A stretch of 64,000 bases of DNA from the NCBI GenBank assembly GCA_038049695.1, contig CP142456.1, forward strand, positions 65,747,922 through 65,811,921, given 5' to 3'. Numbering within the stretch: the stretch's first letter is position 1; every line of letters starts with the position of its first letter. Below the pieces are notes generated by a model, which ran no database searches, was not told the origin of the DNA, and worked only from the letters and a program-made list of their open reading frames with translations. Position numbers and translations under genes: made by a program. Below, piece by piece: positions 1 to 64,000 of this stretch. The DNA comes from Cinnamomum chago (taxonomy: Eukaryota; Streptophyta; Magnoliopsida; Laurales; Lauraceae).

Positions 1-1866
1 GGGCCCCACGCGTACTCTCCTGCAACGGGTGCCTCGACTACAGCTAGTGTGTCATCTGAAATCTCGGGATCAAGGCCTAAGCACCAATGAATGGGTCAGA
101 TCTAAACGATCTGACAAGATACAGCATACTACTAACATAGAACATATATATCAAAGGAAATAAAGACGAGTACATAAATTAAATGAATAGCAAGGGAAAT
201 GAACTAGGCAGGTGTGCATGATAATCATAAGGAACTAAGATAAATAGAAACATCTAAACTACTGTAAACAAAGGGGCACATTCACACGAGCTGGAATACC
301 GCGGGATATTATGCTGCGGCCCTCCCATACTGAACACAGTTGCGGCGGGGAAATCTCACCAGTGGGAATAACTAATCCCAAATCTCACTCATCATCTCAT
401 CACCTCAACACTCCAGATCGGCACGGTATCACACCGTCCGTCTCAACCACACAGCTCATCATGATGGCTCCTCAACACTCAACTAGCTCCTACCGGGGAT
501 GATCAGTCCACAGGCTGAGCTTAAATCAACCGAGTGAATGTTCATGCCGACTCGAGAATAACTCTAAGGTCTGTGTCTGTCTAGGCTTTGCCTTGCGTGA
601 ACAAGGTCCTAACAATATCTCTAAGAGGTCTACATATCTCAATACAGTCTCTGGATCTCATTCAAGGTCCAGGCCCACTCGTTGGATCCATACCAAGGCC
701 CATCAGTACATGGCCTGGTCTAAACCGTCCAAACGAGGCAACTAATCCATCTATTACTGATAACAGTTCCATTACAATCCATAACAGCTTAACAGTCCAA
801 TAAGAACTACCTCTTCCAGCTAAAGGGTTCACATCTCCACACTTAGGCCCAATAAGGGCCCGCCTAGACACAGACACGGGTCAATGATCTCTGAAACCAC
901 ATTATCGGGTCACCTCTAGATACCCTAGGTTCAGGTCTTCCAATTATGTTTAATTAACAGTAAACATCTAATCTAAAGATCTAAGAATGACAGAACAATA
1001 ATAAGGAAGTATGAACTTCAACATAGGAATCAAAAGGGAAATCCAACGGTCCAATCCTAGGTAATGGGCCACTTTAGGTTCGGGTCTATCTCCGGTAATT
1101 CGATCTCTAAACGATATCATTAATGCCGTAAAATATTGTATTTGGTGCTTAGTTGATTAAGGGCATTGTTGACAACTCTTAGAGGTCGAATCATCTTAGA
1201 TTATCAACCAAAACACTAAACAGTGGTCCCAGCGAGTCAAGGTTGAGCCACACCGTTGACTCGGGCTTAGGACACTGATAAATACTCATTTGGATGGTCA
1301 ATGGGCCCCACAACTGATCATATCTCCTAAATGTTGAAAGATGGAAAATCAGGGTTTTCCAGGTGAACCTGATGTGGTGTGAGCTCGGTTGATTTCTTGG
1401 CCTGGAAGATCAACCGAGTGCACTAACTAATCTAAATCAGGCTTCCTGGACAACTCAATTCGTTTCCAAAGGTTTCCAGCGTGTTCGGTCAAACCCCTGG
1501 CCTGGGTGATTGATCGAATACTCCAAAAACCTTAGAAATGGTTGATGTCCCAGCCTTAAACATTATCTAAAGTAAAAATCATAATATCAAGTCAATCTAG
1601 GTGTAAAGGGTCCAAGTTCCGGTTGGAAAAAACCGACTTTCAGTCACTTCTTGCACTAAGAGTATGCACCAGGTCAACAGGTGCAAGACCGGGTCAACCT
1701 GGCCATTTAGAATGAGTTTTATGCAAGAAATGGCTGAGGGCCAATTTTTCCAAGATTTTCCAGTGTGGCCGGTTATCCTGGGCGGGTCCCTGGTTAACCT
1801 GCCCTACATGGACTCAGCCTGCAGAAGGAAAACATCTGGGAGCAGGATTTCTGCAAAGTGCAGTTT

Positions 1867-2042
1867 GGCCGGTTAACCGGCCTGCAGGGCCCGGTTAACC
1901 GGCTGACCTGCAGCATGCCCCTGCAGAAGAATAACTGGGAGCTATGATTTTCCCATTTCTGCAATTTCAGTGTGGCCGGTTGACCGGCCTGCAAAGCCCG
2001 GTCTACCGGCTACACTGCCGGTTAACCAGCCGGTCTACCGGC
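1867..2042. repeat. Cluster of CCGGTTAACCGG-type palindromes in the LTR
   Basis: This stretch holds a perfect 16-bp palindrome (GGCCGGTTAACCGGCC, 1867-1882), a 12-bp one (1891-1902), an imperfect one (GGCCGGTTGACCGGCC, 1974-1989) and further CCGGTCTACCGG-like copies, interleaved with CTGCAG motifs. The same cluster starts near 6472, 15487, 24501, 33531 and 42561 in the other LTRs. Each palindrome can form a short hairpin and contains GGTTAA, which is also the core of plant GT-1 sites; a regulatory role is only inferred. Confidence 0.8.
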
Positions 2043-2369
2043 ACCCTGAAACGGGAGAAATCCCAATTGATGTAACCTTTCTGTTTTGCCTCCTTTTACA
2101 CCCAAATCACTTCCAATCACTTCCAAACTTCACCAACACCATTCTAAACATAAAATGACTCCATAACCATCCATCCATCACCTTATGGCCCACTGATCTT
2201 CCAAATGGGGGGTGAAAACCCCCATCCATCAGTGACCTTTCATCCAAAACACAAAACAGAGCTCAAAGGAAATCTAACATTTAACTGAACATATTATGAA
2301 CTGAAATGGAATCACAGAAATAACCACACATCCTAAGTTAGTAGTTTGATGCACTTGCCTTTTTAGCTT

Positions 2370-3230
2370 GAGATAGAGAGAGGTTTGTGAAGAGAAATCC
2401 CAACCCAGCAGTGAAGAAGAGGAAATAAATCCCAGCTGCTGTAGCAGAGTGTAGCAGCAGCTCCAAATAGTCCCAGCACAATTGAAATGGTCCCAGTTCC
2501 AGGGAGAAGAAGAGATATGGCAGCTGTAGCTCCTTAAATGAAGAATTCCAGCACAACAGAGAAGGAAGAGGAGTAATTGCAGCACAGATTCAGCCCAGCA
2601 GTGAAGTGAAGAATAAGAAGAAGAAGAAGAAGAAGAAAAAGAATCCAGCAGTAGCTTCAAGATGGACTTACAGCAACAGCAACAGTCCAGCAGAGTAGTG
2701 GTTCCAGCAGAGAACCACCACAGCAACTGGAAAATGAAATGAGAAGGGAAGATGGGGTAATAACAGCAGCTCTTGGAAAATTCCAGCAGAGTGACAGTTG
2801 CAGAGAAATGAAGAGAGGAATAGGAAGATGGAGCAGCAACTATAATACTTCCTCTCAGCACAGAAATCAGAACTCCAGCAAAGTAACAGGGCTGGATGAG
2901 GGGAAATGAGAGAAAGGGAAAAGAGAGAAATGAAGAAGATGAAGGGGTGGCTGCAGCAGTAGTTCTTCAAGGTGAGGTTCCAGCAGTCACAGCAGCCCAG
3001 GTGGATTTCCAGCAATTTCTCCAACACAACAGAGAAGCTGGAGATGGTGTAGTAGCTGCCACTGGAAAGATGTCCCAGCACAGAGTCTGTAGCTCAGGTG
3101 AATGAGGAAGAAGACAGCCACAGCAGCAACAATCTCAGCTCAGAAGTGGAGAAGAAGAATAGAAAGAAGGAGCACAGCAGCTGAGTAGTGGTTTTCAAGA
3201 AGATAGTCTCCAGCACAGTCTCAATGGAAC
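2370..3230. repeat. Purine- and CAG-rich low-complexity part of the LTR
   Basis: The plus strand is dominated by variants of CCAGCAG and GAAGAAG, including a GAA run near 2610-2640. It opens long frames on both strands that translate to Ser/Leu/Cys-rich or charged low-complexity peptides. These have no recognisable domain and I do not call them genes. The same block recurs in every LTR. LTR3, LTR4 and LTR5 share an extra 15 bp in its GAAGAAG part (near 25741, 34771 and 43801). Confidence 0.75.
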
Positions 3231-3321
3231 TCTTTGCTCAACGTGGGAGAGGAAATGAAGGGAAGGGGCAGTTGGGCTGGAGGTTTTCTTGGGATTAGGG
3301 CTCTCCTTGGGGATAAGAGAT

Positions 3322-3330
3322 TATTTATAG
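3322..3330 (-). promoter_or_regulatory. Candidate TATA box of the LTR promoter
   Basis: The minus strand reads CTATAAATA, a good plant TATA match, about 450 bp inside the element's 5' LTR edge. Copies lie at 7927-7935, 16942-16950, 25971-25979, 35001-35009 and 44031-44039. If this is the real promoter, U3 is about 0.45 kb and the transcribed part of the LTR is about 3.7 kb, which is unusually long. Other TATA-like strings exist in the LTR, so the choice is uncertain. Confidence 0.4.
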
Positions 3331-3584
3331 TTTTAGTGGGGAGTGATTAGGGACCATAATACCCTTAGGGTTTAATGGGATTAGGGTTAGGGTTTGAGGC
3401 TAATCTGGTCTTTTGGTTAGGAAGCTTCTAGAGAGAGAGGGCACCTTTCTTAGCACTAAACCCACACTAATTAACTTAATTAAACTTAACTAAGGACCCA
3501 CCTACACTAATAGCCTAGGATTAACTCATACACCCAACTAACCTAGTCTAACCAAAAATCTTAGGAGATCTAACTAGTCAATCT

Positions 3585-3735
3585 AATTAGCCCCTAATTA
3601 GCCCAAATAAATCAGTAATTAACAATGATTAGCCATAATTAGCAATAATTAGCGAAGATTAGCAAAGATTAGTAGAGATAGTAGTAATTAGCAATAATTA
3701 ACCAATAATTAACATAGATTAGCATAAATTAGTCT
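3585..3735. repeat. AT-rich degenerate short tandem repeat near the LTR 5' edge
   Basis: Variants of AATTAGCAAT and AGCAAAGATT follow each other for about 150 bp. The number of AGCAAAGATT units differs between LTRs: one in LTR0 and LTR5, two in LTR1-LTR4. This makes it a useful marker of LTR ancestry. Confidence 0.75.
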
Positions 3736-3778
3736 ATAAAGTAGTATTTAGAGGGCCCACCAAGGGTGGGACCTCACA

Positions 3779-4120
3779 GAGGTGGTTTGAAAATAGGTAG
3801 TATTTGTGTAGGGAGATGAGAAAAAGATGCTGAGAAATTAGGTTGTAGAGAGCAAGAGTGGAAGGAGAATAAAGGGGAAAAAAAAAGAAAGAAAGAGGAG
3901 TTATGTGAGATGGGGTGAAGTTTCAATCGTTTGGTTGGAAGAAAATGATCAGGTTTAGATGGATTTGTTTAGGTTGTTGGAGAAAAAGGGATTCGAAAAA
4001 TGATGGTTGAGATGGCTATACAAGAGAATGGGGTGCGTTTGGTGACAAGCTCTCCCACCTGCATCGAAGTCCGAGACCGTTGAGGCTGCCATATCACAAA
4101 GGAAAATGTTGTGCAAGTAG
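3779..4120. repeat. Duplicated flank, copy A
   Basis: These 342 bp match 44488-44829 with one difference seen by eye. They follow LTR0 exactly as copy B follows LTR5, so the LTR-flank junction itself was duplicated. The first bases after the LTR, GAGGT, would be the expected target-site duplicate if this is the original insertion edge; the matching left edge is outside the window. On the minus strand a short open frame ends at GATGCAG followed by GTGGGA, like an exon with a splice donor, but the gene is not recognised. Confidence 0.85.
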
Positions 4121-4226
4121 AGGAAATGGGTCCTCACACGTATCCCGTTACTCGAATCCTCACTACGTCCTATGGTTTCTAGTGTGTTTTATTTCCTAGA
4201 GACCAGCTCGCTCTGATACCATAAAA
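4121..4226. other. Rearrangement junction: flank joined to element leader remnant
   Basis: Copy A of the flank stops at 4120. About nine bases (4121-4129) match neither side. From 4130 to 4226 the sequence is the last 97 bp of the element's leader, including the primer binding site, as at 13145-13241. The structure looks like end joining with filler DNA between a break in the flank and a break in an element's leader. Confidence 0.8.
4210..4221 (-). other. Primer binding site in the leader remnant
   Basis: Minus strand TGGTATCAGAGC, complementary to the 3' end of plant initiator Met-tRNA, five bases from the TG...CA edge of LTR1. It belongs to a leader remnant without its gag and pol. Confidence 0.85.
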
Positions 4227-7200
4227 TGTAACGCCCCAATTCCGGATACCGATATACTCGTTCGACTACCCGAAATTGGCGCGCTACTTCCCGGAAAATC
4301 CGAGAACTTCCAAGATCGTAGGTCGCAGTGAGGTCCAATTTAAAACTTTTTGACCAACATAATTATAACATGTAATATTGCGGAAGCATAACGATTTAAA
4401 CAAAACGAAAGCAATAGGTATCGATGTATATATTAAGTTTGAGCAGAACATTTGTCTAATTAAAATGGTTCAATGTTAATCAAAGTTATACATTTCCATT
4501 CTACCCTTCTCACTACAGAATATCTCTCCAAAACCCAAAATAAACAAAGTCCCTCAAAACCCATGTGGATACTCCTCGCCCTCCGGCTCGACATCCGTGT
4601 CGGCCGGGCCCCACGCGTACTCTCCTGCAACGGGTGCCTCGACTACAGCTAGTGTGTCATCTGAAATCTCGGGATCAAGGCCTAAGCACCAATGAATGGG
4701 TCAGATCTAAACGATCTGACAAGATACAGCATACTACTAACATAGAACATATATATCAAAGGAAATAAAGACGAGTACATAAATTAAATGAATAGCAAGG
4801 GAAATGAACTAAGCAGGTGTGCATGATAATCATAAGGAACTAAGATAAATAGAAACATCTAAACTACTGTAAACAAAGGGGCACATTCACACGAGCTGGA
4901 ATACCGCGGGATATTATGCCGCGGCCCTCCCATACTGAACACAGTTGCGGCGGGGAAATCTCACCAGTGGGAATAACTAATCCCAAATCTCACTCATCAT
5001 CTCATCACCTCAACACTCCAGATCGGCACGGTATCACACCGTCCGTCTCAACCACACAGCTCATCATGATGGCTCCTCAACACTCAACTAGCTCCTACCG
5101 AGGATGATCAGTCCACAGGCTGAGCTTAAATCAATCGAGTGAATGTTCATGCCGACTCGAGAATAACTCTAAGGTCTGTGTCTGTCTAGGCTTTGCCTTG
5201 CGTGAACAAGGTCCTAACAATATCTCTAAGAGGTCTACATATCTCAATACAGTCTCTGGATCTCATTCAAGGTCCAGGCCCACTCGTTGGATCCATACCA
5301 AGGCCCATCAGTACATGGCCTGGTCTAAACCGTCCAAACGAGGCAACTAATCCATCTATTACTGATAACAGTTCCATTACAATCCATAACAGCTTAACAG
5401 TCCAATAAGAACTACCTCTTCCAGCTAAAGGGTTCACATCTCCACACTTAGGCCCAATAAGGGCCCGCCTAGACACAGACACGGGTCAATGATCTCTGAA
5501 ACCACATTATCGGGTCACCTCTAGATACCCTAGGTTCAGGTCTTCCAATTATGTTTAATTAACAGTAAACATCTAATCTAAAGATCTAAGAATGACAGAA
5601 CAATAATAAGGAAGTATGAACTTCAACATAGGAATCAAAAGGGAAATCCAACGGTCCAATCCTAGGTAATGGGCCACTTTAAGTTCGGGTCTATCTCCGG
5701 TAATTCGATCTCTAAACGATGTCATTAATGCTGTAAAATATTGTATTTGGTGCTTAGTTGATTAAGGGCATTGTTGACAACTCTTAGAGGTCGAATCATC
5801 TTAGATTATCAACCAAAACACTAAACAGTGGTCCCAGCGAGTCAAGGTTGAGCCACACCGTTGACTCGGGCTTAGGACACTGATAAATACTCATTTGGAT
5901 GGTCAATGGGCCCCACAACTGATCATATCTCCTAAATGTTGAAAGATGGAAAATCAGGGTTTTCCAGGTGAACCTGATGTGCTGTGAGCTCGGTTGATTT
6001 CCTGGCCTAGAAGATCAACCGAGTGCACTAACTAATCTAAATCAGGCTTCCTGGACAACTCAATTCGTTTCCAAAGGTTTCCAGCGTGTTCGGTCAAACC
6101 CCTGGCCTGGGTGATTGATCGAATACTCCAAAAACCTTAGAAATGGTTGATGTCCCAGCCTTAAACATTATCTAAAGTAAAAATCCTAATATCAAGTCAA
6201 TCTAGGTGTAAAGGGTCCAAGTTCCGGTTGGAAAAAACCGACTTTCAGTCACTTCTTGCACTAAGAGTATGCACCAGGTCAACAGGTGCAAGACCGGGTC
6301 AACCTGGCCATTTAGAATGAGTTTTATGCAAGAAATGGCTGAGGGCCAATTTTTCCAAGATTTTCCAGTGTGGCCGGTTATCCTGGGCGGGTCCCTGGTT
6401 AACCTGCCCTACATGGACTCAGCCTGCAGAAGGAAAACATCTGGGAGCAGGATTTCTGCAAAGTGCAGTTTGGCCGGTTAACCGGCCTGCAGGGCCCGGT
6501 TAACCGGCTGACCTGCAGCATGCCCCTGCAGAAGAATAACTGGGAGCTATGATTTTCCCATTTCTGCAATTTCAGTGTGGCCGGTTGACCGGCCTGCAAA
6601 GCCCGGTCTACCGGCTACACTGCCGGTTAACCAGCCGGTCTACCGGCACCCTGAAACGGGAGAAATCCCAATTGATGTAACCTTTCTGTTTTGCCTCCTT
6701 TTACACCCAAATCACTTCCAATCACTTCCAAACTTCACCAACACCATTCTAAACATAAAATGACTCCATAACCATCCATCCATCACCTTATGGCCCACTG
6801 ATCTTCCAAATGGGGGGTGAAAACCCCCATCCATCAGTGACCTTTCATCCAAAACACAAAACAGAGCTCAAAGGAAATCTAACATTTAACTGAACATATT
6901 ATGAACTGAAATGGAATCACAGAAATAACCACACATCCTAAGTTAGTAGTTTGATGCACTTGCCTTTTTAGCTTGAGATAGAGAGAGGTTTGTGAAGAGA
7001 AATCCCAACCCAGCAGTGAAGAAGAGGAAATAAATCCCAGCTGCTGTAGCAGAGTGTAGCAGCAGCTCCAAATAGTCCCAGCACAATTGAAATGGTCCCA
7101 GTTCCAGGGAGAAGAAGAGATATGGCAGCTGTAGCTCCTTAAATGAAGAATTCCAGCACAACAGAGAAGGAAGAGGAGTAATTGCAGCACAGATTCAGCC

Positions 7201-8393
7201 CAGCAGTGAAGTGAAGAATAAGAAGAAGAAGAAGAAGAAGAAAAAGAATCCAGCAGTAGCTTCAAGATGGACTTACAGCAACAGCAACAGTCCAGCAGAG
7301 TAGTGGTTCCAGCAGAGAACCACCACAGCAACTGGAAAATGAAATGAGAAGGGAAGATGGGGTAATAACAGCAGCTCTTGGAAAATTCCAGCAGAGTGAC
7401 AGTTGCAGAGAAATGAAGAGAGGAATAGGAAGATGGAGCAGCAACTATAATACTTCCTCTCAGCACAGAAATCAGAACTCCAGCAAAGTAACAGGGCTGG
7501 ATGAGGGGAAATGAGAGAAAGGGAAAAGAGAGAAATGAAGAAGATGAAGGGGTGGCTGCAGCAGTAGTTCTTCAAGGTGAGGTTCCAGCAGTCACAGCAG
7601 CCCAGGTGGATTTCCAGCAATTTCTCCAACACAACAGAGAAGCTGGAGATGGTGTAGTAGCTGCCACTGGAAAGATGTCCCAGCACAGAGTCTGTAGCTC
7701 AGGTGAATGAGGAAGAAGACAGCCACAGCAGCAACAATCTCAGCTCAGAAGTGGAGAAGAAGAATAGAAAGAAGGAGCACAGCAGCTGAGTAGTGGTTTT
7801 CAAGAAGATAGTCTCCAGCACAGTCTCAATGGAACTCTTTGCTCAACGTGGGAGAGGAAATGAAGGGAAGGGGCAGTTGGGCTGGAGGTTTTCTTGGGAT
7901 TAGGGCTCTCCTTGGGGATAAGAGATTATTTATAGTTTTAGTGGGGAGTGATTAGGGACCATAATACCCTTAGGGTTTAATGGGATTAGGGTTAGGGTTT
8001 GAGGCTAATCTGGTCTTTTGGTTAGGAAGCTTCTAGAGAGAGAGGGCACCTTTCTTAGCACTAAACCCACACTAATTAACTTAATTAAACTTAACTAAGG
8101 ACCCACCTACACTAATAGCCTAGGATTAACTCATACACCCAACTAACCTAGTCTAACCAAAAATCTTAGGAGATCTAACTAGTCAATCTAATTAGCCCCT
8201 AATTAGCCCAAATAAATCAGTAATTAACAATGATTAGCCATAATTAGCAATAATTAGCGAAGATTAGCAAAGATTAGCAAAGATTAGTAGAGATAGTAGT
8301 AATTAGCAATAATTAACCAATAATTAACATAGATTAGCATAAATTAGTCTATAAAGTAGTATTTAGAGGGCCCACCAAGGGTGGGACCTCACA
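4227..8393 (-). repeat. LTR1 (4167 bp)
   Basis: Edges are TGTAACGCCC on the left and GGACCTCACA on the right, giving inverted TG...CA ends. The left edge lies five bases from a PBS and the right edge abuts a polypurine tract, so it serves as 5' LTR to the remnant on its left and 3' LTR to internal region 1. It carries two AGCAAAGATT units and lacks the 15-bp insert of LTR3-LTR5. Confidence 0.93.
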
Positions 8394-8408
8394 TCATTCC
8401 CTCCTTTT
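8394..8408 (-). other. Polypurine tract 1
   Basis: Minus strand AAAAGGAGGGAATGA directly abuts the LTR terminus TGTGAGGTCC. This is the expected place for the plus-strand DNA primer of reverse transcription. It overlaps the 3' end of pol. Confidence 0.85.
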
Positions 8409-11400
8409 AAAACATTTGTCCTCAAATGTAAAAACAAAGTTAGAACATACCTGAGGTAGAAGATGTGGATAGTCCTTCTCCACCTGGTCGCGTAGCTCCC
8501 ACGTAGCCTCCTCCGGAGTGTGATGCTCCCACTGAACCTTCACCCAATGAATGGTTCGGGTCCGGAGCACCTGCTCCTTGGTGTCGATGATCGCGACTGG
8601 CCTGGCGACGTACGAAGCATCCGGCTGGATGTTGAGCGGCTCGTGATAAAGAATGTGGGTCGGGTCCTCCACATACTTCTTCAGCATGGAGACGTGGAAC
8701 ACGTCATGCACTCCCGAAAGCTCTGGCGGTAGCTGAAGCTTGTAGGTGACGTCTCCAACTCTCGATCTGATCTCGAAGGGTCCAACATATCTCCGCGCTA
8801 GCTTACCCTTCTCACCAAATCTCAGGGTACCTCTAGCTGGAGAAACCTTCAGGAAAACTCTGTCTCCCTTCTCGAACTCGAGCGGTCTGCGTCGATTGTC
8901 TGCATAGCTCTTCTGTCTGCTGCGGCTGACCTTCAGGTTCTCAACTATCTGCCGAACCTTCTCGCTGGTGTCGCTGACTATGGATGGACCATGGAAGCTC
9001 CTGACACCAACTTCTTCCCAGCAAACTGGGGTCTTGCATCTCCTCCCGTACAAAGCCTCGTACGGTGCCATCTTGATGCTCGCATGGAAGCTGTTGTTGT
9101 AGGCGAACTCGCAGAGTGGCAAGGAATCCTCCCAGTTCTCCTTGAAGTCCAAGACACAGGCTCTCAACATGTCCTCTAGTGTCTGGTTGGTGCGCTCTGT
9201 CTGCCCGTCTGTCTGAGGATGATAGGCTGTGCTGAAGCTCAACTTGGTGCCCAAGGCCTGCTGAAGACTCTCCCAGAAGTGCGAAGTGAATCGCGGGTCT
9301 CTGTCTGAAACTATCGAAGCTGGAACTCCGTGCAACGAGACAATCCGGTCGACGTACAGCTTAGCAAGGACGTCGAGTCCTGCTCTCATCGACACTGGCA
9401 AGAAATGAGCTGACTTAGTCAGCCGGTCCACGATCACCCAAATGTCGTCGTGGCGTCTCCTGGTGGCTGGAAGTCCTGAGATGAAGTCCATGGTGATATG
9501 CTCCCACTTCCACTGAGGGATCTCAAGCTGATGAAGTAGTCCTGGCGGCTTCTGGTGTTCGACCTTGATCTGCTGGCATGTCAAACACTTGGAGACATAG
9601 CGAGCTATCTCCTTCTTCATGTTGTTCCACCAGTAGTAGCTCCTCAGCTTCTGGTACATCTTGGTGCTGCCGGGGTGAATCGAGTATCTGCTGTGGTGTG
9701 CATCTGCAAGAATCTCGTCCTTCAGCTCCTGGATATCTGGCACGCACAATCTGTCCTGATAGTAGAGCACTCCTCCAATCAACCTGAACTCTGGGCTCTG
9801 GTCAATCTGCTCGATCACTCTGACAAGCTTGGGATCGTTGCGTTGACTGTCCTTGACCTTGCCTAGCAACTCTGGTTCCCACGCTGACATGGTAGCAAGC
9901 AAGACTCTCTCGCTGAGCGGCTGAAATTGAACGTCTAAGCTGCTGAAGACGTCGGTCCACACACCCTCCGCTGCTAGAAAACTGACGAGGGCGGTCTTCC
10001 TGCTCAAAGCGTCCGCTACGACGTTCGCCTTACCAGGATGGTATTTGATAGGGAAGTCGTAGTCCTTGATGTACTCCATCCATCTCCTCTGCCGGTTGTT
10101 GAGGTCGTTCTGCGTGAACAGGTACTGTAAACTACGATGATCTGAGTGCACCTCGAACTTCTCGCCGTAGAGGTAGTGCCGCCACAACTTCAAGGCAAAA
10201 ACGACTGCTGCAAGCTCCAAGTCGTGAGTGGCGTACTTCTTCTCGTGCTCCTTCAACTGGCGCGATCCATAGGCAATAACCTTGCCCTCCTGCATCAGAA
10301 CACATCCAAGACCGGTCCCTGAAGCGTCGGTGAAGACTACGAATCCACCACTGCCGGAAGGCAAAGACAAGATCGGTGCTGTCGTCAATCTCTCCTTCAG
10401 CTCTTGAAAGCTGTTCTCACAAGCATCGGACCATACGAACGGTACATCCTTCCGTGTCAGCTTGGTCAACGGTGCTGAGATCGTGGAGAAACTCTTGACG
10501 AATCTGCGGTAGTAGCCTGCTAAACCAAGGAAACTCCTGATCTCTGTGGCGTTCTTTGGTCTTGCCCAGTTCGTCACTGCTTCTATCTTCGCTGGATCCA
10601 CTGCTAGTCCATCTTTGGAGATGATGTGTCCAAGGAAGACTACCTGCTCCAACCAAAACTCGCACTTGCTGAGCTTCGCGTACAACTGGTTGTCGCGCAA
10701 CAACTGTAGAGACGTCCTCAAATGCTGCTCGTGCTCCTCTCCGGTCTTTGAGTAGACCAAAACATCGTCGATGAAGACCACTGTGAAGCTGTCGAGGTGC
10801 GGAGCGAAGATCTTGTTCATCAGGGTCATGAACACTGCTGGTGCATTCGTCAACCCGAACGGCATCACAAGAAACTCGTAATGGCCATAGCGGGATCGGA
10901 ACGCTGTCTTCTGCACATCCTGATCTCTGACTCGCAGCTGATGGTACCCCGACCTCAAGTCTATCTTCGAAAAGAACTGCGCACCCTGAAGCTGGTCGAA
11001 AAGCTCGTCGATCCGGGGAAGAGGATACTTGTTCTTCACCGTTGCCTGGTTCAACTGCCGGTAGTCGATGCACATCCTCATCCATCCATCCTTCTTCTTC
11101 ACGAAGAGAACTGGTGCGCCCCATGGCGACACGCTCGGCCTGATGAAGGCTTTCTCTAGCAATTCCTCCAACTGAGTCTTCAACTCTCGCAGCTCTGCTG
11201 GAGCCATGAGATAGGGAGCTCTCGAAATCGGTGCCGTGCCTGGTGCAAGCTCGATGGTGAAGTCGATCTCTCGAACAGGCGGTAATCCAGGGATCTCGTC
11301 GGGAAACACATCTGGAAACTCGCAAACAACCGGAATCTCCTCGACTCTCTTAGACTCTTTGTCCTCTGAGACGAATGCGATGTAGCCCTCGCAACCTGAT

Positions 11401-11879
11401 TTCATCAGTCTCTCGGCTTTCAGTGCCGATATCATCCGAACGCTAGGTGATCTCCTCTCACCCACAAACTCGATCGCGTCATCTGATCCGTCGATGGAGA
11501 GTCTGACTGTCTTCCGGAAGCAATCCATCACTGCTCGGTATCTGGCCAACCAGTCCATCCCCAAAATGACGTCGAAGTCATGCATGGGTAGCACGATCAG
11601 ATCTGCAAGCAAAATGCACTCCCCGATCTGCACTCGGCATCTGGGGTGGTAAGTCTGACACACCACACTCCTACCCATCGGAGTGGACACAACTAAGGTG
11701 CAGGGCATAGCCTCACCTACTCCACCAAAGACTAAAGTAAAGGCAGACGACACAAACGAATGTGTCGCCCCTGGATCTAACAACACTCTAGCAGGGTGAT
11801 CACAAACAGAAAGGGTACCTTCCACGACGTTGCCTGCTGCCTCTGCCTCCTCGTGAGTCAACGCGAAAGCTCGCCCCAC
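8394..11879 (-). CDS. pol: Pol polyprotein, internal region 1
   Basis: A frame of 1161 residues that looks whole. Protease is near residues 20-115 with the active-site motif [10 protein letters not shown] at about 33-42. Reverse transcriptase covers about 255-420 with [10 protein letters not shown] as the catalytic box (Asp371, Asp372). RNase H covers about 515-628 with Asp518, Glu555, Asp580 and Asp623. Integrase has an HHCC zinc motif (His728/His735, Cys765/Cys768) and a DD35E core (Asp798, Asp859, Glu895). A chromodomain-like segment covers about 1087-1133, as in chromoviruses, where it is thought to guide integration. The frame ends at the LTR edge, so its last residues (KRRE) are encoded by the polypurine tract. 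Gag lies just upstream in the same phase, an arrangement some retroelements express by read-through. Confidence 0.95.
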
Positions 11880-11891
11880 AGCCTGGGGTCT

Positions 11892-13073
11892 CTAGTGATG
11901 ATGCTGCTGGCCCTGGTGCCTCTGATGACGTCCACGCTGGAAAGGCTGCCCTCTAGGCTGCTGAGGTCCACGTGCCTGCTGCTGCTGGGCACGGTACTGC
12001 TGCTGCGGTGGAAGGGCAGCCTGACGGGCGGGCTGAGCCGCTGGAGCTGGGGCTGGAGCTGCCGAAGGTGCGGGAAGTCGAAGCATCTGAGGCTGACCTC
12101 CACGGAGCGGGCAATACCTGGAGATATGCCCTGGCTCTCCACAGTCGTAGCACACTCGGGGTCCATGCTGCGGCTGCTGCTGCTGACGATGCTGATGCTG
12201 AGGCTGGAACTGCCCTGCCGGCCTCTGCCTCTGAAATGGCTGCAGCTGTCGTAGAGGCATGGGTTGCTGCCTGATCGGAGTGATCCGGAGTCGCTTCTGC
12301 TGGCGAATGGATTCTAGCCGCTGGAGTTGCTCCTCTGCCCAGAAAGCTCTCCTCAAAGCCTCCTCGTAGGTAGGCAGCTCGATGTAGGTCATGGCTATCT
12401 GGATCTCCTCGCTGAGACCGTCGACGAACCGCCGAACCCTCTCGGCCTCTGACGTGAGCAGCGCCTCTGCAAACCGGGACAGCTGGGTGAAGCGAACCTC
12501 GTACTGCGAGACTGTCATGCTACCCTGAACGAGAGTCTGGAACTCCCGGAGCTTACGCTCTCTGACGTGAGTGGGGATGAACTTCCGGAGGAAGTCAGTC
12601 TTGAAGGCAGTCCATGCTACCTCGTCCCCAATCTCCTCATAGGGCCTCTGCATGGTCCTCCACCAATCCTCCGCCACGCCGCGGAACATGTAAGCCGCTA
12701 ACTGCACTCTCTGGCGCCCCGAGCACTCGAAGACTCGGAAGATCTTCTCCATCCGGACGATCCAGTCGTCCGCCACCATAGGGTCGTCTGCTCCCGTGAA
12801 CTCAGGCGGTCCCCTTTTGAGGAACCTCTCAAAGATAAGGTTCGGGTCTGCCCCCCGAACCGGCACATCCCCGGGGGCTGGCGGAGCCACCTTATCAATA
12901 ACATCCAGGACCTGCGCCTGAAACTGCGCAAAATCCTCTGTCTGCCTCTGGTGAGCTGCGGTCTGGGCCTCCTGAGAAGCAAGGAAGGCCTGGAGAAATC
13001 TCTCGAAACGACGCTCATGGGCGGACAGCTCGTCGATAGCTATCGTCTCTGGTGGTGGACCGCCTCCAGACAT
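11892..13073 (-). CDS. gag: Gag capsid/nucleocapsid protein, internal region 1
   Basis: A frame of 393 residues. Residues about 100-220 match the retrotransposon gag (capsid) family, with WIVRMEKIF and GVAEDWWRTM as typical strings. A single CCHC zinc knuckle (Cys308, Cys311, His316, Cys321; CYDCGEPGHISRYC) marks the nucleocapsid part. The C-terminus is rich in Gln, Pro and Ala and ends in a His-rich tail. It would package element RNA into cytoplasmic virus-like particles. A leader of about 150 bp separates its start from the PBS. The start is the first ATG of the frame and gives a conventional N-terminus. Confidence 0.94.
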   Translation of the reverse strand: MSGGGPPPETIAIDELSAHERRFERFLQAFLASQEAQTAAHQRQTEDFAQFQAQVLDVIDKVAPPAPGDVPVRGADPNLIFERFLKRGPPEFTGADDPMVADDWIVRMEKIFRVFECSGRQRVQLAAYMFRGVAEDWWRTMQRPYEEIGDEVAWTAFKTDFLRKFIPTHVRERKLREFQTLVQGSMTVSQYEVRFTQLSRFAEALLTSEAERVRRFVDGLSEEIQIAMTYIELPTYEEALRRAFWAEEQLQRLESIRQQKRLRITPIRQQPMPLRQLQPFQRQRPAGQFQPQHQHRQQQQPQHGPRVCYDCGEPGHISRYCPLRGGQPQMLRLPAPSAAPAPAPAAQPARQAALPPQQQYRAQQQQARGPQQPRGQPFQRGRHQRHQGQQHHH

Positions 13074-13224
13074 CTGTCATGAAAAAGAACCTGTGTCAAT
13101 TTAAATCCAAAACCTAAAACTATACTGACTCTACCCAATCCATCGTCCTCACACGTATCCCGTTACTCGAATCCTCACTACGTCCTATGGTTTCTAGTGT
13201 GTTTTATTTCCTAGAGACCAGCTC

Positions 13225-13236
13225 GCTCTGATACCA
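13225..13236 (-). other. Primer binding site, internal region 1
   Basis: Minus strand TGGTATCAGAGC (initiator Met-tRNA), five bases (TAAAA on the plus strand) from the LTR2 edge at 13242. Confidence 0.88.
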
Positions 13237-13241
13237 TAAAA

Positions 13242-16200
13242 TGTAACGCCCCAATTCCGGATACCGATATACTCGTTCGACTACCCGAAATTGGCGCGCT
13301 ACTTCCCGGAAAATCCGAGAACTTCCAAGATCGTAGGTCGCAGTGAGGTCCAATTTAAAACTTTTTGACCAACATAATTATAACATGTAATATTGCGGAA
13401 GCATAACGATTTAAACAAAACGAAAGCAATAGGTATCGATGTATATATTAAGTTTGAGCAGAACATTTGTCTAATTAAAATGGTTCAATGTTAATCAAAG
13501 TTATACATTTCCATTCTACCCTTCTCACTACAGAATATCTCTCCAAAACCCAAAATAAACAAAGTCCCTCAAAACCCATGTGGATACTCCTCGCCCTCCG
13601 GCTCGACATCCGTGTCGGCCGGGCCCCACGCGTACTCTCCTGCAACGGGTGCCTCGACTACAGCTAGTGTGTCATCTGAAATCTCGGGATCAAGGCCTAA
13701 GCACCAATGAATGGGTCAGATCTAAACGATCTGACAAGATACAGCATACTACTAACATAGAACATATATATCAAAGGAAATAAAGACGAGTACATAAATT
13801 AAATGAATAGCAAGGGAAATGAACTAAGCAGGTGTGCATGATAATCATAAGGAACTAAGATAAATAGAAACATCTAAACTACTGTAAACAAAGGGGCACA
13901 TTCACACGAGCTGGAATACCGCGGGATATTATGCCGCGGCCCTCCCATACTGAACACAGTTGCGGCGGGGAAATCTCACCAGTGGGAATAACTAATCCCA
14001 AATCTCACTCATCATCTCATCACCTCAACACTCCAGATCGGCACGGTATCACACCGTCCGTCTCAACCACACAGCTCATCATGATGGCTCCTCAACACTC
14101 AACTAGCTCCTACCGAGGATGATCAGTCCACAGGCTGAGCTTAAATCAATCGAGTGAATGTTCATGCCGACTCGAGAATAACTCTAAGGTCTGTGTCTGT
14201 CTAGGCTTTGCCTTGCGTGAACAAGGTCCTAACAATATCTCTAAGAGGTCTACATATCTCAATACAGTCTCTGGATCTCATTCAAGGTCCAGGCCCACTC
14301 GTTGGATCCATACCAAGGCCCATCAGTACATGGCCTGGTCTAAACCGTCCAAACGAGGCAACTAATCCATCTATTACTGATAACAGTTCCATTACAATCC
14401 ATAACAGCTTAACAGTCCAATAAGAACTACCTCTTCCAGCTAAAGGGTTCACATCTCCACACTTAGGCCCAATAAGGGCCCGCCTAGACACAGACACGGG
14501 TCAATGATCTCTGAAACCACATTATCGGGTCACCTCTAGATACCCTAGGTTCAGGTCTTCCAATTATGTTTAATTAACAGTAAACATCTAATCTAAAGAT
14601 CTAAGAATGACAGAACAATAATAAGGAAGTATGAACTTCAACATAGGAATCAAAAGGGAAATCCAACGGTCCAATCCTAGGTAATGGGCCACTTTAAGTT
14701 CGGGTCTATCTCCGGTAATTCGATCTCTAAACGATGTCATTAATGCCGTAAAATATTGTATTTGGTGCTTAGTTGATTAAGGGCATTGTTGACAACTCTT
14801 AGAGGTCGAATCATCTTAGATTATCAACCAAAACACTAAACAGTGGTCCCAGCGAGTCAAGGTTGAGCCACACCGTTGACTCGGGCTTAGGACACTGATA
14901 AATACTCATTTGGATGGTCAATGGGCCCCACAACTGATCATATCTCCTAAATGTTGAAAGATGGAAAATCAGGGTTTTCCAGGTGAACCTGATGTGCTGT
15001 GAGCTCGGTTGATTTCCTGGCCTAGAAGATCAACCGAGTGCACTAACTAATCTAAATCAGGCTTCCTGGACAACTCAATTCGTTTCCAAAGGTTTCCAGC
15101 GTGTTCGGTCAAACCCCTGGCCTGGGTGATTGATCGAATACTCCAAAAACCTTAGAAATGGTTGATGTCCCAGCCTTAAACATTATCTAAAGTAAAAATC
15201 CTAATATCAAGTCAATCTAGGTGTAAAGGGTCCAAGTTCCGGTTGGAAAAAACCGACTTTCAGTCACTTCTTGCACTAAGAGTATGCACCAGGTCAACAG
15301 GTGCAAGACCGGGTCAACCTGGCCATTTAGAATGAGTTTTATGCAAGAAATGGCTGAGGGCCAATTTTTCCAAGATTTTCCAGTGTGGCCGGTTATCCTG
15401 GGCGGGTCCCTGGTTAACCTGCCCTACATGGACTCAGCCTGCAGAAGGAAAACATCTGGGAGCAGGATTTCTGCAAAGTGCAGTTTGGCCGGTTAACCGG
15501 CCTGCAGGGCCCGGTTAACCGGCTGACCTGCAGCATGCCCCTGCAGAAGAATAACTGGGAGCTATGATTTTCCCATTTCTGCAATTTCAGTGTGGCCGGT
15601 TGACCGGCCTGCAAAGCCCGGTCTACCGGCTACACTGCCGGTTAACCAGCCGGTCTACCGGCACCCTGAAACGGGAGAAATCCCAATTGATGTAACCTTT
15701 CTGTTTTGCCTCCTTTTACACCCAAATCACTTCCAATCACTTCCAAACTTCACCAACACCATTCTAAACATAAAATGACTCCATAACCATCCATCCATCA
15801 CCTTATGGCCCACTGATCTTCCAAATGGGGGGTGAAAACCCCCATCCATCAGTGACCTTTCATCCAAAACACAAAACAGAGCTCAAAGGAAATCTAACAT
15901 TTAACTGAACATATTATGAACTGAAATGGAATCACAGAAATAACCACACATCCTAAGTTAGTAGTTTGATGCACTTGCCTTTTTAGCTTGAGATAGAGAG
16001 AGGTTTGTGAAGAGAAATCCCAACCCAGCAGTGAAGAAGAGGAAATAAATCCCAGCTGCTGTAGCAGAGTGTAGCAGCAGCTCCAAATAGTCCCAGCACA
16101 ATTGAAATGGTCCCAGTTCCAGGGAGAAGAAGAGATATGGCAGCTGTAGCTCCTTAAATGAAGAATTCCAGCACAACAGAGAAGGAAGAGGAGTAATTGC

Positions 16201-17408
16201 AGCACAGATTCAGCCCAGCAGTGAAGTGAAGAATAAGAAGAAGAAGAAGAAGAAGAAAAAGAATCCAGCAGTAGCTTCAAGATGGACTTACAGCAACAGC
16301 AACAGTCCAGCAGAGTAGTGGTTCCAGCAGAGAACCACCACAGCAACTGGAAAATGAAATGAGAAGGGAAGATGGGGTAATAACAGCAGCTCTTGGAAAA
16401 TTCCAGCAGAGTGACAGTTGCAGAGAAATGAAGAGAGGAATAGGAAGATGGAGCAGCAACTATAATACTTCCTCTCAGCACAGAAATCAGAACTCCAGCA
16501 AAGTAACAGGGCTGGATGAGGGGAAATGAGAGAAAGGGAAAAGAGAGAAATGAAGAAGATGAAGGGGTGGCTGCAGCAGTAGTTCTTCAAGGTGAGGTTC
16601 CAGCAGTCACAGCAGCCCAGGTGGATTTCCAGCAATTTCTCCAACACAACAGAGAAGCTGGAGATGGTGTAGTAGCTGCCACTGGAAAGATGTCCCAGCA
16701 CAGAGTCTGTAGCTCAGGTGAATGAGGAAGAAGACAGCCACAGCAGCAACAATCTCAGCTCAGAAGTGGAGAAGAAGAATAGAAAGAAGGAGCACAGCAG
16801 CTGAGTAGTGGTTTTCAAGAAGATAGTCTCCAGCACAGTCTCAATGGAACTCTTTGCTCAACGTGGGAGAGGAAATGAAGGGAAGGGGCAGTTGGGCTGG
16901 AGGTTTTCTTGGGATTAGGGCTCTCCTTGGGGATAAGAGATTATTTATAGTTTTAGTGGGGAGTGATTAGGGACCATAATACCCTTAGGGTTTAATGGGA
17001 TTAGGGTTAGGGTTTGAGGCTAATCTGGTCTTTTGGTTAGGAAGCTTCTAGAGAGAGAGGGCACCTTTCTTAGCACTAAACCCACACTAATTAACTTAAT
17101 TAAACTTAACTAAGGACCCACCTACACTAATAGCCTAGGATTAACTCATACACCCAACTAACCTAGTCTAACCAAAAATCTTAGGAGATCTAACTAGTCA
17201 ATCTAATTAGCCCCTAATTAGCCCAAATAAATCAGTAATTAACAATGATTAGCCATAATTAGCAATAATTAGCGAAGATTAGCAAAGATTAGCAAAGATT
17301 AGTAGAGATAGTAGTAATTAGCAATAATTAACCAATAATTAACATAGATTAGCATAAATTAGTCTATAAAGTAGTATTTAGAGGGCCCACCAAGGGTGGG
17401 ACCTCACA
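13242..17408 (-). repeat. LTR2 (4167 bp)
   Basis: Shared LTR: 5' LTR of internal region 1 and 3' LTR of internal region 2. Same length as LTR1; by eye I found one difference from it. It has two AGCAAAGATT units and no 15-bp insert. Confidence 0.93.
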
Positions 17409-17423
17409 TCATTCCCTCCTTTT
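17409..17423 (-). other. Polypurine tract 2
   Basis: Same purine run as at 8394-8408, abutting the right edge of LTR2. Confidence 0.85.
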
Positions 17424-20400
17424 AAAACATTTGTCCTCAAATGTAAAAACAAAGTTAGAACATACCTGAGGTAGAAGATGTGGATAGTCCTTCTCACCTG
17501 GTCGCGTAGCTCCCACGTAGCCTCCTCCGGAGTGTGATGCTCCCACTGAACCTTCACCCAATGAATGGTTCGGGTCCGGAGCACCTGCTCCTTGGTGTCG
17601 ATGATCGCGACTGGCCTGGCGACGTACGAAGCATCCGGCTGGATGTTGAGCGGCTCGTGATAAAGAATGTGGGTCGGGTCCTCCACATACTTCTTCAGCA
17701 TGGAGACGTGGAACACGTCATGCACTCCCGAAAGCTCTGGCGGTAGCTGAAGCTTGTAGGTGACGTCTCCAACTCTCGATCTGATCTCGAAGGGTCCAAC
17801 ATATCTCCGCGCTAGCTTACCCTTCTCACCAAATCTCAGGGTACCTCTAGCTGGAGAAACCTTCAGGAAAACTCTGTCTCCCTTCTCGAACTCGAGCGGT
17901 CTGCGTCGATTGTCTGCATAGCTCTTCTGTCTGCTGCGGCTGACCTTCAGGTTCTCAACTATCTGCCGAACCTTCTCGCTGGTGTCGCTGACTATGGATG
18001 GACCATGGAAGCTCCTGACACCAACTTCTTCCCAGCAAACTGGGGTCTTGCATCTCCTCCCGTACAAAGCCTCGTACGGTGCCATCTTGATGCTCGCATG
18101 GAAGCTGTTGTTGTAGGCGAACTCGCAGAGTGGCAAGGAATCCTCCCAGTTCTCCTTGAAGTCCAAGACACAGGCTCTCAACATGTCCTCTAGTGTCTGG
18201 TTGGTGCGCTCTGTCTGCCCGTCTGTCTGAGGATGATAGGCTGTGCTGAAGCTCAACTTGGTGCCCAAGGCCTGCTGAAGACTCTCCCAGAAGTGCGAAG
18301 TGAATCGCGGGTCTCTGTCTGAAACTATCGAAGCTGGAACTCCGTGCAACGAGACAATCCGGTCGACGTACAGCTTAGCAAGGACGTCGAGTCCTGCTCT
18401 CATCGACACTGGCAAGAAATGAGCTGACTTAGTCAGCCGGTCCACGATCACCCAAATGTCGTCGTGGCGTCTCCTGGTGGCTGGAAGTCCTGAGATGAAG
18501 TCCATGGTGATATGCTCCCACTTCCACTGAGGGATCTCAAGCTGATGAAGTAGTCCTGGCGGCTTCTGGTGTTCGACCTTGATCTGCTGGCATGTCAAAC
18601 ACTTGGAGACATAGCGAGCTATCTCCTTCTTCATGTTGTTCCACCAGTAGTAGCTCCTCAGCTTCTGGTACATCTTGGTGCTGCCGGGGTGAATCGAGTA
18701 TCTGCTGTGGTGTGCATCTGCAAGAATCTCGTCCTTCAGCTCCTGGATATCTGGCACGCACAATCTGTCCTGATAGTAGAGCACTCCTCCAATCAACCTG
18801 AACTCTGGGCTCTGGTCAATCTGCTCGATCACTCTGACAAGCTTGGGATCGTTGCGTTGACTGTCCTTGACCTTGCCTAGCAACTCTGGTTCCCACGCTG
18901 ACATGGTAGCAAGCAAGACTCTCTCGCTGAGCGGCTGAAATTGAACGTCTAAGCTGCTGAAGACGTCGGTCCACACACCCTCCGCTGCTAGAAAACTGAC
19001 GAGGGCGGTCTTCCTGCTCAAAGCGTCCGCTACGACGTTCGCCTTACCAGGATGGTATTTGATAGGGAAGTCGTAGTCCTTGATGTACTCCATCCATCTC
19101 CTCTGCCGGTTGTTGAGGTCGTTCTGCGTGAACAGGTACTGCAAACTACGATGATCTGAGTGCACCTCGAACTTCTCGCCGTAGAGGTAGTGCCGCCACA
19201 ACTTCAAGGCAAAAACGACTGCTGCAAGCTCCAAGTCGTGAGTGGCGTACTTCTTCTCGTGCTCCTTCAACTGGCGCGATCCATAGGCAATAACCTTGCC
19301 CTCCTGCATCAGAACACATCCAAGACCGGTCCCTGAAGCGTCGGTGAAGACTACGAATCCACCACTGCCGGAAGGCAAAGACAAGATCGGTGCTGTCGTC
19401 AATCTCTCCTTCAGCTCTTGAAAGCTGTTCTCACAAGCATCGGACCATACGAACGGTACATCCTTCCGTGTCAGCTTGGTCAACGGTGCTGAGATCGTGG
19501 AGAAACTCTTGACGAATCTGCGGTAGTAGCCTGCTAAACCAAGGAAACTCCTGATCTCTGTGGCGTTCTTTGGTCTTGCCCAGTTCGTCACTGCTTCTAT
19601 CTTCGCTGGATCCACTGCTAGTCCATCTTTGGAGATGATGTGTCCAAGGAAGACTACCTGCTCCAACCAAAACTCGCACTTGCTGAGCTTCGCGTACAAC
19701 TGGTTGTCGCGCAACAACTGTAGAGACGTCCTCAAATGCTGCTCGTGCTCCTCTCCGGTCTTTGAGTAGACCAAAACATCGTCGATGAAGACCACTGTGA
19801 AGCTGTCGAGGTGCGGAGCGAAGATCTTGTTCATCAGGGTCATGAACACTGCTGGTGCATTCGTCAACCCGAACGGCATCACAAGAAACTCGTAATGGCC
19901 ATAGCGGGATCGGAACGCTGTCTTCTGCACATCCTGATCTCTGACTCGCAGCTGATGGTACCCCGACCTCAAGTCTATCTTCGAAAAGAACTGCGCACCC
20001 TGAAGCTGGTCGAAAAGCTCGTCGATCCGGGGAAGAGGATACTTGTTCTTCACCGTTGCCTGGTTCAACTGCCGGTAGTCGATGCACATCCTCATCCATC
20101 CATCCTTCTTCTTCACGAAGAGAACTGGTGCGCCCCATGGCGACACGCTCGGCCTGATGAAGGCTTTCTCTAGCAATTCCTCCAACTGAGTCTTCAACTC
20201 TCGCAGCTCTGCTGGAGCCATGAGATAGGGAGCTCTCGAAATCGGTGCCGTGCCTGGTGCAAGCTCGATGGTGAAGTCGATCTCTCGAACAGGCGGTAAT
20301 CCAGGGATCTCGTCGGGAAACACATCTGGAAACTCGCAAACAACCGGAATCTCCTCGACTCTCTTAGACTCTTTGTCCTCTGAGACGAATGCGATGTAGC

Positions 20401-20893
20401 CCTCGCAACCTGATTTCATCAGTCTCTCGGCTTTCAGTGCCGATATCATCCGAACGCTAGGTGATCTCCTCTCACCCACAAACTCGATCGCGTCATCTGA
20501 TCCGTCGATGGAGAGTCTGACTGTCTTCCGGAAGCAATCCATCACTGCTCGGTATCTGGCCAACCAGTCCATCCCCAAAATGACGTCGAAGTCATGCATG
20601 GGTAGCACGATCAGATCTGCAAGCAAAATGCACTCCCCGATCTGCACTCGGCATCTGGGGTGGTAAGTCTGACACACCACACTCCTACCCATCGGAGTGG
20701 ACACAACTAAGGTGCAGGGCATAGCCTCACCTACTCCACCAAAGACTAAAGTAAAGGCAGACGACACAAACGAATGTGTCGCCCCTGGATCTAACAACAC
20801 TCTAGCAGGGTGATCACAAACAGAAAGGGTACCTTCCACGACGTTGCCTGCTGCCTCTGCCTCCTCGTGAGTCAACGCGAAAGCTCGCCCCAC
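17409..20893 (-). CDS. pol: Pol polyprotein, internal region 2 (about one break)
   Basis: Carries the same protease, reverse transcriptase, RNase H, integrase and chromodomain-like parts as internal region 1. This is the one copy of the four that shows about one break in its coding region; the domains are otherwise the same. The internal region is 4847 bp against 4848 bp in the other three. Confidence 0.9.
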
Positions 20894-20905
20894 AGCCTGG
20901 GGTCT

Positions 20906-22087
20906 CTAGTGATGATGCTGCTGGCCCTGGTGCCTCTGATGACGTCCACGCTGGAAAGGCTGCCCTCTAGGCTGCTGAGGTCCACGTGCCTGCTGCTGCT
21001 GGGCACGGTACTGCTGCTGCGGTGGAAGGGCAGCCTGACGGGCGGGCTGAGCCGCTGGAGCTGGGGCTGGAGCTGCCGAAGGTGCGGGAAGTCGAAGCAT
21101 CTGAGGCTGACCTCCACGGAGCGGGCAATACCTGGAGATATGCCCTGGCTCTCCACAGTCGTAGCACACTCGGGGTCCATGCTGCGGCTGCTGCTGCTGA
21201 CGATGCTGATGCTGAGGCTGGAACTGCCCTGCCGGCCTCTGCCTCTGAAATGGCTGCAGCTGTCGTAGAGGCATGGGTTGCTGCCTGATCGGAGTGATCC
21301 GGAGTCGCTTCTGCTGGCGAATGGATTCTAGCCGCTGGAGTTGCTCCTCTGCCCAGAAAGCTCTCCTCAAAGCCTCCTCGTAGGTAGGCAGCTCGATGTA
21401 GGTCATGGCTATCTGGATCTCCTCGCTGAGACCGTCGACGAACCGCCGAACCCTCTCGGCCTCTGACGTGAGCAGCGCCTCTGCAAACCGGGACAGCTGG
21501 GTGAAGCGAACCTCGTACTGCGAGACTGTCATGCTACCCTGAACGAGAGTCTGGAACTCCCGGAGCTTACGCTCTCTGACGTGAGTGGGGATGAACTTCC
21601 GGAGGAAGTCAGTCTTGAAGGCAGTCCATGCTACCTCGTCCCCAATCTCCTCATAGGGCCTCTGCATGGTCCTCCACCAATCCTCCGCCACGCCGCGGAA
21701 CATGTAAGCCGCTAACTGCACTCTCTGGCGCCCCGAGCACTCGAAGACTCGGAAGATCTTCTCCATCCGGACGATCCAGTCGTCCGCCACCATAGGGTCG
21801 TCTGCTCCCGTGAACTCAGGCGGTCCCCTTTTGAGGAACCTCTCAAAGATAAGGTTCGGGTCTGCCCCCCGAACCGGCACATCCCCGGGGGCTGGCGGAG
21901 CCACCTTATCAATAACATCCAGGACCTGCGCCTGAAACTGCGCAAAATCCTCTGTCTGCCTCTGGTGAGCTGCGGTCTGGGCCTCCTGAGAAGCAAGGAA
22001 GGCCTGGAGAAATCTCTCGAAACGACGCTCATGGGCGGACAGCTCGTCGATAGCTATCGTCTCTGGTGGTGGACCGCCTCCAGACAT
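20906..22087 (-). CDS. gag: Gag protein, internal region 2
   Basis: 393 residues, identical in its predicted protein to the gag of internal region 1, with the same capsid region, CCHC knuckle and Gln/Pro-rich tail. It looks whole. Confidence 0.93.
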   Translation of the reverse strand: MSGGGPPPETIAIDELSAHERRFERFLQAFLASQEAQTAAHQRQTEDFAQFQAQVLDVIDKVAPPAPGDVPVRGADPNLIFERFLKRGPPEFTGADDPMVADDWIVRMEKIFRVFECSGRQRVQLAAYMFRGVAEDWWRTMQRPYEEIGDEVAWTAFKTDFLRKFIPTHVRERKLREFQTLVQGSMTVSQYEVRFTQLSRFAEALLTSEAERVRRFVDGLSEEIQIAMTYIELPTYEEALRRAFWAEEQLQRLESIRQQKRLRITPIRQQPMPLRQLQPFQRQRPAGQFQPQHQHRQQQQPQHGPRVCYDCGEPGHISRYCPLRGGQPQMLRLPAPSAAPAPAPAAQPARQAALPPQQQYRAQQQQARGPQQPRGQPFQRGRHQRHQGQQHHH

Positions 22088-22238
22088 CTGTCATGAAAAA
22101 GAACCTGTGTCAATTTAAATCCAAAACCTAAAACTATACTGACTCTACCCAATCCATCGTCCTCACACGTATCCCGTTACTCGAATCCTCACTACGTCCT
22201 ATGGTTTCTAGTGTGTTTTATTTCCTAGAGACCAGCTC

Positions 22239-22250
22239 GCTCTGATACCA
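22239..22250 (-). other. Primer binding site, internal region 2
   Basis: Minus strand TGGTATCAGAGC, five bases from the LTR3 edge at 22256. Confidence 0.88.
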
Positions 22251-22255
22251 TAAAA

Positions 22256-25200
22256 TGTAACGCCCCAATTCCGGATACCGATATACTCGTTCGACTACCC
22301 GAAATTGGCGCGCTACTTCCCGGAAAATCCGAGAACTTCCAAGATCGTAGGTCGCAGTGAGGTCCAATTTAAAACTTTTTGACCAACATAATTATAACAT
22401 GTAATATTGCGGAAGCATAACGATTTAAACAAAACGAAAGCAATAGGTATCGATGTATATATTAAGTTTGAGCAGAACATTTGTCTAATTAAAATGGTTC
22501 AATGTTAATCAAAGTTATACATTTCCATTCTACCCTTCTCACTACAGAATATCTCTCCAAAACCCAAAATAAACAAAGTCCCTCAAAACCCATGTGGATA
22601 CTCCTCGCCCTCCGGCTCGACATCCGTGTCGGCCGGGCCCCACGCGTACTCTCCTGCAACGGGTGCCTCGACTACAGCTAGTGTGTCATCTGAAATCTCG
22701 GGATCAAGGCCTAAGCACCAATGAATGGGTCAGATCTAAACGATCTGACAAGATACAGCATACTACTAACATAGAACATATATATCAAAGGAAATAAAGA
22801 CGAGTACATAAATTAAATGAATAGCAAGGGAAATGAACTAAGCAGGTGTGCATGATAATCATAAGGAACTAAGATAAATAGAAACATCTAAACTACTGTA
22901 AACAAAGGGGCACATTCACACGAGCTGGAATACCGCGGGATATTATGCCGCGGCCCTCCCATACTGAACACAGTTGCGGCGGGGAAATCTCACCAGTGGG
23001 AATAACTAATCCCAAATCTCACTCATCATCTCATCACCTCAACACTCCAGATCGGCACGGTATCACACCGTCCGTCTCAACCACACAGCTCATCATGATG
23101 GCTCCTCAACACTCAACTAGCTCCTACCGAGGATGATCAGTCCACAGGCTGAGCTTAAATCAATCAAGTGAATGTTCATGCCGACTCGAGAATAACTCTA
23201 AGGTCTGTGTCTGTCTAGGCTTTGCCTTGCGTGAACAAGGTCCTAACAATATCTCTAAGAGGTCTACATATCTCAATACAGTCTCTGGATCTCATTCAAG
23301 GTCCAGGCCCACTCGTTGGATCCATACCAAGGCCCATCAGTACATGGCCTGGTCTAAACCGTCCAAACGAGGCAACTAATCCATCTATTACTGATAACAG
23401 TTCCATTACAATCCATAACAGCTTAACAGTCCAATAAGAACTACCTCTTCCAGCTAAAGGGTTCACATCTCCACACTTAGGCCCAATAAGGGCCCGCCTA
23501 GACACAGACACGGGTCAATGATCTCTGAAACCACATTATCGGGTCACCTCTAGATACCCTAGGTTCAGGTCTTCCAATTATGTTTAATTAACAGTAAACA
23601 TCTAATCTAAAGATCTAAGAATGACAGAACAATAATAAGGAAGTATGAACTTCAACATAGGAATCAAAAGGGAAATCCAACGGTCCAATCCTAGGTAATG
23701 GGCCACTTTAAGTTCGGGTCTATCTCCGGTAATTCGATCTCTAAACGATGTCATTAATGCCGTAAAATATTGTATTTGGTGCTTAGTTGATTAAGGGCAT
23801 TGTTGACAACTCTTAGAGGTCGAATCATCTTAGATTATCAACCAAAACACTAAACAGTGGTCCCAGCGAGTCAAGGTTGAGCCACACCGTTGACTCGGGC
23901 TTAGGACACTGATAAATACTCATTTGGATGGTCAATGGGCCCCACAACTGATCATATCTCCTAAATGTTGAAAGATGGAAAATCAGGGTTTTCCAGGTGA
24001 ACCTGATGTGCTGTGAGCTCGGTTGATTTCCTGGCCTAGAAGATCAACCGAGTGCACTAACTAATCTAAATCAGGCTTCCTGGACAACTCAATTCGTTTC
24101 CAAAGGTTTCCAGCGTGTTCGGTCAAACCCCTGGCCTGGGTGATTGATCGAATACTCCAAAAACCTTAGAAATGGTTGATGTCCCAGCCTTAAACATTAT
24201 CTAAAGTAAAAATCCTAATATCAAGTCAATCTAGGTGTAAAGGGTCCAAGTTCCGGTTGGAAAAAACCGACTTTCAGTCACTTCTTGCACTAAGAGTATG
24301 CACCAGGTCAACAGGTGCAAGACCGGGTCAACCTGGCCATTTAGAATGAGTTTTATGCAAGAAATGGCTGAGGGCCAATTTTTCCAAGATTTTCCAGTGT
24401 GGCCGGTTATCCTGGGCGGGTCCCTGGTTAACCTGCCCTACATGGACTCAGCCTGCAGAAGGAAAACATCTGGGAGCAGGATTTCTGCAAAGTGCAGTTT
24501 GGCCGGTTAACCGGCCTGCAGGGCCCGGTTAACCGGCTGACCTGCAGCATGCCCCTGCAGAAGAATAACTGGGAGCTATGATTTTCCCATTTCTGCAATT
24601 TCAGTGTGGCCGGTTGACCGGCCTGCAAAGCCCGGTCTACCGGCTACACTGCCGGTTAACCAGCCGGTCTACCGGCACCCTGAAACGGGAGAAATCCCAA
24701 TTGATGTAACCTTTCTGTTTTGCCTCCTTTTACACCCAAATCACTTCCAATCACTTCCAAACTTCACCAACACCATTCTAAACATAAAATGACTCCATAA
24801 CCATCCATCCATCACCTTATGGCCCACTGATCTTCCAAATGGGGGGTGAAAACCCCCATCCATCAGTGACCTTTCATCCAAAACACAAAACAGAGCTCAA
24901 AGGAAATCTAACATTTAACTGAACATATTATGAACTGAAATGGAATCACAGAAATAACCACACATCCTAAGTTAGTAGTTTGATGCACTTGCCTTTTTAG
25001 CTTGAGATAGAGAGAGGTTTGTGAAGAGAAATCCCAACCCAGCAGTGAAGAAGAGGAAATAAATCCCAGCTGCTGTAGCAGAGTGTAGCAGCAGCTCCAA
25101 ATAGTCCCAGCACAATTGAAATGGTCCCAGTTCCAGGGAGAAGAAGAGATATGGCAGCTGTAGCTCCTTAAATGAAGAATTCCAGCACAACAGAGAAGGA

Positions 25201-26437
25201 AGAGGAGTAATTGCAGCACAGATTCAGCCCAGCAGTGAAGTGAAGAATAAGAAGAAGAAGAAGAAGAAGAAAAAGAATCCAGCAGTAGCTTCAAGATGGA
25301 CTTACAGCAACAGCAACAGTCCAGCAGAGTAGTGGTTCCAGCAGAGAACCACCACAGCAACTGGAAAATGAAATGAGAAGGGAAGATGGGGTAATAACAG
25401 CAGCTCTTGGAAAATTCCAGCAGAGTGACAGTTGCAGAGAAATGAAGAGAGGAATAGGAAGATGGAGCAGCAACTATAATACTTCCTCTCAGCACAGAAA
25501 TCAGAACTCCAGCAAAGTAACAGGGCTGGATGAGGGGAAATGAGAGAAAGGGAAAAGAGAGAAATGAAGAAGATGAAGGGGTGGCTGCAGCAGTAGTTCT
25601 TCAAGGTGAGGTTCCAGCAGTCACAGCAGCCCAGGTGGATTTCCAGCAATTTCTCCAACACAACAGAGAAGCTGGAGATGGTGTAGTAGCTGCCACTGGA
25701 AAGATGTCCCAGCACAGAGTCTGTAGCTCAGGTGAATGAGGAAGAAGAAGAAGTAGAAGAAGACAGCCACAGCAGCAACAATCTCAGCTCAGAAGTGGAG
25801 AAGAAGAATAGAAAGAAGGAGCACAGCAGCTGAGTAGTGGTTTTCAAGAAGATAGTCTCCAGCACAGTCTCAATGGAACTCTTTGCTCAACGTGGGAGAG
25901 GAAATGAAGGGAAGGGGCAGTTGGGCTGGAGGTTTTCTTGGGATTAGGGCTCTCCTTGGGGATAAGAGATTATTTATAGTTTTAGTGGGGAGTGATTAGG
26001 GACCATAATACCCTTAGGGTTTAATGGGATTAGGGTTAGGGTTTGAGGCTAATCTGGTCTTTTGGTTAGGAAGCTTCTAGAGAGAGAGGGCACCTTTCTT
26101 AGCACTAAACCCACACTAATTAACTTAATTAAACTTAACTAAGGACCCACCTACACTAATAGCCTAGGATTAACTCATACACCCAACTAACCTAGTCTAA
26201 CCAAAAATCTTAGGAGATCTAACTAGTCAATCTAATTAGCCCCTAATTAGCCCAAATAAATCAGTAATTAACAATGATTAGCCATAATTAGCAATAATTA
26301 GCGAAGATTAGCAAAGATTAGCAAAGATTAGTAGAGATAGTAGTAATTAGCAATAATTAACCAATAATTAACATAGATTAGCATAAATTAGTCTATAAAG
26401 TAGTATTTAGAGGGCCCACCAAGGGTGGGACCTCACA
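22256..26437 (-). repeat. LTR3 (4182 bp)
   Basis: Shared LTR between internal regions 2 and 3. It is 15 bp longer than LTR1 and LTR2 because of an extra GAAGAAG-type segment near 25741, which LTR4 and LTR5 share. It has two AGCAAAGATT units. It also shares a CAATCAAGTG variant near 23161 with LTR4 only. Confidence 0.93.
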
Positions 26438-26452
26438 TCATTCCCTCCTTTT
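26438..26452 (-). other. Polypurine tract 3
   Basis: Same purine run as the other internal regions, abutting the right edge of LTR3 and overlapping the end of pol. Confidence 0.85.
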
Positions 26453-29400
26453 AAAACATTTGTCCTCAAATGTAAAAACAAAGTTAGAACATACCTGAGG
26501 TAGAAGATGTGGATAGTCCTTCTCCACCTGGTCGCGTAGCTCCCACGTAGCCTCCTCCGGAGTGTGATGCTCCCACTGAACCTTCACCCAATGAATGGTT
26601 CGGGTCCGGAGCACCTGCTCCTTGGTGTCGATGATCGCGACTGGCCTGGCGACGTACGAAGCATCCGGCTGGATGTTGAGCGGCTCGTGATAAAGAATGT
26701 GGGTCGGGTCCTCCACATACTTCTTCAGCATGGAGACGTGGAACACGTCATGCACTCCCGAAAGCTCTGGCGGTAGCTGAAGCTTGTAGGTGACGTCTCC
26801 AACTCTCGATCTGATCTCGAAGGGTCCAACATATCTCCGCGCTAGCTTACCCTTCTCACCAAATCTCAGGGTACCTCTAGCTGGAGAAACCTTCAGGAAA
26901 ACTCTGTCTCCCTTCTCGAACTCGAGCGGTCTGCGTCGATTGTCTGCATAGCTCTTCTGTCTGCTGCGGCTGACCTTCAGGTTCTCAACTATCTGCCGAA
27001 CCTTCTCGCTGGTGTCGCTGACTATGGATGGACCATGGAAGCTCCTGACACCAACTTCTTCCCAGCAAACTGGGGTCTTGCATCTCCTCCCGTACAAAGC
27101 CTCGTACGGTGCCATCTTGATGCTCGCATGGAAGCTGTTGTTGTAGGCGAACTCGCAGAGTGGCAAGGAATCCTCCCAGTTCTCCTTGAAGTCCAAGACA
27201 CAGGCTCTCAACATGTCCTCTAGTGTCTGGTTGGTGCGCTCTGTCTGCCCGTCTGTCTGAGGATGATAGGCTGTGCTGAAGCTCAACTTGGTGCCCAAGG
27301 CCTGCTGAAGACTCTCCCAGAAGTGCGAAGTGAATCGCGGGTCTCTGTCTGAAACTATCGAAGCTGGAACTCCGTGCAACGAGACAATCCGGTCGACGTA
27401 CAGCTTAGCAAGGACGTCGAGTCCTGCTCTCATCGACACTGGCAAGAAATGAGCTGACTTAGTCAGCCGGTCCACGATCACCCAAATGTCGTCGTGGCGT
27501 CTCCTGGTGGCTGGAAGTCCTGAGATGAAGTCCATGGTGATATGCTCCCACTTCCACTGAGGGATCTCAAGCTGATGAAGTAGTCCTGGCGGCTTCTGGT
27601 GTTCGACCTTGATCTGCTGGCATGTCAAACACTTGGAGACATAGCGAGCTATCTCCTTCTTCATGTTGTTCCACCAGTAGTAGCTCCTCAGCTTCTGGTA
27701 CATCTTGGTGCTGCCGGGGTGAATCGAGTATCTGCTGTGGTGTGCATCTGCAAGAATCTCGTCCTTCAGCTCCTGGATATCTGGCACGCACAATCTGTCC
27801 TGATAGTAGAGCACTCCTCCAATCAACCTGAACTCTGGGCTCTGGTCAATCTGCTCGATCACTCTGACAAGCTTGGGATCGTTGCGTTGACTGTCCTTGA
27901 CCTTGCCTAGCAACTCTGGTTCCCACGCTGACATGGTAGCAAGCAAGACTCTCTCGCTGAGCGGCTGAAATTGAACGTCTAAGCTGCTGAAGACGTCGGT
28001 CCACACACCCTCCGCTGCTAGAAAACTGACGAGGGCGGTCTTCCTGCTCAAAGCGTCCGCTACGACGTTCGCCTTACCAGGATGGTATTTGATAGGGAAG
28101 TCGTAGTCCTTGATGTACTCCATCCATCTCCTCTGCCGGTTGTTGAGGTCGTTCTGCGTGAACAGGTACTGCAAACTACGATGATCTGAGTGCACCTCGA
28201 ACTTCTCGCCGTAGAGGTAGTGCCGCCACAACTTCAAGGCAAAAACGACTGCTGCAAGCTCCAAGTCGTGAGTGGCGTACTTCTTCTCGTGCTCCTTCAA
28301 CTGGCGCGATCCATAGGCAATAACCTTGCCCTCCTGCATCAGAACACATCCAAGACCGGTCCCTGAAGCGTCGGTGAAGACTACGAATCCACCACTGCCG
28401 GAAGGCAAAGACAAGATCGGTGCTGTCGTCAATCTCTCCTTCAGCTCTTGAAAGCTGTTCTCACAAGCATCGGACCATACGAACGGTACATCCTTCCGTG
28501 TCAGCTTGGTCAACGGTGCTGAGATCGTGGAGAAACTCTTGACGAATCTGCGGTAGTAGCCTGCTAAACCAAGGAAACTCCTGATCTCTGTGGCGTTCTT
28601 TGGTCTTGCCCAGTTCGTCACTGCTTCTATCTTCGCTGGATCCACTGCTAGTCCATCTTTGGAGATGATGTGTCCAAGGAAGACTACCTGCTCCAACCAA
28701 AACTCGCACTTGCTGAGCTTCGCGTACAACTGGTTGTCGCGCAACAACTGTAGAGACGTCCTCAAATGCTGCTCGTGCTCCTCTCCGGTCTTTGAGTAGA
28801 CCAAAACATCGTCGATGAAGACCACTGTGAAGCTGTCGAGGTGCGGAGCGAAGATCTTGTTCATCAGGGTCATGAACACTGCTGGTGCATTCGTCAACCC
28901 GAACGGCATCACAAGAAACTCGTAATGGCCATAGCGGGATCGGAACGCTGTCTTCTGCACATCCTGATCTCTGACTCGCAGCTGATGGTACCCCGACCTC
29001 AAGTCTATCTTCGAAAAGAACTGCGCACCCTGAAGCTGGTCGAAAAGCTCGTCGATCCGGGGAAGAGGATACTTGTTCTTCACCGTTGCCTGGTTCAACT
29101 GCCGGTAGTCGATGCACATCCTCATCCATCCATCCTTCTTCTTCACGAAGAGAACTGGTGCGCCCCATGGCGACACGCTCGGCCTGATGAAGGCTTTCTC
29201 TAGCAATTCCTCCAACTGAGTCTTCAACTCTCGCAGCTCTGCTGGAGCCATGAGATAGGGAGCTCTCGAAATCGGTGCCGTGCCTGGTGCAAGCTCGATG
29301 GTGAAGTCGATCTCTCGAACAGGCGGTAATCCAGGGATCTCGTCGGGAAACACATCTGGAAACTCGCAAACAACCGGAATCTCCTCGACTCTCTTAGACT

Positions 29401-29923
29401 CTTTGTCCTCTGAGACGAATGCGATGTAGCCCTCGCAACCTGATTTCATCAGTCTCTCGGCTTTCAGTGCCGATATCATCCGAACGCTAGGTGATCTCCT
29501 CTCACCCACAAACTCGATCGCGTCATCTGATCCGTCGATGGAGAGTCTGACTGTCTTCCGGAAGCAATCCATCACTGCTCGGTATCTGGCCAACCAGTCC
29601 ATCCCCAAAATGACGTCGAAGTCATGCATGGGTAGCACGATCAGATCTGCAAGCAAAATGCACTCCCCGATCTGCACTCGGCATCTGGGGTGGTAAGTCT
29701 GACACACCACACTCCTACCCATCGGAGTGGACACAACTAAGGTGCAGGGCATAGCCTCACCTACTCCACCAAAGACTAAAGTAAAGGCAGACGACACAAA
29801 CGAATGTGTCGCCCCTGGATCTAACAACACTCTAGCAGGGTGATCACAAACAGAAAGGGTACCTTCCACGACGTTGCCTGCTGCCTCTGCCTCCTCGTGA
29901 GTCAACGCGAAAGCTCGCCCCAC
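26438..29923 (-). CDS. pol: Pol polyprotein, internal region 3
   Basis: 1161 residues, looks whole, with the same predicted protein as internal region 1: protease, reverse transcriptase, RNase H, zinc-binding and DD35E integrase, and a chromodomain-like tail. Spacing to its gag is the same as in the other units. Confidence 0.95.
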
Positions 29924-29935
29924 AGCCTGGGGTCT

Positions 29936-31117
29936 CTAGTGATGATGCTGCTGGCCCTGGTGCCTCTGATGACGTCCACGCTGGAAAGGCTGCCCTCTAG
30001 GCTGCTGAGGTCCACGTGCCTGCTGCTGCTGGGCACGGTACTGCTGCTGCGGTGGAAGGGCAGCCTGACGGGCGGGCTGAGCCGCTGGAGCTGGGGCTGG
30101 AGCTGCCGAAGGTGCGGGAAGTCGAAGCATCTGAGGCTGACCTCCACGGAGCGGGCAATACCTGGAGATATGCCCTGGCTCTCCACAGTCGTAGCACACT
30201 CGGGGTCCATGCTGCGGCTGCTGCTGCTGACGATGCTGATGCTGAGGCTGGAACTGCCCTGCCGGCCTCTGCCTCTGAAATGGCTGCAGCTGTCGTAGAG
30301 GCATGGGTTGCTGCCTGATCGGAGTGATCCGGAGTCGCTTCTGCTGGCGAATGGATTCTAGCCGCTGGAGTTGCTCCTCTGCCCAGAAAGCTCTCCTCAA
30401 AGCCTCCTCGTAGGTAGGCAGCTCGATGTAGGTCATGGCTATCTGGATCTCCTCGCTGAGACCGTCGACGAACCGCCGAACCCTCTCGGCCTCTGACGTG
30501 AGCAGCGCCTCTGCAAACCGGGACAGCTGGGTGAAGCGAACCTCGTACTGCGAGACTGTCATGCTACCCTGAACGAGAGTCTGGAACTCCCGGAGCTTAC
30601 GCTCTCTGACGTGAGTGGGGATGAACTTCCGGAGGAAGTCAGTCTTGAAGGCAGTCCATGCTACCTCGTCCCCAATCTCCTCATAGGGCCTCTGCATGGT
30701 CCTCCACCAATCCTCCGCCACGCCGCGGAACATGTAAGCCGCTAACTGCACTCTCTGGCGCCCCGAGCACTCGAAGACTCGGAAGATCTTCTCCATCCGG
30801 ACGATCCAGTCGTCCGCCACCATAGGGTCGTCTGCTCCCGTGAACTCAGGCGGTCCCCTTTTGAGGAACCTCTCAAAGATAAGGTTCGGGTCTGCCCCCC
30901 GAACCGGCACATCCCCGGGGGCTGGCGGAGCCACCTTATCAATAACATCCAGGACCTGCGCCTGAAACTGCGCAAAATCCTCTGTCTGCCTCTGGTGAGC
31001 TGCGGTCTGGGCCTCCTGAGAAGCAAGGAAGGCCTGGAGAAATCTCTCGAAACGACGCTCATGGGCGGACAGCTCGTCGATAGCTATCGTCTCTGGTGGT
31101 GGACCGCCTCCAGACAT
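29936..31117 (-). CDS. gag: Gag protein, internal region 3
   Basis: 393 residues, same protein as the other gag copies; capsid domain, one CCHC knuckle, Gln/Pro-rich tail. It looks whole. Confidence 0.93.
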   Translation of the reverse strand: MSGGGPPPETIAIDELSAHERRFERFLQAFLASQEAQTAAHQRQTEDFAQFQAQVLDVIDKVAPPAPGDVPVRGADPNLIFERFLKRGPPEFTGADDPMVADDWIVRMEKIFRVFECSGRQRVQLAAYMFRGVAEDWWRTMQRPYEEIGDEVAWTAFKTDFLRKFIPTHVRERKLREFQTLVQGSMTVSQYEVRFTQLSRFAEALLTSEAERVRRFVDGLSEEIQIAMTYIELPTYEEALRRAFWAEEQLQRLESIRQQKRLRITPIRQQPMPLRQLQPFQRQRPAGQFQPQHQHRQQQQPQHGPRVCYDCGEPGHISRYCPLRGGQPQMLRLPAPSAAPAPAPAAQPARQAALPPQQQYRAQQQQARGPQQPRGQPFQRGRHQRHQGQQHHH

Positions 31118-31268
31118 CTGTCATGAAAAAGAACCTGTGTCAATTTAAATCCAAAACCTAAAACTATACTGACTCTACCCAATCCATCGTCCTCACACGT
31201 ATCCCGTTACTCGAATCCTCACTACGTCCTATGGTTTCTAGTGTGTTTTATTTCCTAGAGACCAGCTC

Positions 31269-31280
31269 GCTCTGATACCA
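31269..31280 (-). other. Primer binding site, internal region 3
   Basis: Minus strand TGGTATCAGAGC, five bases from the LTR4 edge at 31286. Confidence 0.88.
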
Positions 31281-31285
31281 TAAAA

Positions 31286-34200
31286 TGTAACGCCCCAATT
31301 CCGGATACCGATATACTCGTTCGACTACCCGAAATTGGCGCGCTACTTCCCGGAAAATCCGAGAACTTCCAAGATCGTAGGTCGCAGTGAGGTCCAATTT
31401 AAAACTTTTTGACCAACATAATTATAACATGTAATATTGCGGAAGCATAACGATTTAAACAAAACGAAAGCAATAGGTATCGATGTATATATTAAGTTTG
31501 AGCAGAACATTTGTCTAATTAAAATGGTTCAATGTTAATCAAAGTTATACATTTCCATTCTACCCTTCTCACTACAGAATATCTCTCCAAAACCCAAAAT
31601 AAACAAAGTCCCTCAAAACCCATGTGGATACTCCTCGCCCTCCGGCTCGACATCCGTGTCGGCCGGGCCCCACGCGTACTCTCCTGCAACGGGTGCCTCG
31701 ACTACAGCTAGTGTGTCATCTGAAATCTCGGGATCAAGGCCTAAGCACCAATGAATGGGTCAGATCTAAACGATCTGACAAGATACAGCATACTACTAAC
31801 ATAGAACATATATATCAAAGGAAATAAAGACGAGTACATAAATTAAATGAATAGCAAGGGAAATGAACTAAGCAGGTGTGCATGATAATCATAAGGAACT
31901 AAGATAAATAGAAACATCTAAACTACTGTAAACAAAGGGGCACATTCACACGAGCTGGAATACCGCGGGATATTATGCCGCGGCCCTCCCATACTGAACA
32001 CAGTTGCGGCGGGGAAATCTCACCAGTGGGAATAACTAATCCCAAATCTCACTCATCATCTCATCACCTCAACACTCCAGATCGGCACGGTATCACACCG
32101 TCCGTCTCAACCACACAGCTCATCATGATGGCTCCTCAACACTCAACTAGCTCCTACCGAGGATGATCAGTCCACAGGCTGAGCTTAAATCAATCAAGTG
32201 AATGTTCATGCCGACTCGAGAATAACTCTAAGGTCTGTGTCTGTCTAGGCTTTGCCTTGCGTGAACAAGGTCCTAACAATATCTCTAAGAGGTCTACATA
32301 TCTCAATACAGTCTCTGGATCTCATTCAAGGTCCAGGCCCACTCGTTGGATCCATACCAAGGCCCATCAGTACATGGCCTGGTCTAAACCGTCCAAACGA
32401 GGCAACTAATCCATCTATTACTGATAACAGTTCCATTACAATCCATAACAGCTTAACAGTCCAATAAGAACTACCTCTTCCAGCTAAAGGGTTCACATCT
32501 CCACACTTAGGCCCAATAAGGGCCCGCCTAGACACAGACACGGGTCAATGATCTCTGAAACCACATTATCGGGTCACCTCTAGATACCCTAGGTTCAGGT
32601 CTTCCAATTATGTTTAATTAACAGTAAACATCTAATCTAAAGATCTAAGAATGACAGAACAATAATAAGGAAGTATGAACTTCAACATAGGAATCAAAAG
32701 GGAAATCCAACGGTCCAATCCTAGGTAATGGGCCACTTTAAGTTCGGGTCTATCTCCGGTAATTCGATCTCTAAACGATGTCATTAATGCCGTAAAATAT
32801 TGTATTTGGTGCTTAGTTGATTAAGGGCATTGTTGACAACTCTTAGAGGTCGAATCATCTTAGATTATCAACCAAAACACTAAACAGTGGTCCCAGCGAG
32901 TCAAGGTTGAGCCACACCGTTGACTCGGGCTTAGGACACTGATAAATACTCATTTGGATGGTCAATGGGCCCCACAACTGATCATATCTCCTAAATGTTG
33001 AAAGATGGAAAATCAGGGTTTTCCAGGTGAACCTGATGTGCTGTGAGCTCGGTTGATTTCCTGGCCTAGAAGATCAACCGAGTGCACTAACTAATCTAAA
33101 TCAGGCTTCCTGGACAACTCAATTCGTTTCCAAAGGTTTCCAGCGTGTTCGGTCAAACCCCTGGCCTGGGTGATTGATCGAATACTCCAAAAACCTTAGA
33201 AATGGTTGATGTCCCAGCCTTAAACATTATCTAAAGTAAAAATCCTAATATCAAGTCAATCTAGGTGTAAAGGGTCCAAGTTCCGGTTGGAAAAAACCGA
33301 CTTTCAGTCACTTCTTGCACTAAGAGTATGCACCAGGTCAACAGGTGCAAGACCGGGTCAACCTGGCCATTTAGAATGAGTTTTATGCAAGAAATGGCTG
33401 AGGGCCAATTTTTCCAAGATTTTCCAGTGTGGCCGGTTATCCTGGGCGGGTCCCTGGTTAACCTGCCCTACATGGACTCAGCCTGCAGAAGGAAAACATC
33501 TGGGAGCAGGATTTCTGCAAAGTGCAGTTTGGCCGGTTAACCGGCCTGCAGGGCCCGGTTAACCGGCTGACCTGCAGCATGCCCCTGCAGAAGAATAACT
33601 GGGAGCTATGATTTTCCCATTTCTGCAATTTCAGTGTGGCCGGTTGACCGGCCTGCAAAGCCCGGTCTACCGGCTACACTGCCGGTTAACCAGCCGGTCT
33701 ACCGGCACCCTGAAACGGGAGAAATCCCAATTGATGTAACCTTTCTGTTTTGCCTCCTTTTACACCCAAATCACTTCCAATCACTTCCAAACTTCACCAA
33801 CACCATTCTAAACATAAAATGACTCCATAACCATCCATCCATCACCTTATGGCCCACTGATCTTCCAAATGGGGGGTGAAAACCCCCATCCATCAGTGAC
33901 CTTTCATCCAAAACACAAAACAGAGCTCAAAGGAAATCTAACATTTAACTGAACATATTATGAACTGAAATGGAATCACAGAAATAACCACACATCCTAA
34001 GTTAGTAGTTTGATGCACTTGCCTTTTTAGCTTGAGATAGAGAGAGGTTTGTGAAGAGAAATCCCAACCCAGCAGTGAAGAAGAGGAAATAAATCCCAGC
34101 TGCTGTAGCAGAGTGTAGCAGCAGCTCCAAATAGTCCCAGCACAATTGAAATGGTCCCAGTTCCAGGGAGAAGAAGAGATATGGCAGCTGTAGCTCCTTA

Positions 34201-35467
34201 AATGAAGAATTCCAGCACAACAGAGAAGGAAGAGGAGTAATTGCAGCACAGATTCAGCCCAGCAGTGAAGTGAAGAATAAGAAGAAGAAGAAGAAGAAGA
34301 AAAAGAATCCAGCAGTAGCTTCAAGATGGACTTACAGCAACAGCAACAGTCCAGCAGAGTAGTGGTTCCAGCAGAGAACCACCACAGCAACTGGAAAATG
34401 AAATGAGAAGGGAAGATGGGGTAATAACAGCAGCTCTTGGAAAATTCCAGCAGAGTGACAGTTGCAGAGAAATGAAGAGAGGAATAGGAAGATGGAGCAG
34501 CAACTATAATACTTCCTCTCAGCACAGAAATCAGAACTCCAGCAAAGTAACAGGGCTGGATGAGGGGAAATGAGAGAAAGGGAAAAGAGAGAAATGAAGA
34601 AGATGAAGGGGTGGCTGCAGCAGTAGTTCTTCAAGGTGAGGTTCCAGCAGTCACAGCAGCCCAGGTGGATTTCCAGCAATTTCTCCAACACAACAGAGAA
34701 GCTGGAGATGGTGTAGTAGCTGCCACTGGAAAGATGTCCCAGCACAGAGTCTGTAGCTCAGGTGAATGAGGAAGAAGAAGAAGTAGAAGAAGACAGCCAC
34801 AGCAGCAACAATCTCAGCTCAGAAGTGGAGAAGAAGAATAGAAAGAAGGAGCACAGCAGCTGAGTAGTGGTTTTCAAGAAGATAGTCTCCAGCACAGTCT
34901 CAATGGAACTCTTTGCTCAACGTGGGAGAGGAAATGAAGGGAAGGGGCAGTTGGGCTGGAGGTTTTCTTGGGATTAGGGCTCTCCTTGGGGATAAGAGAT
35001 TATTTATAGTTTTAGTGGGGAGTGATTAGGGACCATAATACCCTTAGGGTTTAATGGGATTAGGGTTAGGGTTTGAGGCTAATCTGGTCTTTTGGTTAGG
35101 AAGCTTCTAGAGAGAGAGGGCACCTTTCTTAGCACTAAACCCACACTAATTAACTTAATTAAACTTAACTAAGGACCCACCTACACTAATAGCCTAGGAT
35201 TAACTCATACACCCAACTAACCTAGTCTAACCAAAAATCTTAGGAGATCTAACTAGTCAATCTAATTAGCCCCTAATTAGCCCAAATAAATCAGTAATTA
35301 ACAATGATTAGCCATAATTAGCAATAATTAGCGAAGATTAGCAAAGATTAGCAAAGATTAGTAGAGATAGTAGTAATTAGCAATAATTAACCAATAATTA
35401 ACATAGATTAGCATAAATTAGTCTATAAAGTAGTATTTAGAGGGCCCACCAAGGGTGGGACCTCACA
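31286..35467 (-). repeat. LTR4 (4182 bp)
   Basis: Shared LTR between internal regions 3 and 4. It has the same length and, as far as I could compare, the same sequence as LTR3, including the 15-bp insert, two AGCAAAGATT units and the CAATCAAGTG variant. This marks the LTR3 and LTR4 units as the most recent duplicates. Confidence 0.93.
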
Positions 35468-35482
35468 TCATTCCCTCCTTTT
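35468..35482 (-). other. Polypurine tract 4
   Basis: Same purine run as the other internal regions, abutting the right edge of LTR4 and overlapping the end of pol. Confidence 0.85.
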
Positions 35483-38400
35483 AAAACATTTGTCCTCAAA
35501 TGTAAAAACAAAGTTAGAACATACCTGAGGTAGAAGATGTGGATAGTCCTTCTCCACCTGGTCGCGTAGCTCCCACGTAGCCTCCTCCGGAGTGTGATGC
35601 TCCCACTGAACCTTCACCCAATGAATGGTTCGGGTCCGGAGCACCTGCTCCTTGGTGTCGATGATCGCGACTGGCCTGGCGACGTACGAAGCATCCGGCT
35701 GGATGTTGAGCGGCTCGTGATAAAGAATGTGGGTCGGGTCCTCCACATACTTCTTCAGCATGGAGACGTGGAACACGTCATGCACTCCCGAAAGCTCTGG
35801 CGGTAGCTGAAGCTTGTAGGTGACGTCTCCAACTCTCGATCTGATCTCGAAGGGTCCAACATATCTCCGCGCTAGCTTACCCTTCTCACCAAATCTCAGG
35901 GTACCTCTAGCTGGAGAAACCTTCAGGAAAACTCTGTCTCCCTTCTCGAACTCGAGCGGTCTGCGTCGATTGTCTGCATAGCTCTTCTGTCTGCTGCGGC
36001 TGACCTTCAGGTTCTCAACTATCTGCCGAACCTTCTCGCTGGTGTCGCTGACTATGGATGGACCATGGAAGCTCCTGACACCAACTTCTTCCCAGCAAAC
36101 TGGGGTCTTGCATCTCCTCCCGTACAAAGCCTCGTACGGTGCCATCTTGATGCTCGCATGGAAGCTGTTGTTGTAGGCGAACTCGCAGAGTGGCAAGGAA
36201 TCCTCCCAGTTCTCCTTGAAGTCCAAGACACAGGCTCTCAACATGTCCTCTAGTGTCTGGTTGGTGCGCTCTGTCTGCCCGTCTGTCTGAGGATGATAGG
36301 CTGTGCTGAAGCTCAACTTGGTGCCCAAGGCCTGCTGAAGACTCTCCCAGAAGTGCGAAGTGAATCGCGGGTCTCTGTCTGAAACTATCGAAGCTGGAAC
36401 TCCGTGCAACGAGACAATCCGGTCGACGTACAGCTTAGCAAGGACGTCGAGTCCTGCTCTCATCGACACTGGCAAGAAATGAGCTGACTTAGTCAGCCGG
36501 TCCACGATCACCCAAATGTCGTCGTGGCGTCTCCTGGTGGCTGGAAGTCCTGAGATGAAGTCCATGGTGATATGCTCCCACTTCCACTGAGGGATCTCAA
36601 GCTGATGAAGTAGTCCTGGCGGCTTCTGGTGTTCGACCTTGATCTGCTGGCATGTCAAACACTTGGAGACATAGCGAGCTATCTCCTTCTTCATGTTGTT
36701 CCACCAGTAGTAGCTCCTCAGCTTCTGGTACATCTTGGTGCTGCCGGGGTGAATCGAGTATCTGCTGTGGTGTGCATCTGCAAGAATCTCGTCCTTCAGC
36801 TCCTGGATATCTGGCACGCACAATCTGTCCTGATAGTAGAGCACTCCTCCAATCAACCTGAACTCTGGGCTCTGGTCAATCTGCTCGATCACTCTGACAA
36901 GCTTGGGATCGTTGCGTTGACTGTCCTTGACCTTGCCTAGCAACTCTGGTTCCCACGCTGACATGGTAGCAAGCAAGACTCTCTCGCTGAGCGGCTGAAA
37001 TTGAACGTCTAAGCTGCTGAAGACGTCGGTCCACACACCCTCCGCTGCTAGAAAACTGACGAGGGCGGTCTTCCTGCTCAAAGCGTCCGCTACGACGTTC
37101 GCCTTACCAGGATGGTATTTGATAGGGAAGTCGTAGTCCTTGATGTACTCCATCCATCTCCTCTGCCGGTTGTTGAGGTCGTTCTGCGTGAACAGGTACT
37201 GCAAACTACGATGATCTGAGTGCACCTCGAACTTCTCGCCGTAGAGGTAGTGCCGCCACAACTTCAAGGCAAAAACGACTGCTGCAAGCTCCAAGTCGTG
37301 AGTGGCGTACTTCTTCTCGTGCTCCTTCAACTGGCGCGATCCATAGGCAATAACCTTGCCCTCCTGCATCAGAACACATCCAAGACCGGTCCCTGAAGCG
37401 TCGGTGAAGACTACGAATCCACCACTGCCGGAAGGCAAAGACAAGATCGGTGCTGTCGTCAATCTCTCCTTCAGCTCTTGAAAGCTGTTCTCACAAGCAT
37501 CGGACCATACGAACGGTACATCCTTCCGTGTCAGCTTGGTCAACGGTGCTGAGATCGTGGAGAAACTCTTGACGAATCTGCGGTAGTAGCCTGCTAAACC
37601 AAGGAAACTCCTGATCTCTGTGGCGTTCTTTGGTCTTGCCCAGTTCGTCACTGCTTCTATCTTCGCTGGATCCACTGCTAGTCCATCTTTGGAGATGATG
37701 TGTCCAAGGAAGACTACCTGCTCCAACCAAAACTCGCACTTGCTGAGCTTCGCGTACAACTGGTTGTCGCGCAACAACTGTAGAGACGTCCTCAAATGCT
37801 GCTCGTGCTCCTCTCCGGTCTTTGAGTAGACCAAAACATCGTCGATGAAGACCACTGTGAAGCTGTCGAGGTGCGGAGCGAAGATCTTGTTCATCAGGGT
37901 CATGAACACTGCTGGTGCATTCGTCAACCCGAACGGCATCACAAGAAACTCGTAATGGCCATAGCGGGATCGGAACGCTGTCTTCTGCACATCCTGATCT
38001 CTGACTCGCAGCTGATGGTACCCCGACCTCAAGTCTATCTTCGAAAAGAACTGCGCACCCTGAAGCTGGTCGAAAAGCTCGTCGATCCGGGGAAGAGGAT
38101 ACTTGTTCTTCACCGTTGCCTGGTTCAACTGCCGGTAGTCGATGCACATCCTCATCCATCCATCCTTCTTCTTCACGAAGAGAACTGGTGCGCCCCATGG
38201 CGACACGCTCGGCCTGATGAAGGCTTTCTCTAGCAATTCCTCCAACTGAGTCTTCAACTCTCGCAGCTCTGCTGGAGCCATGAGATAGGGAGCTCTCGAA
38301 ATCGGTGCCGTGCCTGGTGCAAGCTCGATGGTGAAGTCGATCTCTCGAACAGGCGGTAATCCAGGGATCTCGTCGGGAAACACATCTGGAAACTCGCAAA

Positions 38401-38953
38401 CAACCGGAATCTCCTCGACTCTCTTAGACTCTTTGTCCTCTGAGACGAATGCGATGTAGCCCTCGCAACCTGATTTCATCAGTCTCTCGGCTTTCAGTGC
38501 CGATATCATCCGAACGCTAGGTGATCTCCTCTCACCCACAAACTCGATCGCGTCATCTGATCCGTCGATGGAGAGTCTGACTGTCTTCCGGAAGCAATCC
38601 ATCACTGCTCGGTATCTGGCCAACCAGTCCATCCCCAAAATGACGTCGAAGTCATGCATGGGTAGCACGATCAGATCTGCAAGCAAAATGCACTCCCCGA
38701 TCTGCACTCGGCATCTGGGGTGGTAAGTCTGACACACCACACTCCTACCCATCGGAGTGGACACAACTAAGGTGCAGGGCATAGCCTCACCTACTCCACC
38801 AAAGACTAAAGTAAAGGCAGACGACACAAACGAATGTGTCGCCCCTGGATCTAACAACACTCTAGCAGGGTGATCACAAACAGAAAGGGTACCTTCCACG
38901 ACGTTGCCTGCTGCCTCTGCCTCCTCGTGAGTCAACGCGAAAGCTCGCCCCAC
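35468..38953 (-). CDS. pol: Pol polyprotein, internal region 4
   Basis: 1161 residues, looks whole, same predicted protein and domain order as internal regions 1 and 3. Confidence 0.95.
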
Positions 38954-38965
38954 AGCCTGGGGTCT

Positions 38966-40147
38966 CTAGTGATGATGCTGCTGGCCCTGGTGCCTCTGAT
39001 GACGTCCACGCTGGAAAGGCTGCCCTCTAGGCTGCTGAGGTCCACGTGCCTGCTGCTGCTGGGCACGGTACTGCTGCTGCGGTGGAAGGGCAGCCTGACG
39101 GGCGGGCTGAGCCGCTGGAGCTGGGGCTGGAGCTGCCGAAGGTGCGGGAAGTCGAAGCATCTGAGGCTGACCTCCACGGAGCGGGCAATACCTGGAGATA
39201 TGCCCTGGCTCTCCACAGTCGTAGCACACTCGGGGTCCATGCTGCGGCTGCTGCTGCTGACGATGCTGATGCTGAGGCTGGAACTGCCCTGCCGGCCTCT
39301 GCCTCTGAAATGGCTGCAGCTGTCGTAGAGGCATGGGTTGCTGCCTGATCGGAGTGATCCGGAGTCGCTTCTGCTGGCGAATGGATTCTAGCCGCTGGAG
39401 TTGCTCCTCTGCCCAGAAAGCTCTCCTCAAAGCCTCCTCGTAGGTAGGCAGCTCGATGTAGGTCATGGCTATCTGGATCTCCTCGCTGAGACCGTCGACG
39501 AACCGCCGAACCCTCTCGGCCTCTGACGTGAGCAGCGCCTCTGCAAACCGGGACAGCTGGGTGAAGCGAACCTCGTACTGCGAGACTGTCATGCTACCCT
39601 GAACGAGAGTCTGGAACTCCCGGAGCTTACGCTCTCTGACGTGAGTGGGGATGAACTTCCGGAGGAAGTCAGTCTTGAAGGCAGTCCATGCTACCTCGTC
39701 CCCAATCTCCTCATAGGGCCTCTGCATGGTCCTCCACCAATCCTCCGCCACGCCGCGGAACATGTAAGCCGCTAACTGCACTCTCTGGCGCCCCGAGCAC
39801 TCGAAGACTCGGAAGATCTTCTCCATCCGGACGATCCAGTCGTCCGCCACCATAGGGTCGTCTGCTCCCGTGAACTCAGGCGGTCCCCTTTTGAGGAACC
39901 TCTCAAAGATAAGGTTCGGGTCTGCCCCCCGAACCGGCACATCCCCGGGGGCTGGCGGAGCCACCTTATCAATAACATCCAGGACCTGCGCCTGAAACTG
40001 CGCAAAATCCTCTGTCTGCCTCTGGTGAGCTGCGGTCTGGGCCTCCTGAGAAGCAAGGAAGGCCTGGAGAAATCTCTCGAAACGACGCTCATGGGCGGAC
40101 AGCTCGTCGATAGCTATCGTCTCTGGTGGTGGACCGCCTCCAGACAT
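38966..40147 (-). CDS. gag: Gag protein, internal region 4
   Basis: 393 residues, same protein as the other gag copies; looks whole. Its leader, PBS and the LTR5 edge follow on the right, so this is the unit nearest the array's outer 5' end. Confidence 0.93.
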   Translation of the reverse strand: MSGGGPPPETIAIDELSAHERRFERFLQAFLASQEAQTAAHQRQTEDFAQFQAQVLDVIDKVAPPAPGDVPVRGADPNLIFERFLKRGPPEFTGADDPMVADDWIVRMEKIFRVFECSGRQRVQLAAYMFRGVAEDWWRTMQRPYEEIGDEVAWTAFKTDFLRKFIPTHVRERKLREFQTLVQGSMTVSQYEVRFTQLSRFAEALLTSEAERVRRFVDGLSEEIQIAMTYIELPTYEEALRRAFWAEEQLQRLESIRQQKRLRITPIRQQPMPLRQLQPFQRQRPAGQFQPQHQHRQQQQPQHGPRVCYDCGEPGHISRYCPLRGGQPQMLRLPAPSAAPAPAPAAQPARQAALPPQQQYRAQQQQARGPQQPRGQPFQRGRHQRHQGQQHHH

Positions 40148-40298
40148 CTGTCATGAAAAAGAACCTGTGTCAATTTAAATCCAAAACCTAAAACTATACT
40201 GACTCTACCCAATCCATCGTCCTCACACGTATCCCGTTACTCGAATCCTCACTACGTCCTATGGTTTCTAGTGTGTTTTATTTCCTAGAGACCAGCTC

Positions 40299-40310
40299 GC
40301 TCTGATACCA
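40299..40310 (-). other. Primer binding site, internal region 4
   Basis: Minus strand TGGTATCAGAGC, five bases from the LTR5 edge at 40316. Confidence 0.88.
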
Positions 40311-40315
40311 TAAAA

Positions 40316-43300
40316 TGTAACGCCCCAATTCCGGATACCGATATACTCGTTCGACTACCCGAAATTGGCGCGCTACTTCCCGGAAAATCCGAGAACTTCC
40401 AAGATCGTAGGTCGCAGTGAGGTCCAATTTAAAACTTTTTGACCAACATAATTATAACATGTAATATTGCGGAAGCATAACGATTTAAACAAAACGAAAG
40501 CAATAGGTATCGATGTATATATTAAGTTTGAGCAGAACATTTGTCTAATTAAAATGGTTCAATGTTAATCAAAGTTATACATTTCCATTCTACCCTTCTC
40601 ACTACAGAATATCTCTCCAAAACCCAAAATAAACAAAGTCCCTCAAAACCCATGTGGATACTCCTCGCCCTCCGGCTCGACATCCGTGTCGGCCGGGCCC
40701 CACGCGTACTCTCCTGCAACGGGTGCCTCGACTACAGCTAGTGTGTCATCTGAAATCTCGGGATCAAGGCCTAAGCACCAATGAATGGGTCAGATCTAAA
40801 CGATCTGACAAGATACAGCATACTACTAACATAGAACATATATATCAAAGGAAATAAAGACGAGTACATAAATTAAATGAATAGCAAGGGAAATGAACTA
40901 AGCAGGTGTGCATGATAATCATAAGGAACTAAGATAAATAGAAACATCTAAACTACTGTAAACAAAGGGGCACATTCACACGAGCTGGAATACCGCGGGA
41001 TATTATGCCGCGGCCCTCCCATACTGAACACAGTTGCGGCGGGGAAATCTCACCAGTGGGAATAACTAATCCCAAATCTCACTCATCATCTCATCACCTC
41101 AACACTCCAGATCGGCACGGTATCACACCGTCCGTCTCAACCACACAGCTCATCATGATGGCTCCTCAACACTCAACTAGCTCCTACCGAGGATGATCAG
41201 TCCACAGGCTGAGCTTAAATCAATCGAGTGAATGTTCATGCCGACTCGAGAATAACTCTAAGGTCTGTGTCTGTCTAGGCTTTGCCTTGCGTGAACAAGG
41301 TCCTAACAATATCTCTAAGAGGTCTACATATCTCAATACAGTCTCTGGATCTCATTCAAGGTCCAGGCCCACTCGTTGGATCCATACCAAGGCCCATCAG
41401 TACATGGCCTGGTCTAAACCGTCCAAACGAGGCAACTAATCCATCTATTACTGATAACAGTTCCATTACAATCCATAACAGCTTAACAGTCCAATAAGAA
41501 CTACCTCTTCCAGCTAAAGGGTTCACATCTCCACACTTAGGCCCAATAAGGGCCCGCCTAGACACAGACACGGGTCAATGATCTCTGAAACCACATTATC
41601 GGGTCACCTCTAGATACCCTAGGTTCAGGTCTTCCAATTATGTTTAATTAACAGTAAACATCTAATCTAAAGATCTAAGAATGACAGAACAATAATAAGG
41701 AAGTATGAACTTCAACATAGGAATCAAAAGGGAAATCCAACGGTCCAATCCTAGGTAATGGGCCACTTTAAGTTCGGGTCTATCTCCGGTAATTCGATCT
41801 CTAAACGATGTCATTAATGCCGTAAAATATTGTATTTGGTGCTTAGTTGATTAAGGGCATTGTTGACAACTCTTAGAGGTCGAATCATCTTAGATTATCA
41901 ACCAAAACACTAAACAGTGGTCCCAGCGAGTCAAGGTTGAGCCACACCGTTGACTCGGGCTTAGGACACTGATAAATACTCATTTGGATGGTCAATGGGC
42001 CCCACAACTGATCATATCTCCTAAATGTTGAAAGATGGAAAATCAGGGTTTTCCAGGTGAACCTGATGTGCTGTGAGCTCGGTTGATTTCCTGGCCTAGA
42101 AGATCAACCGAGTGCACTAACTAATCTAAATCAGGCTTCCTGGACAACTCAATTCGTTTCCAAAGGTTTCCAGCGTGTTCGGTCAAACCCCTGGCCTGGG
42201 TGATTGATCGAATACTCCAAAAACCTTAGAAATGGTTGATGTCCCAGCCTTAAACATTATCTAAAGTAAAAATCCTAATATCAAGTCAATCTAGGTGTAA
42301 AGGGTCCAAGTTCCGGTTGGAAAAAACCGACTTTCAGTCACTTCTTGCACTAAGAGTATGCACCAGGTCAACAGGTGCAAGACCGGGTCAACCTGGCCAT
42401 TTAGAATGAGTTTTATGCAAGAAATGGCTGAGGGCCAATTTTTCCAAGATTTTCCAGTGTGGCCGGTTATCCTGGGCGGGTCCCTGGTTAACCTGCCCTA
42501 CATGGACTCAGCCTGCAGAAGGAAAACATCTGGGAGCAGGATTTCTGCAAAGTGCAGTTTGGCCGGTTAACCGGCCTGCAGGGCCCGGTTAACCGGCTGA
42601 CCTGCAGCATGCCCCTGCAGAAGAATAACTGGGAGCTATGATTTTCCCATTTCTGCAATTTCAGTGTGGCCGGTTGACCGGCCTGCAAAGCCCGGTCTAC
42701 CGGCTACACTGCCGGTTAACCAGCCGGTCTACCGGCACCCTGAAACGGGAGAAATCCCAATTGATGTAACCTTTCTGTTTTGCCTCCTTTTACACCCAAA
42801 TCACTTCCAATCACTTCCAAACTTCACCAACACCATTCTAAACATAAAATGACTCCATAACCATCCATCCATCACCTTATGGCCCACTGATCTTCCAAAT
42901 GGGGGGTGAAAACCCCCATCCATCAGTGACCTTTCATCCAAAACACAAAACAGAGCTCAAAGGAAATCTAACATTTAACTGAACATATTATGAACTGAAA
43001 TGGAATCACAGAAATAACCACACATCCTAAGTTAGTAGTTTGATGCACTTGCCTTTTTAGCTTGAGATAGAGAGAGGTTTGTGAAGAGAAATCCCAACCC
43101 AGCAGTGAAGAAGAGGAAATAAATCCCAGCTGCTGTAGCAGAGTGTAGCAGCAGCTCCAAATAGTCCCAGCACAATTGAAATGGTCCCAGTTCCAGGGAG
43201 AAGAAGAGATATGGCAGCTGTAGCTCCTTAAATGAAGAATTCCAGCACAACAGAGAAGGAAGAGGAGTAATTGCAGCACAGATTCAGCCCAGCAGTGAAG

Positions 43301-44487
43301 TGAAGAATAAGAAGAAGAAGAAGAAGAAGAAAAAGAATCCAGCAGTAGCTTCAAGATGGACTTACAGCAACAGCAACAGTCCAGCAGAGTAGTGGTTCCA
43401 GCAGAGAACCACCACAGCAACTGGAAAATGAAATGAGAAGGGAAGATGGGGTAATAACAGCAGCTCTTGGAAAATTCCAGCAGAGTGACAGTTGCAGAGA
43501 AATGAAGAGAGGAATAGGAAGATGGAGCAGCAACTATAATACTTCCTCTCAGCACAGAAATCAGAACTCCAGCAAAGTAACAGGGCTGGATGAGGGGAAA
43601 TGAGAGAAAGGGAAAAGAGAGAAATGAAGAAGATGAAGGGGTGGCTGCAGCAGTAGTTCTTCAAGGTGAGGTTCCAGCAGTCACAGCAGCCCAGGTGGAT
43701 TTCCAGCAATTTCTCCAACACAACAGAGAAGCTGGAGATGGTGTAGTAGCTGCCACTGGAAAGATGTCCCAGCACAGAGTCTGTAGCTCAGGTGAATGAG
43801 GAAGAAGAAGAAGTAGAAGAAGACAGCCACAGCAGCAACAATCTCAGCTCAGAAGTGGAGAAGAAGAATAGAAAGAAGGAGCACAGCAGCTGAGTAGTGG
43901 TTTTCAAGAAGATAGTCTCCAGCACAGTCTCAATGGAACTCTTTGCTCAACGTGGGAGAGGAAATGAAGGGAAGGGGCAGTTGGGCTGGAGGTTTTCTTG
44001 GGATTAGGGCTCTCCTTGGGGATAAGAGATTATTTATAGTTTTAGTGGGGAGTGATTAGGGACCATAATACCCTTAGGGTTTAATGGGATTAGGGTTAGG
44101 GTTTGAGGCTAATCTGGTCTTTTGGTTAGGAAGCTTCTAGAGAGAGAGGGCACCTTTCTTAGCACTAAACCCACACTAATTAACTTAATTAAACTTAACT
44201 AAGGACCCACCTACACTAATAGCCTAGGATTAACTCATACACCCAACTAACCTAGTCTAACCAAAAATCTTAGGAGATCTAACTAGTCAATCTAATTAGC
44301 CCCTAATTAGCCCAAATAAATCAGTAATTAACAATGATTAGCCATAATTAGCAATAATTAGCGAAGATTAGCAAAGATTAGTAGAGATAGTAGTAATTAG
44401 CAATAATTAACCAATAATTAACATAGATTAGCATAAATTAGTCTATAAAGTAGTATTTAGAGGGCCCACCAAGGGTGGGACCTCACA
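40316..44487 (-). repeat. LTR5 (4172 bp), outer 5' LTR of the array
   Basis: Its left edge abuts a PBS and its right edge abuts flank, so it is the true outer 5' LTR. It is a mosaic of markers. It has the 15-bp insert of LTR3 and LTR4, but only one AGCAAAGATT unit, like LTR0. It lacks the CAATCAAGTG variant of LTR3 and LTR4. Confidence 0.93.
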
Positions 44488-44829
44488 GAGGTGGTTTGAA
44501 AATAGGTAGTATTTGTGTAGGGAGATGAGAAAAAGATGCTGAGAAATTAGGTTGTAGAGAGCAAGAGTGGAAGGAGAATAAAGGGGAAAAAAAAAGAAAG
44601 AAAGAGGAGTTATGTGAGATGGGGTGAAGTTTCAATCGTTTGGTTGGAAGAAAATGATCAGGTTTAGATGGATTTGTTTAGGTTGTTGGAGAAAAAGGGA
44701 TTCGAAAAATGATAGTTGAGATGGCTATACAAGAGAATGGGGTGCGTTTGGTGACAAGCTCTCCCACCTGCATCGAAGTCCGAGACCGTTGAGGCTGCCA
44801 TATCACAAAGGAAAATGTTGTGCAAGTAG
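44488..44829. repeat. Duplicated flank, copy B
   Basis: Matches copy A (3779-4120) until 44829, then continues into different sequence. This copy probably continues the original flank, since no filler or element fragment follows. A minus-strand open frame (44664-44921, 85 residues) runs through it. It has a Leu/Ser-rich start, no recognised domain and a possible splice donor after GATGCAG. I do not call it a gene. Confidence 0.85.
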
Positions 44830-46278
44830 GGGATTAGTTGTAGAGGCGAAAGGATCTGGAGGAGGAGGAGGGAGGAGAGAGAAAGAAAATGTGGGTGAAT
44901 GGGGATATTCCCACTCACCAAGACAACGAAAAAGTGAATAAAAATGGGCCCCTATGACCACTACAATTGATACATGTATTTTGAGTCCTATTTTTTTGGT
45001 CTAAAGTGACTCTAAGGGGATTTTTCGGTAAAATCCTCTTTATAAAAGGAATGGCAATGCTTAAAAGATTCTTTGAAATCGAGGAAGAGACTAAAGCCGG
45101 GCCTTCAGGACCTCCTTGTTTTCATGGAATCAAATTCCTAGGAAGTCATGGTGGGTTTTTATAGCGAAGGTATCCCCGTGGTATTAACCTATCAAAACTA
45201 ATCCTCCGGGCACACACGCTCACCCCATACTTGCACCGGTTAAATCTAGGGGGATTCAACTACATGACCCAATAGAAAAAACCCATGCATTATGCCGAAG
45301 AGCCAACACCCAAGGATGAAGGAACGCATGGTGAAATGAGTTGCAACAAATGATTTTTAAAGATGCAATGGGTAAAGGATATAAGTTTGAGAAATAAACA
45401 AGACCCTGACATTCCTAGGGTGAAGAAGGTTGTGTATTCAAATACCATCTTCACTAAATTTATTCTATTAAAGGGGAGGTTATCTGATGGTCATTTTCGG
45501 ATCTTCACCTTTATTTCTTCAATTTTAACGACTTATAAGAATATATATTTTTATTAAAAAAAATTCTAGCAATCTTATTCCATGCAAACAAATGGGCCCT
45601 TAGGGCATTTTTGTATTTACAAAATATATATTAGTTTCTATATAACCTCCATTTTAATGGAAATTGAATCAATTATGTGACTTCTTTGAGAGTGGATATA
45701 TGTATTTATGTTGTCTCCTTTGATCTTTCTGGGTTTTCTCTTCTTTGTTTTTTCTTTCTTCCCTTTTGTAATTTTCCTTTTTTAATGGAAGTTCTTGTTA
45801 CAGATAAAGAAAATTGAAATTGAATCAAGGGAAGATGTAAAATGAATACATAACCATCACTCTACTAATTCAAATCTTAGAAAAGTCAAGATCCAATACA
45901 CATAGCTACCTTAAATCTTTCACCTCTCACCTCATCTCCTTCACCCCTAACCTCGTTAATTAACCTCGAGTGGAGCTCAGTTTTTTTACCATTTTGTGTG
46001 TGTGGGGGGGGGCGTGGGGGGCGTGGTTTGTGTATTTATTCATGTGAATCCTTGATATTTATTCCTATATAAGAAAAAGTTAATCGAGCAGGTGCCAATG
46101 TGCCAACAACACAAGCAGGCTGGTTGCCAAATTGGCTTGATGATTGAGGCCGACCATGTTTTAAAGTAGGGTTGTCAATGGACTAGATCCAAAATGCAAT
46201 TAGCATGAAGTTAGATTTCAAACCGGTGGAACACCCAATGGGCTAGGCCTATTCATAACCCGGTTGCCCTAAGCACAG
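44830..46278. other. Intergenic, no gene recognised
   Basis: AT-rich single-copy-looking DNA with many stops in all frames. A G-rich stretch at 46004-46025 (runs of nine and six G) could form a quadruplex. I see no domain, RNA or element terminus in it. Confidence 0.6.
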
Positions 46279-46282
46279 ACAC

Positions 46283-46783
46283 TTTTTTTTTTTACTATCG
46301 GTGGGTTCCCAATCCTTTTGGTTGGAATAATTCCTCCAGGCTTAGAGGGAAGCCGGGTAAACTCTCCTTAGCCCAATGGTTAAAAATATAGAAAGCAGTG
46401 GGAGCGGATTAACCTTTAAGTCTAGGTACAAAAGTATTGGGCTGGACATGCTTGTCAATATGAGGCTGTCCAAACAGTCCTTGGGGGATTAATCCCTTCG
46501 AGCCAAGAGGGATGCCGGGTAAACTCCCCTGTAACCCAAGTGTGGTAGTGTAGTTTCGAATCTACAACCTCCAGATGCAAACCGTTGGAATCATGACTGT
46601 TTGGAGAGCCTCATATTGACAAGCATGTCCAGCCCATTACTTTTGTACCTAGACTTGAAGGTCAATCTGCTCCCACTGCTTTCTATATTTTTAACAGTCC
46701 GGCTTCCCTCTGGATCAGGAGGGATTAGTCCAACCAAAATGATTGGGAACCCAACAATAGTAAAAAAAAAAAAAAAAAAAAAA
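46283..46783. repeat. Foldback repeat: two arms of about 190 bp, head to head
   Basis: The left arm (46283-46479) starts with a T run and the right arm (46595-46783) ends with an A run; the two are inverted copies. Examples are GTGGGTTCCCAATCC on the left against GATTGGGAACCCA on the right, and GGCTGTCCAAACAGTC against GACTGTTTGGAGAGCC at the inner edges. A third related piece (GCCGGGTAAACTCC, near 46515) lies in the 115-bp spacer in direct orientation to the left arm. It could be two SINE-like copies inserted head to head, each ending in poly(A), or a foldback MITE. No clear target duplication was seen. Confidence 0.75.
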
Positions 46784-46822
46784 GTCCTGATTCAATGAGA
46801 AGGCTGAGTGCACGGACAACAA

Positions 46823-46992
46823 TTTGTTATGCTGCAACCCAAATCATTTCAGTCAGCTGTAAAAGATGGTCCACCAAATGTAAAATTTGATGCAGCTATA
46901 GGGCCATGATAAACAAGATGGACCCATATGTGCTAAAAAAGTTTGTGATGCTGCAGCCCAAATCATTTCTGTCAGCTGTAAAAGATGGTCCC
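46823..46992 (+). repeat. Pair of 51-bp direct repeats, 119 bp apart
   Basis: 46823-46873 and 46942-46992 share a segment containing CCCAAATCATTTC and GTCAGCTGTAAAAGATGGTCC, with about three mismatches. A tandem duplication is the simplest reading. They end 26 bp before the tRNA gene. Confidence 0.7.
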
Positions 46993-47005
46993 CCATTATC
47001 AAGCT

Positions 47006-47010
47006 AAAAA
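47006..47010 (-). terminator. RNA polymerase III T-run terminator of tRNA-Glu
   Basis: The minus strand carries TTTTT eight bases after the tRNA 3' end, the usual Pol III stop signal. Confidence 0.7.
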
Positions 47011-47018
47011 TTTTACTT

Positions 47019-47090
47019 TCCGTTGCCGGGACTTGAACCCGGGTCTTCCGGGTGAGAGCCGGATATCCTGACCAACTAGACTACAACGGA
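47019..47090 (-). tRNA. trnE-CTC: tRNA-Glu (anticodon CTC)
   Basis: 72 nt on the minus strand. The acceptor stem pairs TCCGTTG with CAACGGA. The anticodon stem CCGG/CCGG encloses CT-CTC-AC, giving anticodon CTC for GAG codons. The T arm is CCGGG-TTCAAGT-CCCGG. A-box (TAGTCTAGTTGG) and B-box (GGTTCAAGTCC) promoters are internal. CCA is not encoded, as usual for eukaryotes. It closely resembles known plant tRNA-Glu(CTC), with paired changes in the anticodon stem, so it is probably functional. No intron is seen. Confidence 0.93.
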
Positions 47091-47195
47091 CCTATGAATA
47101 ATATTACTTTTAAAGTCTTTTCATACATATATTGGTCCATCTTACCCATCTCAAAAGTTGGGAAAAGGTTGGGTGAGTCTAAATTTGTTGGGGGA

Positions 47196-47935
47196 AGGGA
47201 TTTCAAAGTCCGGAGGCTTTTAATTTAGCCCTTTTGGCCAAGCAAGGATGGAGTCTCATGGATAATACTCGATCCTTGTTCTATAGAGTATTCAAAGTGA
47301 GGTTCTTCACAATGTTCCTTTTTTAAAAACATCAATTGGTAGCCGGGCATCCTACGTGGTAGGGCATTTTAGAAGCTAGTAAGATTCTTCAAGTGGGGTG
47401 TAGATGGAGGATGAGCATGGGCAGAGCATAAAGGGTTTGGAAAGATAGATGGCTCTCGACCCCCATCTATCACTTTAAAATTATAACCCCAAGGCAAGGT
47501 CTTCATGAGGAGGCAACTGTACGAGGTCGAAGTGTTGGTCTACAAATATGATTGGATCAGTCTTTTTTGCACGTGAGATCGAGACTATATTGAAGATTCC
47601 TTTGAGTCCTCAATTGCCTGAGAATAAAGTGATATTGGCTGAAACCAAATTAGGAGAGTTTACCGTAAAAAGTGCATATTTATTAGCTCGAAGGCAACTA
47701 CAAAATCCTAATACAGGGGAGTCCTCTTATTTGGGTGCTCGCAAATAGTTTTGAAAGTCCCTTTGGAATATGAATGTTCCAAATAAAATCAAAACTTTTG
47801 CATGGAGGATGTGTAAGAACACTATCCCAACAAAGGTGAATCTTGAGAGAAGAATATATTTGAAAGTAGAATCTGTGATTTGTGTTTGAGGGAGGAGGAA
47901 GATTGTATTTTGTGGCCTCTGTCCATAAGCACAAA
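47196..47935 (+). pseudogene. LINE (L1-type) polymerase C-terminal fossil
   Basis: Conceptual translation shows strings typical of the end of plant L1-like ORF2. GFQSPEAFNLALLAKQGW starts near 47199. RVWKDRWL follows near 47440. GEFTVKSAYLLARRQL lies at about 47655-47700. SLWNMNVPNKIKTFAWRM near 47760 resembles the zf-RVT zinc-binding module. Several stops and at least one frame change separate these pieces, so it is dead. Neither a 5' end nor a poly(A) tail was found, so it is a truncated internal piece. Confidence 0.8.
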
Positions 47936-49324
47936 TGGTGTGGAATGTTTGTCCTTCTAGATTTGTCCACAAGCATTAATGGTGTGAGATGTCACCTCTG
48001 CAAAGTGCTTTTCAGGGGAGTCTATGCACCCCAACTGCAGTTCTTAAGAGAGTTGCAAAATCACTATCGCTGCAGTCTTTAATATCCTGTTAAAAACGAG
48101 ATCAATGATAGTCCTGAGATGATAGTACTTGAATCGTTAATTATCATTGTTAAGTAGAAAGATTTTGTATAATTTGTCGGCAGAATTCTCACTCTGTTGA
48201 TATGGAGTGATTTGGACCTTCCAATCATCAAATGCCCAGTTACCAAAAGATGAGAAAATGTTCTCATCAGTGATCTCGCCTATGCAGTCACTCTTAAGAC
48301 ATTTTTTTAGGATTGTCATTCAAAATTTACCATCTAAATTCATGCAGTTGATCAAATACATGTCAATAAGAATGCAATAAGGACTTCCATTGGAAGTCTT
48401 TATCACTTACCTAGTCTCCCTCAATATCTCTACATCCCTATCTTCTATTTACCTTTTTATTTCTTCAGAGGAGAAAAAAATATTAAGGTGTTACTTTGAT
48501 TTGTCTATATAAGGGAAAAAGAATATTCTCCATATTCCACTTTCCACTTTCCACTCTCACAACTTACACGTTAGAGATTTAGAAATTATAAGAGGTATTC
48601 GGAGAGAATAATAATGTCCATCTTAGTTCTGACTACACGATAGTCCATCTGAATCATTGAATCTTGACACTGTTTGTGTACAACAATGGAAGAGGAAAGT
48701 GGCTTTCTTCTTTCGTGGAAATGCATTTTCCAAGGGGAGTGGTTGGATTCCTATTTCTACACAAAACCGGAATAATGCGTGCTTTTTAACATTTTGCCGT
48801 AGGAACTTACATTGCACCGAACAGATACATTTGACCAAAAAAGGAAGTAACTTTCCGTTTCCATGGGAACGAATCTACAAAAATGTGTCCTGAATGTGAA
48901 GTGTGTTTAAACTTTTTATTTACATTCATATATTAGGTTAGTTATTCATGAATGTAAGTCGCTTATAGCATATCCAATAAATAATATGTTATTTTGGAGA
49001 TGCCAAATTCCATTTAAAGGCTTATGTGGCAATTTAAATGTTTAGAATTTAGCATCTCCTAAAGTAGGAACTCCACTCGATATGCTAAATTTATTATTTT
49101 ATTATTTTTGTATCTTTTACCTATTTTATTATATTAAATAGATTGAGTTTTTACTAAATAGGTTTGGTTCGATTTAAATGTTATTAAATAATTATTTATT
49201 TTATAAAAGTAAAAATTTACTGATTGTAATTTTTAAAAATACTGCCTTAAAATTCAAATACAATACATGTGTAAATAACAAACAACAATAGGTTTTACCA
49301 CAATTTTTCGTACCGTCAAACCGA
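47936..49324. other. Intergenic, AT-rich, no gene recognised
   Basis: Mostly AT-rich DNA. A promoter-like TATA string (TCTATATAAGG, 48504-48514) is followed at 48686 by an ATG in good plant context (ACAACAATGG) opening only 29 codons to 48775. I cannot say whether this is a small gene, a remnant of an LTR promoter or chance. Confidence 0.5.
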
Positions 49325-50052
49325 GCCTATTCAATCACACGAAAGTCAGCCCGGATTCCAGCCGCAGTATCCTAGGCAGCAATACCAACAACCTATTCAA
49401 ACTAATCATCCCATGGCTCCTCATCCTCAGCAGCCCACACAGCAAAATCAATTTCACCAACAACATCAGTTCCAACCACATAACCAGTGTAGGACATCAG
49501 TACTAGATCAGATGCCTATCTACTTTACACCAACACAAGCCCCTCAGCAATCCTCTCATATGGAGAACCTATTAACCAAATTCATTCAAATCCAAAAGCA
49601 GACTAACCAGGCCCATAACCAGTCCATTGCAAAACTAGAGGCCCAATTATGTCAGCTCACCTTACAGTTGCTCGAGAGAGAAAATGGCCAATTCTCGAGC
49701 CAAACCATTCTTAATCCGAAAGGACAACCCAATCAACTCAGAGGCCAGTGTTCGGTATAGAGTAATGAGCATGTGTAGTCAAACCATACACTAAAATCAG
49801 GAAAGACTATTGACAATAGAGTTGAGATGCCTGAAAATTATCAAAAAGAGGAGTTTTTTAAGAAAACCGTAGAATTCGAGGAAAGTTGTTGAACCCCTGA
49901 GAGACAAATTGAAGGAAAATTTGAAAAAGAATGCAAAAAGAGATAGAAGAATCCATACCAAGAAGAGAGCCATAGAGAAAGCAGATTTAGAAGCCCATTG
50001 TAGTTGAACCATCATCTTTAAAAGTGGTACCTAGAGCACCATTCCCACACCT
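49325..50052 (+). mobile_element. Gag C-terminal fossil of the old Ty3/Gypsy element
   Basis: The start is very Gln- and Pro-rich. Then comes a helical stretch of the type MENLLTKFIQIQKQTNQ followed by KLEAQLCQLTLQLLEREN, which is the conserved segment before the protease in Athila/Tat-like gag proteins. It ends where the CACTA transposon begins. It is broken at several points. Confidence 0.75.
50050..50052. other. CACTA target-site duplication, left (CCT)
   Basis: CCT directly before CACTACAA. The same three bases follow the right terminus at 57481-57483. CACTA elements make 3-bp duplications. Confidence 0.85.
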
Positions 50053-50089
50053 CACTACAAAAAAAAGGATTTTTAGTCTCGCTTTTGAA

Positions 50090-50300
50090 ACGAGCTTTTG
50101 TGTCGCTTTTACAATAAAGTGACACAGTATGGTCTGATGTGTCACTTTAGAGGAGGAGTTAACGAGGAGGAGGTTTGTTGGGTCACTTTTCTATAACGCG
50201 ACACACAAAATAAATTTATGGTTTTCCCCCACTAAACAAAAGTGACACAAGAAGTTTGATTGTTATTTTCTTTCATGAAATAGGAAAGAAAAACGACACA
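50090..50300. repeat. CACTA left subterminal repeats
   Basis: Repeated variants of GTGTCGCTTTT, AAAGTGACACA and TGTGTCACTTT in both orientations close to the left TIR, like the transposase-binding motifs of En/Spm elements. Confidence 0.75.
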
Positions 50301-50552
50301 TGAATTTGGGCAAGTGATAATTTGGGTTCCTCCATCGTAAGCATTTCATTCCCTCACTCCAACCCTAATCGACTCCACTACGCATCTCACTGCGGAAAAA
50401 ACCAGACCTGCATCGTATTCGTTCCTCAAGAGACTTCCATCCGTTAATGGCAGATCTGCTACCATCTCCTTCAGATCTCCTTCCATCTCCTTCAGATCTC
50501 TACTAGTCTCCACTACTTCCTCAAATTTCTTTCAATCCTCCACTCGAAAAGT

Positions 50553-50684
50553 ATGCTGTGATTGAGAGCATTTCGTCCTTCAAACGACAAGATCGTGAAG
50601 ATCCAGCTCCATCCGACGCATCCATGGCTCGTCACGGCAGACGCATCGGATCATGTATCCGTATGGAACTGGGAGCATCGCCAG
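50553..50684 (+). pseudogene. Captured first exon of a TWD40-type WD-repeat protein
   Basis: Translation from the ATG gives 44 codons, including KIVKIQLHPTHPWLVTADAS and VSVWNWEHRQ. This matches the N-terminus of the plant transducin/WD40 protein related to coatomer, known in Arabidopsis as TWD40-1. The exon ends at a GT donor (GTGGGT) as a real exon 1 would. Codon 3 is TGA where the family has Arg (CGA); one C-to-T change at a CpG explains it and makes the copy unable to start normally. The 250 bp before it, with repeated CTCCTTCAGATCTC, may be captured 5' UTR. Family identification is from memory of the sequence and is fairly firm. Confidence 0.75.
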
Positions 50685-50824
50685 GTGGGTATCTTCTTCT
50701 TTGAAATTGGTCTCTTTCTCTCTCTGATGCAACTTGATTGATCATTTGTGGGTTCTCTCTCTCCCTTTCTCTCTCTATTTCTCCCTCCCTCCCTCCCTCC
50801 CTCCCTCTCCCTCCCGCTCTGCAG

Positions 50825-51077
50825 CGTGCCCTATAAGGGGATCGTGCACTGCGGGGGCACGGTGATCCGCACGGAGGGCATGAGGGCGCTGTGGAAGGGG
50901 CTAACGCCCTTCGCCACCCACCTCACCCTCAAGTACACCCTCCGCATGGGCTCCAACGCCCTTCTCCAGTCCCCCTTCAAGGACCCCACCACCGGCCACA
51001 TCTCCAATCGCGGCCGCCTAGCCGCCGGATTTGGCGCCTGCGTCATCGAGGCCCTCCTCATCGTCACCCCCTTCGAG
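50825..51077 (+). pseudogene. Captured exon of a mitochondrial succinate-fumarate carrier
   Basis: This GC-rich exon begins after a CAG acceptor and ends with CCCTTCGAG before a GTAGAT donor. Its 84 codons include EGMRALWKGLTPFATHLTLK and NRGRLAAGFGACVIEALLIV, matching plant members of the mitochondrial carrier family closest to the succinate-fumarate transporter (SFC1 type). It covers the end of one carrier repeat and the start of the next, and stops inside the PFE(V) signature. No frame damage is seen within the exon. Only this piece is present, so no functional carrier can result. Its GC content is much higher than that of the surrounding DNA, and a CT-rich tract precedes it. Confidence 0.8.
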
Positions 51078-51510
51078 GTAGATATCTATGCCACCAATCT
51101 CCACTTTCTTTTTCTTCTGTCTCTTCTGTCTGCTGCTGCTGCTTCTTCTTCTTCTCTTGGGTTTGTTTTCTGTTTGAGTATTTAGGTTGGTTTGGTGGTA
51201 CCATGGTAGTTTAGATGGGATCAGCTGATTGGGTAACAAGTAGATTTTTCCAAAAAAATCTGCTTCAAGATGTCTTATTTTTAGATTTCCGAACAACTTT
51301 GAAATGAAAGAACAAATTTTCTTGGATGGATTGTGAAGGAAATGGATTTGCTTGAGAAGATTTCACTATCCTCTGAAATCTTATTATCTTGTGTATTTCA
51401 ATGAGATTTCTTCAATATATTAGCTTTGATCCTTTTTTTTTGGTTGGTTGCTACACTCAAATTGATAACTATTACCTCCCACCACTTCCCCACAAGATTT
51501 GTTTTTGAAG

Positions 51511-51597
51511 GTTGATTTGGATCTTGGAAACTATGAACGATTTTTAGATGTGAAGTTGACTCGTGACAACAATATCACCATTGGGAAGATTTACCAG
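51511..51597 (+). pseudogene. Captured exon of CTP synthase
   Basis: 29 codons reading [20 protein letters not shown] and then NITIGKIYQ, the highly conserved N-terminal segment of CTP synthase (glutamine-dependent UTP amination, pyrimidine synthesis). Borders are clean: TTTTTGAAG before and GTATGT after. The only unusual residue is Ile where the family has Thr in NITTGKIYQ. Flanking DNA looks like intron from the donor gene, but I cannot tell how far it extends. Confidence 0.85.
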
Positions 51598-52171
51598 GTA
51601 TGTCTTCCAGGAGACTGTTCATGTTAATTGTCATTGTCATAGTATTTTTAGTTGAATTTAGCGAAGTCTTTCTGTTACTAATTGTATTGCATCATCTAGC
51701 TACTTAAATTTCCTGGTGCAACTCCTCATTCATGATTGTTGTTTGCTTAAAACCAAAATCTCTATACAGATTATTTCTTTAGATGTTGTAAAACTTATCA
51801 AAAGACCTTCTAAAATATCAGAAACTGCAAGGACACTAGGATCCCTGTTTTGAATTTTGAATATCAAGTTTCTTCAATATTAAGGAGAAACAGTAGAGAC
51901 ATTTTCAACCAAGAAGGAAACAGTCTAATAATCTGCTAATAGATCTGACTGTTCTGTTCTCATCCAATGTTCTGAGATCTGAATTTTTTATGACTTGTTG
52001 AAACTGTGTTCTCTGGGCTTCGAAAGTTAATGATAATGAGGAAAGTTCTCTCAAGTTGCCCAACGTCCCATAGAATGAAGTGGGCCTAGTCCTGGCATTG
52101 TTGATTGATAAACACAAATCAATGCAAAAGATAATTTGGATATTTGTCTCTAGTCTTTCTTTGTTCTGTCT

Positions 52172-52508
52172 GGGTTCTGAACCAATGTTATGAAACCCAG
52201 ACCAGACTGTCTGGTTGAAATTTGGGTTTCAACTAGAATCAGTACCTTCACCATTCCAGTTAGATCAAAACCGGCACATGCTCAAAAACTGGTATTTACA
52301 GGCAAATGTGGAAAGAACCAGTCAAAATCACTAAAAATTGGTGGTTGAACTCCTTGGACCCACCATTAAAATAATTTCCTTTATTTTTTTTTTTAATGAG
52401 TTGAAACGGCATAGTTGAACTTGGTTAAACCAGATGGCGAAATGGTTTGGACCGAACTGCCCTCTCCATTGTTTCACCCTCTAGTTTTTATAACACTGTT
52501 TCTAACCC
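52172..52508. mobile_element. Candidate MITE within intron-like DNA of the CACTA
   Basis: A 337-bp segment whose ends are imperfect inverted repeats: GGGTTCTGAACCAATGTTAT on the left, and GGGTTAGAAACAGTGTTATA when the right end is reverse-complemented. The interior repeats AAACC/GGTTT motifs. No convincing target duplication was found, so the class is open (hAT-like is possible). Confidence 0.4.
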
Positions 52509-52861
52509 AGAGTTTGGCTTCATACATGTGATAATGTATTCTGTATGTTGAATGAACAAGTGTGAGTTGATTGTACAGGCATCCATCTGATCATTAACCA
52601 AATTGATAAGTATGGGACCTGGGTCCTGCGCTTACTTTTCAGGTGGTAATCCCCCATGTTTGATTGACATTGCACCTAAGATTGGATGGATTTTTGTAGT
52701 TGTAACTTTGACCTGCAACCGAGTGGGGCGTGATCAACTAATAGTAGCTAGATCCTCTTTTAAGGAAAGAAAAAAGCAGCTAATTCATCCTTATTTCTCA
52801 TTTCTGTTGGGCAAAAGAACCTTGTATGAGGTGCCTTTTGGACTGACTTTGATATGTTTAG

Positions 52862-53200
52862 AAAGCGTTAAGTAAAGAGAAAAACCATACAACTTCTACT
52901 TTGGTGGAAACTGATGCCAGTTCATCCAATGTGGCTTCAATTGGTATAGTTGAAAAGGCCAGTGTTGATCAGCTTCCAAAGGAAATGCATGAAATGAAAA
53001 TTAGAGATGATAAAGTTGATAATCATGATGAAAAGGTGATATTCCATTTCAAGATATCTCCATGTGTCTGTATAGTTAGTTTAGTTTCATATTTTCAGTA
53101 TATTAAATGCAGGTCACATGTATGGTTTTATGATGCCATTTAATTGGTTTTGGTGGATGGATCTAGCACGATTTGGAAGCTGCTGTCGTGAATGGTAACC
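52862..53200 (+). pseudogene. Captured N-terminal exons of a GSK3/SHAGGY-like kinase
   Basis: An open segment (52862-53035) ends in SVDQLPKEMHEMKIRDDKVD and NHDEK before a GTGATA donor. A second piece at 53170-53200 reads DLEAAVVNGN. Plant SHAGGY-like kinases have this pattern (DQLPE.M..M..RDDK then (D)(L/M)E..VVNGNG) just before the kinase domain. The kinase domain itself is absent, so only the N-terminal regulatory extension was captured. The upstream 20 codons are not recognised and may be UTR. Paralogue assignment is not possible from this stretch. Confidence 0.7.
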
Positions 53201-53389
53201 ATTTAGAAATGGGTTCCAGGTCGACCAACCCCAAGCTCGCCCAAATGGCATGTGGGTAAGTCTGAGCCCAAATGAGGACCAAATTGCTGGCTCATCCCTT
53301 GTTGTAAGATCTGTCACAGGAAAACCTTTCTGATTGGATGTTTCTTGTCTCACAATTTTCCCTTATTGTTAATTGGCTGTAGTCATTCA

Positions 53390-53507
53390 TTTTCCAGCAA
53401 TCAATTAGATAGCTTGAATCATAAAATAAGGAACATTTGTGGGGCAAAACCTTTCCCATGATGGAGCTCTTGGCTCTCTAGATGAATGGCTTATGATTAC
53501 CAAAAGG
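53390..53507 (+). other. Possible captured exon, unrecognised
   Basis: A stretch beginning after a TTTTCCAG-type acceptor and followed by GTGGGTG. One frame (from about 53430) reads GTFVGQNLSHDGALGSLDEW. I do not recognise it. It lies between captured fragments of two different genes, so it may be a further donor or extra intron. Confidence 0.3.
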
Positions 53508-53513
53508 TGGGTG

Positions 53514-53532
53514 CACACACACACACACACAC
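53514..53532. repeat. (CA)n microsatellite
   Basis: About nine CA units in intron-like DNA of the CACTA interior. Confidence 0.9.
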
Positions 53533-53647
53533 TTTATGTTTGAGATATCATTGGTTATTAATCATTTTAAAAAACTGATCAAAAAAATGTTAAAAAAGGT
53601 ATGAATTGTTTTGCAGCCTTCATCTTATACTGATTTGTATGTGACAG

Positions 53648-53785
53648 GTGAAGAGGCTGGAAGCTCTAAGCAAGTTCAAGGCTGGAGAATGTAACATTCT
53701 CATATGCACTGATGAGGCCATCAGAGGACTTGACATTCCTTCTGTGGATATGGTGGTCAATTATGACATACCCTCCAATTCTAAG
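53648..53785 (+). pseudogene. Captured exon of a DEAD-box RNA helicase
   Basis: 46 codons between a GTGACAG acceptor and a GTTTGA donor-like end. The translation includes [20 protein letters not shown] and [20 protein letters not shown], which is helicase motif V and its surroundings in the C-terminal RecA-like lobe. It is closest to the DDX47/Rrp3 type that acts in pre-rRNA processing. The normal CTDVASRGLD is changed to [10 protein letters not shown], so motif V is altered. The frame is open but represents only one exon. Confidence 0.8.
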
Positions 53786-54339
53786 GTTTGATTTTCTTTT
53801 GTAATGGCCTTTTCCTTTTCTTTTTTCTTCTCCTAGTTTACATCTTGGTAGAGGTGAATACACTTGGTTGCAATTTTGCCCATGTACACCTCATTACAAA
53901 TAAATGATTGAGGAGGATCTAGAGATTCCTTTAATGAAAGATAAGAGGGGTTTTTCATTTTAACCAGTCAATGTTATGCATCACCTGCCAAAGGGTTTTT
54001 GCAATTTAGTGGTTTCTAAAGAAAAGAACAATATAAAGTAGATTACTTGAGATATGAATATGTAAGAAAGCCATTCTCTTTGATCACCATTTCTTTGCTA
54101 TAAGTTACTAGTGGGATTGTCAATCCTACTTGCACATGTTTCCGTACCATTTTTTTGGTTTTTTGGGTGTATTTGTGTATTTGGTAGATATTTTTGTGCT
54201 TCATGTGGCTAATATGTACAAGAAAACGGCCATCAAATGTGATTTTCTTATGTGCTAGAAGATCATGTGATTTTATATGATTGAATGTGATACTAATTTG
54301 TGTCCTGATTCCTACTATGCCTTTGATTGCTTAACAGGT

Positions 54340-54402
54340 TTTCACGTCTTACTTGATCATGTAAGAGCACCCACTGGAATAGCACAACACTCATCTTCTG
54401 AG
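54340..54402 (+). other. Possible captured exon, unrecognised
   Basis: Bounded by GCTTAACAG and GAG/GTGCTC. One frame reads FHVLLDHVRAPTGIAQHSSS. I cannot assign it to a family. A piece of an eighth donor gene or chance are both possible. Confidence 0.3.
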
Positions 54403-54903
54403 GTGCTCTTTATTTTAATATACAAATGCTTTAATCTCACCTCCATCATTTCCTGTGTATGAACTAGTCCAGGTCGAGCAAACAGAGAAGTCTCTTTAGG
54501 AAAATCCTTTAATTTTTTTTCTCTTTTTGAGAAGAGGGCATCACATATAGGAAATTGGGGGCTGTCAGGTTTCCATACAGGCTTTGGGCATTTCTTTTAA
54601 AGGTAATATCTAGATGCGTAAACAATTCGGTTTCTGTAATTGAAAATCACCTTACTGTTTTTGGGAGCCACATGACAGGCATTCCAAAGAGACAAGACGA
54701 AAAAAATAGAAATATCTCATCAAAGATTAGCGTGGTATGTTATGACTTGTTATCCTAAGAAGGCTTTATTTTGAAATAAAGCATTTTCATGACTTTGAGC
54801 CTATATTGATTTTTTAAGTCATATGAAAGTCTTTAATATCACCATGCTTGATCATTAGACAAATGAAGGAAATATCTAATTGTGAATGTGTCTTTTATTG
54901 CAG

Positions 54904-55110
54904 GAATTGGATCTATTGAACTGAGGTTTGGGTTTGGAACTTGGAATTAAGGGAATCATTTAGTCATAATGGGCAAGAAGAAGGTGGATGAGACTGCTAC
55001 AACCAACAAAACAAAGGCCAAAGATGGAGGACCCAAGAAAGAGAAGATGTCAGTCTCTACTAAGCTTGCCAGCATGGACCAACCCAAGTCTGAAAAGTCC
55101 AGGGAATCAT
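54904..55110 (+). pseudogene. Captured start of an ABCF (GCN-type) protein
   Basis: After a TTGCAG acceptor comes about 65 bp of probable 5' UTR, then an ATG at 54969. The N-terminus reads MGKKKVDETATTNKTKAKDG and then GPKKEKMSVSTKLASMDQ. This is the Lys-rich N-terminal tail of plant ABCF proteins of the ABCF4/GCN4 group, soluble ATPases tied to translation control. No ATP-binding domain follows. Near 55100-55119 the sequence switches to the ABCG fragment without an intron between them. The two donors are in different frames across the join. Confidence 0.75.
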
Positions 55111-55119
55111 TTAGAGAAA

Positions 55120-56330
55120 CATCCCACCTATGATCGGATTAGGAAAGGAATTCTGAGCACAGATACTGGAGAGCTGAAGGAAGTCAATGTTAAGGATCTC
55201 AACCATCAAGAGAGATGGAATCTGTTAGAAAGATTGATTAAAGTTGGAGAGGATGACATTGAAAAGTTCCTTTTGAAGCTCAAGAACAGAGTAGAAAAGT
55301 AAGCTCCTATGTTTATGTCTCACTTGTTTTGTAGATTTTGGGGTGACTTTCAAACATACGGTGTCCATGAACCAATGAATCACATTCATTTGATGGGTCT
55401 GTTCCTGTTCTGTTCTGTTCTGTTCTTTTATGATATTCAGAGTTGGAATTGAGCTTCCCACTATCGAAGTCCGATTCGAGCATTTGAACATTGAAGCTGA
55501 AGCATATGTGGGTAGCAGAGGTTCACCCACAGTCATCAATTTCATCTTTAATATGCTAGAGGTAACTCTCTTGATAAATATGCATGCATTTGGGTGTCTG
55601 TAATCTTCTGTACTTTCAGAAGTTTTGATTTGGCAATTCCTATTTCATTTTTAAAGGGGCTCTTGAGCACTCTTCATATTCTTCCAAGTCCATGATATCA
55701 GCGGAATCATCAAGCCTCATAGGTAAGTGAAGTTCTTCAAACAATTCACAAATTGATTTTTACATGATTATCTGATTATGTTATTTGTTTTACATCCCTG
55801 AAACATGCAATTGATTCACCTGCAAATTTTGCAGAATGACTTTGCTTTTAGGACCTCCGAGTTCCGGTGAAACCACTTTATTATCAGCTTTGGCAGGAAA
55901 GCTTGACAAAGATTTAAAGGTAGAGATTCTTTTTTTTTTTTGTCCCACCTATATATTGGAGGCTATATTATTTACATCTAATACTTTTTAGAACATCAGG
56001 TTTCTGGAAGAGTTACTTACAATGGTCATCAAATGGATGAGTTTGTACCTCAAAGGAGCTCTGCTTATATTAGTCAAAATGATACCCACATTGGGGAAAT
56101 GACTGTGAGAGAAACACTGTCTTTCTCTGCTCGATGCCAAGGAGTCGGAGCCCGCTACGGTTAGTCAAGTGAATGGTTTGAGTTATGAGAATTAGATCAG
56201 GCCATTTTTGGGGTCTCAATCAGTAACTTCTCCATTCCAACAATGATTTGCAGAAATGTTATAGGAACTTTCAAGAAGGGAGAAAGAAGCAAATATTAAA
56301 CCAGATCCAGACTTAGATGTATTCATGAAG
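55120..56330 (+). pseudogene. Captured 5' part of a PDR-type ABCG transporter (six exons)
   Basis: Six exon-like pieces (55120-55298, 55441-55561, 55657-55722, 55835-55919, 56000-56159, 56254-56330) have GT...AG introns. They encode the ABCG N-terminal domain (HPTYDRIRKGIL, VGIELPTIEVRFEHLNIEAE) and the first ATP-binding site up to [20 protein letters not shown] and EANIKPDPDLDVFMK. Full PDR transporters are plasma-membrane exporters of about 1400 residues; only about the first 240 are represented. Walker A reads GPPSSGET where the family has GPPSSGKT. The third piece has lost several codons and its frame, and the last begins with a stop soon after its acceptor. It cannot make a transporter. 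Confidence 0.85.
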
Positions 56331-57125
56331 GTAAGAAGCAAGGACATAATTTTGGATCTAGCTTTTGTTTCTTTTTGTATATATTCTTAACATTTATGTT
56401 CAAGATTGTAAAAACAGAGGCACCCTTATAATGTGATTGGACTTTTTGTCTCACTGCTAAATGAATATTTGATTCTCCCATGTACAGTGATCTTGCTGTA
56501 GCCTACCTGAATTTCCTTTTGATATGGTTTTATTGAGACTAGTTTCTTAATTAAATGTTTTCATTGTTGGATATTTTCTAAGAAGACCAGGTTTGGTGTA
56601 GTGATATCATCCTGTCAATTCTATTATAAGCTGTGCTGCTACTTGAAAAAAGAACAAAGAGAAACTGAATTATTTATGTATTTACAAAACTGGTGTTGTA
56701 TACAAAATACAGTAATCATCATTATTTGCTTGAAATATATAATTATTGTTGGGGCTATGCAGGTTCATGGAGATTACTCTGAAATGTGGGAGTAAAGTTG
56801 GAGAGGCCCTCTGAAGAAACCGTGGTTGAGGTTATGTCGTGACGCTTTGGTTACGAATTCGAAGGTTAATGTAAATAGTTTGGATTATGGATGGATTCAA
56901 ATTGGCTATGTTTTGAATAATTTGTTTGATTTAGTGCGTGGACGAACAAGTACGTTCCTTAATGTGAATGGTGATTAATTTCCAATTAATGAAATGGTTC
57001 TTATTGAATGTTGCTATTAATATTTTTTTGCATCTTTTGTAAGGCAGGTTTAGTGATTTGAATGTGTATCCATACTGCAGCATGTTATTAGTAATGTATA
57101 TATTGCATTTTTATTTTAAAAAAAA
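56331..57125. other. CACTA interior right part, no gene recognised
   Basis: AT-rich DNA after the last captured exon. The first part is probably the next ABCG intron. The rest has no recognisable coding pattern, tRNA or transposase domain. Confidence 0.5.
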
Positions 57126-57129
57126 TGGA

Positions 57130-57465
57130 TGGTATCTCGCTTTTACGAAAACTGTCACAACTGATGACTATTTGTGTCACTTTTGGTCCGAAAACAACAT
57201 ATTGATCACTGCTTTTGAAAAGGGAGACAACAAAGTTATCTTTCTTGTGACGCTTTTAAGTTATTTCAGTGTCACTTTTGGGTTTAAAGTGACACAAGTA
57301 ACCTTTTTTTGTGTCACTTTGATAACAGAAACTAACACAACAAAGGTATTTCTTGAGACGCTTTTACGAACTTTTAGTGACGCTGGCAGATAAGACGCTT
57401 GCATAGTCATCAGAAAAGCTACACAAACCACTTTTTAAGACACTTTAAAAGTGACTCATTAAGAC
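57130..57465. repeat. CACTA right subterminal repeats
   Basis: Dense copies of TGTGTCACTTTT, AAAGTGACACAA, GTGACGCTTTTA and GAGACGCTTTTA in both orientations next to the right TIR, matching the left subterminal set. Confidence 0.8.
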
Positions 57466-57480
57466 ATTTTTTTTGTAGTG

Positions 57481-57483
57481 CCT
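57481..57483. other. CACTA target-site duplication, right (CCT)
   Basis: CCT directly after the terminal GTAGTG, matching 50050-50052. Confidence 0.85.
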
Positions 57484-58503
57484 CTTGAATGAGACTAGAA
57501 AGAAGGATCACTTTGAGGGAATCTTAGAAATTTCCAAGAATGTCTAGATAAACATACCCCTAGTTGGGCCTTGGAGGACTATAGAAGACTAATATTACCC
57601 TGTCTTGCTGATAGGTCAGTCATGTATCCGAAAGGTATGGTTGAAGATGTGATCGTGAAAGTTAAAGATTTTTATTTTTCAGTTGATTTTGTGGTTCTAG
57701 ATACCAAACTAATGGCAGCCCTCGACCAACATATTCCTATCATTCTTGGTCAACCGTTCCTTACAACATCAGATGCAGGAATGGGGTTGTGACACTTAGT
57801 TTCGGGAACATAAAGTTAGAGTTAAATGTTTTTCGTAATGGACTCCAAACATCAGACATAAATGATGATGAGGAAGTGAACATGATTGACACATTAGTTG
57901 ATCAAACAGTTCAAACATCATGTTACATAGATCCACTGGAGGAATTCTGGCTCACTTCAATGCCCACATAGACATCGACGGGTCCATATGCAAAGTTAAT
58001 GCAGTATTGGATTCGGCCCAGCCAATGGATATTGGCCAATGGAAGCAGAGAATCAAGCCTATCTTTACATCTACCTTTGAATCTAAGGTCGAAGAAGAAT
58101 CAGTTTTTGTTGAACCACCCAAATTAAAATTGAAACTATTACTAGAGAGTTTGAAGTATGCCTAATTGGGGCCCTCTATTAGCAACCCGGTAATTATTGC
58201 CTCAGACCTTGTGGAAGAGCAAGAAAATAAATTAATGGATGTGCTGAAAAGCCATCGGAGTGCCTTACATTGGACCATCTCCGACATTAAAGAAGTCAGT
58301 CAATCTATAGTTATGCACCAGATTCATCTGGAAAAAGGTGTCAAACCATCTTGTGAACATTTAGTCCACTTCCACGGTGCAGTTGAACTTTTGAATCTCA
58401 GAGATGGTAGCACATTTCAAGTGAACGGGCATAGATTAAAAGAGTACCATGATTTTGTGGATCCTGATAATGTTGCTGAGGAGGTCCTTCTTGTGGACCC
58501 TTG
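57484..58503 (+). mobile_element. Protease and polymerase-edge fossil of the old Ty3/Gypsy element
   Basis: The stretch after the CACTA continues the interrupted element. At 57601-57790 the translation matches the Athila/Tat retropepsin region (ADRSVMYPKGMVEDVIVKV; VDFVVLDTK; IPIILGQPFLTTSDAG). Around 58200-58350 is a stretch that normally precedes reverse transcriptase (SALHWTISDIKEVSQSIVMH). Close after it follows a segment that normally lies downstream of integrase (FHGAVELLNLRDGSTFQVNG). Reverse transcriptase, RNase H and integrase cores are not seen. It is broken several times. Confidence 0.75.
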
Positions 58504-60405
58504 ATAAACTGGCATCATACCATGATAGTTGTGTCTAGCTGAAGACGTTAAACTTAGCCCTTATTGAGAGGCAACCCAATATACCCGTGTGTCAGCACCC
58601 CATGGTGAGAAATTCTAATTTATCTTCCTTGTCCCATTTTATTTATGTTCTGCATAAACATCGGGGACAATATTTAGAATATATTTTGGGGGTGAGGCAC
58701 TGCATTTCATGCATTGCATTTTCATGTATATAAGTTGTTTTGTTTTCCATTTATACCTAAAACCTTAAAAACTTGAAAATTTTTAAAATCACTAAAAATT
58801 TCAAAAATCGTCCATGGATTTTAGCTTGAAGAGTTGTCATATATATAAGTCATATAACATTTTTACACATTTAACCACATGAGTGTAGTCCAAGAGAAGA
58901 GCAAGTCACTTTTTAGAGACCCGAAAAAATCATTAGTGGAGACTAGAACCCATTGAGCGATTGAGCCTATCCATACTCGTTTGGGTGAGGACTCTTCTGC
59001 CATATTCCTGAGTAGAATGAAGAGCTACTCGTAAAGCTTCTTAGTCCAGCACTTCAGATCTCATAAGTGCTATTACTTGTTCTAACCATAGAGGTGACAT
59101 CAAAATGCGAAGAAACCTTGACTTGTAGCTTATGATACAATTTTCCGAACTAAGGGGAAGATGATAGGCATTTTAAAAATAAAAATAAAAAACTATGGCC
59201 AAATTTTGAACTCACCTATTACATTTTATACCCTTAGTAGCCCTATTAGCCTATTTTACAAGAAACATTCCTTCATTTTCCCAAACCTCATCACCCATAT
59301 ATATAATATATACATATATAGCCTTTTGGGCCTATTGTTTTTTTTTTTAAAGGATAAGGATACATGAAGAAAGGAAGGATTTGAGCATTAGCAATGAAGA
59401 CTTCACATGAGCTACCAAAAGATAGATGTTCTACAAAGAGATGACAAATGAATAAAGGAATTTGAAAGTTGAACCGAAGAAAAAAGTAGAAAGAAAAGAA
59501 AAAAAGAAGAAGAAAGAAATGAGAACCAAAGGAAAACAAAAGAAAAAGAAAAAGATATGGGAAACCAAATAAAAGCAAGCACTAAAAAGAGATGGAATAA
59601 AATAAAGAACACAAAGCAAAAGGAAGAAGTGAAGACAGTGGAAGACCTTCCTATGAAGACTTGAAGACCATTACCTTCTAAAAAAAACCTTAGCCACATT
59701 TAACCCTTATCCTACCTATTAACCCTAATCCCGTTATAACCTATGAAATACCTATTGGATCATAGGAAATGTTTGGTGTTGAATGAGTGAGAAGTTAAGT
59801 GCGCATTTCCACATTCTATTAGTTATGTCTTGTTCTATGAGATCAATCATTTTATACATAAGCTCTGTTCTTCATCAATTATGTGAGTCCTTAGCCTTGT
59901 TCATACTCATATATTGAGAGTTAGTCAGTAAAATCTATGTACTTCCATTGTTGAGAGTATGACATGTAAGGCTGTAGTCAAGGCAAAATGTATTCCGAAG
60001 GGGATTAAGGTTGTGTGAGCTTCGACGTGAAGATTGCATGATTATTAGCTAAATACACACACATACACAGTGGGACTTAGGTATTGATTGACATATCTTC
60101 AGGAGTTGGCTAGTATTCCTAACTTAGTACTCACTTTTATGAGCTTGCTAAAGACTGTTGGACATAAAAAAATATTTTCTTTTCAAAATAAAAAGGATTT
60201 TGTGGGATTTATTCGCTAACAACCCTCACAAGACAAAACTCGTCCACTAGGGGAAACCTAGGGGTTTAAACGGCTTGTTGCACAAGCTAAGTCTTGCCGT
60301 GATTCCTACGAAAGTGAGTTAGGATCTTTACTGTATTTTCTTGCATATAGTTTAGTTTTTCTTCATAGTTTTTTGCTCGGGACTAGCAAAATGTAGGTTT
60401 GGGAG
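58504..60405 (+). mobile_element. Noncoding tail of the old Ty3/Gypsy element
   Basis: AT-rich DNA between the last coding remnant and the probable 3' LTR. The segment near 58550-58585 (GCCCTTATTGAGAGGCAACC) is of the type found downstream of the coding region in Athila/Tat-like elements. A purine-rich stretch lies at about 59450-59650. Just before the LTR, TAGGTTTGGGAGTG is a candidate polypurine tract. No envelope-like frame was recognised. Confidence 0.55.
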
Positions 60406-61298
60406 TGTGATGAGTGTTAAATATTACATATTTTACCCCTAATTAGTCTGTGTTTTATCAACATCTCATATGCATATTATTTTCTTTACATAGAGATTTT
60501 ATCCTTCTATCACATTAACAGGTTATTGGATTATCATGCATAAATCCGATTATTTATAGCGCATTTTTATGTAATTTTTCTTGTGTAAGTGGACCCCGTG
60601 ACTACCCCAACCTTCCAGCTAGTGTCCCAATACATCAAGAAGAGATTTCAATAAAGAAGTTACATGAAGAAATCTTAGAAGAATTGAAGAATTCCAAAAT
60701 AAGAAGAGAAGACTTTAAGGATAAAAGAAGTCATTTTCTAACACAAAAGATTGATTGGTGTATTGGTTAGAGCTTGCATTAGTATGAAACACAAAAGGCA
60801 CATATGCGTTTAGCTTTGAAGTAATCCATGTGAAAGCAAGCAAATAAGCCAATCGAAAGCAAGCAAGCAATTTTATTTGAGATAATTAGTCGGAGGTCCC
60901 TCATAACAGTCTTGTAAAGCCTCCAGTCCACCAACCTTTTCATTAAGATTTGCAGTCCATACGGCTAGACATAGTTCGGCAAGAGGTCCCTATCAAAAAT
61001 TTCCATGACTGATTTGCCCTTTTCAACTGATTAGGCATCAAATTTTAAATTTTTAAATTTTCAAATCTTCTGATCCCCTTTTTCAAAGATCGTCCACTTG
61101 AGCTGGACTTCATTGCAGAGGTTTCGGATTATGGGGTGATCGTCGATTAGAGACAGAGATACAGAAGATCCAGACTCTGGTGGTTCTGGTCAGAGAAGAC
61201 GAGGAGCGATTGGCAACGAGGTTGCCGTTCTGGTCCTGGTTGCAGAACAAAATCGAGAAACAAAGAATGTTCTCTGCCAGTCACCTGAGAACCCATCA

Positions 61299-61655
61299 CA
61301 GAGATCGGAGGATCCGAAATCACAATGATTCATCTCCGGAGCTCTCACCCGTCGCTTGAGAAACAAATCGGAGGACCTCTCGTACCAAGGGCTGCCCATC
61401 GCCAAAGGGAGTTGGGCGAGAAAGAAAAACCCAAGCCTGTCTTATAACAGAGGCGAGGAAGAAGAAGCCATGCCAGTTTTGGAACCCATTGCAGAGATCG
61501 GAGGATCCAAAATCGCAGTGATTCATCTCCAGAGCTCTCACCCATCGCCTGAGAAGCAAATCGGAGGACCTCTCGTACCGAGGCTGCCCATCGCTAAAGG
61601 AAGCAGGGCGAGAAGGAAAAGCCCAGGCCTGTCTCGAAACAGAGGTGACGAAGAA
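61299..61655 (+). repeat. 193-bp tandem duplication with an open frame
   Basis: GAGATCGGAGGATCC recurs at 61301 and 61494, and the next roughly 160 bp also match (for example GGAGGACCTCTCGTACC). A plus-strand frame (61356-61844, 162 residues) runs through both copies and is rich in Arg, Glu and Pro. A minus-strand frame is open as well. No domain is recognised. It may be a captured gene start or simply open by base composition. Confidence 0.7.
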
Positions 61656-61824
61656 GAAGAAAGAGAACGATGGATTAAGACCAGGCCAGTTTTGGGTTCG
61701 GGTAGGTTTCAGGTCAGGTCTGACCCGCTCAGCCAAGAAGCCAAGTGGCATTCAACTAGCATGATGACCAGAATCCACCATCGTCATAGACCTTACCGAA
61801 GAAGAAAGGCAGCGGGGCCCAAGG

Positions 61825-62965
61825 ATTTATCTGAGTTTCTATGAAATTTATCTGAGTTTCGGTGAAATTTATCTGAGTTTTTGTCAAATTTATCTGTGCT
61901 TTAGTCAAAGTTATATGTGTTTTTGGCAAATTTATATGGGTTTTCTTAAAAATTTATCTGAGCTTTTGAAAAATCCATCTGCGTTTTTTGGCAAATATAT
62001 TTGTGTTTTTTAATTTTATTTATGTCTTTTGAAATTTGTTTGCGCTTTTTTTAAATTTATTTTCATTTTTTTAATTTTATTTACGTATTTTGAAACTTAT
62101 TTGCGTCTTTTGGAATTTATTTACATTTTTTGAAATTTATTTGGATCTTTTGAAATTTACTTATCTGAGTTCTTGAACAAATTTATCTAAGTTCTGAATA
62201 AATCTATCTGAGTTTTCATTCAAAATTATTTAAATTTTTGAAAAATATAGCCGAGTTTTTGACAATTTTATCTCTATTTTGAAATTTTTAACTGAGTTTT
62301 TGAACAAATCTTTTGGTGTTTATGGCAAATTTATTTGAGTTTTTTTAGATCTATTTTTGTTTTTGAATTTTATTTGTGTCTTTTGAAATTTATTTTGTAT
62401 TTTCTGAAATAAGTTTAACTGAGTTTTGACAAAAATACTTGAGTTTTTGACAAGTTTTTTCTGAAATTTGGAAAATTGGTTTATCTTAGTTTTAGCAAAT
62501 TTATTTGCGATTTTTTAAATTTATTTTTTATTTTTTTATTTTATTTACATCTTTTGAAATTTATTTGCATCTTTTGGAATTTATTTGGATCTTTTGAAAT
62601 TTATTTGGATCTTCTGAAATTGATTTTCATCTTTTGAAATTATTTAGATTTTTTTAAATTTATTTGGATCTTTGAAATGTATTTGCGTCAAATTCTTCGT
62701 GTTCTTTTGAAATTTATTGCTTTTTTTGAAATTATTGCATTTTTTTTAAATTTATTTGCATTATTTCAAATTTATTTATATTTTTTGAAATTTATTTGCG
62801 TCTTTTGAAATTTATTTGGATATTTTGAAATTTATTTGCGTCAATTTCTCTGTGTTCTTTGAAATTTATTGCATTTTTTGAAATTATTGCGCTTTTAAAA
62901 TTTATTTGCATTCTTTTGAATTTATTTGTATTTTTGGAAATTTGTTTCTATTTTTTAGAATTTAT
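61825..62965. repeat. AT-rich degenerate minisatellite (about 20-25 bp unit)
   Basis: The left part repeats TTTATCTGAGTTTTTG-type units and the right part repeats TTTGAAATTTATTTGCGTC-type units, with intermediate forms between them. The unit drifts along the array, as expected for local duplication with mutation. Confidence 0.8.
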
Positions 62966-64000
62966 TTGAAAATCTAATTAATGGGATTTCATTAATCATT
63001 GCCAATTAAATGGTAGTTACCATTATTAATGGCATATCCCACTAATCGTGGGATATGATTATGAATAAAGGGTAAATTAGACATTTTAGCTCTTCAAATT
63101 TGAAAAAAAAACCCTATCACACTATGAAAAAGGATTGTGGATTTAAGGTTATAAAGTGAAATGTTTAGGGACCCGTCGCCGAATGCCCCATTTTATTTTG
63201 CCTTTTCTATACTTTTATATTATAATTAGGAGTTTAAGTGTATCTAATCTAGAGAGTGCATAATTGAAGATCATTAATGAAGATTTGGAGCTCTTTCTTG
63301 ATGTTTAGTGGCTAAAGCTCTTGGATTAGGCTCTCCTTTTGAAGTTAAGTAATGTGATTAGTTCAATTACATGTATGTTTTAGTTTAAATTCCCTACTTG
63401 TGCCTTTATTAATTAGTAGATTTTAGATCTAATTGTGCTCATCTCTCTCATTTCTCATGCTCTATCTCTACACTTGATGCTTAGATAATCTTAATTGATA
63501 CTTTGTAGTTGGATTAAATTCTCTCACATAGCATGCTTTAAAGCCCTTATCTTTGATCTTCTGTAACTTGATTTTGATGATTTATTGTTAGGGTGGCTAG
63601 ATGATGATCTAGGATCTTGGCCTTTGATTTTCTTTTACTTTGATCTTTATTGTTATATTATCCAATTCAATTAGGCAAGAGATTGCTAATTGGATTGTAG
63701 ATTTGGGAGTTGAATTAGAACATGCATTGTTTAAATTAATTACATACTTAGTGGATTTTGGATTGCCTAATCTCTTATTTTTATTATTGTTAATTTGAAT
63801 CATCGTTTTAAAATCATACACATTTCACACGACTTGTTTTAAAATCCTACATATTTAATACCACATCTTCACATTAAATCTTCCATTTCCACCACCATTC
63901 ATCCACTAGTTTAGTGTAGTTTGTTAGATCTTGTTAATTTCATATTTTAAACTGTTAGTTAGAGTAGTTTAGTTGCTATTTTAATTTTATTTCACATTTC
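62966..64000. other. AT-rich DNA, no gene recognised
   Basis: Part lies inside the candidate insertion (to 63189) and the rest is probably 3' LTR sequence. Short open frames here have no recognisable domain. Confidence 0.5.

Follow-up and report, generated by a model that had tools for sequence, protein, structure and literature searches.

The element at positions 50053-57480 of the window (the whole stretch of 64,000 nucleotides analysed) is a genuine plant DNA transposon, a non-autonomous Pack-CACTA, and its cargo, about 6.2-6.5 kb in total, is a patchwork of pieces from about ten host loci that are unrelated to one another. The element has CACTA ends, its cargo is shared by four copies and traces to separate sources, and it stands in a mosaic relation to other members of its family. 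Very probably, this family was recently active, and the cargo was built stepwise from host-gene pieces, some of which were joined second-hand.

Element ends and classification

The left terminal inverted repeat (TIR), CACTACAAAAAAAA (50053-50066, plus strand), has its exact reverse complement at the right end (57467-57480, minus strand; 14 bp, no mismatch), and the 3-bp target-site duplication (TSD) CCT flanks the element on each side (50050-50052 and 57481-57483). The 12-base TIR core CACTACAAAAAA occurs once per strand across the 64-kb window, both times at the element ends, so that this search on both strands detected no second TIR inside the element. With at most 1 mismatch and both strands counted, the subterminal motif GTGTCACTTT occurs at 5 sites in each end (left 278 bp, right 350 bp), compared to means of 0.09 and 0.10, respectively, in 200 shuffles; the 6,800-bp interior, where it was sought as a scar of fused elements, has 0 sites. 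The left terminal region that carries these repeats (50053-50374, plus strand) is common to ten other members that we read; the right one extends from approximately 56860 to 57480 (plus strand). Comparison of six read-through frames to Pfam identified no transposase family within the element, and on the minus strand no family reached the Pfam cut-off (one weak match, ArfA, E = 0.031). A preliminary description of this DNA had reported the perfect TIRs, the CCT duplication, the subterminal repeats and the lack of a transposase, all of which were confirmed. Together with host coding DNA that has sources elsewhere and termini that recur in a family (see below), these are the features of a Pack-CACTA.

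Helitrons are elements without TIRs or TSDs, whereas this element has both, as do nine other complete members of the family, each with paired TIRs and a matching 3-bp TSD of its own. Maize Helitrons can contain as many as 12 gene fragments, acquired step by step, according to part of the published account (PMC3288121), but in view of these ends there is next to no chance that the element is anything other than a CACTA transposon, be it a Helitron or some other element that captures genes.

Cargo pieces and their sources

All cargo coordinates refer to the plus strand, and a source is defined as the best genome match for which a short stretch of sequence showed none of the ends of this family. 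The leftmost piece (50370-50756; source C4:86724315) contains the 5′ UTR, exon 1 and the start of intron 1 of a TWD40 gene, with 44 of 45 residues identical to a Persea protein. The adjoining SFC-CTPS block (50754-51602), found in other CACTA elements too, includes a CT-rich stretch (50757-50829), an exon and intron of a succinate-fumarate carrier (SFC; 50830-51500; source C3:129751557-129752227; Mito_carr in Pfam, E = 2.8 × 10−6), and a single 103-bp exon of CTP synthase with both splice sites (51500-51602; candidate sources C12:48405601, C4:86778634 and C1:92459039; CTP_synth_N, E = 7.2 × 10−11). An intron piece (51596-52852; source C1:14482374-14483629) comes from what we take, given the exon residues that flank the source stretch in L043, to be a ferrochelatase gene. 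It is followed by a 40-bp piece (52849-52888; source C3:14532291, on chromosome 3) and by an exon, an intron and part of the following exon of a GSK3/shaggy-like kinase (52887-53199; source C7:55927154-55927466), with 47 of 49 residues identical to Persea. Further to the right, we identified a DEAD-box helicase exon (53648-53785; Helicase_C, E = 6.4 × 10−13), and two small stretches within 53200-54244 match C6:13658550-13658950. The ABCF4 piece (54245-55110; source C5:17746476-17747282, minus strand) comprises an intron, the 5′ UTR, the start codon and the first 46-47 codons, with 43 of 47 residues identical to Cinnamomum. Exons and introns of a PDR-type ABCG gene (55110-56581) match the PDR gene cluster at C4:26.93-27.05 Mb; compared to Persea P0002, the exons have 46/64, 35/43, 25/29, 48/54 and 19/22 identical residues, the third exon just 9/15. 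The last piece (56604-56850) comes from the end of a gene for ribosomal protein eS1 (S3a), as judged from last-exon residues read by eye, and is shared with L032-type members.

In the element's own genome (1.06 Gb), eight pieces have separate chromosomal sources, introns included. The source matches extend over 103 to about 1,500 bp at 93-99% identity, plus one 40-bp match at 95%. Because introns are included, capture occurred from DNA: RNA-mediated capture yields pieces without introns, whereas the SFC, GSK3, PDR, ABCF4 and ferrochelatase pieces contain intron sequence that aligns with their sources. Loci matching single pieces sit at separate places, and we found none that holds the pieces contiguously without CACTA ends. 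One further candidate, C8:10932386, was rejected as a second TWD40 source because it proved to be a further element bearing the left end of the family. An assembly artefact or chance resemblance to exons is scarcely conceivable, given the length and identity of these matches and four copies in different places with the pieces in the same order.

The seven genes named in the preliminary description (TWD40, SFC, CTP synthase, GSK3, DEAD-box, ABCF and PDR-type ABCG) are all real by protein or Pfam matches. Its count of at least seven holds, with about ten sources now apparent; the ferrochelatase intron, the 40-bp piece and the eS1 end had been missed. Its view of the element as an unusually rich case holds, and the element is richer than described; the copies elsewhere in the genome had not been noticed either.

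Same-cargo copies and mosaic structure

The genome search that had been proposed for donors and sister elements yielded, besides the eight sources, three more copies at other places in the genome, each complete in length and with the same cargo in the same order (98.1-98.4% over the full length; TSDs ATA, TGG and AGC). Substitutions among the four same-cargo copies amount to 0.6-1.0%. Four copies with different target duplications imply that the element probably transposed at least three times after the PDR capture. The termini recur as well: the left end is present in at least 40 copies at 97-100% (40 scored out of 515 candidates), and these include six complete family members with other cargo. 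Reading the frames of L032, L034, L035 and L037 by eye, we recognised TWD40 in L035 and L037, the eS1 exon in L032, and nothing else; on the plus strand, no Pfam domain was found in L034 or L037 at E ≤ 0.01.

In its left half the element is similar to TWD40-type members, in its right half to members of the L032 type (eS1). We compared 46 left ends, a set that took in 17 of 41 entries in the TWD40 list (nearly the whole query covered) and 38 of 41 in the eS1 list, and left out L047, whose left end is that of the family and which also carries TWD40. Among the ends listed, TWD40 and the eS1-type right end occur together only in the 4 same-cargo copies, whereas 13 have TWD40 only, 8 have eS1 only and 21 have neither; the eS1 list comprises the 40 scored out of 473 candidates, so that 'none seen' does not equal absence. 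The SFC-CTPS block, with the same joint, is also present in L041, an element that is complete and belongs to a second CACTA family; beyond this block, L041 shares no stretch of at least 40 bp with the four same-cargo copies. L042 was not counted as a second complete element of that family because its right end was absent from the 10.2 kb examined. Since a second CACTA family already contains the joined SFC-CTPS pair, and each half of the element resembles a different kind of member, some of the cargo was probably acquired second-hand. The chimera in two terminal families also indicates that cargo can pass between CACTA families. The earlier claim of repeated independent captures therefore stands only in part.

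The TWD40 piece diverges from its source by 0.6-1.1% and the PDR piece by 0.6-1.8%; divergence from source is not a clean clock, because TWD40, which is widely shared, should be old, yet diverges no more than PDR.

Joints between pieces

Consecutive source matches overlap by 5 bp at terminus/TWD40, 3 bp at TWD40/CT-rich block, 1 bp at SFC/CTPS, 7 bp at CTPS/ferrochelatase, 4 bp at ferrochelatase/40-bp piece, 2 bp at 40-bp piece/GSK3 and 1 bp at ABCF4/PDR, these being raw values, not set against chance. The element's sequence at the ABCF4/PDR joint, AGGGAATCATTTAG, has an exact match 151 bp upstream in the 5′ UTR of ABCF4 itself, whereas the ABCF4 source reads AGGGGATCATCA at the position of the joint; among 500 shuffles, 4 produced a 14-mer repeated within 200 bp. 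This joint looks template-copied, but could alternatively be a plain join with one G-to-A change. The occurrence of CATTTAG at two joints was dropped as a motif because the GSK3 end is uncertain there.

Origin of the cargo

Taken together, the mosaic and the SFC-CTPS joint shared with a second family suggest that the cargo was extended by joining pieces in series, some of them second-hand. Host-gene pieces would have been copied or joined at the DNA level in several steps, with introns retained and the identified pieces all in sense, and some steps probably joined material already carried by other CACTA elements (the TWD40-type left end, the SFC-CTPS block and the eS1-type right end). The PDR piece would have been added before the whole element transposed further, presumably by cut-and-paste mobilisation via the TIRs and subterminal repeats, with transposase supplied in trans from elsewhere. 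By a slight preference, we attribute the joints to microhomology-guided template switching during the repair of double-strand breaks in or next to the element, rather than to fusion of neighbouring elements alone. Under the tandem-insertion model, for which part of PMC8903248 gives examples, two related elements land near each other, transposition then relies on their outer ends and the intervening DNA becomes cargo, which would yield a TWD40-type left half and an L032-type right half, as seen. However, the interior contains neither the subterminal motif nor a second TIR, although the model allows scar-removing deletions and 53200-54244 lies mostly outside the assigned pieces, and most assigned pieces are short exon-intron bits of different origins, end to end. 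We consider this model a minority possibility.

Selection on the cargo, whether in the role of a chimeric gene or for splice-friendly camouflage, with sense kept because the pieces are spliced together or out, appears less likely still. As the preliminary description had noted for the pieces it recognised, orientation is uniform: all nine named gene pieces are in sense (9/9; two-sided p = 0.004 in a sign test if independent, which is too generous because the pieces were not all acquired independently). Splice sites on the captured exons are mostly canonical (21 listed sites read), and Tgm-Express1 uses its five pieces as extra exons, as part of PMC1947982 describes. Conversely, no single open frame runs through the cargo, and the PDR piece has a 23-bp deletion and a stop that all four copies have in common and that none of the sources read contains. 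This stop is TAG in the element and TAA in L021, and was rejected as a C-to-T change because L025 and L026 read AAG. The TWD40 stop (TGA at codon 3 in the window copy, CGA in L021-L023 and in the source) was rejected as old decay, being private to the window copy.

A broader proposition, that multi-gene Pack-CACTAs arise mainly when CACTA families exchange preformed blocks of cargo, by synthesis-dependent repair that is guided by microhomology and biased towards keeping every piece in sense, and that they act as a string of cassette exons and introns when in a gene, is tentative and rather doubtful.

Comparison with known systems

How CACTA elements capture gene pieces is unsettled, and many joints here are readable to within a few bases. 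With readable joints, sources, four copies and partial-cargo relatives in one genome, the order of capture and the type of DNA repair become directly testable. The class itself is already known from soybean Tgm-Express1, a 5.7-kb CACTA element with intron-exon pieces of five unrelated host genes that serve as extra exons of the gene in which it lies, and the present element is an unusually rich, joint-resolved member. Compared to Tgm-Express1 as portrayed in part of its account (PMC1947982), it has about ten sources rather than five pieces, four same-cargo copies, resolved sources and joints, and cargo shared with another CACTA family. It resembles the Pack-CACTAs of Arabidopsis, rice and maize, as characterised in part of PMC8903248, in combining TIRs, a TSD and coding pieces with the absence of a transposase. 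That text assigns maize Pack-CACTAs the most distinct loci of any Pack-TYPE group and favours fusion of neighbouring insertions, whereas the joints here are short overlaps and internal terminal remnants are absent. In the Tpn1 family of Ipomoea (portions of PMC5105172), ends are likewise conserved and the interior is swapped for host sequence, and the stepwise capture of many pieces is as in the maize Helitrons cited above. On wheat chromosome 3B, the CACTA families DTC_famc5 and DTC_famc6 both contain the same captured gene, from which the authors infer recent DNA exchange (PMC4290129, in part); here, in contrast, what the families share is a chimera of two genes, identical at its joint and present in the other family as a longer version.

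Element structure and related copies

A perfect 14-bp inverted repeat, CACTACAAAAAAAA, bounds the Pack-CACTA element at 50053-57480, and a CCT duplication flanks both ends. The left 278 bp contain five subterminal repeats resembling GTGTCACTTT and the right 350 bp another five; the 6,800-bp interior has none. These terminal features had all been given in the preliminary description, and its statement that a transposase is lacking agrees with a Pfam search of six read-through frames of the element, which matched no transposase family. We take the surroundings to be a Ty3-type retroelement remnant, judging from protease- and gag-like residues; six flank pieces compared with Pfam gave one weak DUF4055 match and no retroelement family. 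One frame runs through the insertion site once the element is removed from the sequence.

The genome searched comprises 1.061 Gb in 14 contigs (window, C6:65747922-65811921). Sister elements were found: among the best 40 of 515 candidates, the element's first 148 bp gave at least 40 matches (97-100%). We fetched 20 stretches, namely three same-cargo copies, seven other left-end members and ten chosen for the PDR piece; these ten contained no match of at least 60 bp to the element's ends. The same-cargo copies L021 (C4:74323352, TSD ATA), L022 (C2:51125093, TSD TGG) and L023 (C1:32381482, TSD AGC) are full-length and 98.1-98.4% identical to the whole window element, and substitutions between the four copies amount to 0.6-1.0%. 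Six of the other left-end members (L031-L035 and L037) are complete elements of 5.7-7.9 kb bounded by matching TSDs, and their interiors differ from that of the window element; the seventh, L036, extends past its fetched stretch.

Sources of the cargo

Protein and Pfam searches upheld the seven gene identities proposed earlier. For TWD40 (50370-50756), 416 of 417 protein-search candidates had E ≤ 0.001; the best match was Escallonia, and 44 of 45 residues were identical to a Persea protein, the single mismatch being a stop at codon 3 found in the window copy only (L021, L022, L023 and the source are without it). The best matches of GSK3 (52887-53199; Persea, 47 of 49 residues) and ABCF4 (54245-55110; Cinnamomum, 43 of 47) are from Lauraceae. 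Pfam E-values were 7.2e-11 for CTP synthase (CTPS), 6.4e-13 for DEAD-box and 2.8e-6 for the succinate-fumarate carrier (SFC). The PDR-type ABCG piece (55110-56581) has six exons, five matching Persea P0002 well and the third weakly; by E-value Ziziphus was its best match and Persea second. Taken together, these best matches make a host within or close to Lauraceae probable.

Defining a source as the best match lacking the family's ends within the short stretch read, we located source loci at separate places for TWD40 (C4:86724315, the match starting at the end of the element's terminus), SFC (50830-51500; C3:129751557-129752227), CTPS (51500-51602; three loci, 97-98% identity), GSK3 (C7:55927154), ABCF4 (C5:17746476-17747282) and PDR (C4:26.93-27.05 Mb, a PDR cluster matched in exons and introns alike). 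The interval 51596-52852 matches C1:14482374-14483629, presumably ferrochelatase from the residues of neighbouring exons, and the 40 bp at 52849-52888 match C3:14532291, a locus without a gene name. We take last-exon residues in the window, recognised by eye, to be ribosomal protein eS1. L032 has the right block (56604-57480) in common with the window element and holds a larger eS1 piece (PDB 4v7e, E 4.5e-23). The count of at least seven genes thus grows to about ten sources, nine named genes and the unnamed 40-bp locus; loci were located for eight, the other two being DEAD-box and eS1.

In the PDR piece, three changes are common to all four same-cargo copies: a deletion of 23 bp, glutamate in place of lysine in a Walker motif, and a stop. 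Neither the deletion nor the glutamate codon occurs in the fetched stretches L024, L025, L026 and L039, and the stop is absent from L024, L025 and L026 (L039 being unreadable there by the pattern used).

All nine named pieces lie in sense, in line with the single orientation described for the first seven (two-sided p = 0.004 if independent; the 40-bp piece was left out as too short), although the events are fewer than nine because SFC-CTPS arrived as one block. When the plus strands of two further family members were compared with Pfam, no domain was found.

Jukes-Cantor distances from the sources, as ranges over the four copies, were 0.6-1.1% for TWD40, 1.0-2.0% for CTPS, 0.6-1.8% for PDR, 1.9-2.3% for GSK3, 2.1-2.6% for SFC, 2.8-2.9% for ABCF4 and 3.9-4.4% for the ferrochelatase intron. 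This suggests that the PDR piece may be young and the ferrochelatase piece old, within the limits that constraint varies between sources and that a best match may differ from the true donor paralogue. The proposed dating of fragments against donors yields a span of 0.6-4.4%, and TWD40, common to many members, departs from a simple clock.

Probable reuse of cargo, mosaic ends and joints

The interval 51100-51602 recurs in seven further places at 94-98%, and its SFC part in nine. In L041, the SFC-CTPS block lies inside a complete 5,818-bp element with TSD GAT, TIRs CACTACTAGA... (first 10 bp alike) and a GC-rich motif close to both ends; its outer 350 bp hold no GTGTCACTTT-like site, and outside the block it has no match of at least 40 bp to the four same-cargo copies. 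The SFC/CTPS joint is the same in both elements, and the CTPS part is longer in L041. Repeated independent captures, as first proposed, agree with the separate sources of the pieces but account for part of the cargo only: this block, also present with its joint in L041, was probably taken over as a unit. In L042, the block is preceded by a CACTA-type left end of a third kind, CACTACTAGAAAAAAGGG, next to which TATCGGTT repeats form an array; a right end was looked for in 10.2 kb of L042 and not found. At the L042 left end (41570697 of C12, minus), a further CACTAC stands precisely where likeness to L041 ends. Eight other places match the ABCF4-intron part at 54300-54760 with 94-98% identity and may belong to additional elements that carry a truncated version.

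Among the matches listed, 46 left ends fall into four groups: the four same-cargo copies combine TWD40 with an eS1-type right end, TWD40 occurs without eS1 in 13, eS1 occurs without TWD40 in 8, and 21 lack both, eS1 status being taken from the best 40 of 473 candidates. The left 684 bp of L021 are 98.2% identical to L035; its right end is 98.3% identical to L032 and 93-95% to L035. On the simplest reading, the element would be two kinds of family member joined, with further cargo in between.

Adjacent source matches overlap by 5, 3, 1, 7, 4, 2 and 1 bp (raw lengths, any chance identity included). The assigned pieces leave gaps at the 22 bp preceding the eS1 block and over most of 53200-54244. 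At the ABCF4/PDR joint, AGGGAATCATTTAG, a copy of ABCF4 5' UTR, replaces the source's AGGGGATCATCA, which fits a joint made by copying with a template switch; a similar repeat arose in 4 of 500 shuffles within 200 bp and in 15 of 500 within 600 bp, and a plain join with one base change could also have produced it.

Other repeats in the window and genome

A Ty3/gypsy LTR retrotransposon, with a weak match to a chromodomain, is repeated in tandem over positions 1-44479. The array has five long LTR copies of ~4.3 kb, a partial LTR (1-3770) and four ~4.8-kb internal parts, its units in one line at ~9.03-kb spacing and 99.4-100% alike. An AT-rich array of ~20-bp repeats (AAATTTATTTGCATTTTTTG type; longer periods 40, 60 and 171 bp) occupies 61825-62970. 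At 46370-46704 lies an inverted repeat whose two arms of 110 bp, separated by 115 bp, are 92% complementary.

At C10:60656917-60680028, the same 279-bp PDR stretch is matched twelve times (84%) at a regular spacing of ~2,075 bp; this is a tandem array that has incorporated a PDR exon piece. Another dispersed repeat (L027, L028, L029, L030, L038 and L040) carries an overlapping PDR part at ~93-94%, 55413-56581 in four of the six and shorter in L038 and L040; the family's ends are absent from the stretches read.

Comparison with known elements

Pack-CACTAs with cargo from several loci are an established class, so the element's class is not new. Tgm-Express1 carries pieces of five loci (PMC1947982), maize Pack-CACTAs hold more distinct loci than other Pack-TYPE groups (PMC8903248), and exchange between two wheat CACTA families is reported (PMC4290129). 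Compared with the five loci of Tgm-Express1, the window element has about ten sources, and it is a strong case through this number, its same-cargo copies and its resolved joints.
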